Assembly: GCA_951813065.1 (NCBI GenBank)
Contig: CATOTH010000002.1
Location: 124,001-188,000, forward strand
Source of the DNA: an uncultured Bryobacterales bacterium
GTDB lineage: Bacteria; Acidobacteriota; Terriglobia; Bryobacterales; UBA6623
DNA length: 64,000 bases
Direction: 5' to 3'
Shown in pieces: positions 1 through 64,000 of the stretch. Positions within the stretch are counted from its first letter, which is position 1, and every line of letters starts with the position of its first letter. The notes below the pieces were generated by a model. The model saw only the letters and a list, made by a program, of their open reading frames with translations, was not told the origin of the DNA and did no database searches. Position numbers and translations under genes: made by a program.

Positions 1-912
1 AAGATCATCCTCGTGGGTCGCGAGGAAGTTCTCAGCAAGGAGCTGTCCAAGTACTTCCCGGCGCGCGGCCAGATTGAAATCGTCCACGCGAGAGACGTGG
101 TCACGATGCACGACAATCCCTCGAAGGCGCTGCGCTCCAAGAAGGACAGCTCGATCCGTGTCGCGGCCGAGCAAGTGCTCGCCGGGCGGGCCTCCGGCTT
201 GGTGTCCGCCGGCAACACAGGGGCGGTGATGGCAACTGCGCTGAATGTCATGGGACGAATCCCGGGAGTCAAGCGCCCGGCTGTCGCCCAAATCTTCCCG
301 ACCGGCAACGGCGGGCGCACGTTGGTCCTCGATGTGGGCGCCAATGTCGATTGCACGCCCGAGATGCTCGTTCAGTTCGCGGTCATGGGAAACGCTTACA
401 CCCGCGTGCTCTTCGAATGCGAAAAGCCACGGATCGGACTGCTCTCCATCGGCGAGGAAGACCACAAGGGCAACGAGCTCACGCGCGAATCGATGCCGTT
501 GCTCAAGCGCCAGCCGTTCCAATTCGTCGGTAACGTGGAAGGCCGTGACCTGTTCAGCGGGGATGTGGACGTCATCGTTTGCGACGGCTTCATCGGCAAC
601 GTCGCCCTCAAGGTCAGCGAAGGCCTGGTGTCGACGATCAAGAAGATGCTGATCGAGTCGCTGGAGGCCACGGTGATGCGGCAAATCGGCTACGGTCTCG
701 CCAAGGGCGCGTTCGAAGAGTTCCAGAAGCGCGTCGATTACGAGGAGTATGGGGGCGCGCCGATGCTCGGCGTCCGAGGGGGCGTCATCATCTGCCACGG
801 TCGCTCGACACGCCAGGCAATCAAGAACGCGATCCGCGTCGCCATGGAATTCGAGGCCGGCGGCATTAGCCGCCAGATCCAGGAAAACCTCGAGCACAGC
901 CTCAAGAAGTGA
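1..912 (+). CDS. plsX: Phosphate acyltransferase PlsX (5' end outside window)
   Basis: PlsX converts acyl-ACP to acyl-phosphate, the first step of the PlsX/PlsY phospholipid route, at the inner face of the membrane. The frame is open from base 1 (the codons before the GTG at 13 read KII-L), so the gene begins upstream and about 303 codons are visible. The family is usually about 330-350 residues. Family signatures are the SAGNTGA segment, LDVGAN, the GLLSIGEE stretch, VCDGFIGNV and the C-terminal GGAPMLGV. No downstream partner such as fabH is seen, because the next genes are convergent. Identification is firm from these conserved blocks. Confidence 0.93.
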
Positions 913-948
913 AGCCTCCCTGGCCTGGCAATCGCGCCGCCAAGGGGT

Positions 949-1431
949 TCAGACTGAGGCGCTGCCCAGCCGAACGCAGACGGCTGGCAGTTCCTTGTCG
1001 ATACGCTCGCCCAGAGACACCATTTCCTCTTCGCTGAGACTCGCCTGGACCGCTTCGAAGAGCACCCTCTCCTCGGTGCGGATGTGCCGGACCAATCGCT
1101 GTCGCCAGGCTAGTAGTTCATCCACCAAAGCCTCCCCCTGCGCGGTCTCCAGCGACTCGATCGCCGTCCGGATCTCGACGTGCTCCCCGATCAGGATGTC
1201 GATGGTCTCCGGGACAGGGATGGCTTCGCGCACGGCGGGGAACAGGATTCTTTCTTCGACTTCGAAATGCCCGCGGAGTTCGAGTTCCCAGGCGTCGAGG
1301 ACCTGCCCTCGCAAGCTCTCCGCCACCGCGAGGTCAGCGCCGTCCCGCAGGCCCCGCTCGATGAACACTCCCAGCGCCAACCCGTCATGATGCTGGCGGG
1401 ACAGGGAAACCAGCGCCGGGTGCCGTTTCAT
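949..1431 (-). CDS. Hemerythrin HHE cation-binding domain protein
   Basis: This 160-residue cytoplasmic protein consists of one hemerythrin/HHE four-helix bundle. Likely diiron ligands are His14/His15 (RQHHDG), His55 and Glu59 (HFEVEE), His84 (GEHVEI) and His116/Glu120 (HIRTEE). Such proteins bind O2, NO or iron and often serve in oxidative or nitrosative stress, so the exact role here is inferred. The ATG at 1431 was chosen because homology begins with MKRHPAL. The longer open frame upstream is only a shadow of the MFS gene. It lies 14 bp downstream of the MFS transporter gene, so the two are probably co-transcribed. Confidence 0.82.
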   Translation of the reverse strand: MKRHPALVSLSRQHHDGLALGVFIERGLRDGADLAVAESLRGQVLDAWELELRGHFEVEERILFPAVREAIPVPETIDILIGEHVEIRTAIESLETAQGEALVDELLAWRQRLVRHIRTEERVLFEAVQASLSEEEMVSLGERIDKELPAVCVRLGSASV

Positions 1432-1445
1432 GCGCGATGTCGCCG

Positions 1446-2696
1446 TTACGATTCCAGTGTTTCGGGCTTGTAGCCGCCCTTCCTCCAGAAATGCAGGAAG
1501 AACAGCCCGAAGAAGACGATCAACACCATCGGCAGGACGGCAACATTCTGGAAGGCAGCCTGCGCTCCATGGTTCTCGTACCAGCCGCCCATGATAGGCA
1601 GGACGAACGCGATTGCAAGATTTCCAGTGCCGCCCATCAATGCCAGCGCGACCGGGCCGCCTTTCGGGAAGAGTTCCGACGTGACGCCCAGCATGGTCGG
1701 CCAGAAATAGGTCTTGCCGACCCCGAACAGGGTTGCTGCAGCAAACGCCCCGAACATCGTCGTCGCAGAGCCGAGCGCGTATAGGCCCGCCGCCGCAAGA
1801 GCGGCGGAAATGGTCATGAGGCCAAATGGCGAGAACGCATGCGCGAGTGGACCGCCGAAGAAACGCAGCACGAACATGATGCCCGCCGTGTAGACGAGGA
1901 TCAGGATGCCCTGCATTCCCGTGAGGTTGGTAATCAGGGACGGCACCCACTGGTCCGGTCCCAGTTCGGTGGCGGAAGTTAGCCACATGCAGATCCAGAG
2001 GCAGATGAACGAGGGTCGAAGCAGGTCCATCAGCATGGCCCGGTTACTGACACCGGCGCTGACTCTCTCTGTCACCGGGAAACTCTGCCCCTTGATAATG
2101 AACAGGTACGCGACTGCCACAAGCGGAATGGTGAGCAGCTTGACTCGCCAGCCAAGAGTGGCCGTCGCCTCGCTGACTGAACCGTCCAGGCCCATGATCT
2201 TGGTGATCACGTAGGCGAGCAGACCACCGACGATCAGGCCACCCGGCCACCAAGCGTGCAACACGTTCATCCGGTGCGTCTTGTCCTCTGGATAGAGCGT
2301 AGAGCAGAGCGGATTGATCACGCCCTCCACCAAGCCCTGAGCAAGGCCGAGGGTGAGCATTGCAAACCACAGCAGAATGGTGATCGGGTTGCCGAATATC
2401 GATGAGATCGGGCCGTCGGGGAAGGGCGCAACGACAATCGCCAGGATGGCGGCGACGTAGAAGAGCCCTGAAATCGTCAGCAGCCGACGCATCCCGAATA
2501 GGTCGACTAGAGAACCGCCGATCAGGATCGACAGCGTGAAGCCCAGGAAGGCGGGACTCAGCAGCTGGCCTAGCTGCTCCTTGTTCAGCTGGAAGTCATT
2601 GCCGAGAGCGTCGAGCACATCGCCACGGATCGAGAAGACCATTGAAGTCGTGACAAGAGCCACGCAACTCGCTATGAAGAGGCGGTTTCGGTTCAT
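1446..2696 (-). CDS. MFS transporter, 12 membrane segments
   Basis: This 416-residue integral membrane permease of the major facilitator superfamily has about 12 hydrophobic helices. The MFS loop 2-3 motif is recognisable as GGSLVDLFGMRRLL near residues 60-75. A strong Shine-Dalgarno AAGGAGG lies a few bases before the ATG at 2696. The substrate cannot be read from sequence. The pattern, including the WWPGG segment in the middle loop, resembles sugar-permease-like acidobacterial and planctomycete MFS proteins. It heads a two-gene unit with the hemerythrin protein. Confidence 0.85.
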   Translation of the reverse strand: MNRNRLFIASCVALVTTSMVFSIRGDVLDALGNDFQLNKEQLGQLLSPAFLGFTLSILIGGSLVDLFGMRRLLTISGLFYVAAILAIVVAPFPDGPISSIFGNPITILLWFAMLTLGLAQGLVEGVINPLCSTLYPEDKTHRMNVLHAWWPGGLIVGGLLAYVITKIMGLDGSVSEATATLGWRVKLLTIPLVAVAYLFIIKGQSFPVTERVSAGVSNRAMLMDLLRPSFICLWICMWLTSATELGPDQWVPSLITNLTGMQGILILVYTAGIMFVLRFFGGPLAHAFSPFGLMTISAALAAAGLYALGSATTMFGAFAAATLFGVGKTYFWPTMLGVTSELFPKGGPVALALMGGTGNLAIAFVLPIMGGWYENHGAQAAFQNVAVLPMVLIVFFGLFFLHFWRKGGYKPETLES

Positions 2697-3043
2697 ACAA
2701 ATCCTCCTTGTGGGACTCGGGCAGTGAGCGTAGCATACCGAATTCGGCGTCAGTAGTGGATTGAGAGCGCCGGAATCTCCTGGGACCCCCGGGGCTCGTA
2801 ATCATCAGCACGTGGATGCGCGCGGTGTACTTCGCTCGGATAGGCAATCCTCTCTGTGACTACGCTTTAGCCCGTGAGAGCGCCTACGAGACGACTTTCC
2901 TCGTTGGCGCACTCAAGTCCTGCCTGGCCCCTGTTTCGATAGCGTAGTTCGGCCACTCTGACGACTTCGACTCGCCGAGGGACACTGGCACCCAGCCAAC
3001 GCAATGACAAACTACAACCTTCCCTGGACGACTCGGACCGGAC
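2697..3043. other. Intergenic, no feature recognised
   Basis: These 347 bases lie between the divergent side of the MFS gene and the 3' end of the first tannase gene. The short frames here show no ribosome-binding site or recognisable protein. It probably holds the MFS promoter, but no clear -35/-10 pair was found. Confidence 0.4.
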
Positions 3044-4612
3044 TCAGCGCGGCGCCGGGGAGACACATGCGAAGGACTCTGCCGAGTTCGGATCTCCCTG
3101 GCCATCGTACTTGGCGACCTCAGGGTAGGGACACAAGGGCCTGGTCATTTCGGCCCGGCCTTCGACCACCCGGGCCGCGACGAGCCGCTCCGGCACCTTC
3201 CCGGATTCCACCCAGTCGATCAACACCTTGCGGTAATCCACCCTGGACACGCCCAGCCCGCCGCCGCAATGGAACATTCCCGGCACCATGAACAGACGGA
3301 AATACTCGTCCACGCCAGGCCCGCTCACGCGCTGGACATCCTCGTAGTAGTTCACGCCCATCATGGGATTCAGGGCGGTATCAGCCCAGCCGAAGTACAT
3401 CAGCATCTTGCCTCCCGCATCGCGGAACCCCGTGAGGTCAGGATTCGTGGCATCAAGGATCGAACGGATGAAATCCATCCGGTGGGGATCTTCGTCATAG
3501 TCGAACGAGCGCCAGTCGTAGTCCGGATCGTCCGGCTCGAACGCCATGTAACGCAAGAACGTCTCGGCAAACACCTGCTGCCGGGAGGGCCCGTCCGGCT
3601 GGATGATCCAACCGTTCCAGCCACTCCTCGGCCGACGCGCCATCGGCGGGGTGGCTTCGGAACCAAACGGAAGCCCGGGAAACAGGACCTCGCCGCGACT
3701 GACCACCCCTCCATAGATCTTTTGGAGGGTCGTCAGTTCCGCGGCGCTGAAGCAGCCGTCGCCGGACCCGTCGGCGCAACGGGGCAGGTCACGCGCGGGA
3801 TCGAAGTCGCACACCCTAGGGTCCTCCAGCAGACCATCCTTTAGGCCGTCAATGCTGTCGCAGCGACTGTAGATCTCCTGAGCCAGGAGATCCACCTTTG
3901 CAAGGCTGATTGGCGCCTCATCCAGAGCCTTGGCATTCCAGGCTCCCCAAATCTGCGTGTTGGTGAAGTCCAGCACGGGAGCCCCGACGATGATGCCGTC
4001 AAAGTCCTCCGGGAACCGCTGCGCCGCCATCAGCCCCTGTCGGCCGCCAGTCGAACAGCCTTGCCAGTAGGTGTAGTTGGCAGGCCTCCCGTAGTACATT
4101 TCCGTCAATTCCTTGGTGGTCTGAATCGTGAGGCGCACGGCCCGAAAGCTGTAGTCGATCTCTTTCTGCCGGTTGTTGAGAGCGAACGTCGCCAGCGGCT
4201 CGGCATTGCGGTCGTGGCCTGTGTTGGTGCGGACCGAGACGTAGCCGTCAGCCGCGAGCGCTTCAATCCCTCCACGGAGACCCGGCCCATCCAGCCGGTT
4301 ACCCGCGTATCCACCATTGCCGTTCATCAGAATGCGACCGTTCCAAGCCGCAGGCAAGACGACCTGGAAAACGATCTCCGGCGGCAGTACGCCCAGCACG
4401 CGGCAGTACGCGGGCGCTTGGTCGGTAGCGTCGACGAATACCGCGGACACGATGGAGTAGTCATAAACGGTGAGTTGGGCGATCTTGCGGCAATTGGCTT
4501 CACTCCGGTCCAACTCGGTGACCGTTGGGCTGGGAAGCTGTCCCCACGCTGCCGCGCAGCAAGCAAGTGAGAGGAACATGACCCGCTGGGCCAAGGGCGT
4601 ATTGTGTCTCAT
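3044..4612 (-). CDS. Secreted tannase/feruloyl esterase family protein, copy 1
   Basis: This 522-residue exported serine esterase belongs to the tannase family, whose members hydrolyse galloyl, feruloyl or related aromatic esters. An N-terminal signal peptide ends near residue 25 (AAWGQ). The nucleophile is Ser187 in CSTGGRQG, with the acid Asp411 (GWADT) and His448 (GMFHC). Cys186 and Cys449 sit beside Ser and His as in the family disulfide. A calcium-type loop lies at about residues 252-271 (DSIDGLKDG). The ATG at 4612 follows GGAGG by 8 nt. It is 167 bp downstream of a same-length paralogue, so this is a tandem duplication. The natural substrate is unknown. Confidence 0.88.
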   Translation of the reverse strand: MRHNTPLAQRVMFLSLACCAAAWGQLPSPTVTELDRSEANCRKIAQLTVYDYSIVSAVFVDATDQAPAYCRVLGVLPPEIVFQVVLPAAWNGRILMNGNGGYAGNRLDGPGLRGGIEALAADGYVSVRTNTGHDRNAEPLATFALNNRQKEIDYSFRAVRLTIQTTKELTEMYYGRPANYTYWQGCSTGGRQGLMAAQRFPEDFDGIIVGAPVLDFTNTQIWGAWNAKALDEAPISLAKVDLLAQEIYSRCDSIDGLKDGLLEDPRVCDFDPARDLPRCADGSGDGCFSAAELTTLQKIYGGVVSRGEVLFPGLPFGSEATPPMARRPRSGWNGWIIQPDGPSRQQVFAETFLRYMAFEPDDPDYDWRSFDYDEDPHRMDFIRSILDATNPDLTGFRDAGGKMLMYFGWADTALNPMMGVNYYEDVQRVSGPGVDEYFRLFMVPGMFHCGGGLGVSRVDYRKVLIDWVESGKVPERLVAARVVEGRAEMTRPLCPYPEVAKYDGQGDPNSAESFACVSPAPR

Positions 4613-4677
4613 CGGGGCATCCTCCGGCGTTCGCTGTCCGAATCGTTGCAGTATCCAGATCGCAAGGCGTTCGCTCG

Positions 4678-4698
4678 CACGCCATTATGACCTATCGC
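4678..4698 (-). promoter_or_regulatory. Duplicated upstream element of tannase copy 1
   Basis: This 21-nt block matches 19 of 21 positions of the block at 6413-6433. It begins 66 bp before the start codon, against 65 bp for the other copy. On the minus strand it contains CATAAT, a possible -10 hexamer, but no good -35 is seen at 17 bp. It could be a promoter, an operator, or simply preserved duplicated DNA. Confidence 0.35.
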
Positions 4699-4779
4699 GG
4701 GCGGCGCTTGCGCGTTTGGCTCAAGGGGTGCGGCAAGCCGCATCCGTCCCCCAGTCGAGAGGCAAATTCGGCACGGAAA

Positions 4780-6348
4780 TCAGCGCGGAGGCGGCGACAC
4801 GCAAGTGAAGGACTCGGCTGAGTTCGGATCCCCGGCGCCATCGTACCTGGCAACCTCCGGATACGGGCAGAGCGGGCGGGTCATTTCGGTCTGGCCGCCG
4901 ATCAGCCTCGCCCCTACGAGACGGTCCGGAGCCTGCCCCGCCTCGACCCAGTCGATCAGGGCCTTCCGGTAGTCGACACGGGAGACCCCCAGACCGCCTG
5001 CGCAGTGGAACATGCCTGGCACCATGAAGAGGCGGAAATACTCGTCCGCGTCCGGACCGCTCACGCGCTGGACCTCCTCGTAGTAATTCACGCCCATCAG
5101 CGGATTCACACCGGTGTCGGCCCATCCGAAATACATCAGCATCTTCCCACCCGCATCGCGGAACGGCGTCAGGTCGGGATCGGTGGGGTCCAGGATCGAA
5201 CGGATGAAATCCATCTTGTACGGATCGCTGTCGAAGTCGAACGAGCGCCAGTCGTAGTCCGGATCATCGGGCTCAAAGGCCATGTAACGCAGGAACGATT
5301 CGGCGAACTCCAGCTGCCACGAGGGACCGTTTTCGTTGATGACCCACCCGCGCCAGCCGCTCTGTGCCCGGCGCCTGCCCGGCGGGCTCGCTTCCGCACC
5401 GAGCGGCAGGCCGGGAAACAGCGTCGTTCCGCGACTCACCACTCCCCCGTAGAGCTTCTTGAGAGTCGCCACTTCCGCGTCGCTGAAGCACCCGTCGCTA
5501 CCGCTGTCAACGCAACGCGGAAGATCACGCGCGGGATCAAAATCGCAGACCCGCGGGTCGTCCAGGAGGCCATCTTCCAGCCCGTCGAGGCTGTCGCACC
5601 GATCGTAGACCGCCTCGGCCACCAGCCCAACCTGTTCCAGGCTGATCGGGGCCTCCTCCAGGGCCTTGGCATTCCAAGCGCCCCAGATCTCGCTGGTCGT
5701 GTGGTCCACGACTGGAGCGCCGACGATGATGCCATCGAAATCGTCCGGAAAGCGCTGTGCCTCCATCAGCCCTTGTCGGCCCCCGGTCGAACACGATTCC
5801 CAGTACGAGTAGTCGGCTTCCCGGCCGTAGTACAAGGCAGTCAGTTCCTTCGCGGTTTGGATCGTCAGGTGCACGGCGCGGAAGCCGAAATCGATCTCCT
5901 TCTGGCGATTGTTGAGGGCGAAACTTGCCAGGGGTTCGGCGCGGCGGTCATGGCCCGTGTTGGTATTGACCGCGACAAAGCCGTCCGACGCGATCCGATC
6001 AGCTTGCCTGAGGCGACCCGGCGCATTGGGAGGAGTGCCCCCGTAGCCACCGTTGCCGGTCATCAGAATGCGGCCGTTCCAGACGACCGGCAAGACGACG
6101 TGAAAAACGATCTCCGGCGGCAGGACGCCTAGCACCCGGCATCGGGCCGGCGTACGGTCCGTGGCGTCGACGAATTCCGCGGACAGAATGGAGTAGTCGT
6201 GAACCGTGAGCTGGGCGATCCTCCGGCAATCGGCCGCCCTCAGGTCGGCTTCGGTTGGCGTCAGGTCAGTGGCCTGCCCCCAGGCCGCCAAGCAATACAA
6301 CAGCGCGAGGAAGGCGGCCCTGAGGCTTGGGGGTGTTGTGGGTCTCAC
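4780..6348 (-). CDS. Secreted tannase/feruloyl esterase family protein, copy 2
   Basis: This is a close paralogue of the preceding gene, predicted to be a periplasmic or secreted serine esterase on aromatic (tannin- or ferulate-like) esters. It has the same CSTGGRQG nucleophile motif, the GWADTGVNP acid and the GMFHCAGG histidine segments, and the DSLDGLEDG calcium-type loop. The longest frame starts at 6366, but a GTG at 6348 is preferred. It has GGAGG 8 nt upstream, exactly as the ATG of copy 1 does, and gives 522 residues, the same length as copy 1. The signal peptide then runs to AAWGQ. Upstream DNA is also shared with copy 1. Confidence 0.88.
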   Translation of the reverse strand: MRPTTPPSLRAAFLALLYCLAAWGQATDLTPTEADLRAADCRRIAQLTVHDYSILSAEFVDATDRTPARCRVLGVLPPEIVFHVVLPVVWNGRILMTGNGGYGGTPPNAPGRLRQADRIASDGFVAVNTNTGHDRRAEPLASFALNNRQKEIDFGFRAVHLTIQTAKELTALYYGREADYSYWESCSTGGRQGLMEAQRFPDDFDGIIVGAPVVDHTTSEIWGAWNAKALEEAPISLEQVGLVAEAVYDRCDSLDGLEDGLLDDPRVCDFDPARDLPRCVDSGSDGCFSDAEVATLKKLYGGVVSRGTTLFPGLPLGAEASPPGRRRAQSGWRGWVINENGPSWQLEFAESFLRYMAFEPDDPDYDWRSFDFDSDPYKMDFIRSILDPTDPDLTPFRDAGGKMLMYFGWADTGVNPLMGVNYYEEVQRVSGPDADEYFRLFMVPGMFHCAGGLGVSRVDYRKALIDWVEAGQAPDRLVGARLIGGQTEMTRPLCPYPEVARYDGAGDPNSAESFTCVSPPPR

Positions 6349-6412
6349 CGGGCAATCCTCCGGCACTCACCGCCCGTCAGCAGCCAAATCCCGGACTCGC
6401 GGCGCCTGTTCA

Positions 6413-6433
6413 CACGCCATTATGGCCCATCGC
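6413..6433 (-). promoter_or_regulatory. Duplicated upstream element of tannase copy 2
   Basis: This is the counterpart of the block at 4678-4698, with 2 mismatches in 21. It lies at nearly the same distance (65 bp) from its gene and contains CATAAT on the minus strand. Positional conservation hints at a promoter or regulator site. Confidence 0.35.
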
Positions 6434-6592
6434 AAGTGAATCGAACCGAGCCTAAGCGCCTTGACACCGCAGTCGGCCGGAGGAACCTTCCCCTGCAGGG
6501 CGGAGCCGATCCCATGCGGCGGCATCGGTCGATACCGCCCGCACCAGTCGCTCGGGGACCGGCGCCCTCGCTGTAATACACTCTCGACAATC

Positions 6593-8074
6593 ATGTTGCG
6601 CTGCTTCCCGTCGTTGCCAATCGCACTCGCGTTTCTACTCTGGATGCCTCTCCACGCGCAACGGTCTCCGAACTTCGTGGTGATCCTCGCCGACGATTTG
6701 GGCTATGGAGACCTGTCCTCCTACGGTGCTCTCGCGCACCGCACGCCACACCTCGACCGCATGGCAGCCGAGGGCATCCGCCTCATTGATTTCTACGCGC
6801 CCGTGCCATTCTGCGGCCCGTCAAGGGCCACCCTGTTGACAGGCCGCTATCCCTTTCGCAACGGATTAGTCATCAATCCCTCACCGGATTACGGACGAAA
6901 CGATGTCGGGCTGCCCCAGTCTGAGATCACGATCGCCGAAGCCCTCAAGCCCCTGGGATACGCTACCGCTGCGATCGGGAAGTGGCACCTTGGCCATGTC
7001 GATGAGTACCTGCCGCGCAGGCAGGGCTTTGACGAGTACTACGGCATTCTCTACTCCAACGACATGAGACCAGTCCAACTCGTGGAGAACGAAACCGTAG
7101 TGCAGTACCCGGTCCTACAATCCGAATTGACCCGCGATTACACCCGCAGGGCTATCGATTTCATCAGGCGGCACCGCGATCGGCCGTTCTTTCTGTACAT
7201 CCCTCACGCGATGCCGCACAAGCCGCTCGCTGCGTCGGATGACTTCTATACACCGGAGACGCCGAGCGACCTGTATAGCGATGTCATCCGGGAATTGGAC
7301 TGGTCGGTGGGACAGGTCTTGTCGGAACTGCGCGATAACGGCCTTGACGAGGACACGTTCGTCTTCTTCACGTCTGACAACGGTGCAACTTTTGGAGGCT
7401 ACAACGGTGGTCTGCGAGCTATGAAAGCGTCCAGTTTTGACGGCGGAGTCCGCGTTCCGGCGATCGCGCGATGGCCCGGACGGATTCCACCGGGCCAGGT
7501 GTCGGGGGCAGTGCTGGGATCAATTGACGTTTTCCCGACGATCGTTCGCGCGGCGGGCGCGGACCTGCCCGCTGACCGGGTGATAGACGGGAAGGACATC
7601 TTGCCCCTCCTGGAGGGCAGCGTCGAGGCCTCGCCGCACGAAGGCATCTACGCCATGGGCGGTACGGAGCTGAAGCTGATCCGGTCCGGCCGTTGGAAGC
7701 TGCACGTCCGCTCGCCCCAGCCCGGCTTCCGCTGCCTGGAGGATGCAAGCGGCTGGAAGGACCAGCGCGGTCCGGACGGCATCACGATCATCGCGCAATA
7801 CGAGCAGGCTAATCCCACGCAGTGCCCGGGAGTCCAAACCGGTCCCCCGCCCAAGCCGCTGATGCTGTTCGACATGGAAGCGGACCGGTCCGAACAGCGC
7901 GATGTCGCTTCGGACCATCCCGATGTCGTCCAGCGTCTCAAGGCGATCTTCGACCGGATCGATGCCCAAGTTCCTGCAACGTTCCGGACGGGCTCCCGGG
8001 CCCCGAAGCTGCTCCGCCTTCAAGGCGGAGCGCTGCGCTACGACCGAGCAATCGAGCCGTCCCCAGTCGACTAG
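6593..8074 (+). CDS. Secreted type I sulfatase (arylsulfatase-like)
   Basis: This 493-residue exported sulfatase hydrolyses sulfate esters. The ATG at 6593 is preferred over the upstream open frame because a signal peptide (ending LHAQ, residue 23) begins there. Metal-binding Asp34-Asp35 lie in ILADDLGYGD. Cys74 in CGPSR matches CxPSR, the site converted to formylglycine by FGE, followed by ATLLTGR. KWHLG and TSDNG segments complete the catalytic pocket. The closest group by eye is the arylsulfatase A-like S1 family. The substrate is not predictable here. It is transcribed divergently from the tannase pair. Confidence 0.9.
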   Translation: MLRCFPSLPIALAFLLWMPLHAQRSPNFVVILADDLGYGDLSSYGALAHRTPHLDRMAAEGIRLIDFYAPVPFCGPSRATLLTGRYPFRNGLVINPSPDYGRNDVGLPQSEITIAEALKPLGYATAAIGKWHLGHVDEYLPRRQGFDEYYGILYSNDMRPVQLVENETVVQYPVLQSELTRDYTRRAIDFIRRHRDRPFFLYIPHAMPHKPLAASDDFYTPETPSDLYSDVIRELDWSVGQVLSELRDNGLDEDTFVFFTSDNGATFGGYNGGLRAMKASSFDGGVRVPAIARWPGRIPPGQVSGAVLGSIDVFPTIVRAAGADLPADRVIDGKDILPLLEGSVEASPHEGIYAMGGTELKLIRSGRWKLHVRSPQPGFRCLEDASGWKDQRGPDGITIIAQYEQANPTQCPGVQTGPPPKPLMLFDMEADRSEQRDVASDHPDVVQRLKAIFDRIDAQVPATFRTGSRAPKLLRLQGGALRYDRAIEPSPVD

Positions 8075-8414
8075 TGGGATCCGATCGGGGCCTTGAGTGA
8101 TTCTTGCCATGCAGCCGGGATGTTTGATATGGGGCGGTTAGACAAGCAAGATTCGGGCGAGTGGAAGAGCCGCAGGGATCCCGTCCATCGCCCTGCCAAT
8201 TGCCCCGACCACGGGATTCCTGCGATTCCATGATTGCCCGCTGTTATGCTCTTCAAGGCGTCCGACATCGCGTTGAGCTAGCCGGTTGCGCGCAAGTGCG
8301 CCAAGCCGGTCCGTCTGGCACGACAAAGATGCTCCAGGCGAGGCTCGGCCGCCACGCCAGCGGAACACTGGCACATCACTGAAAGGCATAGCTGAGGACC
8401 AGCGAGCGCGCTAG
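8075..8414. other. Intergenic, no feature recognised
   Basis: These 340 bases between the sulfatase and the decarboxylase contain no supported gene or clear terminator hairpin. Several short overlapping frames on both strands lack ribosome-binding sites. Confidence 0.4.
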
Positions 8415-9920
8415 ATGAGACGATCGCAGCAAGAGCGCCGGACACCTGCCCGGCGAGCGGAAGCCGGGAATGAGCCGAGTGGGGGCACACCTGAGGAGTT
8501 GCGCGATGGTCTCAGCATGGCCCCCGATCTCATGCTCGAACTCGCTCGCAAGGCCGCGGAACTTGCAGTGGGGCGAATCAAGGGACTGCCTGATGAGGGT
8601 GCTTGGGACGGGGAGTTCCGCCAAATCCTTGCCGAGCAACTGATGGAGAATCCGCCAGAGGACGGCCAGCCGGCGGCAGCGGTCATGGAAAGAGCCGCCC
8701 GCGAGATTTTGCCACTGGCACTGCGGCTCGACCACCCGCGCTCTTTCGGGTTCATCCCGTCATCAGCAACCTGGCCCGGGGTGCTGGCGGACTTCATGGC
8801 CGCCGCGTACAACATCAATCAATGCACCTGGCTGGTCGCAAGCGGCCCGAGTCAGCTTGAACTGGTTGTCATTGAATGGCTCCGGCGGTGGATGGGCTAC
8901 CCGGAGAGCGCTGGGGGGCTCTTGACAAGCGGAGGCTCGGCGGCGAGCCTAGACGCCCTCCTTGCGGCCCGGGAGGCGGCAGGAAACCCGGACAGGGCAA
9001 CCGTGTACATGAGTGACCAGAGCCATAGTGCACTCCGGCGCGCCGCAATGATCATTGGCGTGCGACCGGAGTGCGTTCGAGCCGTACCGAGCGATTCGCA
9101 CTCGAGGCTGGACATGAATGCGCTCATGGATCTCGTGGCTGACGACCGGGCCACTGGATTCAACCCCATCGCAATAGCCGCGAACGCCGGAGCAAGTAGC
9201 ACGGGGGCGATCGATCCTCTCGAAGCCATGGCGGACTACTGCGAAGCGGAGAGCATCTGGATGCATGTGGACGCCGCGTACGGCGGCTTCGCGATCGTCA
9301 CGGCGAGAGGGAAGGCGCTGTTGCGAGGAATCGAACGGGCCGACTCGATCGGGCTGGACGCCCACAAGTGGTTTTTCCAGCCTTACGAAGCGGGAGCCCT
9401 CATGGTGAAGGACGGCAGTACGCTTGAAAACGCCTTCGCGGTTCATCACGACATCCTCCAAGACACGGTGTGGGGGGCGAATCACCCGAATTTCTCTGAT
9501 CGGGGGCTGCAGCTGAGTCGCTCGGCTCGTGCGTTGAAGATCTGGATGTCGGTCCAGACCTTCGGAATGGCGGCTTTCCGGAAAGCCGTGTCGAACGGGA
9601 TGGAGTTGGCAGATCGGGCAGGGGAGTATGTTGAGCGGAGTGCGGTTCTCGAGTTGGTGCATCCCGTGTCACTCGGAGTCGTATGCTTCCGAGTCAACCC
9701 CGCGAACACGGACCTCGACGAGAATTCGCTGGGCGAAATCAACAAGAAGGTGCTGGTCCGGAGCTTTTGGGAAGACCGTGCATTCATGTCCTCGACAATG
9801 GTGCAGTCAGTATTCTCATTGAGGCTCTGCATCCTGAACCACACTTCGACCTGGGACGACGTGCGACAGACCCTGGAGGTCACCGAGGCGTTTGGACAGG
9901 AGGCCCTTGCCGACCCGTAG
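8415..9920 (+). CDS. PLP-dependent group II amino-acid decarboxylase
   Basis: This cytoplasmic pyridoxal-phosphate enzyme belongs to the aromatic-L-amino-acid/glutamate decarboxylase superfamily. Signatures (longest-frame numbering) are the GGLLTSGGSAASL phosphate loop, His204 stacking on PLP (DQSHSAL), Asp286 in HVDAAYGG, and the Schiff-base Lys318 in LDAHKWF. The substrate (aromatic amino acid, glutamate or other) is uncertain. The first about 34 residues are rich in Arg and Glu and look non-homologous. The ATG at 8517, giving MAPDLML, may be the true start. No transporter or partner gene is adjacent. Confidence 0.87.
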   Translation: MRRSQQERRTPARRAEAGNEPSGGTPEELRDGLSMAPDLMLELARKAAELAVGRIKGLPDEGAWDGEFRQILAEQLMENPPEDGQPAAAVMERAAREILPLALRLDHPRSFGFIPSSATWPGVLADFMAAAYNINQCTWLVASGPSQLELVVIEWLRRWMGYPESAGGLLTSGGSAASLDALLAAREAAGNPDRATVYMSDQSHSALRRAAMIIGVRPECVRAVPSDSHSRLDMNALMDLVADDRATGFNPIAIAANAGASSTGAIDPLEAMADYCEAESIWMHVDAAYGGFAIVTARGKALLRGIERADSIGLDAHKWFFQPYEAGALMVKDGSTLENAFAVHHDILQDTVWGANHPNFSDRGLQLSRSARALKIWMSVQTFGMAAFRKAVSNGMELADRAGEYVERSAVLELVHPVSLGVVCFRVNPANTDLDENSLGEINKKVLVRSFWEDRAFMSSTMVQSVFSLRLCILNHTSTWDDVRQTLEVTEAFGQEALADP

Positions 9921-10116
9921 CGCTACGAGAAACGCCGTTGTTCTCATCCAGGGCCTGCCAGCTGGCGGCCGGGCTCGATCCGGCGGCTTCGTATGCGAAC
10001 TCTCTGCCGATGATCAGCAAGCAACAGCGCGGCGGCAACGTTGACCGTTGGCGCATCTGGAAGGCGATTGCCCTGGATCGGTCAACCCGAACTTACAATG
10101 AAGGCGTTGCCTGTGC

Positions 10117-10203
10117 GCCCGGATGGCGAAATTGGCAGACGCAACGGACTTAAAATCCGTTGTCCGCAAGGACGTGTGGGTTCGAGTCCCACTCCGGGCA
10201 CCA
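10117..10203 (+). tRNA. tRNA-Leu (anticodon TAA)
   Basis: The acceptor stem GCCCGGA pairs with TCCGGGC at 10193-10199, followed by A and an encoded CCA. The anticodon stem ACGGA/TCCGT holds a seven-base loop with TAA at 10151-10153, reading UUA/UUG leucine codons. The long variable arm is typical of class II tRNA. Length is 87 nt. Confidence 0.97.
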
Positions 10204-10238
10204 GGCCTCCCCAGATCAGCCAACTAGAATCGGCGCCC

Positions 10239-11195
10239 TCATGGCACACTGTGGATGTGATCTGCGCCAAGGGCGGCTAGGCCTTCGTCCGCATGATAGG
10301 AACTGCGCACTAACGCTCCGGCCTCAACGTGGCCGAATCCAAGCCCGCGCCCGTACTCGCGGAGTTCTTCGAATTCTTCCGGAGCGTAGAACTTCTGGAT
10401 CGCCAGATGGTCCGGAGATGGCCGCAAGTACTGGCCGATCGTCACGATGCCGACACCGTCGTCACGCAGGTCGTGCATGGTCTGTCGCACTTCGTCGCGT
10501 GTCTCGCCCAAGCCGACCATGATGCCCGACTTGGTTGGAATCAACGGTGCCTGTAAACTTGCGTAGCGGAGCATTTCAAGCGACCGTCGGTAGTCCGATC
10601 CGGCTCGCACGGTGCGGTATAGCCGGGACACGGTCTCGACATTGTGGTTCAGGATATCGGGACCCGCTTCCAGCACGATTTCCATAGCGAAGCGGGATCC
10701 CTGGAAGTCGGGAACGAGGACCTCAACACTGCAATCCGGAAGCCGCTCCCGGATCGCCCGGATCACCATCGCAAAAAGCTCGGCCCCGCCGTCTGCCCGG
10801 TCGTCGCGATTCACGCTCGTGACGACCGCGTGGCGCAGCCCCAGCCGGGCAACGGCATCGGCCACGCGCCTCGGTTCGTCGTAATCGACAGTGTCCGGAG
10901 GCCCCTTCTGCACGGCACAGAACCCACACCGCCGAGTACAGACGTTGCCGAGGATCATGAACGTCGCGCTGAGACGGTTCCAGCAGTCGCCGACATTCGG
11001 ACAGGCAGCGCTTTCGCAGACCGTGTGGAGGCGCAACTCGGTCGTCAGGCGCTTCAGGCGTTCGTAGTTCTCCCCGGCAGCGGCGGGCGCCAACAGCCAG
11101 CGCGGCCTCGGCCCGGCAGGATTCTCGGGCGGTTTGGCATGCGCGGGCACCATCGGCTTCGCCCGCAAGTTGCCGATGGGTACGAAACCGCTCAT
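10239..11195 (-). CDS. lipA: Lipoyl synthase LipA
   Basis: This radical SAM enzyme inserts two sulfur atoms into octanoyl groups on lipoyl domains. The auxiliary cluster motif CESAACPNVGDC (CX4CX5C) lies near residues 59-70, and the radical SAM motif CTRRCGFC (CX3CX2C) lies near 86-93. The C-terminal RSSYHADE gives the serine ligand of the auxiliary cluster. At 318 residues it is of normal length. Its partner lipB sits about 50 kb away with lpdA and an E2 gene, so the lipoylation genes are split across this window. Confidence 0.96.
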   Translation of the reverse strand: MSGFVPIGNLRAKPMVPAHAKPPENPAGPRPRWLLAPAAAGENYERLKRLTTELRLHTVCESAACPNVGDCWNRLSATFMILGNVCTRRCGFCAVQKGPPDTVDYDEPRRVADAVARLGLRHAVVTSVNRDDRADGGAELFAMVIRAIRERLPDCSVEVLVPDFQGSRFAMEIVLEAGPDILNHNVETVSRLYRTVRAGSDYRRSLEMLRYASLQAPLIPTKSGIMVGLGETRDEVRQTMHDLRDDGVGIVTIGQYLRPSPDHLAIQKFYAPEEFEELREYGRGLGFGHVEAGALVRSSYHADEGLAALGADHIHSVP

Positions 11196-11354
11196 GCCCT
11201 AGCCAGCGACGCGCGTCGCGGCTGATTCCGGACGTCGTCCGGCTCATGCACCTGGAACGCCGCCAGACCGGCGCAGCCGCAAACGCGCCGCGCCCCTACC
11301 GCCATCGTAGCAACCGGCAATCCCGCAGGAATGCGAGCCGAACCGAATGTGAAG

Positions 11355-12002
11355 TCAGTCCTTGAGCGTGAGGAACCGATGCACGCCGGCGGCCAATACG
11401 CCGCCCAAGGGACATGCGACAAAGTAGATCCAGAGCGACGACATGGCCGTGGGGGCATCGCTGAACAGCGCCGGGCCCAGCGAACGCGCGGGATTCAGGG
11501 AGGCGCCGGTCAATGGTCCGCCCATCGCGATGCAAGCCGTCAGCGTCAGCCCGATAGCGACGGGAGCGAGGTTGCCCGCCTTGCCGCTCACTGCGGAATG
11601 ATAGATCGAGTTCACCAGCAGGAAGGTCAAGAAGACCTCCAGCACAAACGCCTGCCCCGTCCCAATGCCTTCCGCTGGCACGGTGGCACCCAGGGACCCG
11701 CCCTGTGAGCCGAGCACGAAGGACAGCACCGAAGCGCCGGCGATGCCGCCCGCCAGTTGCACAAGAATGTAGCCGATGGCCGCTCCCAGCTTGATCTGGC
11801 CCCCCGCCAGCAAGCCGATCGTGACGGCAGGGTTGATGTGGGTGCCCGAAACGTTGCCGTACGCATAGGCGAATGCCATCACGACAAGGCCGTGGGCCAA
11901 CGCAACCGCGACCAGATTGCCGCTAACTGCCGCCGCGCCGGCCCCGATGAAGATCAGCGCGAAAGTTCCAATGAACTCCGCGACCATTGCTTTGCTTTGC
12001 AT
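11355..12002 (-). CDS. MIP-family aquaporin with H-I-A-R selectivity filter
   Basis: This 215-residue six-helix channel has both NPA boxes, THINPAVT (NPA 57-59) and SLNPARS (NPA 170-172). Ungapped alignment around the boxes places the aromatic/arginine filter at His37, Ile158, Ala167 and Arg173. AqpZ has F-H-T-R there. H-I-A-R is the combination known from some plant tonoplast aquaporins (TIP), so water plus ammonia or peroxide is a possible permeant set, by inference. The ATG at 12002 is preceded by AAGGAGA. It stands alone between lipA and the divergent patatin gene. Confidence 0.9.
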   Translation of the reverse strand: MQSKAMVAEFIGTFALIFIGAGAAAVSGNLVAVALAHGLVVMAFAYAYGNVSGTHINPAVTIGLLAGGQIKLGAAIGYILVQLAGGIAGASVLSFVLGSQGGSLGATVPAEGIGTGQAFVLEVFLTFLLVNSIYHSAVSGKAGNLAPVAIGLTLTACIAMGGPLTGASLNPARSLGPALFSDAPTAMSSLWIYFVACPLGGVLAAGVHRFLTLKD

Positions 12003-12155
12003 GGTGAATTCTCTCCTTGAAGCTCCTTTCCGCGCCGACTCGGCGGGAGGTCGAGCATTGTATCATCGCTGATCGCCCGTTGAGTGACAACCGGTTCCTT
12101 ATACTGCGAACAGCCGTTGATCGGCCTCGCGCCCCTCGCCAAACGATCCCGACCC

Positions 12156-13817
12156 ATGAGCCTGGAACAGCCACAGAGAGACGAGATCGAGCGGTTCTTG
12201 AACCCGGGGTATCTTGACCTGGACGAACTGCTGGACGCACTCGAGAAAGAGGTCGCGCTGTCCGAAAACCTGTTCCGGAAGCCGACACTCGAGTTGCGCG
12301 CATGCGCCCCGGAGAAGCGCAAGCTCGCCATCGCGATTAGCGGCGGGGGAGCGGCGGGAGCCTATAGCGCCGGCCTCCTGGAAGTCCTGCAGGACCGGTT
12401 GAAACAACGGGGCATCAACGTCGGCATTCTCGTGGGAACCTCGTCCGGTGCGGTGAACGGGTACGGTGTCTTCGTGCAATCGGTCGGCATGGACAACCCC
12501 CAATTCGATTCGGACCCTGCCATCAAGCAACCGTACGAGAGTTACATCGCATCGGTCTGGTCTTTCCTGGCGCGGGACAGCAGGGCTTCGCGTTGGGTGG
12601 TCGGACGGCGGTCGTGGATTGTCCGGCTCGCTTCGCAAGGCTTGCGCTCGCGCTGGCACAAGGCAGGGATCATGATCTCGCTGGTCGTGCTGGCCGCCGC
12701 GCTGCAGCTCAGCCTCTTCCTGGCGCTAGGGCTGCTCGCGGGCAGTGCGGGCGCGAGACCGTCGACCTGGGTCGATTTCGGCAGCCTCGGCGAGGCTCTT
12801 CCATACGTATTCGCGCTGGCGCTCGCCGGTACGCTCGTGCTGGGCACGGCCGTGTGGTTCGTCGCACGGGCGTTTCGGTCGGGTATATTCCAGGACCTGC
12901 CGCTCCTGAACCTGCTCGCGAACACCGGGCCGAACGGAGACATGAGGGCCGATCCACGCATCCCGCGGGGCCAGACCGTCGACCGAGCCCGGGTCCTCAG
13001 CCGGGATCTCGTGTCCGCGTGGTACGCCCAATGCGACGAAGCGCCCGAATTCGTGGTCGCCTCGACAGATATCACCTCCGGGCGCGGATGCCTCTTCACC
13101 TTGGTCCGCCCCGAAACGTACGATCGACTGCTGCGCCGCGAATGGATGGCAGTTCAGTTCGACTCGGACTCAGGCGAGGCGCGGGACTACCGGTCGAATG
13201 CAGACGCGCTGTTCACGCTTCCGCAGAATCTGCTGCAGGCGCTGGCAGCATCCTCAGCCGTACCGGGCGCCTTTCCGACCCAGCGAATCGGCATCTACGG
13301 CCGGGACACGCGCCGGTCCGCCCACCACCACTTCGTCGATGGCGGTGTGCTGAACAGCAGTCCGATCCACATCGCGATCGACGCCGGGGCAACGCACGTC
13401 ATCTCCCTGGAAATCTTGCCCTTCTCGGAATCCGGGCCAATCCAGGACGACAAGCGGGGAGACGAAGGATACGGGCTGGTCGAGGCCGCCCTTTCCGCGT
13501 TCTCAACAGTCCTGAAGCGGGCAACCGAGGAGGACATCCGGCACACCGCCTCCTGGAACCGCTTCCTGACCCAGAGGCCAGGAAGCATGCGACCCGGCAA
13601 GGGCACCGTCAAACGGCACCGGAGAGTCGTTCCGATTTATCGCGTCGCCCCTCGGGATCACCTTGTGGGCACGATCGAGTTCGACGGGCGATTCGATGAC
13701 GGAGAGGTCCCCACGACACTGCGGGACTTGGTTCGGAGAGGCATCCTGGACATGCAGGGCCGCAATATCTGGACTGCGACGACCCATTACGAACCCGGCT
13801 GGCACGAACCGGGCTGA
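12156..13817 (+). CDS. Patatin-like phospholipase with inserted membrane segments
   Basis: This 553-residue protein has a patatin Ser-Asp dyad: oxyanion loop GGGAAGAY (residues 63-70), nucleophile Ser96 in GTSSG, and the Asp in FVDGGVLNSSP. It is predicted to cleave acyl chains from membrane lipids. Between the nucleophile and the Asp lie two strongly hydrophobic stretches (about residues 170-195 and 217-240), unusual for a simple soluble patatin, which suggest a membrane-anchored enzyme. The ATG at 12156 starts just before the conserved N-terminal helix. The reading frame is open further upstream, but that part looks non-coding. No clear Shine-Dalgarno is seen. Confidence 0.82.
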   Translation: MSLEQPQRDEIERFLNPGYLDLDELLDALEKEVALSENLFRKPTLELRACAPEKRKLAIAISGGGAAGAYSAGLLEVLQDRLKQRGINVGILVGTSSGAVNGYGVFVQSVGMDNPQFDSDPAIKQPYESYIASVWSFLARDSRASRWVVGRRSWIVRLASQGLRSRWHKAGIMISLVVLAAALQLSLFLALGLLAGSAGARPSTWVDFGSLGEALPYVFALALAGTLVLGTAVWFVARAFRSGIFQDLPLLNLLANTGPNGDMRADPRIPRGQTVDRARVLSRDLVSAWYAQCDEAPEFVVASTDITSGRGCLFTLVRPETYDRLLRREWMAVQFDSDSGEARDYRSNADALFTLPQNLLQALAASSAVPGAFPTQRIGIYGRDTRRSAHHHFVDGGVLNSSPIHIAIDAGATHVISLEILPFSESGPIQDDKRGDEGYGLVEAALSAFSTVLKRATEEDIRHTASWNRFLTQRPGSMRPGKGTVKRHRRVVPIYRVAPRDHLVGTIEFDGRFDDGEVPTTLRDLVRRGILDMQGRNIWTATTHYEPGWHEPG

Positions 13818-13900
13818 GAGAACGTCGCGTCGGGCCGTCCCGGCCAGAGCCCCTTCGGACTTGGCCGCCGTTTCCGCTCACAGGCGTCATCGCGGCTAGG

Positions 13901-15781
13901 ATGGATGGCATGCCCCGGCTGACATCCACTTCGCTACTCCTCGCAACCGTGCTCGCAATCCTGCCTGCGCGGGGCCAGGTTCCGGTCGTCGAGGTCGACA
14001 CGCCGATGCCGCCGCCGGGCTGGGCGCTCATGGAGCGAGCCCTCCTCGAGGAGAACTCCCAGGCTGTCGAAGCTTTCGCGGACAGGTACCTCGACGGCCG
14101 CGGATACCTGTTGCACACGCCACGCTGGGGGACGCTCGATGGTCCCGACGACGCTATCGAGACGTTTTACAACTGGACGCTGCTACATGCCTTGGGAGGG
14201 TCCGACACGGTCCTGGAACTCTACAAGAAAGCTCTCGAGGGGCATCTGAAGCAGTATGGTGAAATCCGGACCCAGCTGACAACGCTGGCTAGCAACGGTG
14301 CCTACCACAAGGAGTTCATTACCCAGTCGGACTGGTTCCATACCGGCGAGGGCATGCGCGCGTTCCTGCTGATGGGCCATTCCTCGCCAAATGACGCGCT
14401 GTTCGTCGAACGCATGGAGCGGTTCGCGCGAATGTACACCGGCGAGGACCCTGAATACGGCAACTACGATCCCCGGCACAAGATCATTCGCAGCCTCTGG
14501 AACGGCAGCCTGGGTCCAATGCTGCGCAGGGCAACTGTATACGACTGGGTTGGCGATCCCGTGGCCGGCAAGTTCCACTTGCTCCACAACCCGGCGCGCA
14601 CAACTAGGCTGCTGGACCTGGAGGAGTGGTATCCGCGCATGCTCGCGCACTGCGATGAGTACCTCGACTCGGTTGGCGATACCTTCCTGAATCTCGGGGC
14701 CACCTTGCTCGGCACCAATGCCTTTGCCCTGACTGGCAAGGAAAAATACCGCGATTGGACTCTGGAATACCTTGACGCCTGGAAGGAGCGCGCCGCTGCG
14801 ACGGGAGGCATGATTCCGTCCAACATCGGGCTGGATGGCACCCTCGGAGGGGCGCACAACGGCCAGTGGTGGAAGGGCACCTACGGCTGGAACTTCACGA
14901 TATTCGACGGGGAACTGCGCGAGATCGCCCACCGCAACTACTTCACGGCCGCAAGCTTTCAAGGCTTTGCCAACGGTCTCCTGCTGACGGGGAACCAGGC
15001 GTACATCGATGTCTTGCGGAAACAAATGGATCTCATCCTGGAGGCCGCCAAAGAGGAGAACGGCGAGACCCTGCTGCCGACAATGTACGGCGACCCGCGC
15101 GGATACGCCTTCAACGGAGAGCCCCGGTTCTATCGGTTCCAGCCGGTCAGCTACTCGGACCGCCTCGCCGAGATCTACCTCTGGTCGATGCAAGCCGGGG
15201 ATCTGGAGAGAGTTCCCAAGGAGCACGAACCTTGGATCGCATACCTGCAGGGGGAGGATCCGGCGTATCCCGAACGGGCGATGCGCGCGGACTTCGAGCA
15301 TATCCGGGGTCGTCTGGACTTGATGCGGAAGGACGAAACGACGCCCGACACGCGCCTGGCCGACTATCTTCTCGGAATCATGCCCGCAACCACCGACACG
15401 CTCACGCAACTGACGACAGGGGGCTACTTCGCGGGGGGCCGGATCTGGGTGCTGCACAGCCGGCTGCGGTACTTCGATCCTGTCCGGCGCCGAGCCGGTC
15501 TGCCTGACAGCGTGGCCGCCCTGGTTCATGAACTGACCGATGACTCGGTGAGCGTCTCACTGGTGAACGTGAACCAGACCGAGCCTCGCGAGGTGCTGGT
15601 ACAGGCGGGAGGTTACGCAGAACACCGGTTCACAGGCTTGGAGGATTCCACCGGCAAGCAGGAGATCGACGCGGGAGTGATCTCGGTCAGACTGGCCCCG
15701 GGTGCTGGGCAACGCCTCAAGCTGCAGATGAAGCGGTACGCCGACAGGCCCGACCTATCCTTCCCGTGGGCAAGCCAGTAG
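13901..15781 (+). CDS. Secreted protein, possible (alpha/alpha) barrel, unknown function
   Basis: This protein of about 626 residues has a signal peptide (LLLATVLAILPARGQ). The body is helical and rich in Trp, Tyr and His, with motifs such as NGQWWKGTYGWNF and TPRWGTLDGPDD. These recall (alpha/alpha)6-toroid polysaccharide-active enzymes, but no catalytic motif was recognised and no family is claimed. The ATG at 13910, nine bases in, is an equally plausible start. It follows the patatin gene by about 80 bp on the same strand and is convergent with the next gene. Confidence 0.7.
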   Translation: MDGMPRLTSTSLLLATVLAILPARGQVPVVEVDTPMPPPGWALMERALLEENSQAVEAFADRYLDGRGYLLHTPRWGTLDGPDDAIETFYNWTLLHALGGSDTVLELYKKALEGHLKQYGEIRTQLTTLASNGAYHKEFITQSDWFHTGEGMRAFLLMGHSSPNDALFVERMERFARMYTGEDPEYGNYDPRHKIIRSLWNGSLGPMLRRATVYDWVGDPVAGKFHLLHNPARTTRLLDLEEWYPRMLAHCDEYLDSVGDTFLNLGATLLGTNAFALTGKEKYRDWTLEYLDAWKERAAATGGMIPSNIGLDGTLGGAHNGQWWKGTYGWNFTIFDGELREIAHRNYFTAASFQGFANGLLLTGNQAYIDVLRKQMDLILEAAKEENGETLLPTMYGDPRGYAFNGEPRFYRFQPVSYSDRLAEIYLWSMQAGDLERVPKEHEPWIAYLQGEDPAYPERAMRADFEHIRGRLDLMRKDETTPDTRLADYLLGIMPATTDTLTQLTTGGYFAGGRIWVLHSRLRYFDPVRRRAGLPDSVAALVHELTDDSVSVSLVNVNQTEPREVLVQAGGYAEHRFTGLEDSTGKQEIDAGVISVRLAPGAGQRLKLQMKRYADRPDLSFPWASQ

Positions 15782-15903
15782 GCAGCCCGGACCGGTCAAG
15801 ACCAGCGGCCGCGCCACGCGCGCGCAGCGGCGAAAGAGATCTCCGGGCATCCCGTTCACATGGCGCGAACTCCCGAGCCTGCCCCGCTCCGCGGCCGGGA
15901 GCA

Positions 15904-16590
15904 TCAGGGGGCAAGCGCTTCAATGCTCTGCACGACGTGGTAGCTGAACGTCACTCGAACCGGGTCGTGGCCCGCTTCGGCACACTGCTTGTACTCCACG
16001 ATCCGCGTTGCGGCGCCCGGCGACTGCCGCACGACCTCTCCGACGCCGAGGGCGAACACGACCTGGATCTCGCTCATGCCGACCTCCACGTCCCCGTTCG
16101 CCGCCTTGCTCCACATTTCGTCGGTCCAGTGATCGTATATTTCGCGCGGATCCTTGATGAAGAAGATGTCATCGACAAATACTCGTTCCGGCGAGCCGAT
16201 CGCGAACGAAGCCTCGCGGCCGTCTTTTTCGAACACGAGCCGAACTTCGTCTCCGGCGACCGTCACGGACGTCGGCACGATCCGCTCCAATGGTTCGAAC
16301 AGGCGGTCTCCAGGATCGTAGCTCCAGCGGTAGCCCTCCTTCACCCAGAGCGGATTCCCGACAAGCTTTCGCCGGACATCCTCGAGGTCGGTGACATACG
16401 ATTTCGGCACGAAGACGTAGGCATCGGCGGGGAGCTCGATTGTCTCCGGCTCAGAGCGAGTCGACATGTTCGCAAGCCGATTGCGTTCGTAGAAGTGATA
16501 TCCCACGTACAAGAGACCGACGACAAGGCTGACCTTGATGCCGAGCCGAAGCCCGTAGAACCACCCGGAATCCGTGTCGATCCATTGCAT
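15904..16590 (-). CDS. Membrane-anchored hypothetical protein
   Basis: This 228-residue protein has one N-terminal transmembrane helix (about residues 12-30) and a periplasmic body. The C-terminal part (VGMSEIQVVFALG) resembles the beta-strand pattern of small BamE/SmpA-like domains, but the match is weak. No enzyme motif is seen. It lies 51 bp downstream of menG on the same strand and may be the last gene of an aroB-menG unit. Confidence 0.65.
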   Translation of the reverse strand: MQWIDTDSGWFYGLRLGIKVSLVVGLLYVGYHFYERNRLANMSTRSEPETIELPADAYVFVPKSYVTDLEDVRRKLVGNPLWVKEGYRWSYDPGDRLFEPLERIVPTSVTVAGDEVRLVFEKDGREASFAIGSPERVFVDDIFFIKDPREIYDHWTDEMWSKAANGDVEVGMSEIQVVFALGVGEVVRQSPGAATRIVEYKQCAEAGHDPVRVTFSYHVVQSIEALAP

Positions 16591-16641
16591 TGAACAGATA
16601 CCCTGCCGCTTCGGCGCGAGTGGGCTCGCAAGCCAGGCGAT

Positions 16642-17418
16642 CTACCTGTATGCAAGATACAGCACGCTGACCCCCCCAGTCAGGGAATGCGATTCAACGC
16701 GCGCAAAGCCTGCGCTGGCAAGAAGGCGGCAGACCTCCTCGGGGTCAGGGAAGCGAGCCACCGATTGCTGCAAGTACGAGTACGCGCCGCCGCTCCGCGA
16801 AATGGCTTCTCCGAGGCGCGGCAGCGCGTACTTGAAATAGACGTTGAACACCGACCGCCAGAGCCGGGAAGTCGGCTGCGAGAACTCAAGGATGGCAAGA
16901 CATCCGTGCGGAGCGAGCAGCCTCGCGAACTCTTCCGCCCCAGCCCTGTAATTGGCCAGGTTGCGGAAGCCGTAGGCGACAGCAATCAGGTCCAGGCATC
17001 CGTCGGATAGGGGCATTCGCAGGGCATCAGCCTCCAGGAGCGGACATCGCAAATCCGCCTTCAGCATCTTTTGGGCCGCCCGCTGGAGCATGGGCCGCGA
17101 AAAGTCGCTCGCGAGAAGAGCGGGCTCGCCCGCTGGTTGCAGCCGCTCCCGTTCCCGCCAGAGGGCTAGAGCCAGGTCGCCCGTGCCGCAACAAAAATCG
17201 GCAACGCGCACGTGCTGGCGCGACAGCCAGGGCCACACAGCCCGAACCAGGCAGCGCCGCCAGTACCGGTCAAGTTGACCGGAGAGCAGATGGTTGAGCA
17301 GGTCGTAGCGTGGCGCCACGCGTCCGAACATTTCCCGCACGGCCCGCGCCGAATCCGCCTCGTTGCCTGGCTCGGCGCCGCCTGGAGCGGCGCCGCGAAC
17401 CGTCTGGTCTACGCTCAA
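16642..17418 (-). CDS. menG: Demethylmenaquinone methyltransferase (MenG/UbiE)
   Basis: This SAM-dependent enzyme carries out the last C-methylation of menaquinone (or ubiquinone) biosynthesis. It has the family starter MFGRVAPRYDLLN, the SAM loop DFCCGTGDLAL, the AYGFRN segment and the YSYLQQSV...FP block. At 258 residues it is of normal length. The start lies 3 bp after the aroB stop codon, so translation is probably coupled. Whether the product is MenG or UbiE depends on the quinone used. Menaquinone is the likely one if the host is an acidobacterium. Confidence 0.93.
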   Translation of the reverse strand: MSVDQTVRGAAPGGAEPGNEADSARAVREMFGRVAPRYDLLNHLLSGQLDRYWRRCLVRAVWPWLSRQHVRVADFCCGTGDLALALWRERERLQPAGEPALLASDFSRPMLQRAAQKMLKADLRCPLLEADALRMPLSDGCLDLIAVAYGFRNLANYRAGAEEFARLLAPHGCLAILEFSQPTSRLWRSVFNVYFKYALPRLGEAISRSGGAYSYLQQSVARFPDPEEVCRLLASAGFARVESHSLTGGVSVLYLAYR

Positions 17419-17421
17419 GGG

Positions 17422-18531
17422 CTACACCACCTGGGTCTCCCGGACGAGCCACGCGCGAAGCGCGTATGCCGTCGCTTCAACCACGTGTGCCGAGGGCGGA
17501 TCGAGTTCCTCGCTGACTCTGCCGATCGCTTCCGCCAGCACGAATCGTGGTCGGCCGCCGACGGATTTCTTGTCCCCGGCTATCCGCGCGACGATGCAGC
17601 TCGGGTCGAGGTCGTCCAGGGAGAGCGCCGTGGCATACGCCAAGACGGTTGTCTCGATCCGCTGGCGGTCCCCCGCCGACAAGCGGCCCCGCAATTCGGA
17701 GAGCTTGGCCGCGGCAACCAAACCGAAGCCAACCGCTTCGCCGTGCAGCAACCGGCTATAAGCGGTCTCCGCCTCGAGCGCGTGGGCAAGCGTGTGCCCG
17801 AAGTTCAGGATCCGCCGCAAGCCGCCCTCCCGCTCGTCCTCGCGCACCACCGCTGACTTGATCCGCACGGAAGCCGAGATCATGTACTCTACTGCCTCCG
17901 GCCTGCGGTCCAACACCGCGTCGCGATGGCGCTCCATGTAGTCGAACAGCTCGGGGCTGCGGATCACGCCGTGCTTGACGACTTCCTGCAGGCCAGCGCG
18001 ATACTCCCGATCGGGCAGCGACTCCAGTGTCTGGGGATCGATCAGCACGAGCGCGGGCTGGTGGAACGCCCCGACAAGGTTCTTGCCGCTGGCAAGGTTC
18101 ACCCCCGTCTTGCCCCCAACCGCTGCGTCGACCTGGGCTAGTAGCGTGGTCGGGACCTGAACGAATTCAATCCCGCGCATGTAGGAAGCGGCGACGAAGC
18201 CGCCCACATCGCCTGCAACGCCCCCGCCAAAAGCCACGACCACGCTGCGACGATCGGCACCGTTTCGGTGCATCGCCTGGCAGAGTTCCTCCACCGTCGC
18301 CAGGCGCTTCCGGGTCTCGCCCAACGGGATTGACAGCAGCGTCCAGTCGGCGTCTTCCAGGCCCGCCGCCAGCCGCTCGCCCTGGCAGGCCCATACGGCC
18401 TCGTCTGCGACAACGAAGATCTTGCGTTGCCCGAGAGCCGCCTCCACGAACTGGCCGGCCCGCTCCAGCGCACCGACTTCAACGCGGACATCGTAAGCCC
18501 CGGCGCTGGTCTCGACGCGCACGAGCGTCAT
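17422..18531 (-). CDS. aroB: 3-dehydroquinate synthase AroB
   Basis: AroB is the second shikimate-pathway enzyme. It converts DAHP to 3-dehydroquinate using NAD and a divalent metal. Signatures are GGGVAGDVGGFVAA, the PTTLLAQVDAAVGGKTGVN block, EVVKHGV and FGHTLAHALE with metal-binding histidines. The frame is open to 18705, but the ATG at 18531 is preferred because AAAGGGG precedes it and the family N-terminus starts there (369 residues). It is divergent from nadB across 55 bp and coupled to menG. Confidence 0.95.
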   Translation of the reverse strand: MTLVRVETSAGAYDVRVEVGALERAGQFVEAALGQRKIFVVADEAVWACQGERLAAGLEDADWTLLSIPLGETRKRLATVEELCQAMHRNGADRRSVVVAFGGGVAGDVGGFVAASYMRGIEFVQVPTTLLAQVDAAVGGKTGVNLASGKNLVGAFHQPALVLIDPQTLESLPDREYRAGLQEVVKHGVIRSPELFDYMERHRDAVLDRRPEAVEYMISASVRIKSAVVREDEREGGLRRILNFGHTLAHALEAETAYSRLLHGEAVGFGLVAAAKLSELRGRLSAGDRQRIETTVLAYATALSLDDLDPSCIVARIAGDKKSVGGRPRFVLAEAIGRVSEELDPPSAHVVEATAYALRAWLVRETQVV

Positions 18532-18586
18532 GCCCCTTTGTACCATGGGCCTTGAACACCCGGGAATGGCGTAGCCCGGCACCTCC

Positions 18587-20155
18587 ATGCATACCGACTT
18601 CCTCGTGATCGGTGCCGGCGTCGCGGGTCTCAGCGCGGCGATCGAGGCATCCACTGCCGGCCGGGTGCTCGTGCTCACCAAGGACCGGCTCACCGAATCG
18701 GCCACGGAATACTCTCAAGGAGGCATCGCGGTCGCCCTCAGCGACGAAGACGAGGTCCGCCTCCACGAGCAGGACACGCTGCAAGCCGGCGCTGGGCTAT
18801 GCGACCCCCAAGCCGTCCGGGCACTCGCCGAAGCCGGTCCGCAGCGGATCCAGGAGCTGATCGAGTGGGGCGCCGAATTCGATACGGACGGAGGCAAGCT
18901 GACGTTCGCGATCGAAGGCGCGCACAGTGTAAACCGTGTCCTGCATGCGGACGGGGATTCCACAGGGCGGGAAATCGCGCGCGCTCTCTTCCGGAAGGCC
19001 CAGGCGATCGACTCGATTTCATTTCGCAGCTTTTCCGCCGTGGTCGACTTGCTGATGGAGGACGGCGAGGTCTGCGGGGCGGTCGCTTGGAATGAGAAGG
19101 ACCGCGCGCTGGTACCTGTCACTGCCCGCGCCGTCCTGCTCGCCACCGGAGGCATTGGCAGGGTGTACCGCGAAACGACTAATCCGGACGTGGCGACGGG
19201 TGACGGAGTCGCGATGGCGTACCGTGCCGGAGCAACCATAGCGAACATGGAAATGGTCCAGTTCCACCCCACGGCGCTCTTCCTGGAGGGCGTTCCACGA
19301 TTCCTGCTATCCGAAGCCCTCCGGGGGGAGGGGGCCGTCCTGCGGAATGCCGACATGCAACGCTTCATGTCGCGTTACCACCAGAACGAGGATCTCGCGC
19401 CGCGCGATGTTGTCTCACGGGCCATCGTGAGCGAACTGGCTCGACTGCGAAAGGGTCCGGTGTACCTGGACCTCACGCACCTGGCCCCCGGCTTCGTCCG
19501 CAAGCGGTTCCCGCGGATCTACCGGACATGCCAGTTGTACGGCGTGGATCTCGAGCTGCAGCCCGTGCCGGTCCATCCCGCGGCGCACTACGCGATGGGC
19601 GGCGTGCTGACCGGCTATGACGGCGCGACGACCCTGCCGCGGCTGTACGCGGCCGGAGAGGTCGCCTGCAACGGTGTCCACGGAGCCAACCGGCTGGCAA
19701 GCAACTCGCTACTGGAGGGGTTGGTCTTCGGTTCGCGCGCCGGGGAGACCATGCATCGAGATATCGGCACGCCCCTGCGCGAGCCGGCGCTGAGACCGCG
19801 GCCGACCGCCAGCGCGCTACCGGGCAACGCCATCAACAACTTGCGGCACCTGGCTTGGCGGCACGCCGGCATCACGCGTTCCGGCGAGGGTCTGCGGTCT
19901 GGGCTGGAGCAGCTCGACCTGGTCTCGACGCTCTTCGAAAAGGGCTTGGCCCGCAACAGCCGCCACGGCTTCGAAACCGACAACATGTACCAGGTCATCC
20001 GGCTCGTCGCGCGCTGTGCGCTGGAGCGGAAGGAGAGTCGGGGCGGGCACTACCGCTCCGACCACCCCGAGCCGCGCCCGGAATTCCGCAAGCATTCCCT
20101 GATCAGCCGAGGCCGGAACGTTCGGTTCATCGACGACCTCGCCACGGCCCTGTGA
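18587..20155 (+). CDS. nadB: L-aspartate oxidase NadB
   Basis: This FAD flavoprotein oxidises L-aspartate to iminoaspartate for de novo NAD synthesis. The N-terminal FAD loop reads VIGAGVAGLSAAIEA. EYSQGGIAVAL, the HADGDSTGREI region, QFHPTALF, HYAMGGV and GEVACNGVHGANRLASNS are all family landmarks. At 522 residues it is of normal length. NadA and NadC are not in the window. It is convergent with the DUF1080 gene, with only 8 bp between the two stop codons. Confidence 0.95.
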   Translation: MHTDFLVIGAGVAGLSAAIEASTAGRVLVLTKDRLTESATEYSQGGIAVALSDEDEVRLHEQDTLQAGAGLCDPQAVRALAEAGPQRIQELIEWGAEFDTDGGKLTFAIEGAHSVNRVLHADGDSTGREIARALFRKAQAIDSISFRSFSAVVDLLMEDGEVCGAVAWNEKDRALVPVTARAVLLATGGIGRVYRETTNPDVATGDGVAMAYRAGATIANMEMVQFHPTALFLEGVPRFLLSEALRGEGAVLRNADMQRFMSRYHQNEDLAPRDVVSRAIVSELARLRKGPVYLDLTHLAPGFVRKRFPRIYRTCQLYGVDLELQPVPVHPAAHYAMGGVLTGYDGATTLPRLYAAGEVACNGVHGANRLASNSLLEGLVFGSRAGETMHRDIGTPLREPALRPRPTASALPGNAINNLRHLAWRHAGITRSGEGLRSGLEQLDLVSTLFEKGLARNSRHGFETDNMYQVIRLVARCALERKESRGGHYRSDHPEPRPEFRKHSLISRGRNVRFIDDLATAL

Positions 20156-20163
20156 GCCGCGGT

Positions 20164-20838
20164 TCAATACTCGAGAATCCAGATGTTGCGGAACATCACG
20201 AAACTGTGGATGTCGTGGAGCTGAAGGCCGATCGGGCCACGCTTCGGGCGTTCTGGATCGCCGGGATGCTCGGCGGCCAGCTCGCCATTCACGAACACGC
20301 GGATCGCATCGGCGCGCGACTCGATGTTGATCCGATTCCATTCACCGGGGGTCTCCAAGCCTGGCTTGCCCATGGCGAGGCCGTAGATCGAGCCGGTCGA
20401 CCACCGGTCGGAATACTCGCTGTTGATCTGGATCTCGTATCCGAGCTTTGACGGCGTGCAGCTGAAATCGGGGCGCTCGGCAACGCCGCACTTGGCTTGC
20501 GAAGGATCGCGGATCGATATGCCGCTATTGCCGGGGGTGTTTACCCAATACTCGACGTGCAAGTCGTACTCCCCGAATTCCTCGGTCGTGTAGAGCCAGG
20601 ACTGCCGCGTGCTCCACCAGAGGAACCGCTCCCGCCCGAAATCTCCCGGCCCTTGCAATTCCTGTTGCCGGTCGTGTCCGAACGATGCGGCAAGGACCCC
20701 GTCAGAACGCAACCGCCAGTGCCCGTCGCCCAGTACGGTCCAGTCGTCGAGCCCGTTCCGCAGGAGATCGTTCCAGTCAGCAGCAAACGCCGGCTGGGCG
20801 AGGGCGGCAAGCATCACGGCCAACAAGATTGTCTTCAT
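20164..20838 (-). CDS. Exported DUF1080 / 3-keto-disaccharide hydrolase-type protein
   Basis: This protein of about 224 residues has a signal peptide (MKTILLAVMLAALAQPAFA) and a concanavalin-like beta-sandwich of the DUF1080 family. Family marks are the WNDLLRNGLDDW start, FGEYDLHVEYWVN, NSGISIRD, YEIQI, GEWNRINIES and the closing PIGLQLHD. Family members bind or hydrolyse glycosides, and the activity here is inferred. The ATG at 20838 is preferred over an upstream Met because of the signal peptide and the GGGAGGGG before it. It lies 19 bp downstream of murB on the same strand. Confidence 0.85.
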   Translation of the reverse strand: MKTILLAVMLAALAQPAFAADWNDLLRNGLDDWTVLGDGHWRLRSDGVLAASFGHDRQQELQGPGDFGRERFLWWSTRQSWLYTTEEFGEYDLHVEYWVNTPGNSGISIRDPSQAKCGVAERPDFSCTPSKLGYEIQINSEYSDRWSTGSIYGLAMGKPGLETPGEWNRINIESRADAIRVFVNGELAAEHPGDPERPKRGPIGLQLHDIHSFVMFRNIWILEY

Positions 20839-20857
20839 CGCGGCACGCCCCTCCCAG

Positions 20858-21832
20858 TCAGCCAGCGTATTGCACTTCTTCTTCAAGCTCGAAGCCGAAG
20901 CTCTCGCGGACGCGACGCTTCAGCTCGATCACGAGCTCGTGGATCTGGGCGGCCGTGCCGCCACCGCGATTGTAGAGCAGGTTGGCATGGTAGGAGGCGA
21001 TTTCGATGCCCCCGTTGCGCATGCCCTTGGCGCCCACCCTTTCGAGAAAGAACGCGGAAGCTACCTTGCCGGACCGCACTGCGCGCGCCGGAACCTCCTC
21101 CGCGACCCCGGGAGGCAGCGATTCCAAGTAGAGGTTCTTGAAGATGCTGCCGGCGCAGTGCATGGTCGGGGGGAACTTTTCGTCGCGGATCTCCCGGATC
21201 TCGGCGGCGCGAAGCCTCAGCGCGGCCGGGTCACCGCGCGGCAAGACCAGCCGAACGCCGATGATCAGCCAGTCCTTGCGGCGCTTGAAAATCGATTCGC
21301 GATATTCGAATTCGCACTCGCGCGGGCCGAACGACCGTACTCGCGTGCCGTCCAGAAAGTCCACCCGCTGCACGAACTGGTCGATCTGGTTGCCGTAGGC
21401 GCCTGCGTTCCCGTAGATCGCGCCGCCGACCGAGCCCGGAATACGCTCCAACGTGTGCAAACCCTCGAGGCCGTGCTCGACAGTGAGATCGACCAAGGCT
21501 TGCAGGCTCCCGCCCGCATCGGCTTCAACCGCGCCGTCGCGGTAGACCAGGCCGTCGGCAGCGTATCGCGCGACCAACCCCCGGAACCCCTCGTCGGAGG
21601 CGACTACATTCGTCCCGTCGCCGAGAAGGTAGAACGGAATCCCCGCCCGCCGCGTCGCGACGAACGCTTCGCCCAGCGCGCTGGGATTGGCAGCGCGGGC
21701 GAACAAGTCAGCCGGCCCGCCGACATCAAAGCGGGTGTGGGCCTTCAGCGGTACGGCGGTCTCGAGATGCAACCCCTCGATTGCCCGGAGCCGGTCCGCA
21801 AGTTGCGCGGCCTCCTGAATTGCAGTCTCCAA
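20858..21832 (-). CDS. murB: UDP-N-acetylenolpyruvoylglucosamine reductase MurB
   Basis: This FAD enzyme reduces UDP-GlcNAc-enolpyruvate to UDP-MurNAc in peptidoglycan synthesis. The N-terminal NTRFDVGGPAD-like block (HTRFDVGGPADL), GDGTNVVASD, the IPGSVGGAIYGNAGAYG loop, PPTMHCAGSIFKN with the catalytic region, and the C-terminal HANLLYNRGGGTA are diagnostic. Length (324 residues) fits the type II MurB class. It is isolated from other mur genes here and followed by the DUF1080 gene. Confidence 0.95.
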   Translation of the reverse strand: METAIQEAAQLADRLRAIEGLHLETAVPLKAHTRFDVGGPADLFARAANPSALGEAFVATRRAGIPFYLLGDGTNVVASDEGFRGLVARYAADGLVYRDGAVEADAGGSLQALVDLTVEHGLEGLHTLERIPGSVGGAIYGNAGAYGNQIDQFVQRVDFLDGTRVRSFGPRECEFEYRESIFKRRKDWLIIGVRLVLPRGDPAALRLRAAEIREIRDEKFPPTMHCAGSIFKNLYLESLPPGVAEEVPARAVRSGKVASAFFLERVGAKGMRNGGIEIASYHANLLYNRGGGTAAQIHELVIELKRRVRESFGFELEEEVQYAG

Positions 21833-21905
21833 TAGACAATTGTATGGCCCGCAGCGTTCGGAGCGACGGCCCCGCCGGATGGCGGCGGTTCGTCACTTGA
21901 TCGCC

Positions 21906-24077
21906 TTACGGCCCGAGCGGTCGCTCCGCTCCGAAAGCGCCCACGATCCCATCACGCTCGAAGACTCCGCCGACGTGGGTATGATCCGCTCCATATATCC
22001 GACCGTCGATCACGTTGCCCGGCTGGGCGGATCGAAAGGCGCCGTCGCGCAGGGCTATGGCATCCCAACTCATGTCGGTTAGGGGCGCGTCGAGATCCAG
22101 ATCCCGAATGCCTGTGAACGACACGTCGATTTCCGGCACGGAGAAGTCCTGGACCACGAGGTCAGCGACGCCTTGGACCATGTTTCCTCCGGTCTCGGTG
22201 TCCGTGATGTCGAAACCGGACATCGTGCCGGTCCATCGAGCGCCGCCTCCAGTCGGGTTGACGGTCATCGCGACGCCGTACGCGAAACCCACCGTGGACG
22301 GCAGGGCATCTCCCCCGGGGCCGGACACGCTCAGTCGCAGCACGCCGAAGCGGCCTCCGGGCAGGTCACCGCCCTCTAGGGCGAACTCGGCGTCCGGAGA
22401 ATCGGAGGCGTTCTGCGCGAGCACGGCAAGCTCGGTACCGAACGTCTCCAGCGCCTCGTTTCCGAAACCGGAAAAGAGTGTCGTTAGTAGCCCTGGGTTC
22501 TGGTCGGACCCACCGGACGGGTCTTCGCCGGAGCCGTTTGCCACACCCCCTCTCGAGCGCATGAGATTCGGCAACTCCTCAAGGCCTGAGGCATAGCCCA
22601 GGACTTGGAGCGCTTCCGCCTGTCCCGATTCTGCCCCCTCCCGCCCCGCGCTAAAGACTCCAGAAATGGTGCCATCCCGGACAGTCCCGGAAGCCTCCTG
22701 CTGGCTGGCGCCGTAAAACCGGCCGGCAATCCAGCCGTCGCCGCCCCGGGCTTGAAACGCTCCACGAGTCACCGGAACAGCGAGCCAGAGCACGTCCGGC
22801 AGGGAGGTGTTCGAATTGATCTCGACAGTGTTCCGGAACCAGATATCGACTGCCGGGTTGACGAAGTCAGGGATCACCAGCAATACATCGCCACGGTAGC
22901 TTGCATCGGAATCGGCATCATCAACCCCGAGGAAGGTGCCCCGCCAGCGAGCGCTTCCGGCTTGCGGATTCCGGCTGAGGGTCGGTCCAGTGGATGCAAA
23001 CACGTTCCAGCTGAAGAGGTCGGGAAAAATGGACAGGTCGAGCCCGTCGAATTCAAAGGCAAGGCCGAATTCGGACTGCTCAAAGTACGACATGCTTTCC
23101 GGCAGCCACGTCGTAAGCTGATCTACGCCCCCATAGAAGCCGAACGCGTTTCCGCCGGCTTGATGACTGAAGCGAACTCGTGCATCACCGTGCCCGTCGG
23201 GCCGATGCAGCGAATTCAACTCGAGTCGCACGGCGATCGTCTCGAGAATCAACGGCAGGTCAAGATCAGTCTCGTCAGTCACGACATCGCCGATGCCGCC
23301 AGTTTCGGGCATGGCGGTCGCAATGTCGCGGGACCCGCCAAACGCACCGACAATTTGGTTTCTGTCGAATGTGCCGCCGACTTCCTGCTGTTGCGGACCG
23401 AAGAAACGGCCGCTGATCGAACTGCTGCCTTCCTGCGAGAAGAATGCACCGCCGGTCACTTGCAATCCGAGCCAGCTCATGTCGTCCCGGGCGGATCCCG
23501 TGTCCAGGTCTTGAAGACCGCTGAAGATGACATCCACTCGAGGGTCCGTAAAGTCGGTCAGGATGACCTCGGCATCGCCGAGAATCATGGCCCCGCCCGC
23601 ATCGCCCTCGCCGGAATCGATTCCAGCTACCTGGCCGTCCCACCGCGCTCCACCCTCGACGGGGTTGGTGGCCAGGAACAAGCCAACAGAATCGTAGACC
23701 AACGGAAACGCGCCAGGGTCGCCCGAGATCGTGCCCACGATGAACATCGAGTAGTCGAGTTCGCCGAGCAGCGTGGACTGCCTGATCGCCAACGGACCCA
23801 ATGAAATCCGGGTGTCGACCGACGTGAGGACTATTTCGTTGAGCACCTCTCGGGGCGACTGATTCGCCCGCTCGCTCTCATCTGGGTACGTCGACCGAAT
23901 CGGGACGCCAGAGTCAGCCCGGGATTCCAACTCCGGGCCGGATTGGATCGGTGCCTGTCCTGCAGCGTGACCGCAAAGCACCACGCCAGCACAGGCAAGA
24001 CCCAGAAGAGCCCTCCGGCAGGCGGCAATGGAACGCGCTGCGTGGAAGGTCGAATTGGGCACGCAGCCTCGGTACAT
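21906..24077 (-). CDS. Exported protein with three TbpB-like barrel repeats
   Basis: This 723-residue exported protein has an N-terminal hydrophobic signal ending near residue 40. No known full-length family is recognised, but it contains three repeats of about 110 residues at 138-250, 370-480 and 607-719. Each opens with NP..G.ARW.G and closes with a segment of the form I.GR.YG...qE..G.f....i.G.F...R. The closing pattern is the hallmark of transferrin-binding-protein B-like eight-stranded barrels. Asp-Phe-x-x-P and DMSW also recur. It may be a surface ligand-binding or adhesion protein. No Slam translocon or TonB receptor is adjacent. The start at 24077 fits the signal peptide but has a weak ribosome-binding site. 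Confidence 0.72.
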   Translation of the reverse strand: MYRGCVPNSTFHAARSIAACRRALLGLACAGVVLCGHAAGQAPIQSGPELESRADSGVPIRSTYPDESERANQSPREVLNEIVLTSVDTRISLGPLAIRQSTLLGELDYSMFIVGTISGDPGAFPLVYDSVGLFLATNPVEGGARWDGQVAGIDSGEGDAGGAMILGDAEVILTDFTDPRVDVIFSGLQDLDTGSARDDMSWLGLQVTGGAFFSQEGSSSISGRFFGPQQQEVGGTFDRNQIVGAFGGSRDIATAMPETGGIGDVVTDETDLDLPLILETIAVRLELNSLHRPDGHGDARVRFSHQAGGNAFGFYGGVDQLTTWLPESMSYFEQSEFGLAFEFDGLDLSIFPDLFSWNVFASTGPTLSRNPQAGSARWRGTFLGVDDADSDASYRGDVLLVIPDFVNPAVDIWFRNTVEINSNTSLPDVLWLAVPVTRGAFQARGGDGWIAGRFYGASQQEASGTVRDGTISGVFSAGREGAESGQAEALQVLGYASGLEELPNLMRSRGGVANGSGEDPSGGSDQNPGLLTTLFSGFGNEALETFGTELAVLAQNASDSPDAEFALEGGDLPGGRFGVLRLSVSGPGGDALPSTVGFAYGVAMTVNPTGGGARWTGTMSGFDITDTETGGNMVQGVADLVVQDFSVPEIDVSFTGIRDLDLDAPLTDMSWDAIALRDGAFRSAQPGNVIDGRIYGADHTHVGGVFERDGIVGAFGAERPLGP

Positions 24078-24332
24078 TGTTTCATGGTAAGGGTCGGCCT
24101 TGGCGGCTAGTCGCGACGGTGCGCTGCATCCGTCCGCCGCATTCGGCGAGAGGCGGGACGGCGGGGCCCCGGATGGAAACGGGCAGAGCCGACCGCACCG
24201 TGAGCGGCAGTGCCGGTGGTCAGCAGCCCCCGTAGCAGCCGCCGGATGCAACTGGCGATCCTGCATCTGCCGATCCCGCATTCTGGCGTCGCCGAGACCG
24301 GCAGTCTCGATCCCGGAGTGTCTGGAACCTGC

Positions 24333-26411
24333 CTACGGCCGTCCCCGGGCAGCTGCAACGCGGATCATGCAGAGCTGCCGGGGAGGCAGCTCGAGAGCCA
24401 CGCGCGCCCGCTTGCCATCACTCACGAACTCGCGTCGCAGCAGTTCGCGTCCGGCGGCTTCGAGACTCAGGACGTAGGGACCGGCCTCGAGCAGGTAAAA
24501 CTCCGCTGCCAGCGACCGCTGCCGCTCGCCAAAGTGGAAGAGTTCCGCCTCAAAACTGCGCGCCCCCGAATCAGTGACCAGGGCGGCGATCTCGCGCGGG
24601 GGGGTCAGCCACCGCACGGCGTTCAGCGGAAAGTAACCGACCGACCCCGGGTCCCCGGTCAGCGTCGAATACAGCAGCCCGAGATCGGCCAAGCCGAAAG
24701 TCGCGATCGGCTGCTCGAACATGAAGTCCTCCAGAAAGATCGCCGGAAAGCTCAGCACCCGATCGGTATAGCGCACCTCGCTGGTGAACCCTTCGAAGTT
24801 CGAGCGGAGCACACGCGATACGTTGCGCAGTTCCAAGGTCAGCGCCGCCCTGTCGGCGTGAAGGCGAAAGTCCATGTAGGGGTCCCGTCCCGGTTCAAAG
24901 AACCGGTCGAACTCGGGCTCTCCTGTCAACATGCGGAACTTCGCCAAGGTTTCGGTCAGCCAGTCCATTTGTCGGGCACACCAATCTTTCGAACCGGGCT
25001 CCGGTTCTTCGGTGGGCGGATGCTGAAGGTATTTCCAACGGATTTCCGCCATCGAGCGCAATGGCTCGAGATACGAGCCATCGCCCGTCAGGTGAGAAGA
25101 CAGCAGCAACGTATTGGGGATCATCTGTTGGCGTAGCGCGCTGGGCCAGAGGTATAGCGACTCCTGGTGATGGTTTCCGGGATTCCACCACTGGTCCGTC
25201 AATCCGCCAACGCGGCCATCAGGCCAGTGGATCGCACTGGGCATGATGCCCGCGGGTTTCCCGCGTTCGCTGCGCGCCGCGGCGTCGACCCATGTCGCCA
25301 TCCACCGCGTCACGAGCTTCTCCATCCGCTTGTCACCGGTGCGTTGCCAGTACAGCAGGGCGGGCTGGATCGTACGCGGGTGGTAGACCGTGTCGCACGC
25401 ACGCGCCGGACTGCCGTCCACGCCTTCCGCGTTGAAATAGGTGCTCTTGAACTGAAGGAATCCGCGCTCGTTGACCCCGGTCCACTTCTCCTCCATCAGC
25501 TCGACGATCCTTAGCGCGCGCCGCACCCAATCCTGATTCTCGGGCTCGAGGTGCATCATCGGAGTCAGCACGTCAGCCGTGTCCTCCGCCGTGTGCTCGA
25601 CATCGGACATGCGCGACGTGTAACCGTCCTTCATGTGCGGCTGTGCCAGAAGTGCGGCAGAGAAGCGAGTCTGAGCGGCCGTCAGCTTGGGGTCGTCAAA
25701 TGCGATCAGCGCCGGAACCTGCCACCTCCACATCTCACAGTCGTCTCCCCAGCCGCCGCCATAGGAGCCGTCGGGCTGCACGCGGTTGTCGATCCACCAC
25801 TCCGCGATATCAGCGATCCGTTCCAGCGACTCCCGTTGGTAGACGGCCCATTCCGGTGCTCCCGGTGCCGCAGCGTACTGTTTGCGGGCTGGAATGGGCT
25901 CACCGAGATACATCCTCGCTATCCGGTTTCTCGGAAAGGCGGCCGCGGCGGCCTGCAAATCCGCACGCGCCTTGTCAAAATATCGGCGGCGCAGGGCAGG
26001 GTCCTTGTTGACGCCACCGTGCTCGAGAACGGCCCAGGTCAGCATCCGCCCGCGATAGAAGCGGGCAAGCGGATGTAGTGGCGAGTCCTCGGCTAGCTGG
26101 AAATCGTAATCGAGCGTGTCCAGGACTTGCCGGCCGAAGTATCCAAGCTGGTTCGAGTGCACCCACCGGTCGATCTCAGCCACTAGGCGCTCCGCGTCAG
26201 TGCGCAGGCGGACATCGATTCCCGGCAGGTCCCGGAGTTGCTTGAGAGCCTCGAGCCGGTCTAGATCGGCCTCGGCGTTGCCCGCGCGCCGAATCAACGC
26301 ACGGGCGGTGACCGCGGACCCACCAGGGTCCGGACCCACCACCTGGAGGATTGACGCCAGGGCAATCGGCGCAATAGCCGCGGCCCATGTCCTCGTTCGC
26401 ACGGATTCCAT
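24333..26411 (-). CDS. Large secreted helical protein, unknown function
   Basis: This 692-residue protein starts at the ATG at 26411, which gives an Ala-rich exported N-terminus. The longer frame to 26816 is antisense to the next gene. Motifs such as GGGWGDDCEMWRW, SDVEHTAEDTADV and WWNPGNHHQESLY suggest an (alpha/alpha)-toroid fold like those of polysaccharide lyases or unsaturated glycosidases. A beta-rich C-terminal part follows. No catalytic residues can be assigned. It is transcribed divergently from the DUF2461 gene, 78 bp away. Confidence 0.68.
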   Translation of the reverse strand: MESVRTRTWAAAIAPIALASILQVVGPDPGGSAVTARALIRRAGNAEADLDRLEALKQLRDLPGIDVRLRTDAERLVAEIDRWVHSNQLGYFGRQVLDTLDYDFQLAEDSPLHPLARFYRGRMLTWAVLEHGGVNKDPALRRRYFDKARADLQAAAAAFPRNRIARMYLGEPIPARKQYAAAPGAPEWAVYQRESLERIADIAEWWIDNRVQPDGSYGGGWGDDCEMWRWQVPALIAFDDPKLTAAQTRFSAALLAQPHMKDGYTSRMSDVEHTAEDTADVLTPMMHLEPENQDWVRRALRIVELMEEKWTGVNERGFLQFKSTYFNAEGVDGSPARACDTVYHPRTIQPALLYWQRTGDKRMEKLVTRWMATWVDAAARSERGKPAGIMPSAIHWPDGRVGGLTDQWWNPGNHHQESLYLWPSALRQQMIPNTLLLSSHLTGDGSYLEPLRSMAEIRWKYLQHPPTEEPEPGSKDWCARQMDWLTETLAKFRMLTGEPEFDRFFEPGRDPYMDFRLHADRAALTLELRNVSRVLRSNFEGFTSEVRYTDRVLSFPAIFLEDFMFEQPIATFGLADLGLLYSTLTGDPGSVGYFPLNAVRWLTPPREIAALVTDSGARSFEAELFHFGERQRSLAAEFYLLEAGPYVLSLEAAGRELLRREFVSDGKRARVALELPPRQLCMIRVAAARGRP

Positions 26412-26489
26412 TGTATGAGCTGGCCGTGCTTCGTGGGTGATGCCGTGCGCTGACTGCCGTCGCCACGCTCGATTCGCGATGATCGAGCT

Positions 26490-27173
26490 ATGGAATTCCA
26501 GTTTCCCGGCTTCAAGCCCGAAGCGCGACAGTTTCTGCGGGAGCTCGCCGCGAACAACAACCGCGCGTGGTTCAAGCCGCGCAAGGCCGAGTACGAGAAG
26601 TACGTGCGCGGTCCGCTCATGGAACTCACCTGGGAACTCGGCGTCGCGTTGTCGGACTTCGCGGAGGGCTACCGCACGGATCCGCGCAAAGCCGTCTACC
26701 GGATCTACCGCGACGTGCGGTTCTCGAGAAACAAGGATCCTTACAAGACGCATGCCGCAGCGATCTTCCCGCCCATCGGCCTGGACCGACACACCGGAGC
26801 GGGCTTCTACTTTCATTTCTCAGCCGACGAAATGTTCGTCGGGGGAGGCGTGTACGCTCCCGGGTCGGCGGAGTTGCGCCTGATTCGCGAGCGAATCGCC
26901 AGCGATCACGAGGACCTGCGCGGCATCGTGGCAGCCCCAGACTTCAAGCAGGCGTTTGGCGACATCCGAGGCGTGACCCTCAAGCGCATTCCCCAGGGCT
27001 TCCCGCGCGACCATCCCGCCGCCGACCTACTGGTTCACAAGCAATTCCTGGCGGCTGCGACGCTACCCGCTGCAGATATTGAGAAGCCCTCCATCGCCGG
27101 GGCACTGGACCGCCACTTCCGTGTGATCGCTCCGTTTCTCGCGTTCCTGAACCAGCCCTTGAGACCATCCTGA
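26490..27173 (+). CDS. DUF2461 family protein
   Basis: This 227-residue cytoplasmic protein belongs to the widely distributed DUF2461/TIGR02453 family of unknown function. The family N-terminus (FLRELAANNNRAWFKPRKAEYE), YRDVRFSRNKDPYKTH, the GAGFYFHFSADEMFVGGG segment and the late LKRIPQGFPRDHPAADLL are characteristic. It lies 74 bp upstream of the UbiD-family gene and may share its transcript. No function is proposed. Confidence 0.88.
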   Translation: MEFQFPGFKPEARQFLRELAANNNRAWFKPRKAEYEKYVRGPLMELTWELGVALSDFAEGYRTDPRKAVYRIYRDVRFSRNKDPYKTHAAAIFPPIGLDRHTGAGFYFHFSADEMFVGGGVYAPGSAELRLIRERIASDHEDLRGIVAAPDFKQAFGDIRGVTLKRIPQGFPRDHPAADLLVHKQFLAAATLPAADIEKPSIAGALDRHFRVIAPFLAFLNQPLRPS

Positions 27174-27247
27174 CAGCGGCTGCCGACGGCGGTGGGTAAG
27201 ATAGCATCTTGAAGGGTGAACCGCGCTTGTCGGAACCCTGTCGCACC

Positions 27248-28699
27248 ATGGCATATCGGGACCTCCGGGAGTTCATCGCCGCTCTCGAGCGCAACGGAGA
27301 GCTCAAGCGCGTATCCGTGGAAGTCGATCCTCGACTCGAAATCACGGAGCTGGCGGACCGGGCAGTTAAGCGTGGCGGACCGGCTCTGCTGTTCGAGAAT
27401 CCGCGGGGTTCGGAGGTGCCCGTTCTCATCAATTCCTACGCGTCGATATCGAAAATGCAGATCGCCCTGGAAGTCGACAGGCTCGACGATATCGCTGGAC
27501 GCATCTCGGAGTACCTTGACATCAGCGTGCCCACGGGGGTCGGGGACAAGCTCAAGGGCCTCGCCAAGCTCGCGGAAGTGCGGAACTTCCTACCGCGCTC
27601 GGTGCGCTCCGGGAAGTGCCAGCAAGTCGTCAGGCACGAGGGCTTTTCCCTGTTCGACTATCCGGTCCTGACGTGCTGGCCCGGCGACGGCGGGCCGTTC
27701 ATCACATTGCCGATGGTGTTCTCCAGGAATCCCATCACCGGCAAGCGGAATTGCGGCACATATCGGCTGCACGTCTACGACGAACGCACGACAGGCATGC
27801 ACTGGCAGACCCACAAGCAGGGAGCGGAGCACTACCGCCGCCTGCAGCAGGAAGGGCAGCAGACACGCATGGACGTGGCCGTCGCGATCGGCGCGGACCC
27901 CGCCACGATGTACTCCGGCATCCTGCCGTTGCCGCCCGATATGGACGAGATGCTCTTCGCCGGCTTCCTCCGTAGGAAGCGCGTTGAAATGGTTCGCTGT
28001 AAGACGGTCGACCTCGAGGTGCCGGCTAATGCCGAGATTGTCCTCGAAGGCCACGTCAATCTCGGCGAATTGCGCACCGAGGGTCCGTTCGGGGATCACA
28101 CAGGCTACTACTCCTTGGAAGACGACTTCCCCGTCTTCCACGTGGACTGCATAACCCAGCGCAAGGACCCGATCTACGCGACAACCATCGTCGGGCCGCC
28201 GCCAATGGAGGATTACTTCATGGGCAAGGCGATCGAACGCATCTTCCTGCCCCTGATGCGATTGCAGGCACCCGAGATCGTGGACATGTCCATGCCGCCG
28301 GAAGGCATCTTCCACAATCTGATGCTCGTGTCGATTCGCAAATCGTACCCGGGGCAGGCGCGCAAGGTGATGAACGCCATCTGGGGCTTGGGACAGGCCT
28401 CGGCCACGAAGTGCATTGTCGTCGTGGACCACGATGTCGATGTCCAGGACTACTCGGCGACGACCTGGCGCGCATTGAACAATATCGACCCCGAGCGCGA
28501 TATTCAATTCACGCTGGGACCGGTCGACACCCTGGACCATGCCAGCCGTTTGCCGGACTTCGGCTCGAAGATGGGAATCGACGCAACTCGCAAGTGGCCG
28601 AGCGAAGGATTCACGCGGCCCTGGCCGGAGATTCTCGAGATGGACGAGAGCGTCAAGCGGCGCGTCGACCCGATCTGGGACAGCTTGGGAATCGACTGA
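27248..28699 (+). CDS. UbiD-family decarboxylase
   Basis: This 483-residue prenylated-FMN-dependent decarboxylase acts on aromatic or alpha,beta-unsaturated acids. Family landmarks are GTYRLHVYDERTTGMHW, the acidic active-site block TEGPFGDHTGYYS and the C-terminal GSKMGIDATRKWPSEG. The ATG at 27248 fits the family start MAYRDLREFI. The frame opens 13 codons earlier. In menaquinone makers, UbiD homologues can serve the futalosine route or aromatic catabolism, and neither can be chosen here. The flavin prenyltransferase UbiX is not in the window. Confidence 0.9.
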   Translation: MAYRDLREFIAALERNGELKRVSVEVDPRLEITELADRAVKRGGPALLFENPRGSEVPVLINSYASISKMQIALEVDRLDDIAGRISEYLDISVPTGVGDKLKGLAKLAEVRNFLPRSVRSGKCQQVVRHEGFSLFDYPVLTCWPGDGGPFITLPMVFSRNPITGKRNCGTYRLHVYDERTTGMHWQTHKQGAEHYRRLQQEGQQTRMDVAVAIGADPATMYSGILPLPPDMDEMLFAGFLRRKRVEMVRCKTVDLEVPANAEIVLEGHVNLGELRTEGPFGDHTGYYSLEDDFPVFHVDCITQRKDPIYATTIVGPPPMEDYFMGKAIERIFLPLMRLQAPEIVDMSMPPEGIFHNLMLVSIRKSYPGQARKVMNAIWGLGQASATKCIVVVDHDVDVQDYSATTWRALNNIDPERDIQFTLGPVDTLDHASRLPDFGSKMGIDATRKWPSEGFTRPWPEILEMDESVKRRVDPIWDSLGID

Positions 28700-28726
28700 T
28701 CGGTTGCCGGACAGACGTCTGATTCG

Positions 28727-29671
28727 ATGCCGGCCAGCAAGGCACTCGTTACAGCCGGAGCGATCGTCACGGCCGGTGTCGGCGTCGCAGCCGGCCTCTA
28801 TTGGATGGTCGCCGGCTCGAGCGCGGCCTTCGTCCTGGCTCCGGAGCGGACGCGCACGGTCGCGATTGGCGCCGAAGTCGTCGCCACACTCAAAGCCGAG
28901 GTCCGCACGACACGACGCGGGCGGGTCGTCGCGGTGCTCGCCGAACCGGGCGAGCGGATCGAGGCCGGGGACGCTCTCTTCGAGTTCGAAGATCTCACGC
29001 TGATCGACTCGCGCGCCAAGCTAGAGGGGGAGATCGCCGCCTTGCGCGAACAGGCCGTCGAGAAGCCGGACACCGAACTGATCGACGTTCGTGCGGAAGG
29101 GCAAGCCGTCCGACGGGCAGCGTTGCTGCATATGGAAGAGACCCATCGATTGGCTCAAGAGGAATTCGGGCGTTGGCAGAGCCTGTATGACCAAGGCTTG
29201 GTGGCTCGGCTCGAATACGAGCAAAAGGCACGCGAAATCGGTGCGCTGGAAGCTCGCCTCGACCAAGCCCGTGCCGCTGCCAGCCAGGAGCCGGAGCAAC
29301 CAATGGCTCCGGCCAAGCCGGAGGTTCCCCCGGGGCTTCGCCGCTCCGAGCGGCTGCTCGCCCGCTTGGCGGAGCTTCCCGGGACATTCCTGGTCAAGAG
29401 CCCCTGGGACGGAACGGTGGTAGCAATCCATTGCGAGACGGGGTGCGAGCCTCGCAGAGGGGAGCCACTGGCAACTCTGGACCGCTTCGCCCGTCCCAGG
29501 GTTCGGACCGACGTCGGGAGCATCGCCACAATCGTGGCGCTGAGGTCGGTATGCGGGACTCCCGGACCGTTTGGGTTCACGCTCCGGGACGGGATCCTGG
29601 AGACGCTCGCTCCATCCCCCGGGTTGCAGCCGGGAGACGATTGTACGGTCGTCGCCACCGTTCGCAGGTAA
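28727..29671 (+). CDS. HlyD/MacA-type membrane-fusion protein
   Basis: This 314-residue periplasmic adaptor has one N-terminal membrane anchor (about residues 7-29). A split lipoyl/barrel-sandwich domain (RRGRVVAVLAEPGERIEAGD and SPWDGTVVAIHCETG) flanks a coiled-coil hairpin (about residues 90-190). It should link an inner-membrane transporter to the outer envelope. It is followed 42 bp later by a LolD/MacB-type ATPase, but no permease gene follows. It is shorter than most MacA proteins, and the distal membrane-proximal domain is small. Confidence 0.78.
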   Translation: MPASKALVTAGAIVTAGVGVAAGLYWMVAGSSAAFVLAPERTRTVAIGAEVVATLKAEVRTTRRGRVVAVLAEPGERIEAGDALFEFEDLTLIDSRAKLEGEIAALREQAVEKPDTELIDVRAEGQAVRRAALLHMEETHRLAQEEFGRWQSLYDQGLVARLEYEQKAREIGALEARLDQARAAASQEPEQPMAPAKPEVPPGLRRSERLLARLAELPGTFLVKSPWDGTVVAIHCETGCEPRRGEPLATLDRFARPRVRTDVGSIATIVALRSVCGTPGPFGFTLRDGILETLAPSPGLQPGDDCTVVATVRR

Positions 29672-29713
29672 CTACACTCCGAACCGGAGCGCCTACACAG
29701 AGTACGGGGATCT

Positions 29714-30523
29714 ATGCCAAGAGTATCAGCAACGGCACAAGAAGCGGCCGATACCGGCAAGAAATTGCTGGAAGACAACATCGTCATCCGCACATTCGGT
29801 ATTCGCAAGACCTTCGTGATGGGCGATCAGGAGATTCACGCTGTCAACGGCGTGGACATGGAAATCCGCTACGGCGAGTATGTCGCCCTCATGGGACCTT
29901 CCGGTTCGGGGAAATCAACATTCATGAACTTGATCGGCGCCCTCGATACGCCGACAGCGGGCGAGTACTTCATCGCAGGCCAGCTCATCAGCACGATGTC
30001 CGACGACGAGTTGGCATACATCCGCAACCGGGAAATCGGTTTCGTTTTCCAGACCTTCAACCTGCTGCCCCGACTCACAGCGCTGCAAAACGTGGAATTG
30101 CCGCTGATCTACGCAGGCGTCACGCCCGCTCAGCGCACAGAACGAGCGCTGCGGGCGCTCCAGCAAGTCGACTTGACTGATCGGATGTACCATACTCCGG
30201 CCGAACTCTCGGGCGGCCAGCGCCAGCGTGTCGCCATAGCGCGGGCGCTAGTGGGCGCTCCATCGATCATCCTTGCCGACGAGCCGACGGGAAATCTGGA
30301 CTCGGCCACCTCAGCCGAGATCATGGGGGTATTCGACGTGCTTCACAAGCAGGGGAACACGATCATCCTGGTCACTCACGAGCCGGACATCGCGATGCAC
30401 GCCAAACGAATCGTCCAGTTGCGTGATGGCAAGGTCGCGAAGGATGAGGAAACCCGATGGGCGTTGGCGACGGCATTCGCGTCGACAGAACAAGCCCAGC
30501 CCGGAGAGGACAATCGGGTCTGA
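29714..30523 (+). CDS. ABC transporter ATPase, LolD/MacB type
   Basis: This 269-residue cytoplasmic ATPase has Walker [10 protein letters not shown] (about residues 63-71), the Q-loop [12 protein letters not shown], the signature [15 protein letters not shown], Walker [13 protein letters not shown] and the switch His in VTHEPD. The FNLLPRL and TGNLDS patterns are those of the MacB/LolD/FtsE class that drives FtsX-like permeases. No permease is encoded beside it. The 3' end overlaps the longest possible HpnI frame, so translation may be coupled. The cargo is unknown. Confidence 0.9.
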
Positions 30524-31689
30524 ACGGCAGTTTCCTCCAATCCGCGTTGACGACTCTAATCGCGATCGTCGCCGTGGGTGGGTGCGCCTATTTCGTTGTC
30601 GTCATAATGGCCGCCCATCGCTTCGTGGCGAGGCGTGGGAGGCGGCAGCCCCCGAATTCCGACTCGCTCTCGTTCAGCGTGCTCAAGCCATTGGCGGGGT
30701 CCGAACCGGAACTCACAGAAAACCTCGGGAGTTTCTTCGCTCTCGATCACGGCGACTACGAGATCCTGTTCGCGGCCCGCGACAGGGACGATCCCGCGCT
30801 GGCCGCAGCCGCAGCCCTCGGCCGACGCTATCCGACACCGCGTTCGAGGGCACTGGTCGCCGGCGAACCGTCCTGCCCGAACCTCAAGGTGCATTCGCTC
30901 GCCGCGATGACTCGCTCCTCGACCGGCGACGTGCTCGTGATCAGCGACAGCGACATCCGCGCGGACCCAGCGTTGCTTGCGGATCTCGCGAGGGAGTTCC
31001 GAGATCCCCGCGTCGGCGTGGTTACCTGTCCGTACCGCGCCGCTTCCGGCCGAAGCCCCTGGTCTCGTCTCGAGGCGTTGGGGATGAACAGCGAGTTCTG
31101 GAGCGGAGTGCTGGCCGCGCAGCTGCTTGCACCCATGGATTTCGCCATCGGACCCACGATGGCGATCCGGCGATCGTGCCTGGAAGCTATCGGAGGATGG
31201 GATGTGTTCCAGGACTTCCTTGCCGAGGACTTCCAGCTCGGCCGCCGCGCCCGGCTGGCGGGATTTGACGTGCGGCTGGGCACGCACGTCGTCGAGCATC
31301 GAATCGGCAGCCAGGACTTGAAGAGCAATCTCGGCCACAGACTGCGCTGGAGGCGATCGACGCGGCGGTCCCGACCTGTCGGGTACTGGGGAGAGATTTT
31401 CGCCAATCCGCTTCCCTGGGCGCTGGCCCTCCCTGTCGCAGCCTCGGGCGCGGCGTGGTCGTGGTGGCTGCTCGGAGCCTGCACCGCTCTCAGGCTGCTT
31501 GCGGCGATCGCGGTCGCCCGGTATGCGCTGCAGGACACCCGTTTCCTGCGGCACTGCTGGCTCGTGCCGATTCAGGACGTTCTCAGCCTCGCAGTGTGGG
31601 CCGCGGGCCTGTTCGGCAAGCGCGTCGTCTGGCGGGACAGGACCTACGAGTTGACCCGCGACGGGCGCCTGCGACCCATCCAGACCTAG
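30457..31689 (+). CDS. HpnI-like glycosyltransferase (GT21)
   Basis: This membrane glycosyltransferase of up to 410 residues is related to ceramide glucosyltransferase and HpnI, which adds an N-acetylglucosaminyl group to bacteriohopanetetrol. It has an N-terminal membrane helix, the FSVLKPLAG start of the GT-A fold, DSD in VISDSDIR, the [11 protein letters not shown] segment, EDFQLGRR, and RLRWRR for the R..RW motif. Two or three C-terminal membrane helices follow. The start is unclear. The ATG at 30457 overlaps the ATPase gene by 67 bp, and a CTG at 30520 follows GGAGAGG. Its stop codon abuts the convergent mutase stop. Confidence 0.82.
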
Positions 31690-33258
31690 CTACGCGGCTT
31701 CTTCGGCATAGACGCCGAGTTCGGCTCGCAACGCGTCGCAGATCTCCCCGAGCGTCGCATAGGCGCGAACGGCCTCCAGTATCGCCGGCATGAGGTTCTC
31801 CGTGCCGGCGGCCGTCCGCCGCACAGCCGCCAGCGCAGCCGAGACTTGCTCTGCGTCGCGGCTCGCGCGCAGGTCGCGGAGGTTGGCCCGCTGACGCCGG
31901 CCCGCCTCCTCGTCAATGGCCAACGTCTCGATCGGATCGGTACTTTCCCCCACATGGGCGTTGACCCCAACGATGCGCAAGTCGCCGCTTTCCACCCGGC
32001 GCTGGTACTCGTAGCTGGACTTGGCGATCTGGGCCTGCGGATAGCCACGCTCGACGGCGGCCACCATGCCCCCCATCGCATCGATCTTCTCGATCTCCGC
32101 CCAGCAGATGGACTCGAGCCTGTCCGTGAGGCTCTCGACGTAGTAGCTGCCGCCGAAGGGATCGACAGTGCCGGTCACGCCGGTCTCGCTCGCAATGACC
32201 TGCTGGGTGCGCAATGCGAGCAGCGCCGCCTCCGCAGTCGGCAGGGCGTACGCCTCGTCGAGCGCGTTGGTGTGCAGTGACTGCGTGCCGCCGATGACAG
32301 CGGCCATCGCCTGCAGGGCGGTGCGCACGAGATTGACCTGAGGCTGTTGGGCCGTGAGTGTCACACCCGCGGTTTGCGCGTGAAAACGGAGCTTGAGCGA
32401 ACGCGGGTCCCGGGCGCCGAATCGCTCGCCCACGATCTTGGACCAGATCCTGCGCGCCGCCCGGAATTTCGCGATTTCCTCGAAGAAGTCGTTGTGGGCA
32501 TCGAAAAAGAAACTCAGGCGCGGCGCGAACTCATCGACCGCGAGGCCGCGCGCCACGGTCCATTCAACGTAGGCGATCCCCGCTCCGAGAGTGTACGCGA
32601 GTTCTTGGGCGGCAGTCGCTCCAGCCTCCCGAATGTGATAGCCGCTGATCGATATCGGATTGAAACGAGGCGTGTTTCGCGCGGCGAATTCGATCGAGTC
32701 CGCAACCAGCCGCATCGATTCGCGCGGCGGGTAGATGTACTCCTTCTGGGCCATGAACTCCTTGAGAATGTCGTTTTGAACCGTTCCAGAAAGGGCGCTC
32801 CAGGCAGCGCCCTGCTTCTCGGCAACCACGAGGTACATGGCCCAAAGGATCGCGGCCGAGGAGGTGATCGTCATCGAAGTCGTGACGTCCCCCAAGGGGA
32901 TTTCATCGAACAGCGCCTCCATGTCGGCCAAGGAGGATACGGCCACGCCGCACTTGCCGACCTCACCCACGGACATCGGATGGTCGCTGTCGTAGCCCAT
33001 CAGTGTGGGCAGGTCGAACGCGACCGAAAGACCGGTCTGACCCTGTTCGAGCAAGAACCGGAAGCGTCGGTTCGTTTCCTCTGGCGTGCCGAAACCGGCG
33101 AACTGGCGCATGGTCCAGCTCCGCTCCAGATACATGCGAGGGTGGATCCCGCGCGTGTAGGGAGACTCCCCGGGCCGGCCAGTCTCGCTGGTGCTTCCAT
33201 CCGAGGCCGTATACAGCCTTTCCACGATCAGGTTCGAAACGCCGCGCCGCTGCTCCAC
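31690..33258 (-). CDS. Acyl-CoA mutase large subunit (methylmalonyl-CoA mutase family)
   Basis: This 522-residue TIM-barrel subunit belongs to a coenzyme-B12-dependent acyl-CoA mutase. Landmarks are [58 protein letters not shown] and THTN-like SLHTNALDE. The B12-binding domain is absent, so a separate small subunit is expected elsewhere. At the two specificity positions known from methylmalonyl-CoA mutase (Tyr89, Arg207) it has His39 and Gln171, so methylmalonyl-CoA may not be the substrate. The start is taken as GTG 33258, two bases after the stop of the upstream small gene. The longer frame overlaps that gene. Confidence 0.88.
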
Positions 33259-33260
33259 GC

Positions 33261-33563
33261 CTAGAAAGCGAGCGTGCCCGTGCGCGCGACTTCGCTCTCG
33301 TTGGGCAAGTATAGGACCTGACAGCGCTCGCACCGATAGATCTCGGGGTCCTTCCCGAACGCGGCGACCAGTTCGTCGCCGAATCCGTACCAACGTTTGA
33401 GGTGGCCGGCGCAGATCTTCTTGCCCTTCGGTTCATCGCAAGCGCGCTGCCGCGTGATCCGCCGCTTCACGAAGGTGCCGTCGGTCAGCTTCATCACCAG
33501 ATTCTTGGGCTCCGGCTCCGGGGTCTCCGTTGCCGTGGGCGCGGCGGAAGTCGTTTCGCTCAT
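33261..33563 (-). CDS. Small Cys-containing protein upstream of the mutase
   Basis: This 100-residue protein has a Pro/Glu/Thr-rich N-terminus. The folded part has Cys residues in [15 protein letters not shown] and [12 protein letters not shown]. Four Cys plus a His could bind one zinc. No family was recognised. It ends two bases before the mutase start, so the two are almost certainly co-translated. A role in mutase assembly or regulation is only a guess from position. Confidence 0.7.
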
Positions 33564-33633
33564 GGGCCGTTCGCCCGTATTCTATCAAACGGACGTTCTC
33601 TCAAGGGCGCCGGACCCTCCCCGCCGAAACCCT

Positions 33634-33960
33634 CTAGACGGACTCGTCAATCCAGCGCAGATAGGCTGGATTGCCGCACTCGAGGCGACAGGCAACCAGC
33701 TCGAACACTTCGTAGGGATGGATGTCGCGGATAGCCTGCTCCAACTGCGGGAAGAGGTCGCCGCGAGTCTTGATGACAAGCAGGGACTCCGCATCTTCCT
33801 CTACCTGGCCCTTCCATGCGTAGACCGACTGGACGCCGGACAAGACATTGACGCACGCACACACCCTGCGCTTGACGAGTTCGCCGGCAATTCCAGCTGC
33901 CTTCTCCGGCGGGCAGGTACAGTAGGCGATCAGGTATTCGCGGTTATCGTTCTCCGGCAC
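33634..33960 (-). CDS. cutA: Divalent cation tolerance protein CutA
   Basis: This 108-residue protein belongs to the small trimeric CutA1 family, linked to divalent metal tolerance. It has the family CVNVLSGVQSVYAWKG block, EESLL-like DAESLLVIKTR and the HPYEVFELVA segment. The frame runs up to 34020, but GTG 33960 is preferred because AAGGAGGG lies 6 bases before it and the family N-terminus starts there. It sits 56 bp downstream of the glycosyltransferase gene on the same strand. Confidence 0.9.
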   Translation of the reverse strand: MPENDNREYLIAYCTCPPEKAAGIAGELVKRRVCACVNVLSGVQSVYAWKGQVEEDAESLLVIKTRGDLFPQLEQAIRDIHPYEVFELVACRLECGNPAYLRWIDESV

Positions 33961-34016
33961 GGAAACCCTCCTTGGCATCGTTTGTGCGCCCATATTGGCA
34001 ATCCCGTCACAAGCTT

Positions 34017-36395
34017 TCAACCGACCAGCCGCATCGGCAGCGGATACACCGACGGGGAAAGCTGCTTGGTCTCAAGCGCCGCAGCGTAGTGCTCTAGCAG
34101 CAACGGGCCCTTCGTCTTTCCATTCCAGTTGCGCTCGACTGCCCGCCGCGCATCGCGTGCCTGCGCCCTCGCCCGCATGGGAGCCTCCAGCAGGCGCACG
34201 ATGGCGGCGGCGAAATCTCCCGGGCGGTCCTCAATCTCGACAATGCCGGTGTCTTTGTCGCAGAGCCCTTCGGCGCCGCGCGAGGTTGATACCACCGGGA
34301 TCCCGCAAGCGAATGCCTCAAGGAGCTTGACCCGCACGCCCGACCCCGTCAGGATTGGCGCGGCGAACACCGCATAGCGCCCCAAGACAGTCCGGATCTC
34401 ATCGACTGGACCGAGGTATTCGGCGCCGTTCCGCTCCAGGGTGGCCCGGAGCCCGGCCGGCGCCTCGGCGCCAGCCACTACGAGACGCACATGAGATCTG
34501 CGCTTCCGGACGGCTGGCATGACCTGTTCCAGGAAGAAGTTGAGTCCCTCCACGTTCGGCGGGTGACGGAAGTTGCCAACGAACAGAATCGTGTCGGGCT
34601 CGCGGTCGGCGGCGCGAAACGGATAGCTGTCAACTTCGATAGCCGTCCGCAGGTTGTCCGTGACGGGCGGATTGTCGCCGAGCATCCCCCGCAGGACGAC
34701 CCGTTGCTCGGGGCTGCACACCTGGACGGCGTCGAACTTCGCTAACGCCTTGACCTCGAAGCGCAGCGCCCGCAAGTACTCATAGGCGCACCGCACGCTC
34801 CCGATCCAACCGCCAGCCAGCACGGAACGCTGCACGGCCTGGAAGTGTAGGTCGTGCTCGAAAATGCAGCACACCACCTGGCGGAAGGTCTCGCCGTACG
34901 ACGCCAGCTGAGAGTACTCCAGCTGTACGACGTCAATGCGCTTGAGCAGGATTGTGCGATGGATCTTCCAGTGCAGTTCCGGATCCCAGTACACTTGTGC
35001 GGACTGCGGCCAGGCGAACGGAGCGCCGCGGTGCCGGACGGGATCAAACAGCACTAGTTCTGCGCTCGCGCACCCCTGCGTGAGTTTTCCCTGACTCGCG
35101 AGGTCCTCCCGCCGCTCCACAAGGCACAGTAGGTGCAGCTGACAGCGCTTGCTGAGGCTCTCGACAGCCTGCTTCATGAACACCGCGCCGCCGTGCAGCG
35201 GCGGCTCGATCGGATAGGGCGATACGAACAGCACCTGAAGGTCGGTTTCGGGCTTGGACTCCAGGCGGTGGTAGCGATCCCGAAAGAATCCTCCAAGCGG
35301 GCGGCGTAGCGCTTCTTTGTCCGGCAGCCGTGCCAGCCTGCGTGCCGCCACGCGCCGGCCCCACGCGCGAAGGGCCTGCCGCGCCGCCGACAGCAGCGCG
35401 CGGGCATCCGGGCGTCCGGCGGGCCTGCCAAGGAAGAGCGCCGCCCACAAATCAAGATAGAGCCAGCTGAAATGGCCGAGCAGCAGTCCGGCGTGATGGA
35501 TGTTCTTCCATGCGAAGAGGATGCGATTCTTCTGCAGCACACGCTCAATGTACTGGCGCTCGAAGTAGCGACCAACTGTGCCGCGGTGCTCGTGGTAGAG
35601 CACGCTGCGAGGCGCGTACAGATTGACCCACCCGCGCTTCCAAGCCATGTACGACAAATCGACGTCTTCCATGTAGAACGGTGCCAGAATCTCGTCGAAT
35701 CCCCCGAGCTCGAGGATCTTGAGGCGGTCGAACGCCGTCGAGCCGCCCCCCGAATAGAACGTCGGGAACAACTCATCGACCTGATCGTCGGCGACGTGCC
35801 GGACATGAATGCCCCCGTGGTGCCAGCGGCCGGCCGTCAAGCCTGTCTCTTCGCGGAGCTTTTGCGAATCCTGGAAGTAGATCTGGCCCGTGACAGAGAA
35901 TACCCGGGGGTCCTGGAATCCGTCCAGCAGTGGCTGCAGGAAATCCGGCTCAACTCGCATGTCATTGTTCAGAAGAACCACGACATCGTGTCGGGCAATG
36001 CTGAAACCGGCGTTCGAGGCCCGTCCGAAGCCGAGGTTTGAGCCCATCTCGACAACACGCACGGACGGGAACTCGCTGGCTAGGAACTCCGCCGAGCCGT
36101 CGTCCGAGGCGTTGTCGATCACCAGGATCTCGTGATTTTCGTTTCCCTCCAGGGCCGTGACCACGGAAGGCAAGCAACGCGCAAGCTGTTCTCGACCGTT
36201 CCAGGTCGGAATCACGACGCTCACGGCGTCGGTGGCAACGCCTCGCGACGGCCCGGGACGCTTCTCGCGCCCAAATAGCGCGACAAAGTCGGCACACAAC
36301 AGGAAGAGCGCCAACAAGCCAAGCAGGACAGGCGCCGCGAGGAGCAGGAAGACCACGAGGCCCAACGCCCCGAGCACGGCCAACACCTGATTCAT
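34017..36395 (-). CDS. Two-domain glycosyltransferase (GT2 + GT4) of a surface polysaccharide locus
   Basis: This 792-residue protein has an N-terminal hydrophobic stretch (residues 5-40). A GT-A family 2 domain follows (about 57-310), with VVIPTWNGREQL, VIDNASDDGS, LLNNDMR and the acceptor acid FYMEDVDLSY. A GT-B family 4 domain follows (about 385-785), with PPLHGGAVFM, LFVGNFRHPPN, SGVRVKLLEAFACGIPVVS. It probably adds two successive sugars to a surface polysaccharide. It lies 11 bp after wzt and shares its direction, which fits export by the Wzm/Wzt pair. Sugar donors are unknown. Confidence 0.88.
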   Translation of the reverse strand: MNQVLAVLGALGLVVFLLLAAPVLLGLLALFLLCADFVALFGREKRPGPSRGVATDAVSVVIPTWNGREQLARCLPSVVTALEGNENHEILVIDNASDDGSAEFLASEFPSVRVVEMGSNLGFGRASNAGFSIARHDVVVLLNNDMRVEPDFLQPLLDGFQDPRVFSVTGQIYFQDSQKLREETGLTAGRWHHGGIHVRHVADDQVDELFPTFYSGGGSTAFDRLKILELGGFDEILAPFYMEDVDLSYMAWKRGWVNLYAPRSVLYHEHRGTVGRYFERQYIERVLQKNRILFAWKNIHHAGLLLGHFSWLYLDLWAALFLGRPAGRPDARALLSAARQALRAWGRRVAARRLARLPDKEALRRPLGGFFRDRYHRLESKPETDLQVLFVSPYPIEPPLHGGAVFMKQAVESLSKRCQLHLLCLVERREDLASQGKLTQGCASAELVLFDPVRHRGAPFAWPQSAQVYWDPELHWKIHRTILLKRIDVVQLEYSQLASYGETFRQVVCCIFEHDLHFQAVQRSVLAGGWIGSVRCAYEYLRALRFEVKALAKFDAVQVCSPEQRVVLRGMLGDNPPVTDNLRTAIEVDSYPFRAADREPDTILFVGNFRHPPNVEGLNFFLEQVMPAVRKRRSHVRLVVAGAEAPAGLRATLERNGAEYLGPVDEIRTVLGRYAVFAAPILTGSGVRVKLLEAFACGIPVVSTSRGAEGLCDKDTGIVEIEDRPGDFAAAIVRLLEAPMRARAQARDARRAVERNWNGKTKGPLLLEHYAAALETKQLSPSVYPLPMRLVG

Positions 36396-36406
36396 ACGCG
36401 TACCCG

Positions 36407-37693
36407 TCAGATCTCGCGAACGTCCACAACCTCCGCGCGGCAGGGCAAGTGCATGTATCCGTACACTTCACCCGGGCCGCGCGCCATCGGCAGAGCCAAG
36501 GCGTTGTCAACCCAATCGCAGATCTCGTAGTTAACCAGATCGCCGTCGGCGATCGCGGGAGCGAACGAGAACGAGCCGGCATAGAGCTCGGGCACGTCGA
36601 GGTGGAAGTCGACAGTGCGCGCTTCGCCGGGCTCCATCGGGTCCATGGGGCAACCCTCGCGAGCTGTATTGGTGCCCGCGAAATCGATTCCCAAGTGATT
36701 CCGCATCATGAATCCGATGTTGGGAGCGGCGATGCGCCGCGCGGCCCTCGCGGTGATTCGAACCGTCGTCTGCTGGCATGGCACCAGGGCGCGGGCCGCG
36801 CGGCCTCTGCCGTCGAGCACCTCGATACCTGTGACCTCAGCCCGGCCCGTTCCGAAGCGCTGGTCGATATTCGGTAGGTTACGCGCTGCTGCACGGGCGG
36901 GAGCGATTTCGGTTGGCGCCTCGGGGCCGGGAGCGCCCGGGCCTGCGGCGGAGGACGTTCGAATGCGATCCGCCATTCTGGCCAGGTACTTCCGAACGAC
37001 CGCACTCGGCTCGCCCAACTCCGCCACGCGGCCACCGTCCAGCCAGAGTGCGCGCGTGCCAAGCGCCTGCACGTCCGCCATCGCGTGCGATACGAACAGG
37101 ATCGTCACGCGCTTCCGGCGCAACTCGTGCACCTTGCGCATGCAGCGCTGGCGGAAATAGTAGTCGCCCACGGCGAGCGCCTCGTCGACCAAGAGAATCT
37201 CGGGCTCCACGCTGATCGCCACCGCGAATGCCAAGCGAACCACCATTCCCGTCGAGTAGGTCTTCACTGGCCGGTCCATAAAATCCCCGATTTCGGCAAA
37301 CTCCTCGATGCCGGCGAAGCGATCCCGGATCTCGCGCCCGGACAGCCCGAACAGCGAGGCGCTGAGACGGGCGTTTTCGCGTCCTGTGAAATCAGGATGA
37401 AATCCGGCACCCAATTCGAGTAGCGCTGCCACGCGCCCCTGCACTTCGACCGTGCCCTCGGTGGGGCGGAGAATCCCGGCCGCAAGTTGTAGCGAAGTGC
37501 TCTTGCCTGAGCCGTTCGCGCCGATCAGGCACAGGGTTTCGCCGGTGGCGACGTCAAACGACACCTCGCGCAGCGCCCAAAACTCGCCGCTAGCCGTCCC
37601 GCGCCGCGGCCAGACCAACTCTCTCAATCGGTCCGCCGGGCGGAAATAGGCCGCGTAGCGCTTCGAAACAGCATTGAAGACAACCTTGGTCAA
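36407..37693 (-). CDS. wzt: Polysaccharide ABC exporter ATPase Wzt with C-terminal domain
   Basis: This 428-residue ATPase exports O-antigen-like or teichoic-acid-like chains with the permease Wzm. It has Walker A GANGSGKST, the LELGAGFHPDFTGREN Q-loop region typical of Wzt/TagH, a signature segment reading YSTGMVVRLAFAVA, and Walker B EILLVDEALAVGD. Residues about 250-428 form the extra beta-sandwich domain that in Wzt homologues recognises the chain terminus. The first codon is TTG, without an evident Shine-Dalgarno. A gap of 153 bp separates it from wzm, so the start may be misplaced. Confidence 0.9.
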   Translation of the reverse strand: MTKVVFNAVSKRYAAYFRPADRLRELVWPRRGTASGEFWALREVSFDVATGETLCLIGANGSGKSTSLQLAAGILRPTEGTVEVQGRVAALLELGAGFHPDFTGRENARLSASLFGLSGREIRDRFAGIEEFAEIGDFMDRPVKTYSTGMVVRLAFAVAISVEPEILLVDEALAVGDYYFRQRCMRKVHELRRKRVTILFVSHAMADVQALGTRALWLDGGRVAELGEPSAVVRKYLARMADRIRTSSAAGPGAPGPEAPTEIAPARAAARNLPNIDQRFGTGRAEVTGIEVLDGRGRAARALVPCQQTTVRITARAARRIAAPNIGFMMRNHLGIDFAGTNTAREGCPMDPMEPGEARTVDFHLDVPELYAGSFSFAPAIADGDLVNYEICDWVDNALALPMARGPGEVYGYMHLPCRAEVVDVREI

Positions 37694-37846
37694 AGCACTA
37701 CCGCAACGGGCGAGCCGCTGCCTGATCCCATCCTATAGGCGAACCAGGCGGAGCGCATCCGGCGCGACGGGTCCGTGCCCAGGTGCGTTCCGCCGGCGCG
37801 CGCGGATTGGGTGTCGCAGCACGGTAACACGCCGTATCGACCACCG

Positions 37847-38629
37847 CTACATCACGTCCGCAAATCCTCGCTTGGCGCGCCGGAAGAACACCGCGCCCAC
37901 GGCGAACGCTACGAGACTGAAAACCAAGAGTCTCCCCAAATCACCGAGGCCGATCGGCTGGCCTCCCAGGATCGCAGCGCGGTACCCCATCACCACATAT
38001 CGCAGCGGATTCCACTCCAGAGCAGCATCCAGCTTGCCTCGATAGAAGGCTTCGGGCAAGAAGACAGGCGTAACCCAGAACCACGCGGTCATCGCAACCG
38101 AAACAACTTGGGCCGTGTCGCGCAGGTAGACCTGAAACGCGGCCACGATCCACGCGAGCCCGAGGCTGAACATGCCAAGCAATCCGGCAATGACCGGAAG
38201 CTGGGCGAGGAACACGGTGGGAAAATGCCCCCAACCCACCGCAGCCATCACTAGCACGGCGAGGGAAAGCAGGTGCGCCAACCCGGTCGACGCGAGGATA
38301 CTCATCGGTAGGGCCTCTGCCGGGAAAACGCTCTTCTTTATCAGGGCAGAGTGGTCTGTCAACACCGTGGCAGAACGCACGAGAGTCTCGGAAAATAGCA
38401 GCCACGGCAGCATGCCCGCGAGCAGGAACAGCGGGTAGGTCTGGGTCGCTTCGTCCGGCGGGAGGCGCGCTCCAAAGGCGTAGCGAAACAGGAACGTATA
38501 GACCACCAGTAGCACTAACGGGTGAATCACGCCCCAAAGCCAGCCGAGGACCGACCCGACGTAACGCCGTTTGAAGTCCCGCAGGGCGAGTTCGTACAGC
38601 AGGCTGAAGGCGGCTCCCGAAGCTGACAT
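37847..38629 (-). CDS. wzm: Polysaccharide ABC exporter permease Wzm
   Basis: This 260-residue ABC-2 type inner-membrane permease has about six helices. Family marks are the RDFKRRYVGSVLGWLW start, LPWLLFSETLVRS, the VYLRDTAQV loop and WFWVTPVFLPE, then NPLRYVVMGYR near the end. It should pair with the Wzt ATPase encoded downstream and export the glycan built by the next glycosyltransferase. It begins 61 bp after the peptidase gene stop on the same strand. Confidence 0.9.
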   Translation of the reverse strand: MSASGAAFSLLYELALRDFKRRYVGSVLGWLWGVIHPLVLLVVYTFLFRYAFGARLPPDEATQTYPLFLLAGMLPWLLFSETLVRSATVLTDHSALIKKSVFPAEALPMSILASTGLAHLLSLAVLVMAAVGWGHFPTVFLAQLPVIAGLLGMFSLGLAWIVAAFQVYLRDTAQVVSVAMTAWFWVTPVFLPEAFYRGKLDAALEWNPLRYVVMGYRAAILGGQPIGLGDLGRLLVFSLVAFAVGAVFFRRAKRGFADVM

Positions 38630-38690
38630 CGGTCCGTGAGTAGGCTGGGTCCGCTGAGATCGTCGCGCGAATCGCGACAGGCCTGGCCGC

Positions 38691-40550
38691 CTACGGACGC
38701 TCGGCTAGGGTAACCTCCGCGGCTAGCTCCTTGCCATCACGCAACACCTTCACGCTGACTGTTTCGCCAGCTTCGGAACCGCCCAGAAAGAATGTGAAAT
38801 CGTGGAGATTCTGGACCGGGTCGCCGTTCCAGTGTGTCAGGATGTCCCCGGCCTCGAGTCCCGCTTTCGAGGCGGGCGAGCCCGCACGCACGTCCGCGAA
38901 GCGAACGCCGTTCGGCACCTCTCCGAAGTCCGGCACCGACCCGAACCACGGCCCGTACCCGCCGCCGCCAGATCCACCTGGACTGGGTATCGGCGCACTG
39001 GCGGCGAATACCGGTCGGTCTGGCGCGGTCCTGAGTTCATCCACGACACCGCGTGCGATGCCAAGCAGCTCAACCGCCTCGGCACCATTGATCTTGTCCG
39101 CCGTGTCACCGGGCTTGTGGTAGTCCGAATGAAGCCCCGAGAAGAAGAACAACACCGGGATCTTCTTCGCGGCGAACGAGGTGTGGTCGCTGGAGCTGGA
39201 TGCCCTCCGCGCGCTATCGATCCGCAACGAAGACTGGCTGGCAACTCGACCAACCAGCGCCTCGAACTCCTCGGCCGTTCCGAGCCCACCCACGAACAGC
39301 CTGCTGTCCTGGATGCGCCCGACCATGTCGAAGTTGAGCATCGCGACGGCGTTCTCGAGCGGTAGAGTCGGTTGCTCCACCCAGTGGCTCGATCCCAGCA
39401 GGCCGATCTCCTCGCCGGCGAATGCCAGGAACAGCATCCCACGGCGAGGCTTTTCTGGCCGGCTCGCATAGTCCCTGGCGAGTTCCAGAATTGCCGCCAC
39501 CCCGGAGGCATTGTCATCGGCTCCGGGATGGATGTCGCCGACTCGAGACGGGGAGAGCGAACCCTGACCGCCGAGACCCAGGTGATCGTAGTGCGCTCCG
39601 ACAACGAGGTACTCGTCTGTCGCGCCGGGCAGGTATCCCGCGACATTGCTAACAGCCGCCTTCTTATGCTCAACGTCCACTTCCAGGCTAACGCGCAGCG
39701 AGGAAGCGAGCGCGAACGTTTGCGGTCGCTTCGAGGCTTCGATGTCGCGTTCCAGCAGCCGCAACGAGCGGCCGGAGCCACGCAACCACTTCTCGGCGAC
39801 GGCGCTATGGACCTGCACCATGGGGATTCCGGCGTCCGAAGGACCTGAAATACTACCAAACCGGATCAATCCATCCCCTCCCCTGCCACGAGAACGGGAG
39901 TCGACCAGCAGCACGGCTTTGGCTCCACGGTTGCGGGCTTGAATCGCCTTGGAGATCAGATTCGCGTGGCGGGTGTACCGGCGCCTCCTGTTCCGGCGTT
40001 CGGTGTTCCCCTCCTCCTCATCCCGATCCCCGAAGAATTCCGGCTCGTACCGCAAGACGAGCACGATCTTGTCGCGGACGTCGAAGTGGAAGAAATCGTC
40101 GTATCCCAGTTCATCGGCAGTCGCCCCATAACCCGCGAAAACAACCTCTCCCTCGACCTTGCCGCTCGTGGAAAAGTTGATGGGGACGAAATCATCGCCC
40201 AATTCCAGTTCGGTCGCACCGCTGATTCGGTCCACTCGCAGGCTGTTGCTCTCGCCCATCTTGGCGCCCGTGGTCAGTTCGAACCGCTGGAGGTAGGTAC
40301 CGTCGTCACCCGCCGCCTCCAGGCCATGGCTGCGGAAGCGGTTCGCGATGTACTCAGCCGCAAGATCCAATTCCTCCGTGCCGGCACCCCGCCCGCGCAT
40401 CTCGGGAGCGGCCAGGAACCGCACGTGCTCCATGTATCGCTCGACGGCGTCCTCGGCGGATCGCTCCTCTGTGGCAACCAGCGAGGGCGCGACAACCAGC
40501 AACGCTGCGATCGGGAAGAAAACGGGCAAACGGGTTGGGACTCTCGCCAT
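38691..40550 (-). CDS. Exported M28 family zinc peptidase with PA and PDZ domains
   Basis: This 619-residue exported aminopeptidase-like protein has a signal peptide (residues 8-26), an N-terminal peptidase half and an inserted protease-associated domain (about 125-290). The M28 zinc core has ligands His320 (GAHYDHLG), Asp345 (GADDNASG), Glu380/Glu381 (FAGEEIG), Asp408 (NFDMVG) and His478 (SDYHKPGD). A C-terminal PDZ domain (about 530-615) contains the SPASKAGLEAGDIL loop. It may degrade or sense peptides in the periplasm. It has no obvious functional link to the polysaccharide genes downstream. Confidence 0.9.
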   Translation of the reverse strand: MARVPTRLPVFFPIAALLVVAPSLVATEERSAEDAVERYMEHVRFLAAPEMRGRGAGTEELDLAAEYIANRFRSHGLEAAGDDGTYLQRFELTTGAKMGESNSLRVDRISGATELELGDDFVPINFSTSGKVEGEVVFAGYGATADELGYDDFFHFDVRDKIVLVLRYEPEFFGDRDEEEGNTERRNRRRRYTRHANLISKAIQARNRGAKAVLLVDSRSRGRGGDGLIRFGSISGPSDAGIPMVQVHSAVAEKWLRGSGRSLRLLERDIEASKRPQTFALASSLRVSLEVDVEHKKAAVSNVAGYLPGATDEYLVVGAHYDHLGLGGQGSLSPSRVGDIHPGADDNASGVAAILELARDYASRPEKPRRGMLFLAFAGEEIGLLGSSHWVEQPTLPLENAVAMLNFDMVGRIQDSRLFVGGLGTAEEFEALVGRVASQSSLRIDSARRASSSSDHTSFAAKKIPVLFFFSGLHSDYHKPGDTADKINGAEAVELLGIARGVVDELRTAPDRPVFAASAPIPSPGGSGGGGYGPWFGSVPDFGEVPNGVRFADVRAGSPASKAGLEAGDILTHWNGDPVQNLHDFTFFLGGSEAGETVSVKVLRDGKELAAEVTLAERP

Positions 40551-40804
40551 CAGGGGTCTCGTTGGACCATCCGAACGGCAGGCCGAGTGGCCGCGAACTG
40601 GCGCTCCGCCGGCTCCGGATCAGTGGAACCGTTGAAGGATCCCGCTCGGAAGGGGTTTCGCTCCATTGTATAGTTGCGCCGAAAAGGAAGTCTTGCCCAA
40701 CAAGAATGGCCGCGAATCTAGCATTGGCTGTAACGAAGGTATAACCAGAGAGCCCTCAATTTCGCCATAGACATCGACGTTGTACGGTCAGCGCAGCCAA
40801 AACC
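40551..40804. other. Divergent intergenic region
   Basis: These 254 bases between the peptidase and the fusion-protein gene should hold two divergent promoters. It is more AT-rich than its surroundings toward the right, but no consensus pair can be fixed. Confidence 0.3.
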
Positions 40805-42271
40805 ATGCCAGCAACAACTCTGTTTTCGTCAACTTGGCCTCTGAGGCCGTGGTTCTTCGCTAGCGGGCAATCCGAGCAGGCACCCAAGCCGGAAGGCAGC
40901 CCCAGCCCTGAACTTGTACCCGACCCAGGGGGGCAGAAGCCCCACCTGCCAGGCTGGGTGGCGGGGGCGTTGCTAGTCGGCGGCATCGTAATAGGTCTCG
41001 TCATCTTCCAGGCGCTCCAAACGGCAGCGCCGGAGCAAGCGACGGTCATGACCACGACGATCACCACCGCTACCGCAGAGAAGACACAGTTCACCAGGTC
41101 CATTCGCATCGGCGGCACGCTCGGAGCCACGAGTTTCGCCATGATTAGGACGCCCCGCATGAGAGGGGGAAGGGATCGCGGTGGCGGAAGCTCCCTGACC
41201 ATCCAATCGCTCGCCGCAGGCGGCAGCATCGTCCAGGCAGGGGATGTTGTCGCGGAATTCGAGGCGCAGCAAACGCAAGACACGCTCGAAACCTACGAGT
41301 CCATGCTGGCCCAGACCAAGGCGACGGCCTCGACCCGCAAGGCGGAGATCCTGATTGCTACCGAGACGCTGCGGCAGGACTACCGTACGACGAAGGCAGA
41401 AGCGGAGAAAGCCGCGTTTGACTTGCAAACCGCCGAGGTGCGGTCAAAGATCCAGGCGGAAATCTTCGACCTTCTGGCGGAGGAAGGGCGCGCCTCCACG
41501 AAGCAGCTGGAAGAAGAAGTCCGCTTGCAGGAAATCGCCAACGAGGCCGAAAACCGTAGCCTTGACATCACTGTCGAGCAAGACCGGAAGCGACTGGAGC
41601 GGACACTATCCGATTTTGAAAAGATGAAGGTCCGCACCCCCGTGGGAGGCTTGGTTGTGATTGACACGATGTTCTCGAGGGGGCAATTTTCCCAGGCTTC
41701 GCCGGGCGACCAAGTCTACGGCGGTGCGTTCTTCATGCGGGTCGTCGATCTATCGAGCATGGCGCTGTACGCCCAACTGAACCAGGCGGACAGCCAATTG
41801 GTCAGGCTGGGAGATTCAGTGCAGGTTCGCCTGGACGCCTATCCCGGCGCAGTTTTTGAAGGAGTCATCGCGGAGGTTGGTGCGATGGCGACGGCAAGTG
41901 GCGGCGGTGGTAGTGGCGGCCGTCGAGGCCCTCCTGGTTCCTCAGGCTCGAGGGCCGACTGGATCAAGAAAGTTCCCGTTCGCATCGACATCAACGGAAA
42001 TGATGACCGTATTCAGCCGGACCTGTCGGCCAGCGGCGACATCATCCTCGAACAGATCGAGGACGCCTTGGTGGTTCCGCGTGCAGCCGTAGCGAGTCTC
42101 GGCGGCACGAATTCGGTGTGGGTCCATGATGGCGAGGGATTTGTCGAGCGACAGATCGAGGTTGGATCAATCAGCGACACGCAAGTTGTCGTTCTGGCGG
42201 GCTTGCAGGAGGGCGACCGCTTGGCCGCCCAGCCGATTGTCGTCGGCGATGCCCAATACGCGCAACGCTAG
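40805..42271 (+). CDS. HlyD/RND-type periplasmic adaptor protein
   Basis: This 488-residue membrane-fusion protein has a Pro-rich cytoplasmic N-terminus and one membrane helix (about residues 50-72). A lipoyl half (LTIQSLAAGGSIVQAGDVV) is followed by a long coiled coil (about 155-275), then beta-barrel and distal domains. A low-complexity Gly/Ser/Arg insert lies around residues 360-380. It should act with an ABC or RND pump, but none is adjacent. tRNA-Glu and the genomic island follow directly. The start is uncertain because the first about 45 residues lack homology features. Confidence 0.78.
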   Translation: MPATTLFSSTWPLRPWFFASGQSEQAPKPEGSPSPELVPDPGGQKPHLPGWVAGALLVGGIVIGLVIFQALQTAAPEQATVMTTTITTATAEKTQFTRSIRIGGTLGATSFAMIRTPRMRGGRDRGGGSSLTIQSLAAGGSIVQAGDVVAEFEAQQTQDTLETYESMLAQTKATASTRKAEILIATETLRQDYRTTKAEAEKAAFDLQTAEVRSKIQAEIFDLLAEEGRASTKQLEEEVRLQEIANEAENRSLDITVEQDRKRLERTLSDFEKMKVRTPVGGLVVIDTMFSRGQFSQASPGDQVYGGAFFMRVVDLSSMALYAQLNQADSQLVRLGDSVQVRLDAYPGAVFEGVIAEVGAMATASGGGGSGGRRGPPGSSGSRADWIKKVPVRIDINGNDDRIQPDLSASGDIILEQIEDALVVPRAAVASLGGTNSVWVHDGEGFVERQIEVGSISDTQVVVLAGLQEGDRLAAQPIVVGDAQYAQR

Positions 42272-42433
42272 CGAGCATTCGGCCGTTTCGGGGAATACCT
42301 TGTGCCTGCTGCATGTCCGTAGAAGGACCGAGCCTGTTGGACTCTGGCGCTGGTGCGCGGCGCCGTACATAGCGAGCGTTGCCGCGTGCTAGCATCAAAT
42401 GTGGGAGTGCCATTCGGCATTCACGGCTGGTGC

Positions 42434-42511
42434 GTCCCCATCGTCTAGCCCGGCCTAGGACACCGCCCTTTCACGGCGACAACGCGGGTTCGAATCCCGC
42501 TGGGGACGCCA
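42434..42511 (+). tRNA. tRNA-Glu (anticodon TTC), island integration site
   Basis: The acceptor GTCCCCA pairs with TGGGGAC at 42501-42507, followed by G and an encoded CCA. The loop CTTTCAC holds anticodon TTC at 42470-42472. Pair 27-43 appears as C-A, a mild irregularity. The last 13 bases (42499-42511) are repeated at 54857-54869, which marks the tRNA as the attachment site of the island. Confidence 0.95.
42499..42511 (+). repeat. attL: 3' end of tRNA-Glu
   Basis: GCTGGGGACGCCA, the last 13 bases of the tRNA including CCA, is identical to 54857-54869. This is the likely integrase crossover repeat, left copy. Confidence 0.75.
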
Positions 42512-42727
42512 CTTGTTTTGGATTAAGTACCGGAATTTCAGTATGTCGGAGGAGATAGATTAGCAATCTACACCTCAAGGCGTCCCACAACGATGCTCGA
42601 ACGCCAGTCCTCTCAGGATTCCGGCACGTCGGGCAACGATTCCAGCGCACGGCTGTTTCGGGGACAACTCCGCTCCGAAACATCGGTGTGCCAATCTCGC
42701 AGCACGGGAACCGGACGCCCCAAAGCA

Positions 42728-43352
42728 CTAGTAGAGATGCAACACAAGCGCGTCTTGCCGCGCGGCCTCCAGCTCTTCCATGGACACGGGAATCGGCGAG
42801 AATTCCAATTTGTACATCGGCATCTGCCAGCGATTGACCAGCCAGCCGGCCTGCCCCTCACTCGCCTCCTTGCCCGGCAGCCCTTCTCGCCGCAGCCGGA
42901 CAACTAGTTGCTGTCGAAGTTCAACAGCCTTCTCCCATCTCACCCGTTCAGTAAAGTCCACCTGCCCCCAGGCCTCGGATGTCGCACGCAGTCCGCCCGG
43001 TGTCAAGACTCCGATGGCGTCCAGCGCCTCGGCGAGTTGCAAAGACGCCGGTGGAAGGCCCTCCCTCTTGTAGAGATACGAGTTCGGCATGATGTACTCC
43101 CCCGCGTAGCCATCGAGGTGGTGAGTCTTGCGCTCCAGTTCGACGTATTCCCGTCACTGCGCGACGCTCACCGCCTCCCACAACGTCGCCGCCGCGTAGA
43201 ACAGTCGAGGCAGGTGCATGTAGGACCAGCCCACGATCTTCCCGAGACGGCAATCGACAAGACGGGCCGGGCTCCGCCCCGCATCCACCAGTACGAGGGC
43301 CGTTGCCGCCTCCTCCTCAGCGGGGATCCGAAGCGCTGCCGCCTCACTCTCA
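42728..43352 (-). pseudogene. Interrupted hypothetical gene (in-frame TGA)
   Basis: The minus-strand frame encodes a protein-like sequence in two parts. About 65 residues (through RLFYAAATLWEAVSVAQ) are followed by a TGA at 43154-43156. The same frame then continues (REYVELERKTHHLDGY) into a 120-residue part ending VLHLY. Composition is consistent across the stop, which suggests one gene broken by a point mutation. The 5' end meets the stop of the YbjQ-like gene and no clear start is seen. The function is not recognised. Confidence 0.5.
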
Positions 43353-43790
43353 TTGAGCCAACGTGCCGTACAGAATCATCCTTGGATTGCCGTTGCGGGT
43401 TATGTACGGGCTGCTCCTCAGCCCCACGACCGCGTTCGCGCCCGCCTCCACGGCCGCCCCCCGGAGGGTCTTCATCTCGCGGATCAATCCGTCGGCGAGG
43501 GTCCTGCCCGCGAGAGCCCCGGAAGTCGGCAGCACAATAGCCGGGAACTGCGTCTCCGGCCCGGACAGGGCGGTGCATTTCCTGCCAGGAACCGTCTCGG
43601 TGGTGACTACCTGCACGTCGCTCTCCGACTCGAGCGCGGGAGTGATCAGCCCGCTCTTGGTGTTGTAGTTGCCCTTGAGGTCGGGTCTGCTGCACCGCCC
43701 CGCCGAAGCGCCCGTACTAGCAGCCGCCGTCCCCCCGTGGATGCCTTCGTCGACAAGCCCAGACTGCTCGAACCGGTCCAAATAGTCCAC
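43350..43790 (-). CDS. YbjQ-like putative heavy-metal-binding domain protein
   Basis: This frame of 146 residues opens at GTG 43790. The C-terminal half resembles the YbjQ/UPF0145 family: VVTTETVPGRKC, then REMKTLRGAAVEAGANAVVGL and a closing ILYGTL. The N-terminal part (DYLDRFEQSGLVDEGIHGG) may belong to a frameshifted upstream gene rather than to this domain. YbjQ proteins form pentamers of uncertain role. It is placed in decayed island DNA, so expression is uncertain. Confidence 0.5.
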   Translation of the reverse strand: MDYLDRFEQSGLVDEGIHGGTAAASTGASAGRCSRPDLKGNYNTKSGLITPALESESDVQVVTTETVPGRKCTALSGPETQFPAIVLPTSGALAGRTLADGLIREMKTLRGAAVEAGANAVVGLRSSPYITRNGNPRMILYGTLAQ

Positions 43791-43792
43791 AA

Positions 43793-44217
43793 TCTGTCAC
43801 CCGCAACAGAGTCCCCGATGGCGCGAGTGACCATGGCGAACACGCAAATGGAGCGGTAGACATAGTCCCAGAAGTACCGCCTGTGCCCGACTCCTGTTCG
43901 GTTCCGAGCATGCCGCCCATGTGGAAATGCGGCGGGTCAGCGCGATACAACTCCAACAGACGCGGCGCCGCGCCGTGGACATAGTCTGACTGACGATTGC
44001 CGATCGTCCGAAATTGCTCAATCGTCCGGCTCAGGTCGCTGGCGGCCCCCGAAGTGTCCGAAATGACCCGACCGATGTGGGTTTGGAACTTCCGCCTTGG
44101 AGCCCTGTCCCGCTTCTGGGTCGACGCGAGCGGGGCGTGGTGGTCGAACTCGTCCTGCCAGAAGTCCTCCAGGAACCGGGTGCGTTCCAGGTCCGACGCG
44201 AACACCCAAGAAGCCAC
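43793..44217 (-). pseudogene. Frameshifted hypothetical gene
   Basis: Starting near GTG 44217, the frame reads a plausible soluble protein (DLERTRFLEDFWQDEFDHHAPL, then SDYVHGAAPRLLELYRADPP) for about 110 residues. It then turns low-complexity near 43900. A neighbouring frame continues sensibly (RRYFWDYVYRSICVFAMVTRAIGDS). This indicates a single-base shift around 43885-43895. The tail recalls HEPN/DUF5677-like proteins, but weakly. The 5' end overlaps a formylglycine-enzyme-like scrap. Confidence 0.4.
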
Positions 44218-44270
44218 TCGGAAACATTGCCAGTCAGGTCATGGATGCCTACGACGTTCGTCGGGCTCCG
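44214..44270 (-). pseudogene. Formylglycine-generating-enzyme-like (SUMF1) fragment
   Basis: The minus-strand frame reads SPTNVVGIHDLTGNVSEW, close to the FGE signature (..N..GL.DM.GNV.EW). It is closed upstream by TAG at 44271-44273 and loses similarity after the Trp. At 19 codons it is only a relic, if real. Confidence 0.3.
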
Positions 44271-44481
44271 CTATTCGGCTCGTGATAAGCTAGGCACCGC
44301 TAGGAGATATGGCCTAGGCGTGCTTCTTGGTTCCGAAATCGAGGCGCCATTGTGACAATGACCGGAACGCGCGTGGTCCGCATGTCACAGCTAAGTGGCA
44401 TTCGTAATCCCTAGCCGACAGAATGACGACGCTTGGCCATACCGTGGCGAGTATCGACCAGGATCGTACTAGGGTGGAACA
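44218..44481. other. Region upstream of the hybrid kinase gene
   Basis: Apart from the FGE-like scrap, nothing is recognised in these 264 bases. It must hold the promoter of the kinase gene, because the neighbours to the left run the other way. Confidence 0.3.
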
Positions 44482-46833
44482 TTGAAGAGTCCCGGCGAGT
44501 TCGAAACGGAAGTCGAAGAACAGCGAAACCGCATCTCCAAGTTGAGCTCGGCGTGTCTCCGCATCGGCGCGAACCTCGACGTCAGCACGCTCCTGCACGA
44601 GGTTGTAGACGCCGCCCGCGACTTGACCGGTGCCAGTGTCGGCGGCATCACAACGGTGGATGAGTTGGGCCAGCCCGAGGAGTTCGTCACCGCAGGCTAC
44701 ACGCCGGACGAGCACCAGCGGATGGCAGGCTGGCCGGATGGGCCGCGTCTCCTCAAGAAACTCCGGAGCCTACCGGGGCCGATCAGGCTCCCCGACCTGA
44801 CTGCCTATGTCCAGTCGCTGGGATTCTCGCTAGAGCTGACGCGACCAAAGACCTTTCAGAGTACCCCGATGCGCCATAGGGGGGTGCATATCGGCAACAT
44901 CCTCCTTGGTGACAAGGGAGGCGGGCGGGAGTTCACGGACGAGGATGAAGAGCTGCTCCTGCTGTTCGCTTCCCAGGCCGCGACCGCTGTCGCCAACGCC
45001 CGCAGGCACCGGGCCGAGGAGCGAGCCCGCGCCGACCTGGAGGCATTGGTCAACACCTCGCCCGTGGGGGTAGTGGTCTTTGACGCTGGGACTGGCAGGG
45101 CGGCTTTGCTCAACGAAGAGTCGCGCCGGATCGTTGACTGTCTTCGTATGCCGGGACGCTCTGCGGAAGACTTGCTCAATCTGATCACCGTGAAGCGGGC
45201 CAACGGACAAGAGCATGCCCTCACGGAAATCCCCCTGGCGGAAGTGCTGCGAGCCGCCACGCCGGTGCGGGCCGAAGAGATCGTCATCCGAGTCCCGGAC
45301 GGAAGGAGTGTCACCACGCTCGTCAACGCCACCCCGATTCGGCCGGACGACGGCGAGGTGACCTCGGTTGTCGTAACCCTTCAGGACCTGACCCCGAGGG
45401 ACGGGCTAGAACGCTTGCGGGCCGAATTCCTGGGCATGGTCAGCCACGAGCTGCGCGTCCCGCTGACCTCCATCAAGGGCTCGGCGGAAATCGTGCTGGG
45501 GGCCCCGACAACCCTCGATCCGGTCGAAATGCTGCAGTTCTTCCGGATCGTCGAACAACAGGCCAATCACATGGCTGGTCTGGTCAGCGACCTGGTGGAC
45601 GCAGGGCGGATCGAGACGGGCACGCTTTCGGTTTTCCTGGAGCCGACCGACATCGCGAGCCTGGTGGAACAGGCTCGGAATACGTATCTGAGCGGTGGCG
45701 GCCGAAACCCCGTGGAGATCAATCTCCCGCTGGACCTGCCATGGGTGCGGGCGGACAGACGGCGGATCGTCCAGATCCTGATCAATCTCATGTCCAACGC
45801 TTCCAAGCACTCCCCGGAAACATCCCCGATTCAGGTCTCAGCGAAGCAGGATGGCGTTTTCGTGGAGATCTCGGTCACCGACAAGGGAAAGGACCTGCCG
45901 CCGGACCGCCTGCCCCAGCTGTTCAGGAAGGATCAGGGCACGGATGGCGACGAAGAAACCCGTGGAGCCCCAAGGGCAGGCTTGAGCCTGGCGATCTGCA
46001 AGGGGCTCGTGGAAGCCCACGGGGGGCGTGTCTGGGCCGAGAGCGACGGCGTGGGACAGGGGACGCGGATCAGCTTCACAGTTCAGGTCGCTGAAGCAAC
46101 CGCGACGCGATCTGTCCTTCCGTCAAACCTCTCGCAGCGATCTTTCCGCGAACCCAACCCGATTCTCGTGGTCGACGACGATCCGGAGACGCTCAGATAC
46201 GTCCGCAACGCACTCACGAGCGCGGGCTTCCCCGTGCTCGTGACGGGCAACCCTAAGGAAGTTCCCGGCCTCATCGAGACGAGAAGGCCCCAGCTCGTCC
46301 TGCTGGGCTTGAACCTGCCCGGAATTGAAGGGATCGAACTGATGGGTCGGATTCCCGCGCTGGCCGATCTGCCCGTGATATTTCTCTCTGGCTACGCCAG
46401 GGACGAGACTATCGCACAGGCGCTGAAGAATGGCGCCGCCGATTACATCGTCAAGCCGTTTTCGCCGACGGAACTCGTGGCGAGAATCGAGGCAGCATTG
46501 CGGACAAGGCAAAGGCAGCCGGAACGCTTTCGCTTGGGAGACCTCTGCATCAACTATGCGGAGCGCAGGGTTTCCATCTCCGGCCGCCCCGTGGAATTGA
46601 CCGCAACCGAATTCGATCTGCTCCGGGAACTCTCACTCAAGGCCGGCCAAGTGCTGACGTACCAATCACTCTTGCAGACAGTGTGGGGGCAGAAGGAATC
46701 CGCCGACGCCGGAGCGGTGCGGTCGTTCGTGAAGAAGCTACGCCGCAAACTGGACGACAGGGCGGCCAAGCCCGCCTACATTTTCACGGTACATCGAGTG
46801 GGCTACCGCATGGCGAAGCCCGGGCGGGACTGA
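44482..46833 (+). CDS. Hybrid histidine kinase: GAF-PAS-HisKA-HATPase-pseudoreceiver-winged helix
   Basis: This 783-residue protein has no membrane helices or signal and so is cytoplasmic. A GAF domain lies at about 15-175 and a PAS domain at about 183-302. HisKA follows with His322 (MVSHELRVPLTS), then HATPase with N-box NLMSNASKHSP (435-445). The first Gly box is degraded to DKGKD (467-471), and the second lies near 497-515. The receiver (560-675) keeps Asp565-567, Ser636 and Lys658 but has Gly609 where the phospho-Asp should be. A PhoB/OmpR-type winged helix (685-776) ends the protein. It may both sense a signal and bind DNA. The start is TTG 44482 with AGGGTGG upstream. Confidence 0.88.
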   Translation: MKSPGEFETEVEEQRNRISKLSSACLRIGANLDVSTLLHEVVDAARDLTGASVGGITTVDELGQPEEFVTAGYTPDEHQRMAGWPDGPRLLKKLRSLPGPIRLPDLTAYVQSLGFSLELTRPKTFQSTPMRHRGVHIGNILLGDKGGGREFTDEDEELLLLFASQAATAVANARRHRAEERARADLEALVNTSPVGVVVFDAGTGRAALLNEESRRIVDCLRMPGRSAEDLLNLITVKRANGQEHALTEIPLAEVLRAATPVRAEEIVIRVPDGRSVTTLVNATPIRPDDGEVTSVVVTLQDLTPRDGLERLRAEFLGMVSHELRVPLTSIKGSAEIVLGAPTTLDPVEMLQFFRIVEQQANHMAGLVSDLVDAGRIETGTLSVFLEPTDIASLVEQARNTYLSGGGRNPVEINLPLDLPWVRADRRRIVQILINLMSNASKHSPETSPIQVSAKQDGVFVEISVTDKGKDLPPDRLPQLFRKDQGTDGDEETRGAPRAGLSLAICKGLVEAHGGRVWAESDGVGQGTRISFTVQVAEATATRSVLPSNLSQRSFREPNPILVVDDDPETLRYVRNALTSAGFPVLVTGNPKEVPGLIETRRPQLVLLGLNLPGIEGIELMGRIPALADLPVIFLSGYARDETIAQALKNGAADYIVKPFSPTELVARIEAALRTRQRQPERFRLGDLCINYAERRVSISGRPVELTATEFDLLRELSLKAGQVLTYQSLLQTVWGQKESADAGAVRSFVKKLRRKLDDRAAKPAYIFTVHRVGYRMAKPGRD

Positions 46834-47356
46834 AAGTTCCTCCTGACAGAGGCGGCTCGATGTGAGGTGCGAGATTCAGGATGCGCTGCAGGTTTCCCAG
46901 CGCGTGCGGGCCACTGCCTCCTGGGTACGCAAGCCAACCCTGACATCCTGCACCGATGCCTGGCGAGGCTCCAGGCAGGAGCACGATGCACTCGCTGCGT
47001 GCGGATGAACTCACCAAGAACTGGCGGAGGCTCCACGAACCTCGGGACGGCTATAGTCGTCATGTCGGAGTCAACCAGATCCATACCGGCAATGCGCCCG
47101 TCATAGAGAGGAGGTCTCCGAGCAACCGGCTGTTCGGGTCCCGCAAAGATCGTCTGCAACTCGCTTGTAGGCCACATAACTGTCAGACCGCCTCGATGGC
47201 ATTCGCCACATGGCGCGCGGACATCGATGCAATCGCGGTTAGCCTGAGTTTGTCATTCTGGGATTTTAGGTGCGGATAAGTCATTACGCACCAGTCACAT
47301 AACGATTCTCGCAGTTCCAGTATGTCACTACAGGATTTCTTCGGTAGGCGCCGATT
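46834..47356. other. Island intergenic, no feature recognised
   Basis: These 523 bases lie between the kinase gene and the transposase relic. Short frames on both strands lack ribosome-binding sites or family resemblance. Confidence 0.4.
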
Positions 47357-47710
47357 TCAGTCGAGCGGAGTGCGCGTCCGGACGCCGGCCGTCCGGGCCA
47401 GTGCGGCGGCCTCCGGGTCCGGACGGGTGTCCTGGCGGCACTCGATCCGCTCCCCGCCGGCGGTCACCAGCGTGGTCGTCAGCCGCATTTAGTTCGACAG
47501 TTTGCGGCGGATCGTCTCTCAGCTGTCGTGCATACCGTGCGCATCCAGACGCCGCCGCAGCAGACCCACGGCGTGGTAGGCCAGCACGGCGATGAACAGG
47601 TGCGCCGGGATGCCGTCGTGCTTCGCGTGCCAGATCGGTCGCAATCCGACCCCCTCGGCCATCATGGTGCCGCCCTTTAGGGAGTTGCCGTACCTACCGC
47701 ATCCCTACCC
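47357..47710 (-). pseudogene. IS4/IS1634-type transposase C-terminal remnant
   Basis: The minus-strand frame reads GGTMMAEGVGLRPIWHAKHDG, then AHLFIAVLAYHAVGLLRRRL and TIRRKLSN, MRLTTTLVTAGGERIECRQ. This is the C-terminal pattern of IS4/IS1634-like transposases. The frame is broken by TGA where Trp is expected (after HDS) and by TAA before MRLTT. A further TAG lies upstream near 47705. No terminal inverted repeats were found. It is a dead relic. Confidence 0.6.
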
Positions 47711-48204
47711 GTCCACTAATCCGTAGCTACCTCAGGAACTGCCGGGGAACGAGGTGCTGTGGCAGGCGTACCGGCAACTGCAAACGATGGTGCGCTACCG
47801 GCAGTCCCTGCGGGGGCCGCCGTAGGGGACCGTCAGGGGGAGCGCAGAACACTCTCCCGGAGGCACTGTCGTGGGTCGGGAATCCTCTCGGCCGGGCCGC
47901 AGGCGGGCTCCGTCGGGAAATCCCTGGGCGCAACCCGAAGCCTGCCCGCTGGTCGCCGCTGATCCGTCTTGCCAACCCTCGCGCAACGGCGGAATGGCAC
48001 CCCTTCGCAACGCCCTGACCGGAATGGCAACTCTGGCCGTACGGCCCAACCTGGTTCCAGCCGATGCGCGCGTCTGTCGTGCTGCGCTGGTGCGCCCTCC
48101 TCTCGCCCCCCAGTCTCCGGGAGGCCCATCCGGCACCATCAAGACCGAATGTGAGCCGCAGCCCCCATTGGCTCGAAACCTCCAGCATCAACTATGTCCG
48201 GTCG
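47711..48204. other. Island intergenic with a short gene scrap
   Basis: On the plus strand a 33-codon piece (about 47728-47826) reads QELPGNEVLWQAYRQLQTMV, bounded by TAG at both ends. It looks like the tail of a lost gene. The rest is GC-rich without a supported gene. Confidence 0.3.
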
Positions 48205-48363
48205 CTAGCTTGAACTGTCCGCGTTTCCTACAATCGTGATATGGCTTCCGTCGACTCGGCACGCGTCGTCGAGTGCGGCCATGGCTCGCGACCATTCCGT
48301 GTTGCCTAGCGCCGCATCGTGCAATGCGGTGAGGGCCTGGTCGAATTGAGCCTGGCGGCTCAT
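48205..48363 (-). pseudogene. Truncated LuxR-family regulator N-terminus
   Basis: The ATG at 48363 opens 52 codons reading SRQAQFDQALTALHDAALGN and so on to ITIVGNADSS, then TAG at 48205-48207. The pattern resembles the N-terminal sensory domain of some LuxR-type regulators. The DNA-binding domain is missing and nothing in the following 200 bases continues it. Confidence 0.35.
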
Positions 48364-48488
48364 CGACGTGATCCTACTCTTGAACGGGGTTGGGTGGCGT
48401 TTAGGTCATGTAGCATTTCATGTGCGTTTGGGACCATATTGGGACCAAGCCTGCGAATCAGTCATCCCTTGCGGGAAGCTGCTCCAGT

Positions 48489-48761
48489 TCAACGGAAATC
48501 TCCACGGATTCGGAAATCGCCGTTCACCAATGTCTTTCGACACTCGAGTGCCGCGATCCGCTGGTTCAGCATCGTGTAGAGCGGGCGAGCGCTCTCGGAG
48601 AACTCGTTGGCGTTGCCGTTGGGCAGCCGGGCGTTGAGGGCTCCGGAATCGCTCAGGCCCCGCGTGGCGTCCGCGATTCCCTTGGCGTGGCTGTAGCCGC
48701 TGTCGACCTCCTCCAAGGCCGCGAAGCCATCCGCTTCCGCCTCGATCATCTCTTTCGTCAC
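48489..48761 (-). CDS. Small hypothetical protein of the island
   Basis: This 90-residue soluble protein starts with GTG 48761, supported by AAGGAGAG four bases upstream. It is rich in Ala, Glu and Asn and no family was recognised. It follows the small membrane protein gene by 12 bp in the same direction. The good ribosome-binding sites of both genes argue that this pair is real and functional, unlike much of the surrounding DNA. Confidence 0.55.
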   Translation of the reverse strand: MTKEMIEAEADGFAALEEVDSGYSHAKGIADATRGLSDSGALNARLPNGNANEFSESARPLYTMLNQRIAALECRKTLVNGDFRIRGDFR

Positions 48762-48773
48762 TGCTCTCTCCTT

Positions 48774-49007
48774 TCACCAATCCCGCGAGATCATCGCCCA
48801 CAGGAAAGCCAATGCCGCGGCCAGCCGTGCGAGCCCGCCCAGGCACCACGCCAGCCAGTCCCGTAGCGGGATGGTCGAGCCCCATATCCAAGTCTGGCGC
48901 GGGACCCTCAGGACGCCGAACAAGGCGTTGAACAGCGGGACTACAAGGAAATAGATCGCAAGGAATGCGCCGCAGGACACCACGATGAATATCGCGTCAC
49001 TGACCAT
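48774..49007 (-). CDS. Small membrane protein of the island
   Basis: This 77-residue protein has two hydrophobic helices (about residues 5-32 and 52-72). They are joined by a basic loop with several Trp (PRQTWIWGSTIPLRDW). The ATG at 49007 follows AGGGAGAG by three bases. No family is recognised. It is first in a two-gene unit with the 90-residue protein. Small membrane plus soluble protein pairs on islands can be toxin-immunity or phage-related, but nothing here proves it. Confidence 0.55.
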   Translation of the reverse strand: MVSDAIFIVVSCGAFLAIYFLVVPLFNALFGVLRVPRQTWIWGSTIPLRDWLAWCLGGLARLAAALAFLWAMISRDW

Positions 49008-49350
49008 GCACTCTCCCTGTGAGCACCCGGCCCGTGTTCACAAGATCACCTAGTGCTATAGGAAACCTACGGGCCGGACGCTCGGGTGGCACCCGCATTG
49101 CAAACGGAGCTACTGAAGTCCACTGAGCGGGAGCCACGAACACAATACCACAACAATGGACATACTATGGACACTTTTGTGGTCGGCTGAGGATGGATCG
49201 TTACCGGAGAGCCCGAGCCGGGCCTCCTGCCGAATACACGAGCCGTATTCGGGGCAGGGTGTGGCTTCCCAGCCTGGCGACAAACAGGCAGGACAGCTCT
49301 CTCCTAACGACGATCCAGGGCCCGGGACCAGCGGGCCGGGAAAGTGCAAC

Positions 49351-49655
49351 ATGGGCGACAACTTCAAATTCTACCTGATCGGGACGCTGATCGCGTTCCC
49401 GGCCATCTCGACGCTGTGCGAGCGGGACGATCAAGTGGCGCGGGTCGCCGCCAGTGGTCGGGCAGTGGCTCCGGCGATTGGAAGACGCTGGGTGTGCTGT
49501 ACACGAAGAACGGCACGGTCTATCGGTTCTTCCATGATTGCGGCTACGTCGCCGACAAGCGGCTGGCCAGCATTGGCAAGAACGACTGCATGCACGCGAT
49601 CACCGTCAGCTGGGAGTGGAGTTGGGAGATACTGATGGAAACCGACAAGGCGTAG
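49351..49655 (+). pseudogene. Frameshifted small secreted/membrane protein
   Basis: The ATG at 49351 opens MGDNFKFYLIGTLIAFPAIST, a likely signal or membrane helix, and continues to about 49450. The following sensible frame (SGSGDWKTLGVLYTKNGTVY through METDKA, stop 49653-49655) is shifted by one base, around 49450-49455. The two parts probably belonged to one protein of about 100 residues. The second part has a two-Cys core (HDCGY, NDCMH). Function unknown. Confidence 0.4.
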
Positions 49656-50262
49656 AGCTAAAGCATTGTAGAGTGATGCCGATCGACGAAGGCGAGGCTT
49701 TCACTCTGGCAATCTCAGCTCATCTACGAGTCCTGGGTCAGACCCCAGGGCAATGCAGGTTTCACGGAGGAGCCCAAGGCGCATCGGCCAGCGTAATCGA
49801 GCAAGGTCTTGCGAGCGCCCTGCATCAGTGGCGTCAGGGCGAGGTGAACCCGCTGGTGCTGAGGAAGACTGAAGAGAGATCCTCGAACACGTCCTCCGGA
49901 CCGCGGACAGCGTTCGAGGCTTTCACGAGGGACATTCTGAGCGGGCATGAAGTCTCATATCCCCTCACGATTTGAACGTAGTGCGATCCGACGTGAATGG
50001 GGACCCTGAGCAAGGACAACCCGCTCCACGGGAAGTCCGAGCAGGTCGTGGAAAAGGTATTCAAACCACGGCGGCCGAAGCCACCTCGACGGAAGCCAAG
50101 AGCGCAGAAATGAGCTCGAGGCTAGTCAGCTACATCGCTCCCTTCCTGATTCCACCAAATATGAGTGCTATGTCGAAAATATGACCTACAACGGAGTTTC
50201 CGGTTCAGATATGATTGTTCTGCCGAAAAGACGCGCTGGTGGCCGTGTGCGCAAGTCGATGA
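49656..50262. other. Island intergenic, no feature recognised
   Basis: About 600 bases hold only short overlapping frames without supporting signals. Composition is less GC-rich to the right. Confidence 0.35.
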
Positions 50263-50376
50263 GCCTACTCGATCGCCCAAGTGGTGAACGACAAACCGCA
50301 CGGCCAGTGGATTTGCCGTTTTGCTGACGGGTCCAGCAAGAAGATCAGATATGAGAATGGCAAGAGACTCCCATAA
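50263..50376 (+). pseudogene. MORN-repeat protein fragment
   Basis: A 37-codon frame after an in-frame TGA reads VVNDKPHGQWICRFADGSSK then IRYENGKRLP and a TAA stop. The pattern NGK.HG.W...dG......Y.NG matches a MORN-type repeat unit. It is likely the tail of a deleted MORN protein. Confidence 0.4.
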
Positions 50377-50649
50377 TCACCTGCGCTCGATGCGCCACGC
50401 CAAGAACCCCAACTCGCTGGCCAAGTTGTGGCCCGAGACGGAACAGGATCGCCTCGGCTGGCGTGCGGCGGTTCGCTCGCGTACGGCGCCTTACGCACCC
50501 GCTTCGGGGACTTCCGGGCTGAGGTTCCGGTCTGGCTGTAGGGCGACGAGTGGAGCGGTCCACAGGTCGGCTGTATGGGTCCGGGCGATTCTGGAGCACA
50601 TTCAATTGAAGCAGCTGCCGTGGTCTGAGAGCCATCTCCAGTAGCATTC

Positions 50650-52665
50650 GTGGAAGTCGTGCAACGGAAGAATGGGCTTACCGTGAACGGTCACTTCTCC
50701 CTGGTCTTGATTCCCGTATTCCTACTGAGCGCAGCCGCTCCGGCTCTCACTGCTCAGGAAATTGGCAGACCGTTGTCTTGTGCGGATCGCTCCATCGTCG
50801 CCAGCGCGGTGCGCACACCGGCAGACGTTCGGACGTTCGTTCAATGCGCCTACGAGTTTGTTCGGGAAGTGGGGTTTGAGGAAGCCCGAAGGGCCTTTCA
50901 TGAGGACGAGCGCTGGCGAAGCGGCCCGATCTATGTGGTTGTCGACGAAGTGACTCCCATGAGCGATCAGGCTCTAACGTTTGTATACCCACCTGATCCA
51001 TCGCGGGAAGGGGCCCCGTGGGGTCTCCTGATCGATGGCTTCGGCAATGACTGGTTCCGGGAACAGCATCGTATCGTGAGCAACTTCGGCGAGGGCTGGA
51101 TGTACTATTCCTTCACCAACCCGGAGACGGGTCGGGATGAGCCGAAGTTTGCCTACCTCAAGGGTCTCGAATGGGACGGGACCCCGGCTGCGATCGCCGC
51201 AGGGGTCTATCCTCGCGACATCCCGGGCGCATGCGGGAGTGAAGAGGTCAACGCCACGGGACTTGAGACCGAGCCTTCCCCCGAGAGGCTGCGGGAGTTT
51301 GTCCGTTGCGCCGCCATGGAACTGGAATCGCAGGGGTACTTCGCCACCGTCACGCTGTCAACCAATCCGCGCTGGAGGAGTAACTCGATCTACGTGTTCG
51401 GCCTGGATACCTTTGGCAACATGCTGTTCAGCGGCGACCCTGACAGCCTGGGGAGTGGCCCCGGGAAATCCGAGTTGGACGCGAATCTCAACCCAACCCT
51501 CGAAGGCCAGGACGTGGTTAGCGTTGTAAATGCGTTTGGGGAAGGCTTTCTCTACTACTCGACGCGCAATCCCGCGACTGGAGTGCTGCAGCGAAAGGTG
51601 ACTTTTGTCAAAAGAGTCGCGTCCCGTGGGTTGCCGATCCTGGTCGGGTCCGGATTCTACCCGGACTGCCCGCTGGCCGGGTGCGGCGGTTCAGGGCCCA
51701 CGGGCGTCTCGACCGCCGCGGCCTGCAAGGCAGCCCGCGAAACGCTGGCTGGCATCCCAGCCATGCAGGTCGACTACGGTTTCTATACCGATTTCAATCC
51801 GGTGAGTTACTCCGTCGCACAGGCTCAACCGGAGGGCTACGAGCCGGACCTGGTCGCAGCCGTCGAGACGTTTTCACGGGGGAAGCTGAGTTTCAATGCA
51901 CTGGAGATCGGCAATCCCTTCTCGGGGATCTGGCTCAAAGCGGCACAAGGGCCTTACCACATGGTGGGTGGCGGCATTACCGCATTGCCCGAACGCACCC
52001 TCGATGCGGACGGGCGGCAAGTGATCCGCTTCGGCGTGGGCCATATCAGCTTCCGCCAGTCGCTACTGGTGCGCTCCGAGAGTGTCATCAGCCGACACGA
52101 CGATCTGACCTTGCAGCACCGGGTGGGCGTTCTGCGAGGCACCACTGGCGAGAAGCGGTTGTTGGAGTTGACGGGCATCATCGACGCCGCAGGCTTCATC
52201 GGCCACGGGACTCGGGTGCATCTGGCCGAGAGCGGCAGCTTGATTGCTGGGGATCCGGGCAGCGAGTCAGCGTTGCGCATAGCCGCCGGCACGGGATCCG
52301 TTGCCATCGCCACGCGTGTCCGTCTGGTTCCAGCCGCGAATGACCGACCCGAGGTGCTCTACTTCAACGGTGAAAGCGAGCTAATCAGCGCGTTGCTGGA
52401 GGGCGAGGTTGACGCCGTGGCGCGAGGGGAACTCGGCAATAGGGTAACCGCTCGCGACACGCCGGGCCTGCGCGTAACCGCTATCGACATGGAAGACCAC
52501 GAACGGGGTGCCTTCAGCTATCCCGACACGCCTGCTGGCAATGCCCTGCGGGTGGTCATGAACGCAGCGATCGCTTGCCTGACGGCAAACGGAACTGTTG
52601 AGTTCTCGCAATGGTTCGACAGCAGCGGCACAGTCTTCGCAAAGCGCGCCGAGGAGTTGCGCTGA
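50650..52665 (+). CDS. Secreted protein with two Cache domains and an SBP_bac_3 domain
   Basis: This 671-residue protein has a signal peptide (VLIPVFLLSAAAPALTAQ). Two successive Cache_2-like domains (about 55-195 and 215-350) each have the W....IYV...D..G, G.GW/FLYYS..NP.TG and K..YVK/F blocks. A type 2 periplasmic binding domain like SBP_bac_3 follows (about 355-670: MQVDYGFYTDFNPVSY, a YEPDLVAAV block, LLEGEVDAVA). It has no membrane helix or kinase, so it is a free periplasmic or secreted ligand binder. The start may be GTG 50683 rather than GTG 50650. It shares the island with the hybrid kinase but is 3.8 kb away. Confidence 0.8.
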   Translation: MEVVQRKNGLTVNGHFSLVLIPVFLLSAAAPALTAQEIGRPLSCADRSIVASAVRTPADVRTFVQCAYEFVREVGFEEARRAFHEDERWRSGPIYVVVDEVTPMSDQALTFVYPPDPSREGAPWGLLIDGFGNDWFREQHRIVSNFGEGWMYYSFTNPETGRDEPKFAYLKGLEWDGTPAAIAAGVYPRDIPGACGSEEVNATGLETEPSPERLREFVRCAAMELESQGYFATVTLSTNPRWRSNSIYVFGLDTFGNMLFSGDPDSLGSGPGKSELDANLNPTLEGQDVVSVVNAFGEGFLYYSTRNPATGVLQRKVTFVKRVASRGLPILVGSGFYPDCPLAGCGGSGPTGVSTAAACKAARETLAGIPAMQVDYGFYTDFNPVSYSVAQAQPEGYEPDLVAAVETFSRGKLSFNALEIGNPFSGIWLKAAQGPYHMVGGGITALPERTLDADGRQVIRFGVGHISFRQSLLVRSESVISRHDDLTLQHRVGVLRGTTGEKRLLELTGIIDAAGFIGHGTRVHLAESGSLIAGDPGSESALRIAAGTGSVAIATRVRLVPAANDRPEVLYFNGESELISALLEGEVDAVARGELGNRVTARDTPGLRVTAIDMEDHERGAFSYPDTPAGNALRVVMNAAIACLTANGTVEFSQWFDSSGTVFAKRAEELR

Positions 52666-53095
52666 CGGACCTCCCCGTCTTGGACCGGCGGTTACAAGAC
52701 GCCGCGCGCCGCGCAGCTTGGCCGCGGCATCTGCCGGCCTGAAACACATTGAGGAGTTTCGATGGCTAACGGGTAAAGAAACCCCTACCCCACCGACCAT
52801 GAGGGCCCGTGGCAGGCTTGCCGACTGTACCCGAGCGGGGCTCAGGGGCGGGTGGCACCGGCCCCAGGTGGCGTGAGCTGTGAACTCTGGCCTGGGGGAG
52901 AGCCTCCGGGGAGACCGCACCAATGAATGGTGGCCTGCACGGGCCCAAACTGACCTTGGGGCATCTGCACCAACGACCAAAGGGGGCGTAGCTGCCGGGC
53001 CCCGCCTGCCATCGATGATTCGTCAGAGCCCGTGTTTCAACCTCGAATGGTCTGCGAAGGTACGCCGCAGGGGCGGCGCTGACCTAAGTACCCAA
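52666..53095. other. Island intergenic, no feature recognised
   Basis: These 430 bases downstream of the Cache/SBP gene contain no supported gene or clear terminator. Confidence 0.35.
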
Positions 53096-53335
53096 CTACA
53101 GATTTGGATGTGATTGTTTCGGCTCGTCCAGGCCGATGACGAGCTTGAGAGTCTTGTTGCCGAGCCATGGAATGGCGGGGCGGTCGTCGCCGAATCCGGC
53201 AGCGATCAGCAGGGGGTTGTGGGAGCGGCGGATATGTCGTCGGGAACTCCAGCACGCGCCAAGCAAGATCGGCTCGATCGGAAGCCAATGTGGACCAGTG
53301 CGCCGCTGCCCTCGGCCCTGACGGCGAGACCTTCA
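53096..53335 (-). pseudogene. Possible gene remnant, C-terminal part
   Basis: The minus-strand frame ending TAG 53096-53098 is free of stops for about 80 codons and reads sensibly (GPHWLPIEPILLGACWSSR, then NPLLIAAGFGDDRPAIPWL, LKLVIGLDEP). No start codon or ribosome-binding site is seen, so it is probably a truncated gene. No family was recognised. Confidence 0.25.
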
Positions 53336-53474
53336 GATCCCTGTCAGCGAGCTGGTCCCGAATGAAAACGGCCGCCTCTATCCCGGCCCCGTCAGCCAAG
53401 CCGCTCGAACGACTCCCCGCCCAGCAAGAGTCCGTGCCGGGCGTTACGCCTCCCTCGCCCGACGGCCTTGGCGA

Positions 53475-54755
53475 TCACCGCCTCCCTGATCCCTTGAGAC
53501 CGCCCTCCGAGACATAATCCGCCCATGAGTGCATCGATGCGCGCCGTCGCTCGAACAAGTCCGAACGAATGTACGAGCCCTCGACGGCTTGCACGACATG
53601 GGCCAGGCAGGCTTCGGCGACTTCTCGAGAGATGCCCGACTCGGCGCACCAATTGCGAAAAGACGGTCGCTTGCCGTGGATGACCGCCGGAATGCCGTTT
53701 TCCCTTAGCAGTTTCGAGAGCGTGTTATCGGACAGCGCCCTCCCCGTCACGGATGGAAAGATCAGGCTCGTGTCGCCAGTGGCCCTGCGAGCCTCGTCAA
53801 GAACCTGCAACGCCTGTCGGCTCAGCGGAACGCGATGCTCGCGCGCTGTCTTCGCGCGCTCAGCGGGGACGGTCCAGGTGGCGCTCTCGATATTGACTTC
53901 CGGCCACCGGGCGTGCCAAACCTCTCCCGACCGTGCTGCCGTAAGGGTCAGGAACTCGGTCGCGGCGATGGTTGCCCAGTGCGCACCGGACGTCCGGATG
54001 GTTGCGATGGCACTGGCAACCCCGGAGTGCGGCAGTGCGCGATAGTGCTTCTTGATCCCGTTCGCCTTCGGCAGGGCCGCACGGATCGCGTCGCCCGCGG
54101 GATTGTCGCGGCGATAGCCTTGCGCGACACTCCACCGCATGACCGCGCCAATCCGTTGCCGGACCTTTCTGGCCGTCGCCGCCTTCGTCGTCCAGATCGG
54201 CAGCAGGACGGCCATGACGTCAACCCTGTCGATTTCGGACACGCGACGCTTCCCGAGCCGCTTCATGGCGTAGTCGCGCAGGCTGGACCGCCACTGGGCC
54301 GCTGTCTTGCCGCCGTCCTTCCATCCCGGCTGGTGAATTCCGAGCACCGTCTCGGCGGCCTCCGCGATCGTGGGCACGGCTTGGGCGGGGCGCTGGGCCC
54401 GCGGATCTCCGCCGGCCCGCGCCAGCTTGCAGTACTCGAACGCCTTCTGCCGCGCCCCTGACAGCGTCAGGAAGCGCGTGCTGCCCCGTCCCAGGTCGAC
54501 CCGCTTGCCGTGGACGGTGCCGCACCAGGCCCAGCGCGCGGCTCCGCTGTCGTCAACCCGCAGGTACAGGCCGTCCGCATCGTAGTACTTGCCCGGTTCG
54601 GCGTCACGGATAAATGCGGCCGTCAGGCAGTTCCGCCTCTTGTTGGGATAACGCGATGCCGTGATTTTGCCCTCCAGTTCGTCCCACACTTGATCGTTGG
54701 ACCCCACAATTCTACCTGCAACCCCATGACACGGAAAACGCACGGGCCTGGTCAT
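53475..54755 (-). CDS. int: P4-type tyrosine integrase of the island
   Basis: This site-specific recombinase of up to 426 residues has the N-terminal DUF4102-like arm domain (LTAAFIRDAEPGKYYDADGLYL), a SAM-like core-binding domain (about 125-215) and a catalytic domain. All catalytic residues appear present: Arg275 (LTAARSGEVW), His360 and Arg363 (IHGKRPSFRNW), His386 (CLAHV) and nucleophile Tyr395 (EGSYIRSD). It lies about 100 bp from attR and should integrate and excise the island at tRNA-Glu. The exact start is uncertain, as the first about 40 residues may not be translated. Confidence 0.9.
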   Translation of the reverse strand: MTRPVRFPCHGVAGRIVGSNDQVWDELEGKITASRYPNKRRNCLTAAFIRDAEPGKYYDADGLYLRVDDSGAARWAWCGTVHGKRVDLGRGSTRFLTLSGARQKAFEYCKLARAGGDPRAQRPAQAVPTIAEAAETVLGIHQPGWKDGGKTAAQWRSSLRDYAMKRLGKRRVSEIDRVDVMAVLLPIWTTKAATARKVRQRIGAVMRWSVAQGYRRDNPAGDAIRAALPKANGIKKHYRALPHSGVASAIATIRTSGAHWATIAATEFLTLTAARSGEVWHARWPEVNIESATWTVPAERAKTAREHRVPLSRQALQVLDEARRATGDTSLIFPSVTGRALSDNTLSKLLRENGIPAVIHGKRPSFRNWCAESGISREVAEACLAHVVQAVEGSYIRSDLFERRRASMHSWADYVSEGGLKGSGRR

Positions 54756-54856
54756 CTAGACACCGAAAAACAAAGCAGTTACGGTGATCTTACAGAGACT
54801 TGTACGTGTACACTTAGTGCCTGGAAGTGCCATATAGTTTCATCAAGATGGAGTCT

Positions 54857-54869
54857 GCTGGGGACGCCA
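54857..54869 (+). repeat. attR: repeat of tRNA-Glu 3' end
   Basis: These 13 bases are identical to the tRNA-Glu 3' end at 42499-42511. Backbone genes resume just to the right. Confidence 0.75.
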
Positions 54870-54940
54870 AAGTCTTCAGGTTGCGCCCTTGGCCTCGAGG
54901 ATCGGCAGATGCCGGCGGTCGCTAGCCCGAGCCGCTAGAG

Positions 54941-56344
54941 TTGACGAGGCCCTTCGGCGTGCTCCTCGTCCTTATCGCCTACTGCTTCCTGCTCCTGTTG
55001 GTCGGGGCGTGGGCGGCCCGTTCAGTACACCGCGCGGGAGACTTCTTCGTTGCCGGCCGGAGCCTGTCCCCCGCCCTACTGGGCGCGACGCTTCTCGCAG
55101 CCAATCTCGGTGCGGGCAGCACGGTTGGTGCCGCTGAGTTCGGCTACACGAGCGGCCTTCCCGCCTGGTGGTGGGTGGGTTCTGCCGGAATCGGATCGCT
55201 GGCACTGGCATTTGTCGTCGGGCCTCGCGTGTGGAGAATCGCAGAAGCCCGGAACCTCTACACGGTCGGCGACTACCTCGAAGCCCGCTACGGCGCGGCG
55301 ACCCGACGAGTGGCGGCCGTGATCCTGCTCTGCGGCGCCCCTGCCATCCTGGCAGGCCAGATCATCGCGGTCGGTTTGGTACTGCGAGTGGCAACCGGCC
55401 TTCCCGAGCTCTGGGGCACCCTGCTGGGCGGCGCCATCGCGACCCTGTACTTCGCGATGGGCGGCCTGCGGTCGGCGGCTTGGGTCAACACTCTGCAGGT
55501 CGCGGTGAAGATCGCGGGTTTCCTTGTCGCTGTGCCGTGGATGGTCCGCGCGAGCGGCGGATGGCCCGCGATCGCTGCAGCTGCGCCCGGTGAGCACGCC
55601 CTGTCGGTTGGCGGCGCAAGCGCCGGCGAGACATTCCAGCTTTTCCTGATGCTCGCTCCGGCGTTCATAGTGTCGCCAGGACTCGTGCAAAAGCTCTACG
55701 GCGCCCGTGACGAGCGTGCGGTGCGCCTCGGAGTGGGACTGCAGGGCGCGGCCCTGCTTGGGTACTCGTTCCTGCCAGTCCTGCTCGGGATGGTCGCTCG
55801 GATCCATTTTCCGGAGCTGGAAGAGCCCGGCATGGCCTTGATCAAGCTCTTTGACGAGGCCGCACCGCTATGGCTGGGCTCACTCATGCTGGCCGCCATC
55901 TTCTCGGCGGAAGTCAGTTCGGCGGAAGCAGTGCTCTTCATGATCACAACATCGGTGGTGCGCGATGTGATCGAGCCGCTGTCGAGCAAGCAAGTCACCG
56001 ATGCGGCGCTGCTTTCGCTGGCGCGACGAGCGGCAGTGGCAGCGGGAGCGGCAGGCATCCTGCTAGCGCACTGGTTCCAGTCCATCCTGACGGCGCTGAG
56101 CTTCTTTTACAGCCTGCTGACGATCACTCTCTTCGTGCCTCTGGTGGCAGGGCTGTTCTGGAGGCGTCCCGGTCAAGGGACGGCCTTGGCCGCAATGGGC
56201 GCTTCGCTGGCGGCAGCCGCGATGGCGCAGCTCGCGCCAACTTCCATCGGCAGTTGGGCCGGCCCCGTGCCCGCCGGAATCGCGGCCGCCTCGGCGGTCT
56301 TCGCAGCAGCGGCTTTCTCTCCGTCCAGGCAGCAGCCCGTATAA
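54941..56344 (+). CDS. Sodium:solute symporter (SSS family), first of a pair
   Basis: This 467-residue membrane protein has about 13 helices of the SSS/LeuT fold. Marks are GDFFVAGRSLSPALLGATLLAAN, the GSTVGAAEFGY segment around the sodium site, YTVGDYLEARYG and the AIFSAEVSSAEA stretch of helix 8. The substrate is unknown. It starts at TTG 54941, about 70 bp to the right of the island end. The next symporter gene follows by 15 bp, so the two are probably one transcript. Confidence 0.87.
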   Translation: MTRPFGVLLVLIAYCFLLLLVGAWAARSVHRAGDFFVAGRSLSPALLGATLLAANLGAGSTVGAAEFGYTSGLPAWWWVGSAGIGSLALAFVVGPRVWRIAEARNLYTVGDYLEARYGAATRRVAAVILLCGAPAILAGQIIAVGLVLRVATGLPELWGTLLGGAIATLYFAMGGLRSAAWVNTLQVAVKIAGFLVAVPWMVRASGGWPAIAAAAPGEHALSVGGASAGETFQLFLMLAPAFIVSPGLVQKLYGARDERAVRLGVGLQGAALLGYSFLPVLLGMVARIHFPELEEPGMALIKLFDEAAPLWLGSLMLAAIFSAEVSSAEAVLFMITTSVVRDVIEPLSSKQVTDAALLSLARRAAVAAGAAGILLAHWFQSILTALSFFYSLLTITLFVPLVAGLFWRRPGQGTALAAMGASLAAAAMAQLAPTSIGSWAGPVPAGIAAASAVFAAAAFSPSRQQPV

Positions 56345-56359
56345 TGGACGGCTCTCGCC

Positions 56360-58027
56360 GTGGAAGTAAGTCTGCAAGCTATCGACTGGGCGGTCATCGC
56401 TCTCTATTTCGCCATGATGGTCGCCGTCGGGCTGTACGCGGCTCGAAGGGTGAAGAAGACCTCCGACTACTTCCTGGGCAACCGGAGCTTCAATGTCTGG
56501 CTTGTGATCGGCCAGGCTCTCGGTGTGGGCACGCACGCCGAGATGCCCGTCTCATTGGCCGGCAAAGTCTATCAATCGGGATATGCGGGCATCTGGTACC
56601 AGTGGAAGAACCTTTTCATCACGCCGTTCTACTGGATCCTGGCCCCGCTGTTCCGCCGCTTTCGGCGGACAACCACCGGCGAAGTCTACGAGGACCGCTA
56701 CGGCGAGTGGATGGGAGCTGTCTACAGCGTCTTTGCCTTGGCGTATTTCACGTTCAACATGGGGGCGATGCTCAAGGGTGCCGGAAAGCTGGTCAGCGTT
56801 GCGTCGGGAGATGTCGTCTCGGCCAACACGGTGGTCCTGGCCATGACCGCAACATTCCTGCTCTACAGCTTCGTCGGCGGGCTTGTCTCGGCCGCTTACA
56901 CGGACTTTGTGCAGAGCCTGTTCATTATCGCGCTGAGCTTCCTGCTGATCCCGATCGGCTTGCGCGAGACGGGCGGGTTCACGGGAATCCGCGAGACGCT
57001 CGACCCGAATATGCTCTCGATGGTCACGCCCGGGGATGTCGGCGTGTTCACGATCGTCATGCTCACCTTGAATGGGCTCATAGGCATCGTCGCGCAACCT
57101 CACATCCTGGCTAGCGTCGGCACGGGCAGGGACGAACGCTCATGCCGCATCGGCATGGCCTACGGCAATTTCATCAAGCGCTTCTGCACGATCGGCTGGG
57201 CACTGGTCGGGGTGATTGTCGCCGCGCTGCTCATCCAGAGAGGTCAGGCGCCGTTCGCCGATCCGGAAGACGCTTTCGGGTACGCTACCCGCGAGCTGCT
57301 ATTCCCCGGCGGCCTGGGCTTGATGATCGCCTGCGTCCTCGCTGCCAACATGTCCACGGGTTCTGCTTTCATGGTCGACAGCGCCGCTCTGTTTACCCAG
57401 AACTTCTACCGGCGTTTCCTCGTCAAGGCCAAGAGCGATCGCCACTATCTCTGGGCCGGCCGCTTTGCCGGTGTCACGATCACCTTGCTGGGGGTCGTGT
57501 TCGGTCTCTTCGTGGGCAACGTGCTGCAGGCGTTTCTGTTCACGGAAACCATCGCTGCATTCATGGGCATCAGCATGTTCGGGGCAATCTCCTGGCGCCG
57601 GTCCAACCGCTGGGGGGCTGTTGCGAGCTTGCTGGTTTCATCGCTGGTGTTCTTCTGGCTGACCTACCGGCAGCACGAAGTCCTGCTGCAATGGGAGGCG
57701 GCCAATTTTGGCATTGCCCTGCTGGCAGGCTTCGCATCGCTGGCAGCGGTCAGCCTCGCGACCGCACCGGAATCGCGGGAACGCCTCAAGCTGTTCTACG
57801 ACAGGCTGGACCGGGTCTCGCACTGGGATGACGCAGCCGGTCGCGAGGTCGACGACTCGTGTCCCGGCCAAGACCTGCTGTTTGTTCACCTGTTCGACCT
57901 GCGACTCGGGCAAGGCATCGGTCAGCTCTACCAACGCTTCCGAACCGACTTGAACGGCTTGGCCGTGGCTGCCGTTGTCGTCGTCGCCCTCATCGCCTTA
58001 GCAAAGGGCATTCTATGGTTGCCTTGA
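56360..58027 (+). CDS. Sodium:solute symporter (SSS family), second of a pair
   Basis: This 555-residue membrane protein of the same superfamily as its neighbour is divergent from it. It has DYFLGNRSFNVWLVIGQALG, the TTGEVYEDRYGEW region, and VLAANMSTGSAFMVDSAAL for helix 8. Extra hydrophilic sequence (about 470-535) precedes a last membrane helix. The paired arrangement might mean two-component or two-substrate uptake, but no example of obligate pairing is claimed. Confidence 0.86.
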   Translation: MEVSLQAIDWAVIALYFAMMVAVGLYAARRVKKTSDYFLGNRSFNVWLVIGQALGVGTHAEMPVSLAGKVYQSGYAGIWYQWKNLFITPFYWILAPLFRRFRRTTTGEVYEDRYGEWMGAVYSVFALAYFTFNMGAMLKGAGKLVSVASGDVVSANTVVLAMTATFLLYSFVGGLVSAAYTDFVQSLFIIALSFLLIPIGLRETGGFTGIRETLDPNMLSMVTPGDVGVFTIVMLTLNGLIGIVAQPHILASVGTGRDERSCRIGMAYGNFIKRFCTIGWALVGVIVAALLIQRGQAPFADPEDAFGYATRELLFPGGLGLMIACVLAANMSTGSAFMVDSAALFTQNFYRRFLVKAKSDRHYLWAGRFAGVTITLLGVVFGLFVGNVLQAFLFTETIAAFMGISMFGAISWRRSNRWGAVASLLVSSLVFFWLTYRQHEVLLQWEAANFGIALLAGFASLAAVSLATAPESRERLKLFYDRLDRVSHWDDAAGREVDDSCPGQDLLFVHLFDLRLGQGIGQLYQRFRTDLNGLAVAAVVVVALIALAKGILWLP

Positions 58028-58069
58028 TCCGCTTAGCGGCCGGGAGGCAGTAGCGGCACGGTCAGAGCC

Positions 58070-59191
58070 CTATCCCGCGCGAAGCAAGCGATACACCTCG
58101 CGACCGACCACCAGCTCTTCCTGGGCGGTCAGAACCAGGCAGGCGACGTTGCTACGGGTGAGGGCGATCCGGCAGTCCGGGACGGCAGATGCGTTTCGCT
58201 GGTCGCTCAGCTCGAGACCCAGGAATTCGAGCCCCCGGCAGATTCGCCGGCGCAATTCCGCGGAATTCTCGCCGATCCCCCCGGTAAATGCAAGCGCGTC
58301 GATCCCGCCCATCGCGGCGGCGTAAGCGCCAATCGTCTTGCGCACCTGATACGCCAAGGTCTCAAGGGCGAGTTCGGCGTCCCCGCTGCCGCTAGCTGCG
58401 GCTTGCTCAATGTCCCGCACGTCACCACTCGCAATTCCGGAAATGCCCGCCAGGCCCCCCTCTTTCACCAATCGGACGCGCATCTCGCTCGGGCTAAGAC
58501 CGAGCCGGTCCATCAGGAACAGCGCCGCAAAGGCGTCAAGCTCCCCGTGGCGAGTAGCGTTTTCAAGCCCCGATTGGGGCGAAAATCCCATGGTCGTGTC
58601 GTATGAACGCCCGTCCCAGATGGCGCAAACCGACGAACTGCCGCCCAGGTGGCACGATATGATCCGGAGGCCGTCAGGCGAGCTTCGCAAGATTTTCGGC
58701 ACGCGCTCCCCGACCGAGCGGTGCGAGGCCCCGTGGAAGCCGTAGCGGCGGATGCCGTGCTTGTTCCGCCACTCGGCAGGCACGCCGTAGTTGCTCGACC
58801 AGGGGGGCATCGTGGCGTGATATCCCGTCTCCAGGACGGCTACCTGTTCCAGATCCGGACGCTGCTCGCGAAACTCGCGGATGCCCTCCAGGTAGATCCC
58901 GTTATGCAACGGCGCCACGTCCCTGTACTCCGCAAGCGCGGCCAGAAGAGCGTCGTCAATGCGATATGTGCCTCGGTAGCGCGGTCCGGCGTGAACCGCC
59001 TTGAACCCTACCGCGTCGATCGCCCCGACATCCCGCAGTACCTGCTCGATTGCCTTCCGGTGCCCGGGCGCGTCGCCCCGCGGCTGCCCGATTCGTTCCA
59101 TGCGGCCAGCCGCGAGCTCCCGCTCCTCGGGGAACTCCAGCAGCTTGTATTTCAGGGACGTGGACCCTAAATTCGGTACCAGGATGCGCAT
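58070..59191 (-). CDS. Divergent acetate kinase-family protein
   Basis: This 373-residue protein has the acetate/propionate kinase (ASKHA) fold, with the N-terminal NLGSTSLKYK, RYGFHGASHR (His153), ATRHGELD (Arg214) and FTGGIGENS blocks. Compared with the Methanosarcina thermophila enzyme, the essential Arg91 corresponds to Lys64 (GFKAVHAG) and Asp148 to Glu121 (LETGYHATMP). Substrate or activity may therefore differ from plain acetate kinase. No phosphotransacetylase gene is near. It lies 44 bp downstream of the E2 gene on the same strand. Confidence 0.8.
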   Translation of the reverse strand: MRILVPNLGSTSLKYKLLEFPEERELAAGRMERIGQPRGDAPGHRKAIEQVLRDVGAIDAVGFKAVHAGPRYRGTYRIDDALLAALAEYRDVAPLHNGIYLEGIREFREQRPDLEQVAVLETGYHATMPPWSSNYGVPAEWRNKHGIRRYGFHGASHRSVGERVPKILRSSPDGLRIISCHLGGSSSVCAIWDGRSYDTTMGFSPQSGLENATRHGELDAFAALFLMDRLGLSPSEMRVRLVKEGGLAGISGIASGDVRDIEQAAASGSGDAELALETLAYQVRKTIGAYAAAMGGIDALAFTGGIGENSAELRRRICRGLEFLGLELSDQRNASAVPDCRIALTRSNVACLVLTAQEELVVGREVYRLLRAG

Positions 59192-59235
59192 CGCCAGTTT
59201 GCTGATCGAATAGCGGTCGTGGTCAATCGCCCGGG

Positions 59236-60486
59236 CTACAGGACGGGAGCGGTCCAGCTCTCGACCGTCCGCCGCATGTGTTCCAGAAACTGGTCCGCGA
59301 CGGCCCCGTCGATCACGCGGTGGTCGAAGCTGAGCGTCAGGTACGAGATCGACCGGATCGCGATCGCGTCGTCAATGACAACCGGAGTCTTCGTCACCGA
59401 TCCAATGCCAAGAATTGCCACCTGCGGCTGGTTGATCGCCGGAGTCGCGAGCAGCGAGTTGTAGCCGCCATAGTTGGAGACGGAGAACGTGCCCCGAGCG
59501 ATCTCGTCGGGCTTGAGGGTCCTCGACCGCGCCCTGGCGGCAAGGTCGTTGACGGCACGCTGGAGGCCAAGCACGCTGCGCTCGTCGGCGCCGGTGATCA
59601 CCGGCACGATCAATCCCCAGTCCAAGGCCACGGCAATCCCAATGTTGATGTCCCTGTGCTTGACCAGGTCCTTGCCGTCAAGCGAGGAGTTGACAACCGG
59701 GAAAGCCTTCAGGGCGGACGCTGCAGCCTGCAGGAAGAACGGCATGAAGGTTAGCTTTGTGCCGTTTTGCTCAAGGAAGCGTTCCTTGGCCGCGCTTCGG
59801 ATCTTCGCAATTCGAGTGCAGTCCACGGCATGCACGGTCGAGACATGCGGGGAAACCCGTTTCGTCCGCACCATGTGCTCGGCAATGCTGAGACGCATCT
59901 TGCTCAGCGGCTCCACATCGAATTCGCCGAAGCGGGACTCGGGCGCGGCCGGGAAGGCGGCCATCGGTTGCGCGGCCACCTGCGCGCGCTGCTGGCTCTC
60001 CACGTACGCGAGGATGTCCTTCTTGGTGATGCGGCCGCCTGCCCCGGTGCCTCTGCCAAATGCAGCCAAGTCGATTCCGTGCTCCTTGGCAATCCGGCGA
60101 ACCAGCGGAGAACTCCGAATGCGCATGCCTTGCTCCGCCGGTGCGATCGGCTCGGCCGTCGGCGGCGGAGGTGTCTCGGCGGGCTTGGGCGGAGATGCCG
60201 GCTCGGGCGGCGGCGGATCGCCGGCGGGGACAGCGTGTTTGCCGACCTTGGATCCGTCGCCGATGAACGCCACAACGGTGTTGATCTCGACCGTGTCTCC
60301 CTCGGGAAAGAAAATGGCTTCCAGCACGCCTGAATCGGGCGCCGGCACCTCGGAGTCAACCTTGTCAGTGGATATTTCGAATAGCGCCTCGTCACGCTCG
60401 ACCGTGTCGCCAGGGCTCTTGAGCCACTTGGTAATGGTCCCTTCGACGATGCTCTCCCCCATCTGGGGCATGACGACTTCACCCAT
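59236..60486 (-). CDS. 2-oxo acid dehydrogenase E2 (dihydrolipoamide acyltransferase)
   Basis: This 416-residue E2 core of a 2-oxo acid dehydrogenase complex has a lipoyl domain with Lys42 in STDKVDSE and a Pro-rich linker. A peripheral subunit-binding domain (about 121-160, SPLVRRIAKEHGIDL) precedes the acyltransferase domain, which ends with the catalytic DHRVIDGA motif. Whether it serves pyruvate, branched-chain or 2-oxoglutarate dehydrogenase is unclear without E1 genes, which are absent here. Downstream of lipB and lpdA on the same strand, it is probably part of one lipoyl-enzyme operon. Confidence 0.92.
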   Translation of the reverse strand: MGEVVMPQMGESIVEGTITKWLKSPGDTVERDEALFEISTDKVDSEVPAPDSGVLEAIFFPEGDTVEINTVVAFIGDGSKVGKHAVPAGDPPPPEPASPPKPAETPPPPTAEPIAPAEQGMRIRSSPLVRRIAKEHGIDLAAFGRGTGAGGRITKKDILAYVESQQRAQVAAQPMAAFPAAPESRFGEFDVEPLSKMRLSIAEHMVRTKRVSPHVSTVHAVDCTRIAKIRSAAKERFLEQNGTKLTFMPFFLQAAASALKAFPVVNSSLDGKDLVKHRDINIGIAVALDWGLIVPVITGADERSVLGLQRAVNDLAARARSRTLKPDEIARGTFSVSNYGGYNSLLATPAINQPQVAILGIGSVTKTPVVIDDAIAIRSISYLTLSFDHRVIDGAVADQFLEHMRRTVESWTAPVL

Positions 60487-60524
60487 GTCGGCCGGTCCTC
60501 GCTTTCAAGCTCCTACTTGCAATT

Positions 60525-61235
60525 CTAGTTTCTCGCCGCGCCGGTCATCGCCCGGCCGAACACCGATCCGAAATTCCGGCTCAAGGCCTCAATCACCGCA
60601 CCGCGGCCTGGAACGCGACCGAGCACACGCTGGAGCGAGGTGACGGGCTTGGCCAGCCCGCAAGGCACGATCAGGGCGAAGTGGTCGAGATCCGTGCTCA
60701 CATTGAGGGCGAGCCCGTGCGATGTCACCCAGCGGCTCAAGTGGACGCCCATAGCTGCGATCTTCTCGCCCCCGACCCAGACGCCGGTCATCCCGTCGAT
60801 CCGCCGGGAGCGGACACCGAAGTCCATGAGCGCTGCCATGATGACATCCTCGAGCGCTCGCAAGTAAGCGCCAACGTCACGGCGCCATGCTCGCAGGTCC
60901 ATGATCGGGTACGCCACAACCTGGCCGGGACCGTGATACGTGACATCGCCGCCGCGATCGGTCTCCTCCACGGCAATTCCAAGGTCGCGCAGCCGCGTGG
61001 GCGCTTCCAGAACGTGCGCCGAGTCGGCGTTGCGCCCCAAGGTGATCGTTGGAGGATGCTCGACGAAGATCAGTTGATCGCAGATCCTTCCTGCCTTGCG
61101 CTCCCGTACAAGGTCCAACTGCAGGTCCCAGGCCTCTCGATAGCCGAATCGCTCAAGATCGCGGACCTGGCAAGGCGGAAAATCGGCGGCGGACGCGCAA
61201 ACGCTCCCGGCGGACGCGGCACCGGCGTCAGGCAT
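60525..61235 (-). CDS. lipB: Octanoyltransferase LipB
   Basis: LipB transfers octanoyl groups from ACP to lipoyl domains. It is 236 residues from ATG 61235, whose first codons overlap the lpdA stop by eight bases, a sign of coupled translation. The longer frame to 61361 is antisense noise within lpdA. Marks are FVEHPPTITLGR, RGGDVTYHGPGQVVAYP, GVWVGGEKIAAMGV and the catalytic Cys/Lys segment PCGLAKPVTSL. It feeds LipA, encoded near 10-11 kb, and modifies the E2 gene product next to it. Confidence 0.94.
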   Translation of the reverse strand: MPDAGAASAGSVCASAADFPPCQVRDLERFGYREAWDLQLDLVRERKAGRICDQLIFVEHPPTITLGRNADSAHVLEAPTRLRDLGIAVEETDRGGDVTYHGPGQVVAYPIMDLRAWRRDVGAYLRALEDVIMAALMDFGVRSRRIDGMTGVWVGGEKIAAMGVHLSRWVTSHGLALNVSTDLDHFALIVPCGLAKPVTSLQRVLGRVPGRGAVIEALSRNFGSVFGRAMTGAARN

Positions 61236-62622
61236 TGATCGCCTGCCCGTAGATCCCGTTGAAGGCGTCGGCCACCGCCTCCGACAACGTGGGATGTGCG
61301 TGGATCGCGGCGCGCATCGATTCGGCCGTGGCCTCGCTTTGCATGGCCACGACGGCCTCATGAATCACTTCCGTGGCCTGCGGGCCGAGAATGTGTACCC
61401 CGAGGATCTCACCGAACTCCTCGTCGGCCACGATCTTGACGAAGCCAGCGTGTTGGTCAAGGATCGACGCCTTGCTGTTGGCGGCAAACGGAAACTTCGA
61501 GACGACGACCCGGCGACCGGCAGCGCGCGCCTGCGCCTCGCTCTGTCCGACGCTGGCGACCTGCGGCTCGCAGTACGTGCAATTGGGATTGAGGTTGTAG
61601 TCGATCGGCTCGGCCGGCTTGCCCGCAATCCGTGCGGCGGCCAGAAGGCCTTCGGCAGAGGCCACGTGGGCGAGCTGTGGCGAGCCCGCCACAATATCGC
61701 CGATCGCGTAGACGCCCATCTCTGACGTCTCCATGTAGGGGTTCACGGGAATGAAGCCGCGATCCGTCTCGATCGCGGTGTTCTCCAATCCGATGCGGTC
61801 AGTGTTTGGCTTCCGCCCGACGGCCACCAGGAGTTGTTCGAAAACACGCTCCTGTTTGTCCCCGCGCTCGTCCGAGAATGTCAGTTGGACCCCGCTGCCG
61901 GTATCTTCCACCGCATCCACGGCGGTTCCCGCGAAGACCTCGATACCCTTGGCGCGGAACGCCCTCAGCAATCCCGCCGAAACGTCTTCATCCTCCAATG
62001 GCACGATCCGCGGAAGCATCTCGAAGACAGCAACCTCGGCTCCGAAGCTGCGATACATCGAAGCGAACTCCACCCCCACGGCACCCGCCCCGATCACCGC
62101 GAGCGAACTCGGCACCTGGGTCAGGTCGAGGATCTCGACATTCGTCAGAACGCGATCCGAACTGAGGTCGATCCCTGGCAGCATGCGGGCTTCCGATCCG
62201 GTCGCGAGAATCACATTCGACGCCTTGATGCTCCGCTCGCCGTCCGGGCCGGAAACATGCACCGCGCTGCCGCCTTGAAGCGTGCCGAACCCTGCGATCG
62301 TGTCAATCTTGTGTTTCTTGAAGAGCTGGCCGATACCCTTGGCATGCTTAGCAACGATCTCTCCCTTGCGCCGGCCCATCACCTCAAGATCGATCGAGAC
62401 GTTTTCTGCTTGGATGCCGATCTGCTCGCCGTGCAGCGTGGCCTCGTAGACCTCGGCGAAATGCAGCAGCGCCTTGGTCGGAATGCATCCGACATGCAGG
62501 CAAGTGCCTCCGAGGTGAGGGTCTTTCTCAATGACGCCGACTTTTAGGCCGTACTGGGCCGCGCGAATCGCCGCAACGTACCCACCCGGGCCGCTGCCGA
62601 CGATCAAGACATCGTAATCCAT
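61228..62622 (-). CDS. lpdA: Dihydrolipoamide dehydrogenase LpdA (E3)
   Basis: This 464-residue FAD disulfide oxidoreductase reoxidises the lipoyl group of E2. The FAD loop VGSGPGGYVAA, redox Cys41/Cys46 in GTCLHVGC, the NAD loop GAGAVGVEFAS, YAIGDI and the C-terminal His in IHAHPTLSE are all present. The ATG at 62622 fits the family start MDYDVLIVG. The frame opens further upstream. It is first in the lpdA-lipB-E2 cluster. Confidence 0.95.
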   Translation of the reverse strand: MDYDVLIVGSGPGGYVAAIRAAQYGLKVGVIEKDPHLGGTCLHVGCIPTKALLHFAEVYEATLHGEQIGIQAENVSIDLEVMGRRKGEIVAKHAKGIGQLFKKHKIDTIAGFGTLQGGSAVHVSGPDGERSIKASNVILATGSEARMLPGIDLSSDRVLTNVEILDLTQVPSSLAVIGAGAVGVEFASMYRSFGAEVAVFEMLPRIVPLEDEDVSAGLLRAFRAKGIEVFAGTAVDAVEDTGSGVQLTFSDERGDKQERVFEQLLVAVGRKPNTDRIGLENTAIETDRGFIPVNPYMETSEMGVYAIGDIVAGSPQLAHVASAEGLLAAARIAGKPAEPIDYNLNPNCTYCEPQVASVGQSEAQARAAGRRVVVSKFPFAANSKASILDQHAGFVKIVADEEFGEILGVHILGPQATEVIHEAVVAMQSEATAESMRAAIHAHPTLSEAVADAFNGIYGQAINA

Positions 62623-62782
62623 GGCTAAATCCCATCTTATCAGGGCATTCCGCTCACCAACGGCGAGGGGAGGCAAGCGAGGGCGCGACAATGCGCCGAT
62701 TCGATTCCTCGCCACACTCCGCCGCCGGCAAGAGGGACCCGACAGGCGAACCGATGCGGTCGAATCTCAGTCGCGAACGAAA

Positions 62783-64000
62783 TCAGAACACCCGGAAGCT
62801 CGTGCCAAGGGTGTATGTGCGGCCTTCCCGGTAGCCCAGGAACGTCTCGCCTCCCTGCGTCAGGAACCAGCGCGCATTGCTCAGGTTCTCAGCCTCGAAG
62901 CGCAATTTCCAGCGGCCTTCGCCCTTGAGTGTGAACTCGTAGACGAAATCCATTGTCGCCAGACCACCCTGCACGACATCCGGCAACCCGAACGCACCCA
63001 CATCGGTGATCCGGCTCGAGAAATAGTTGACGTAGAAACGGGCCGTGCTGCGAGCCTTGGGCCGGGCCCACTCGGCGATCACGTTCGCAACGTAGCGCGA
63101 CTGGCCCTGCATCGGACGCTGCAGGGAGGTCAGCACAATCCTGTCGCCAACGTTCTCCAGGTCGATGCTCGACTCGACGAAGGTGAAGTTCGAGGAAACC
63201 GCGAACTCGCGCAGCTTCGGGGAGACGAAATTCATGCCCCGCCGGAACTCGAACTCGAGCCCGTAGTTCTGCGCCGCGTCGGCGTTGGAAAAGGTCCGCA
63301 GGAGGGCGACGGCCGAAATCATCGTCCGCTCGATCGGCCGGTTGAAGCTCTTGAAGAAGAAGCTGGCCGCGATCAGCTGGTTGCCACCGGGAAAGTACTC
63401 CCAGCGGAAGTCGTAGTTGGAAATGCCGGTCTGCTCGAGTTCGGGGTTGCCGATCGTCTGCAACCCGCCGACCAGGTCCAGGAAACCGAACCGGGCGAGT
63501 TCGCGGAAGTCCGGCCGCGACACTGTCTGGCTAAACCCGACGCGCAGGTTCTGCTTCGGCGTCGCAGCGTAGATCACATTCAGAGCCGGCAGGTAGTTGA
63601 CCGTGTTAAACGGCGCGGGTTCGCGCCCGGTGGCCGGCAGGAACTGATTGAACGTCGTGACATCCTGGTTGACGTCCTCGATCCGCAAGCCGCCGATCAC
63701 CCTCCATCTCGAAGCGAGATTCAGCTCGAGCATCCCGTAATATCCGAACACGTCCCGCACGCCCCGGTACGCGTCGGTGACGCGAGTTGTCTCGTCGATC
63801 TCGAACAGCCTCGGCCCGATGTTCTCGTCGGCGAAGAGTTCGTTCGGAGGCAGGGTCCGGTCGAGACCCCTCGAGCCCCGCAGGACGTACTTGAACCGGC
63901 GCGAGCGGAAGTTCCGCCCGCGCGAGGAGTAGTTCGCACCGAACTTGACCGCGCCGCTGAACGTGCCCTTGTAGAACGGGACCAGCATGTCAATGCCCGG
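62783..64000 (-). CDS. TonB-dependent receptor, C-terminal part (runs off window)
   Basis: The frame is open to the right edge, and the ATG at 63988 is only an internal Met. About 405 residues of an outer-membrane beta-barrel are visible. It has alternating amphipathic strands, SQTVSRPDFRELARF (a barrel motif common to TonB receptors), NPELEQT and the long YGLEFEFRRG region. The protein ends in aromatic Phe (SFRVF), as expected for BAM-dependent insertion. The plug domain and TonB box lie outside the window. The substrate is unknown. Confidence 0.88.
   Translation of the reverse strand, partial: PGIDMLVPFYKGTFSGAVKFGANYSSRGRNFRSRRFKYVLRGSRGLDRTLPPNELFADENIGPRLFEIDETTRVTDAYRGVRDVFGYYGMLELNLASRWRVIGGLRIEDVNQDVTTFNQFLPATGREPAPFNTVNYLPALNVIYAATPKQNLRVGFSQTVSRPDFRELARFGFLDLVGGLQTIGNPELEQTGISNYDFRWEYFPGGNQLIAASFFFKSFNRPIERTMISAVALLRTFSNADAAQNYGLEFEFRRGMNFVSPKLREFAVSSNFTFVESSIDLENVGDRIVLTSLQRPMQGQSRYVANVIAEWARPKARSTARFYVNYFSSRITDVGAFGLPDVVQGGLATMDFVYEFTLKGEGRWKLRFEAENLSNARWFLTQGGETFLGYREGRTYTLGTSFRVF

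Follow-up and report, generated by a model that had tools for sequence, protein, structure and literature searches.

What becomes of a regulator that carries histidine kinase, receiver and DNA-binding domain in a single chain when the receiver has glycine at the site of the phospho-accepting aspartate? The question is raised by a gene in the window, the 64,000-nucleotide stretch of DNA from an uncultured Bryobacterales bacterium analysed here, for which a sequence-only reading had proposed either a one-protein regulator working without a His-Asp relay or a damaged gene. The best explanation of the data presented below is descent from a fused sensor kinase/response regulator that was phospho-competent, with the relay lost in the window lineage alone. 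We give a probability of about one half to the fuller proposal that this private loss, within a phospho-competent family, left behind a phosphorylation-independent DNA-binding protein.

Domain organization of the fused regulator

The gene and its DNA-binding domain lie as follows:

44482-46833, + strand: fused regulator ORF, 783 amino acids, TTG start, GAF-PAS-HisKA-HATPase_c-REC-Trans_reg_C
46582-46812, + strand: winged-helix DNA-binding domain (Pfam Trans_reg_C, residues 701-777); the recognition helix AVRSFVKKLRRKL agrees with the family

The 783 codons contain no stop, a GGTGGA-like ribosome-binding stretch stands immediately 5' of the TTG, and the first residue coincides with the alignment start of several homologues. 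Pfam places GAF at residues 32-170, PAS at 185-302, HisKA at 313-380, HATPase at 425-536, Response_reg at 561-670 and Trans_reg_C at 701-777, in agreement with the coordinates and domain order read earlier from the ORF. Kinase, receiver and DNA-binding domain thus share one chain, as in HTCS-like fusions; the protein is not a Bacteroides HTCS proper, a type defined by a periplasmic sensor, membrane spans and an AraC-type output, as Pfam finds GAF/PAS input, a Trans_reg_C output and no AraC domain. A sequence search of solved structures brought the receiver and winged helix closest to MtrA, PrrA and KdpE, and the kinase part closest to a chain that we take to be the Thermotoga-type HK853.

Catalytic residues of the kinase and receiver

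Alignment with homologues and with these solved structures gave the following assignments:

45445-45447, + strand: His322 (CAC), phospho-accepting, kept (homologue alignment)
45880-45894, + strand: G1 box DKGKD (residues 467-471), Gly471 replaced by Asp (GAC, 45892-45894); family DxGxG, opposite DNGIG of HK853; Gly in 110/110 homologues
45979-45990, + strand: G2 box GLSL (residues 500-503), Gly502 replaced by Ser (AGC, 45985-45987); family GLGL, opposite GLGL of HK853; Gly in 110/110 homologues
46174-46179, + strand: Asp565-Asp566, receiver metal-binding acids, kept (homologue alignment)
46306-46308, + strand: Gly609 (GGC) at the phospho-Asp position, aligned with the phospho-Asp of MtrA, PrrA and KdpE; Asp in 110/110 homologues and 127/127 of a wider set
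46387-46389, + strand: Ser636, switch Ser/Thr, kept (homologue alignment)
46444-46455, + strand: Tyr655 (the K-3 aromatic) to Lys658, kept (homologue alignment)

The receiver is matched by Response_reg with an E value of 5e-25, yet carries Gly609 at the Asp position. In the kinase, the H and N boxes are intact while Gly471 and Gly502 are gone, which is not the residue set of a competent histidine kinase. The sequence-only reading had correctly identified His322, the glycine at the receiver Asp site, the retained pocket acids with Ser636 and Lys658, and the degraded first ATP box; it missed the lesion in the second box and thus slightly understated the losses. With changes in both ATP glycine boxes and at the phospho-Asp site, loss of the His-Asp relay itself has good support.

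The homologue set comprised 118 non-identical rows at no less than 45% identity, 110 of them with the relevant columns; its members, which come from the same genus, family and phylum as well as from further phyla, are 46-63% identical to the window protein and mostly full-length. Asp609, Gly471 and Gly502 are each invariant in all 110, and a wider set of 136 rows likewise contains no substitutions (Asp609 in 127/127, Gly471 in 126/126, Gly502 in 125 with one gap). The window protein is the sole member to depart at any of these positions, and it departs at all three. Over 13 catalytic positions, 94 of the 98 other full-length members have no lesion and four have one, against three in the window protein. 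Since the family residue is kept 110 times out of 110 at each site, the triple change lies far from chance variation. Relay loss, as the earlier proposal had it, is supported; fixation of Gly609 across a clade was refuted, as Asp occupies the site in every homologue with the column and the glycine is a private mutation, an outcome that the earlier reading had itself listed as refuting.

Two broader groupings were rejected on the same columns: a clade of Asp-less receivers, all homologues retaining Asp, and a degenerate kinase as a family trait, Gly471 and Gly502 being invariant in the remaining members. Because the lesion is private, the protein does not represent a new family. A search of 20 genomes of the phylum with a degenerate DNA pattern of the Gly-type motif returned no matches, a result that is uninformative. 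Among the closer homologues, L039 (the same gene as L009), one of the four members with a single catalytic lesion, has an independent change, Asp566 to Gly, at the second receiver metal-binding acid.

A privately held set of changes in one draft genome might reflect assembly or sequencing errors, but a single sequencing error is insufficient to explain three separate catalytic changes. Each is an in-frame substitution at its own site, independent of the others, and no frameshift is present; the contig exceeds 1 Mb in an assembly of 11 contigs, and we consider error very improbable. A partial relay, with residual kinase activity sending phosphate from His322 to the receiver of another protein, or with the kinase serving as a phosphatase, could account for the retention of His322, the N-box Asn435, Asp467, Gly469 and Gly500. 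Against it, the invariant Gly is missing from each G box and the protein's own receiver is unable to accept phosphate; the window genome has no second family copy, its next matches being ordinary regulators that do not exceed about 35% identity, and the neighbouring ORFs that were examined include no two-component partner. We regard this arrangement as unlikely.

Constraint on the gene and the case for decay

Near-invariant columns are violated at 3/13 catalytic positions versus 6/109 others (Fisher p 0.055; Poisson 0.017-0.036). The enrichment is borderline, a hint more than strong evidence, and in part post hoc, these changes being what singled the protein out for study. The window protein has the most such violations in the family (family mean 1.5 at other columns); they concentrate in HATPase and REC, with HisKA and GAF also affected. 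This load speaks for early pseudogenisation, a strong rival to a relay-loss regulator, by which constraint lapsed recently, the first visible damage includes catalytic residues and the ORF is still stop-free. Turnover in the family points the same way: L036 carries three in-frame stops and L114 one, further matches including L132 and L142 are also stop-bearing, so that copies are lost now and then, other copies show single catalytic lesions, and G008, a close genome of the same genus, is without any copy. The pattern of damage fits such decay less well. Uniform decay giving 3/13 catalytic violations predicts about 25/109 at the other columns, where 6 were seen, and decay that deep would probably have made stops. 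The winged helix is undamaged, with no violation in its 13 columns of at least 97% conservation and the recognition helix retained. We hold early pseudogenisation to be possible, at somewhat below even odds.

The window branch also appears to have been mostly under purifying selection. A purpose-written two-ratio codon model gave an omega of 0.093 on this branch versus 0.134 in the background, a figure that covers the whole branch rather than recent time since synonymous sites are near saturation. A fully neutral window branch was worse by 151 log units, and uniform long-term neutrality was rejected by this model. By domain, the ratio of omega to background was highest in HATPase (0.86), the other domains lying between 0.61 and 0.72. 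With one genome available and the closest homologues about 60-63% identical, the change could be of very recent date, and an omega averaged over the branch is a poor guide to its final stretch. As far as sequence can speak, the relay has gone from a gene that is otherwise maintained. Relay loss on a constrained gene explains the data better than uniform decay does, but the same data do not discriminate between function and early decay.

A proposed model for output without phosphotransfer

In PhoB/OmpR regulators the phosphorylated receiver dimerizes and the winged helix then binds direct repeats. In the relatives of the window protein, GAF/PAS input would set autophosphorylation of His322, with the phosphate passing to Asp609, the receivers dimerizing and the winged helices settling on direct repeats. 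In the window protein, both ATP use and phosphate acceptance are expected to fail. The sensor domains, dimerization domain, receiver switch residues and winged helix are retained, and HisKA is expected to keep the chains dimeric already, so that the winged helices may bind without phosphate. A conformational signal from GAF/PAS could then pass through the HisKA dimer to the winged helix; alternatively, DNA binding would be constitutive and output set by the amount of protein. The protein is most likely still made and still DNA-binding, and we infer a continued regulatory role.

Further points count against relay loss with retained DNA binding: His322, Asp565/566 and Lys658 are kept although they would then have no catalytic role, and no operator above chance lies upstream of the window gene. 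A more specific version, which we advance tentatively, is a recently evolved single-chain transcription regulator whose kinase and receiver were disarmed together, GAF/PAS now acting on the winged helix purely through conformational change; it would be seen here soon after its departure from a phospho-competent and probably autoregulated family.

The family, its candidate operator and the surroundings of the gene

Together the homologues make up a multi-copy family of orphan fused regulators (loci L009-L072 and L091-L162), with up to 10 matches per genome and six in a complete Dehalococcoidia chromosome. Members occur in MAGs titled Acidobacteria, Gemmatimonadetes, Latescibacterota, Spirochaetaceae and Bacteroidota, and in others titled Alpha-, Gamma- and Deltaproteobacteria and Dehalococcoidia. 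Several MAG isolate codes (RHO, COS, IRC, APA) appear to match sponge species listed in PMC8163846. About 40 genomes of a sister family (f3) yielded no full-length member at E 1e-60, and no viral relatives of the fused regulator were found. No neighbour gene is common to the whole family; neighbours are shared just within groups of close relatives, or a second family copy is adjacent.

Upstream regions of 250 bases from 62 non-redundant family genes were searched for operators. Direct repeats of 8 bases at 11-bp spacing numbered 15, versus 5.3 in dinucleotide-model shuffles (maximum 11 of 100). Pairs of GTGA in gene orientation occurred at spacing 11 in nine regions (0.35 expected), at 21 in seven and at 22 in four (0.3 expected each); every other spacing from 6 to 29 gave 0-1, as did opposite-orientation pairs at spacings 11, 21 and 22. 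Examples of the direct repeat lie upstream of L092, L052, L026 and L165. The GTGA repeats fit a candidate OmpR-type autoregulatory operator. Because spacings and core were picked from the same upstream regions, sites from a genome scan are more independent evidence: the triple GTGA pattern gave seven sites in eight genomes, two of them about 140-160 bases before family genes, with one scan site (G110:C96) also in the discovery set. No large regulon was seen in this eight-genome scan, and the sole triple-GTGA site in the window's genome sits within a longer open frame.

Upstream of the window gene the corresponding region is:

44232-44481, + strand: upstream region with a weak operator candidate, GTGATAAG at -200 and GAGATATG 22 bp on, not above chance

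Nothing resembling the family GTGA operator rose above chance in this region. Most relatives are also without a perfect GTGA site, so the missing window site does not decide between reuse and decay. The flanks at 42272-44481 and 46834-50649 have no long credible ORFs, and the small ORFs tested there matched no clear Pfam family; these flanks are possibly remnants or non-coding DNA. Further on, the ORF at 50650-52665 combines Cache domains with a family-3 solute-binding domain (Pfam) and looks like an extracellular sensor-like protein with no obvious output domain.

Comparison with known systems

If relay loss in a working regulator is the right account, kinase and receiver chemistry were lost in one lineage whose same-architecture, phospho-competent relatives survive, a compact before-and-after pair; if this is merely early decay, the lesion has little significance. 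The family, multi-copy, present in several phyla and with a candidate operator, may prove more useful than the lesion. Its fused regulators, at 46-63% identity, have the same domain order as the window protein, but keep the phospho-Asp, Gly471 and Gly502.

Like the window protein, the Bacteroides HTCS proteins join a sensor and a kinase to a receiver and a DNA-binding domain in a single chain, and there tethering is a recognized risk, offset by an inhibitory REC-DBD contact (PMC11253607). The window protein differs in its GAF-PAS input, its PhoB-type winged helix and the loss of its relay residues. ShkA and CikA also join a kinase to an Asp-less receiver in one chain (PMC12632262); in these the pseudo-receiver restrains an active kinase, whereas the window protein pairs a degenerate kinase with a DNA-binding output.

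Receivers without the Asp are common. The residue is absent from about 2% of REC-OmpR proteins, glycine makes up 11% of its replacements, and such receivers often retain pocket residues, chiefly the first acid and Lys (PMC4395418). Pseudo-receivers have many separate origins, and their switching has been called a mystery (PMC12632262). OmpR-type members such as ChxR (PMC3960148) and RitR (PMC4395418) act without phosphorylation. ChxR, RitR and HP1043 (PMC4395418, PMC12632262) share with the window protein a receiver fold joined to an OmpR/PhoB winged helix, a replaced phospho-Asp, and the retained first acid, Lys and Tyr/Ser coupling residues. Unlike them, the window receiver is fused to its own degenerate kinase, keeps both acids and is private to one genome. 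The window protein belongs with the Asp-less receivers, with the twist that its fused kinase is degenerate too.
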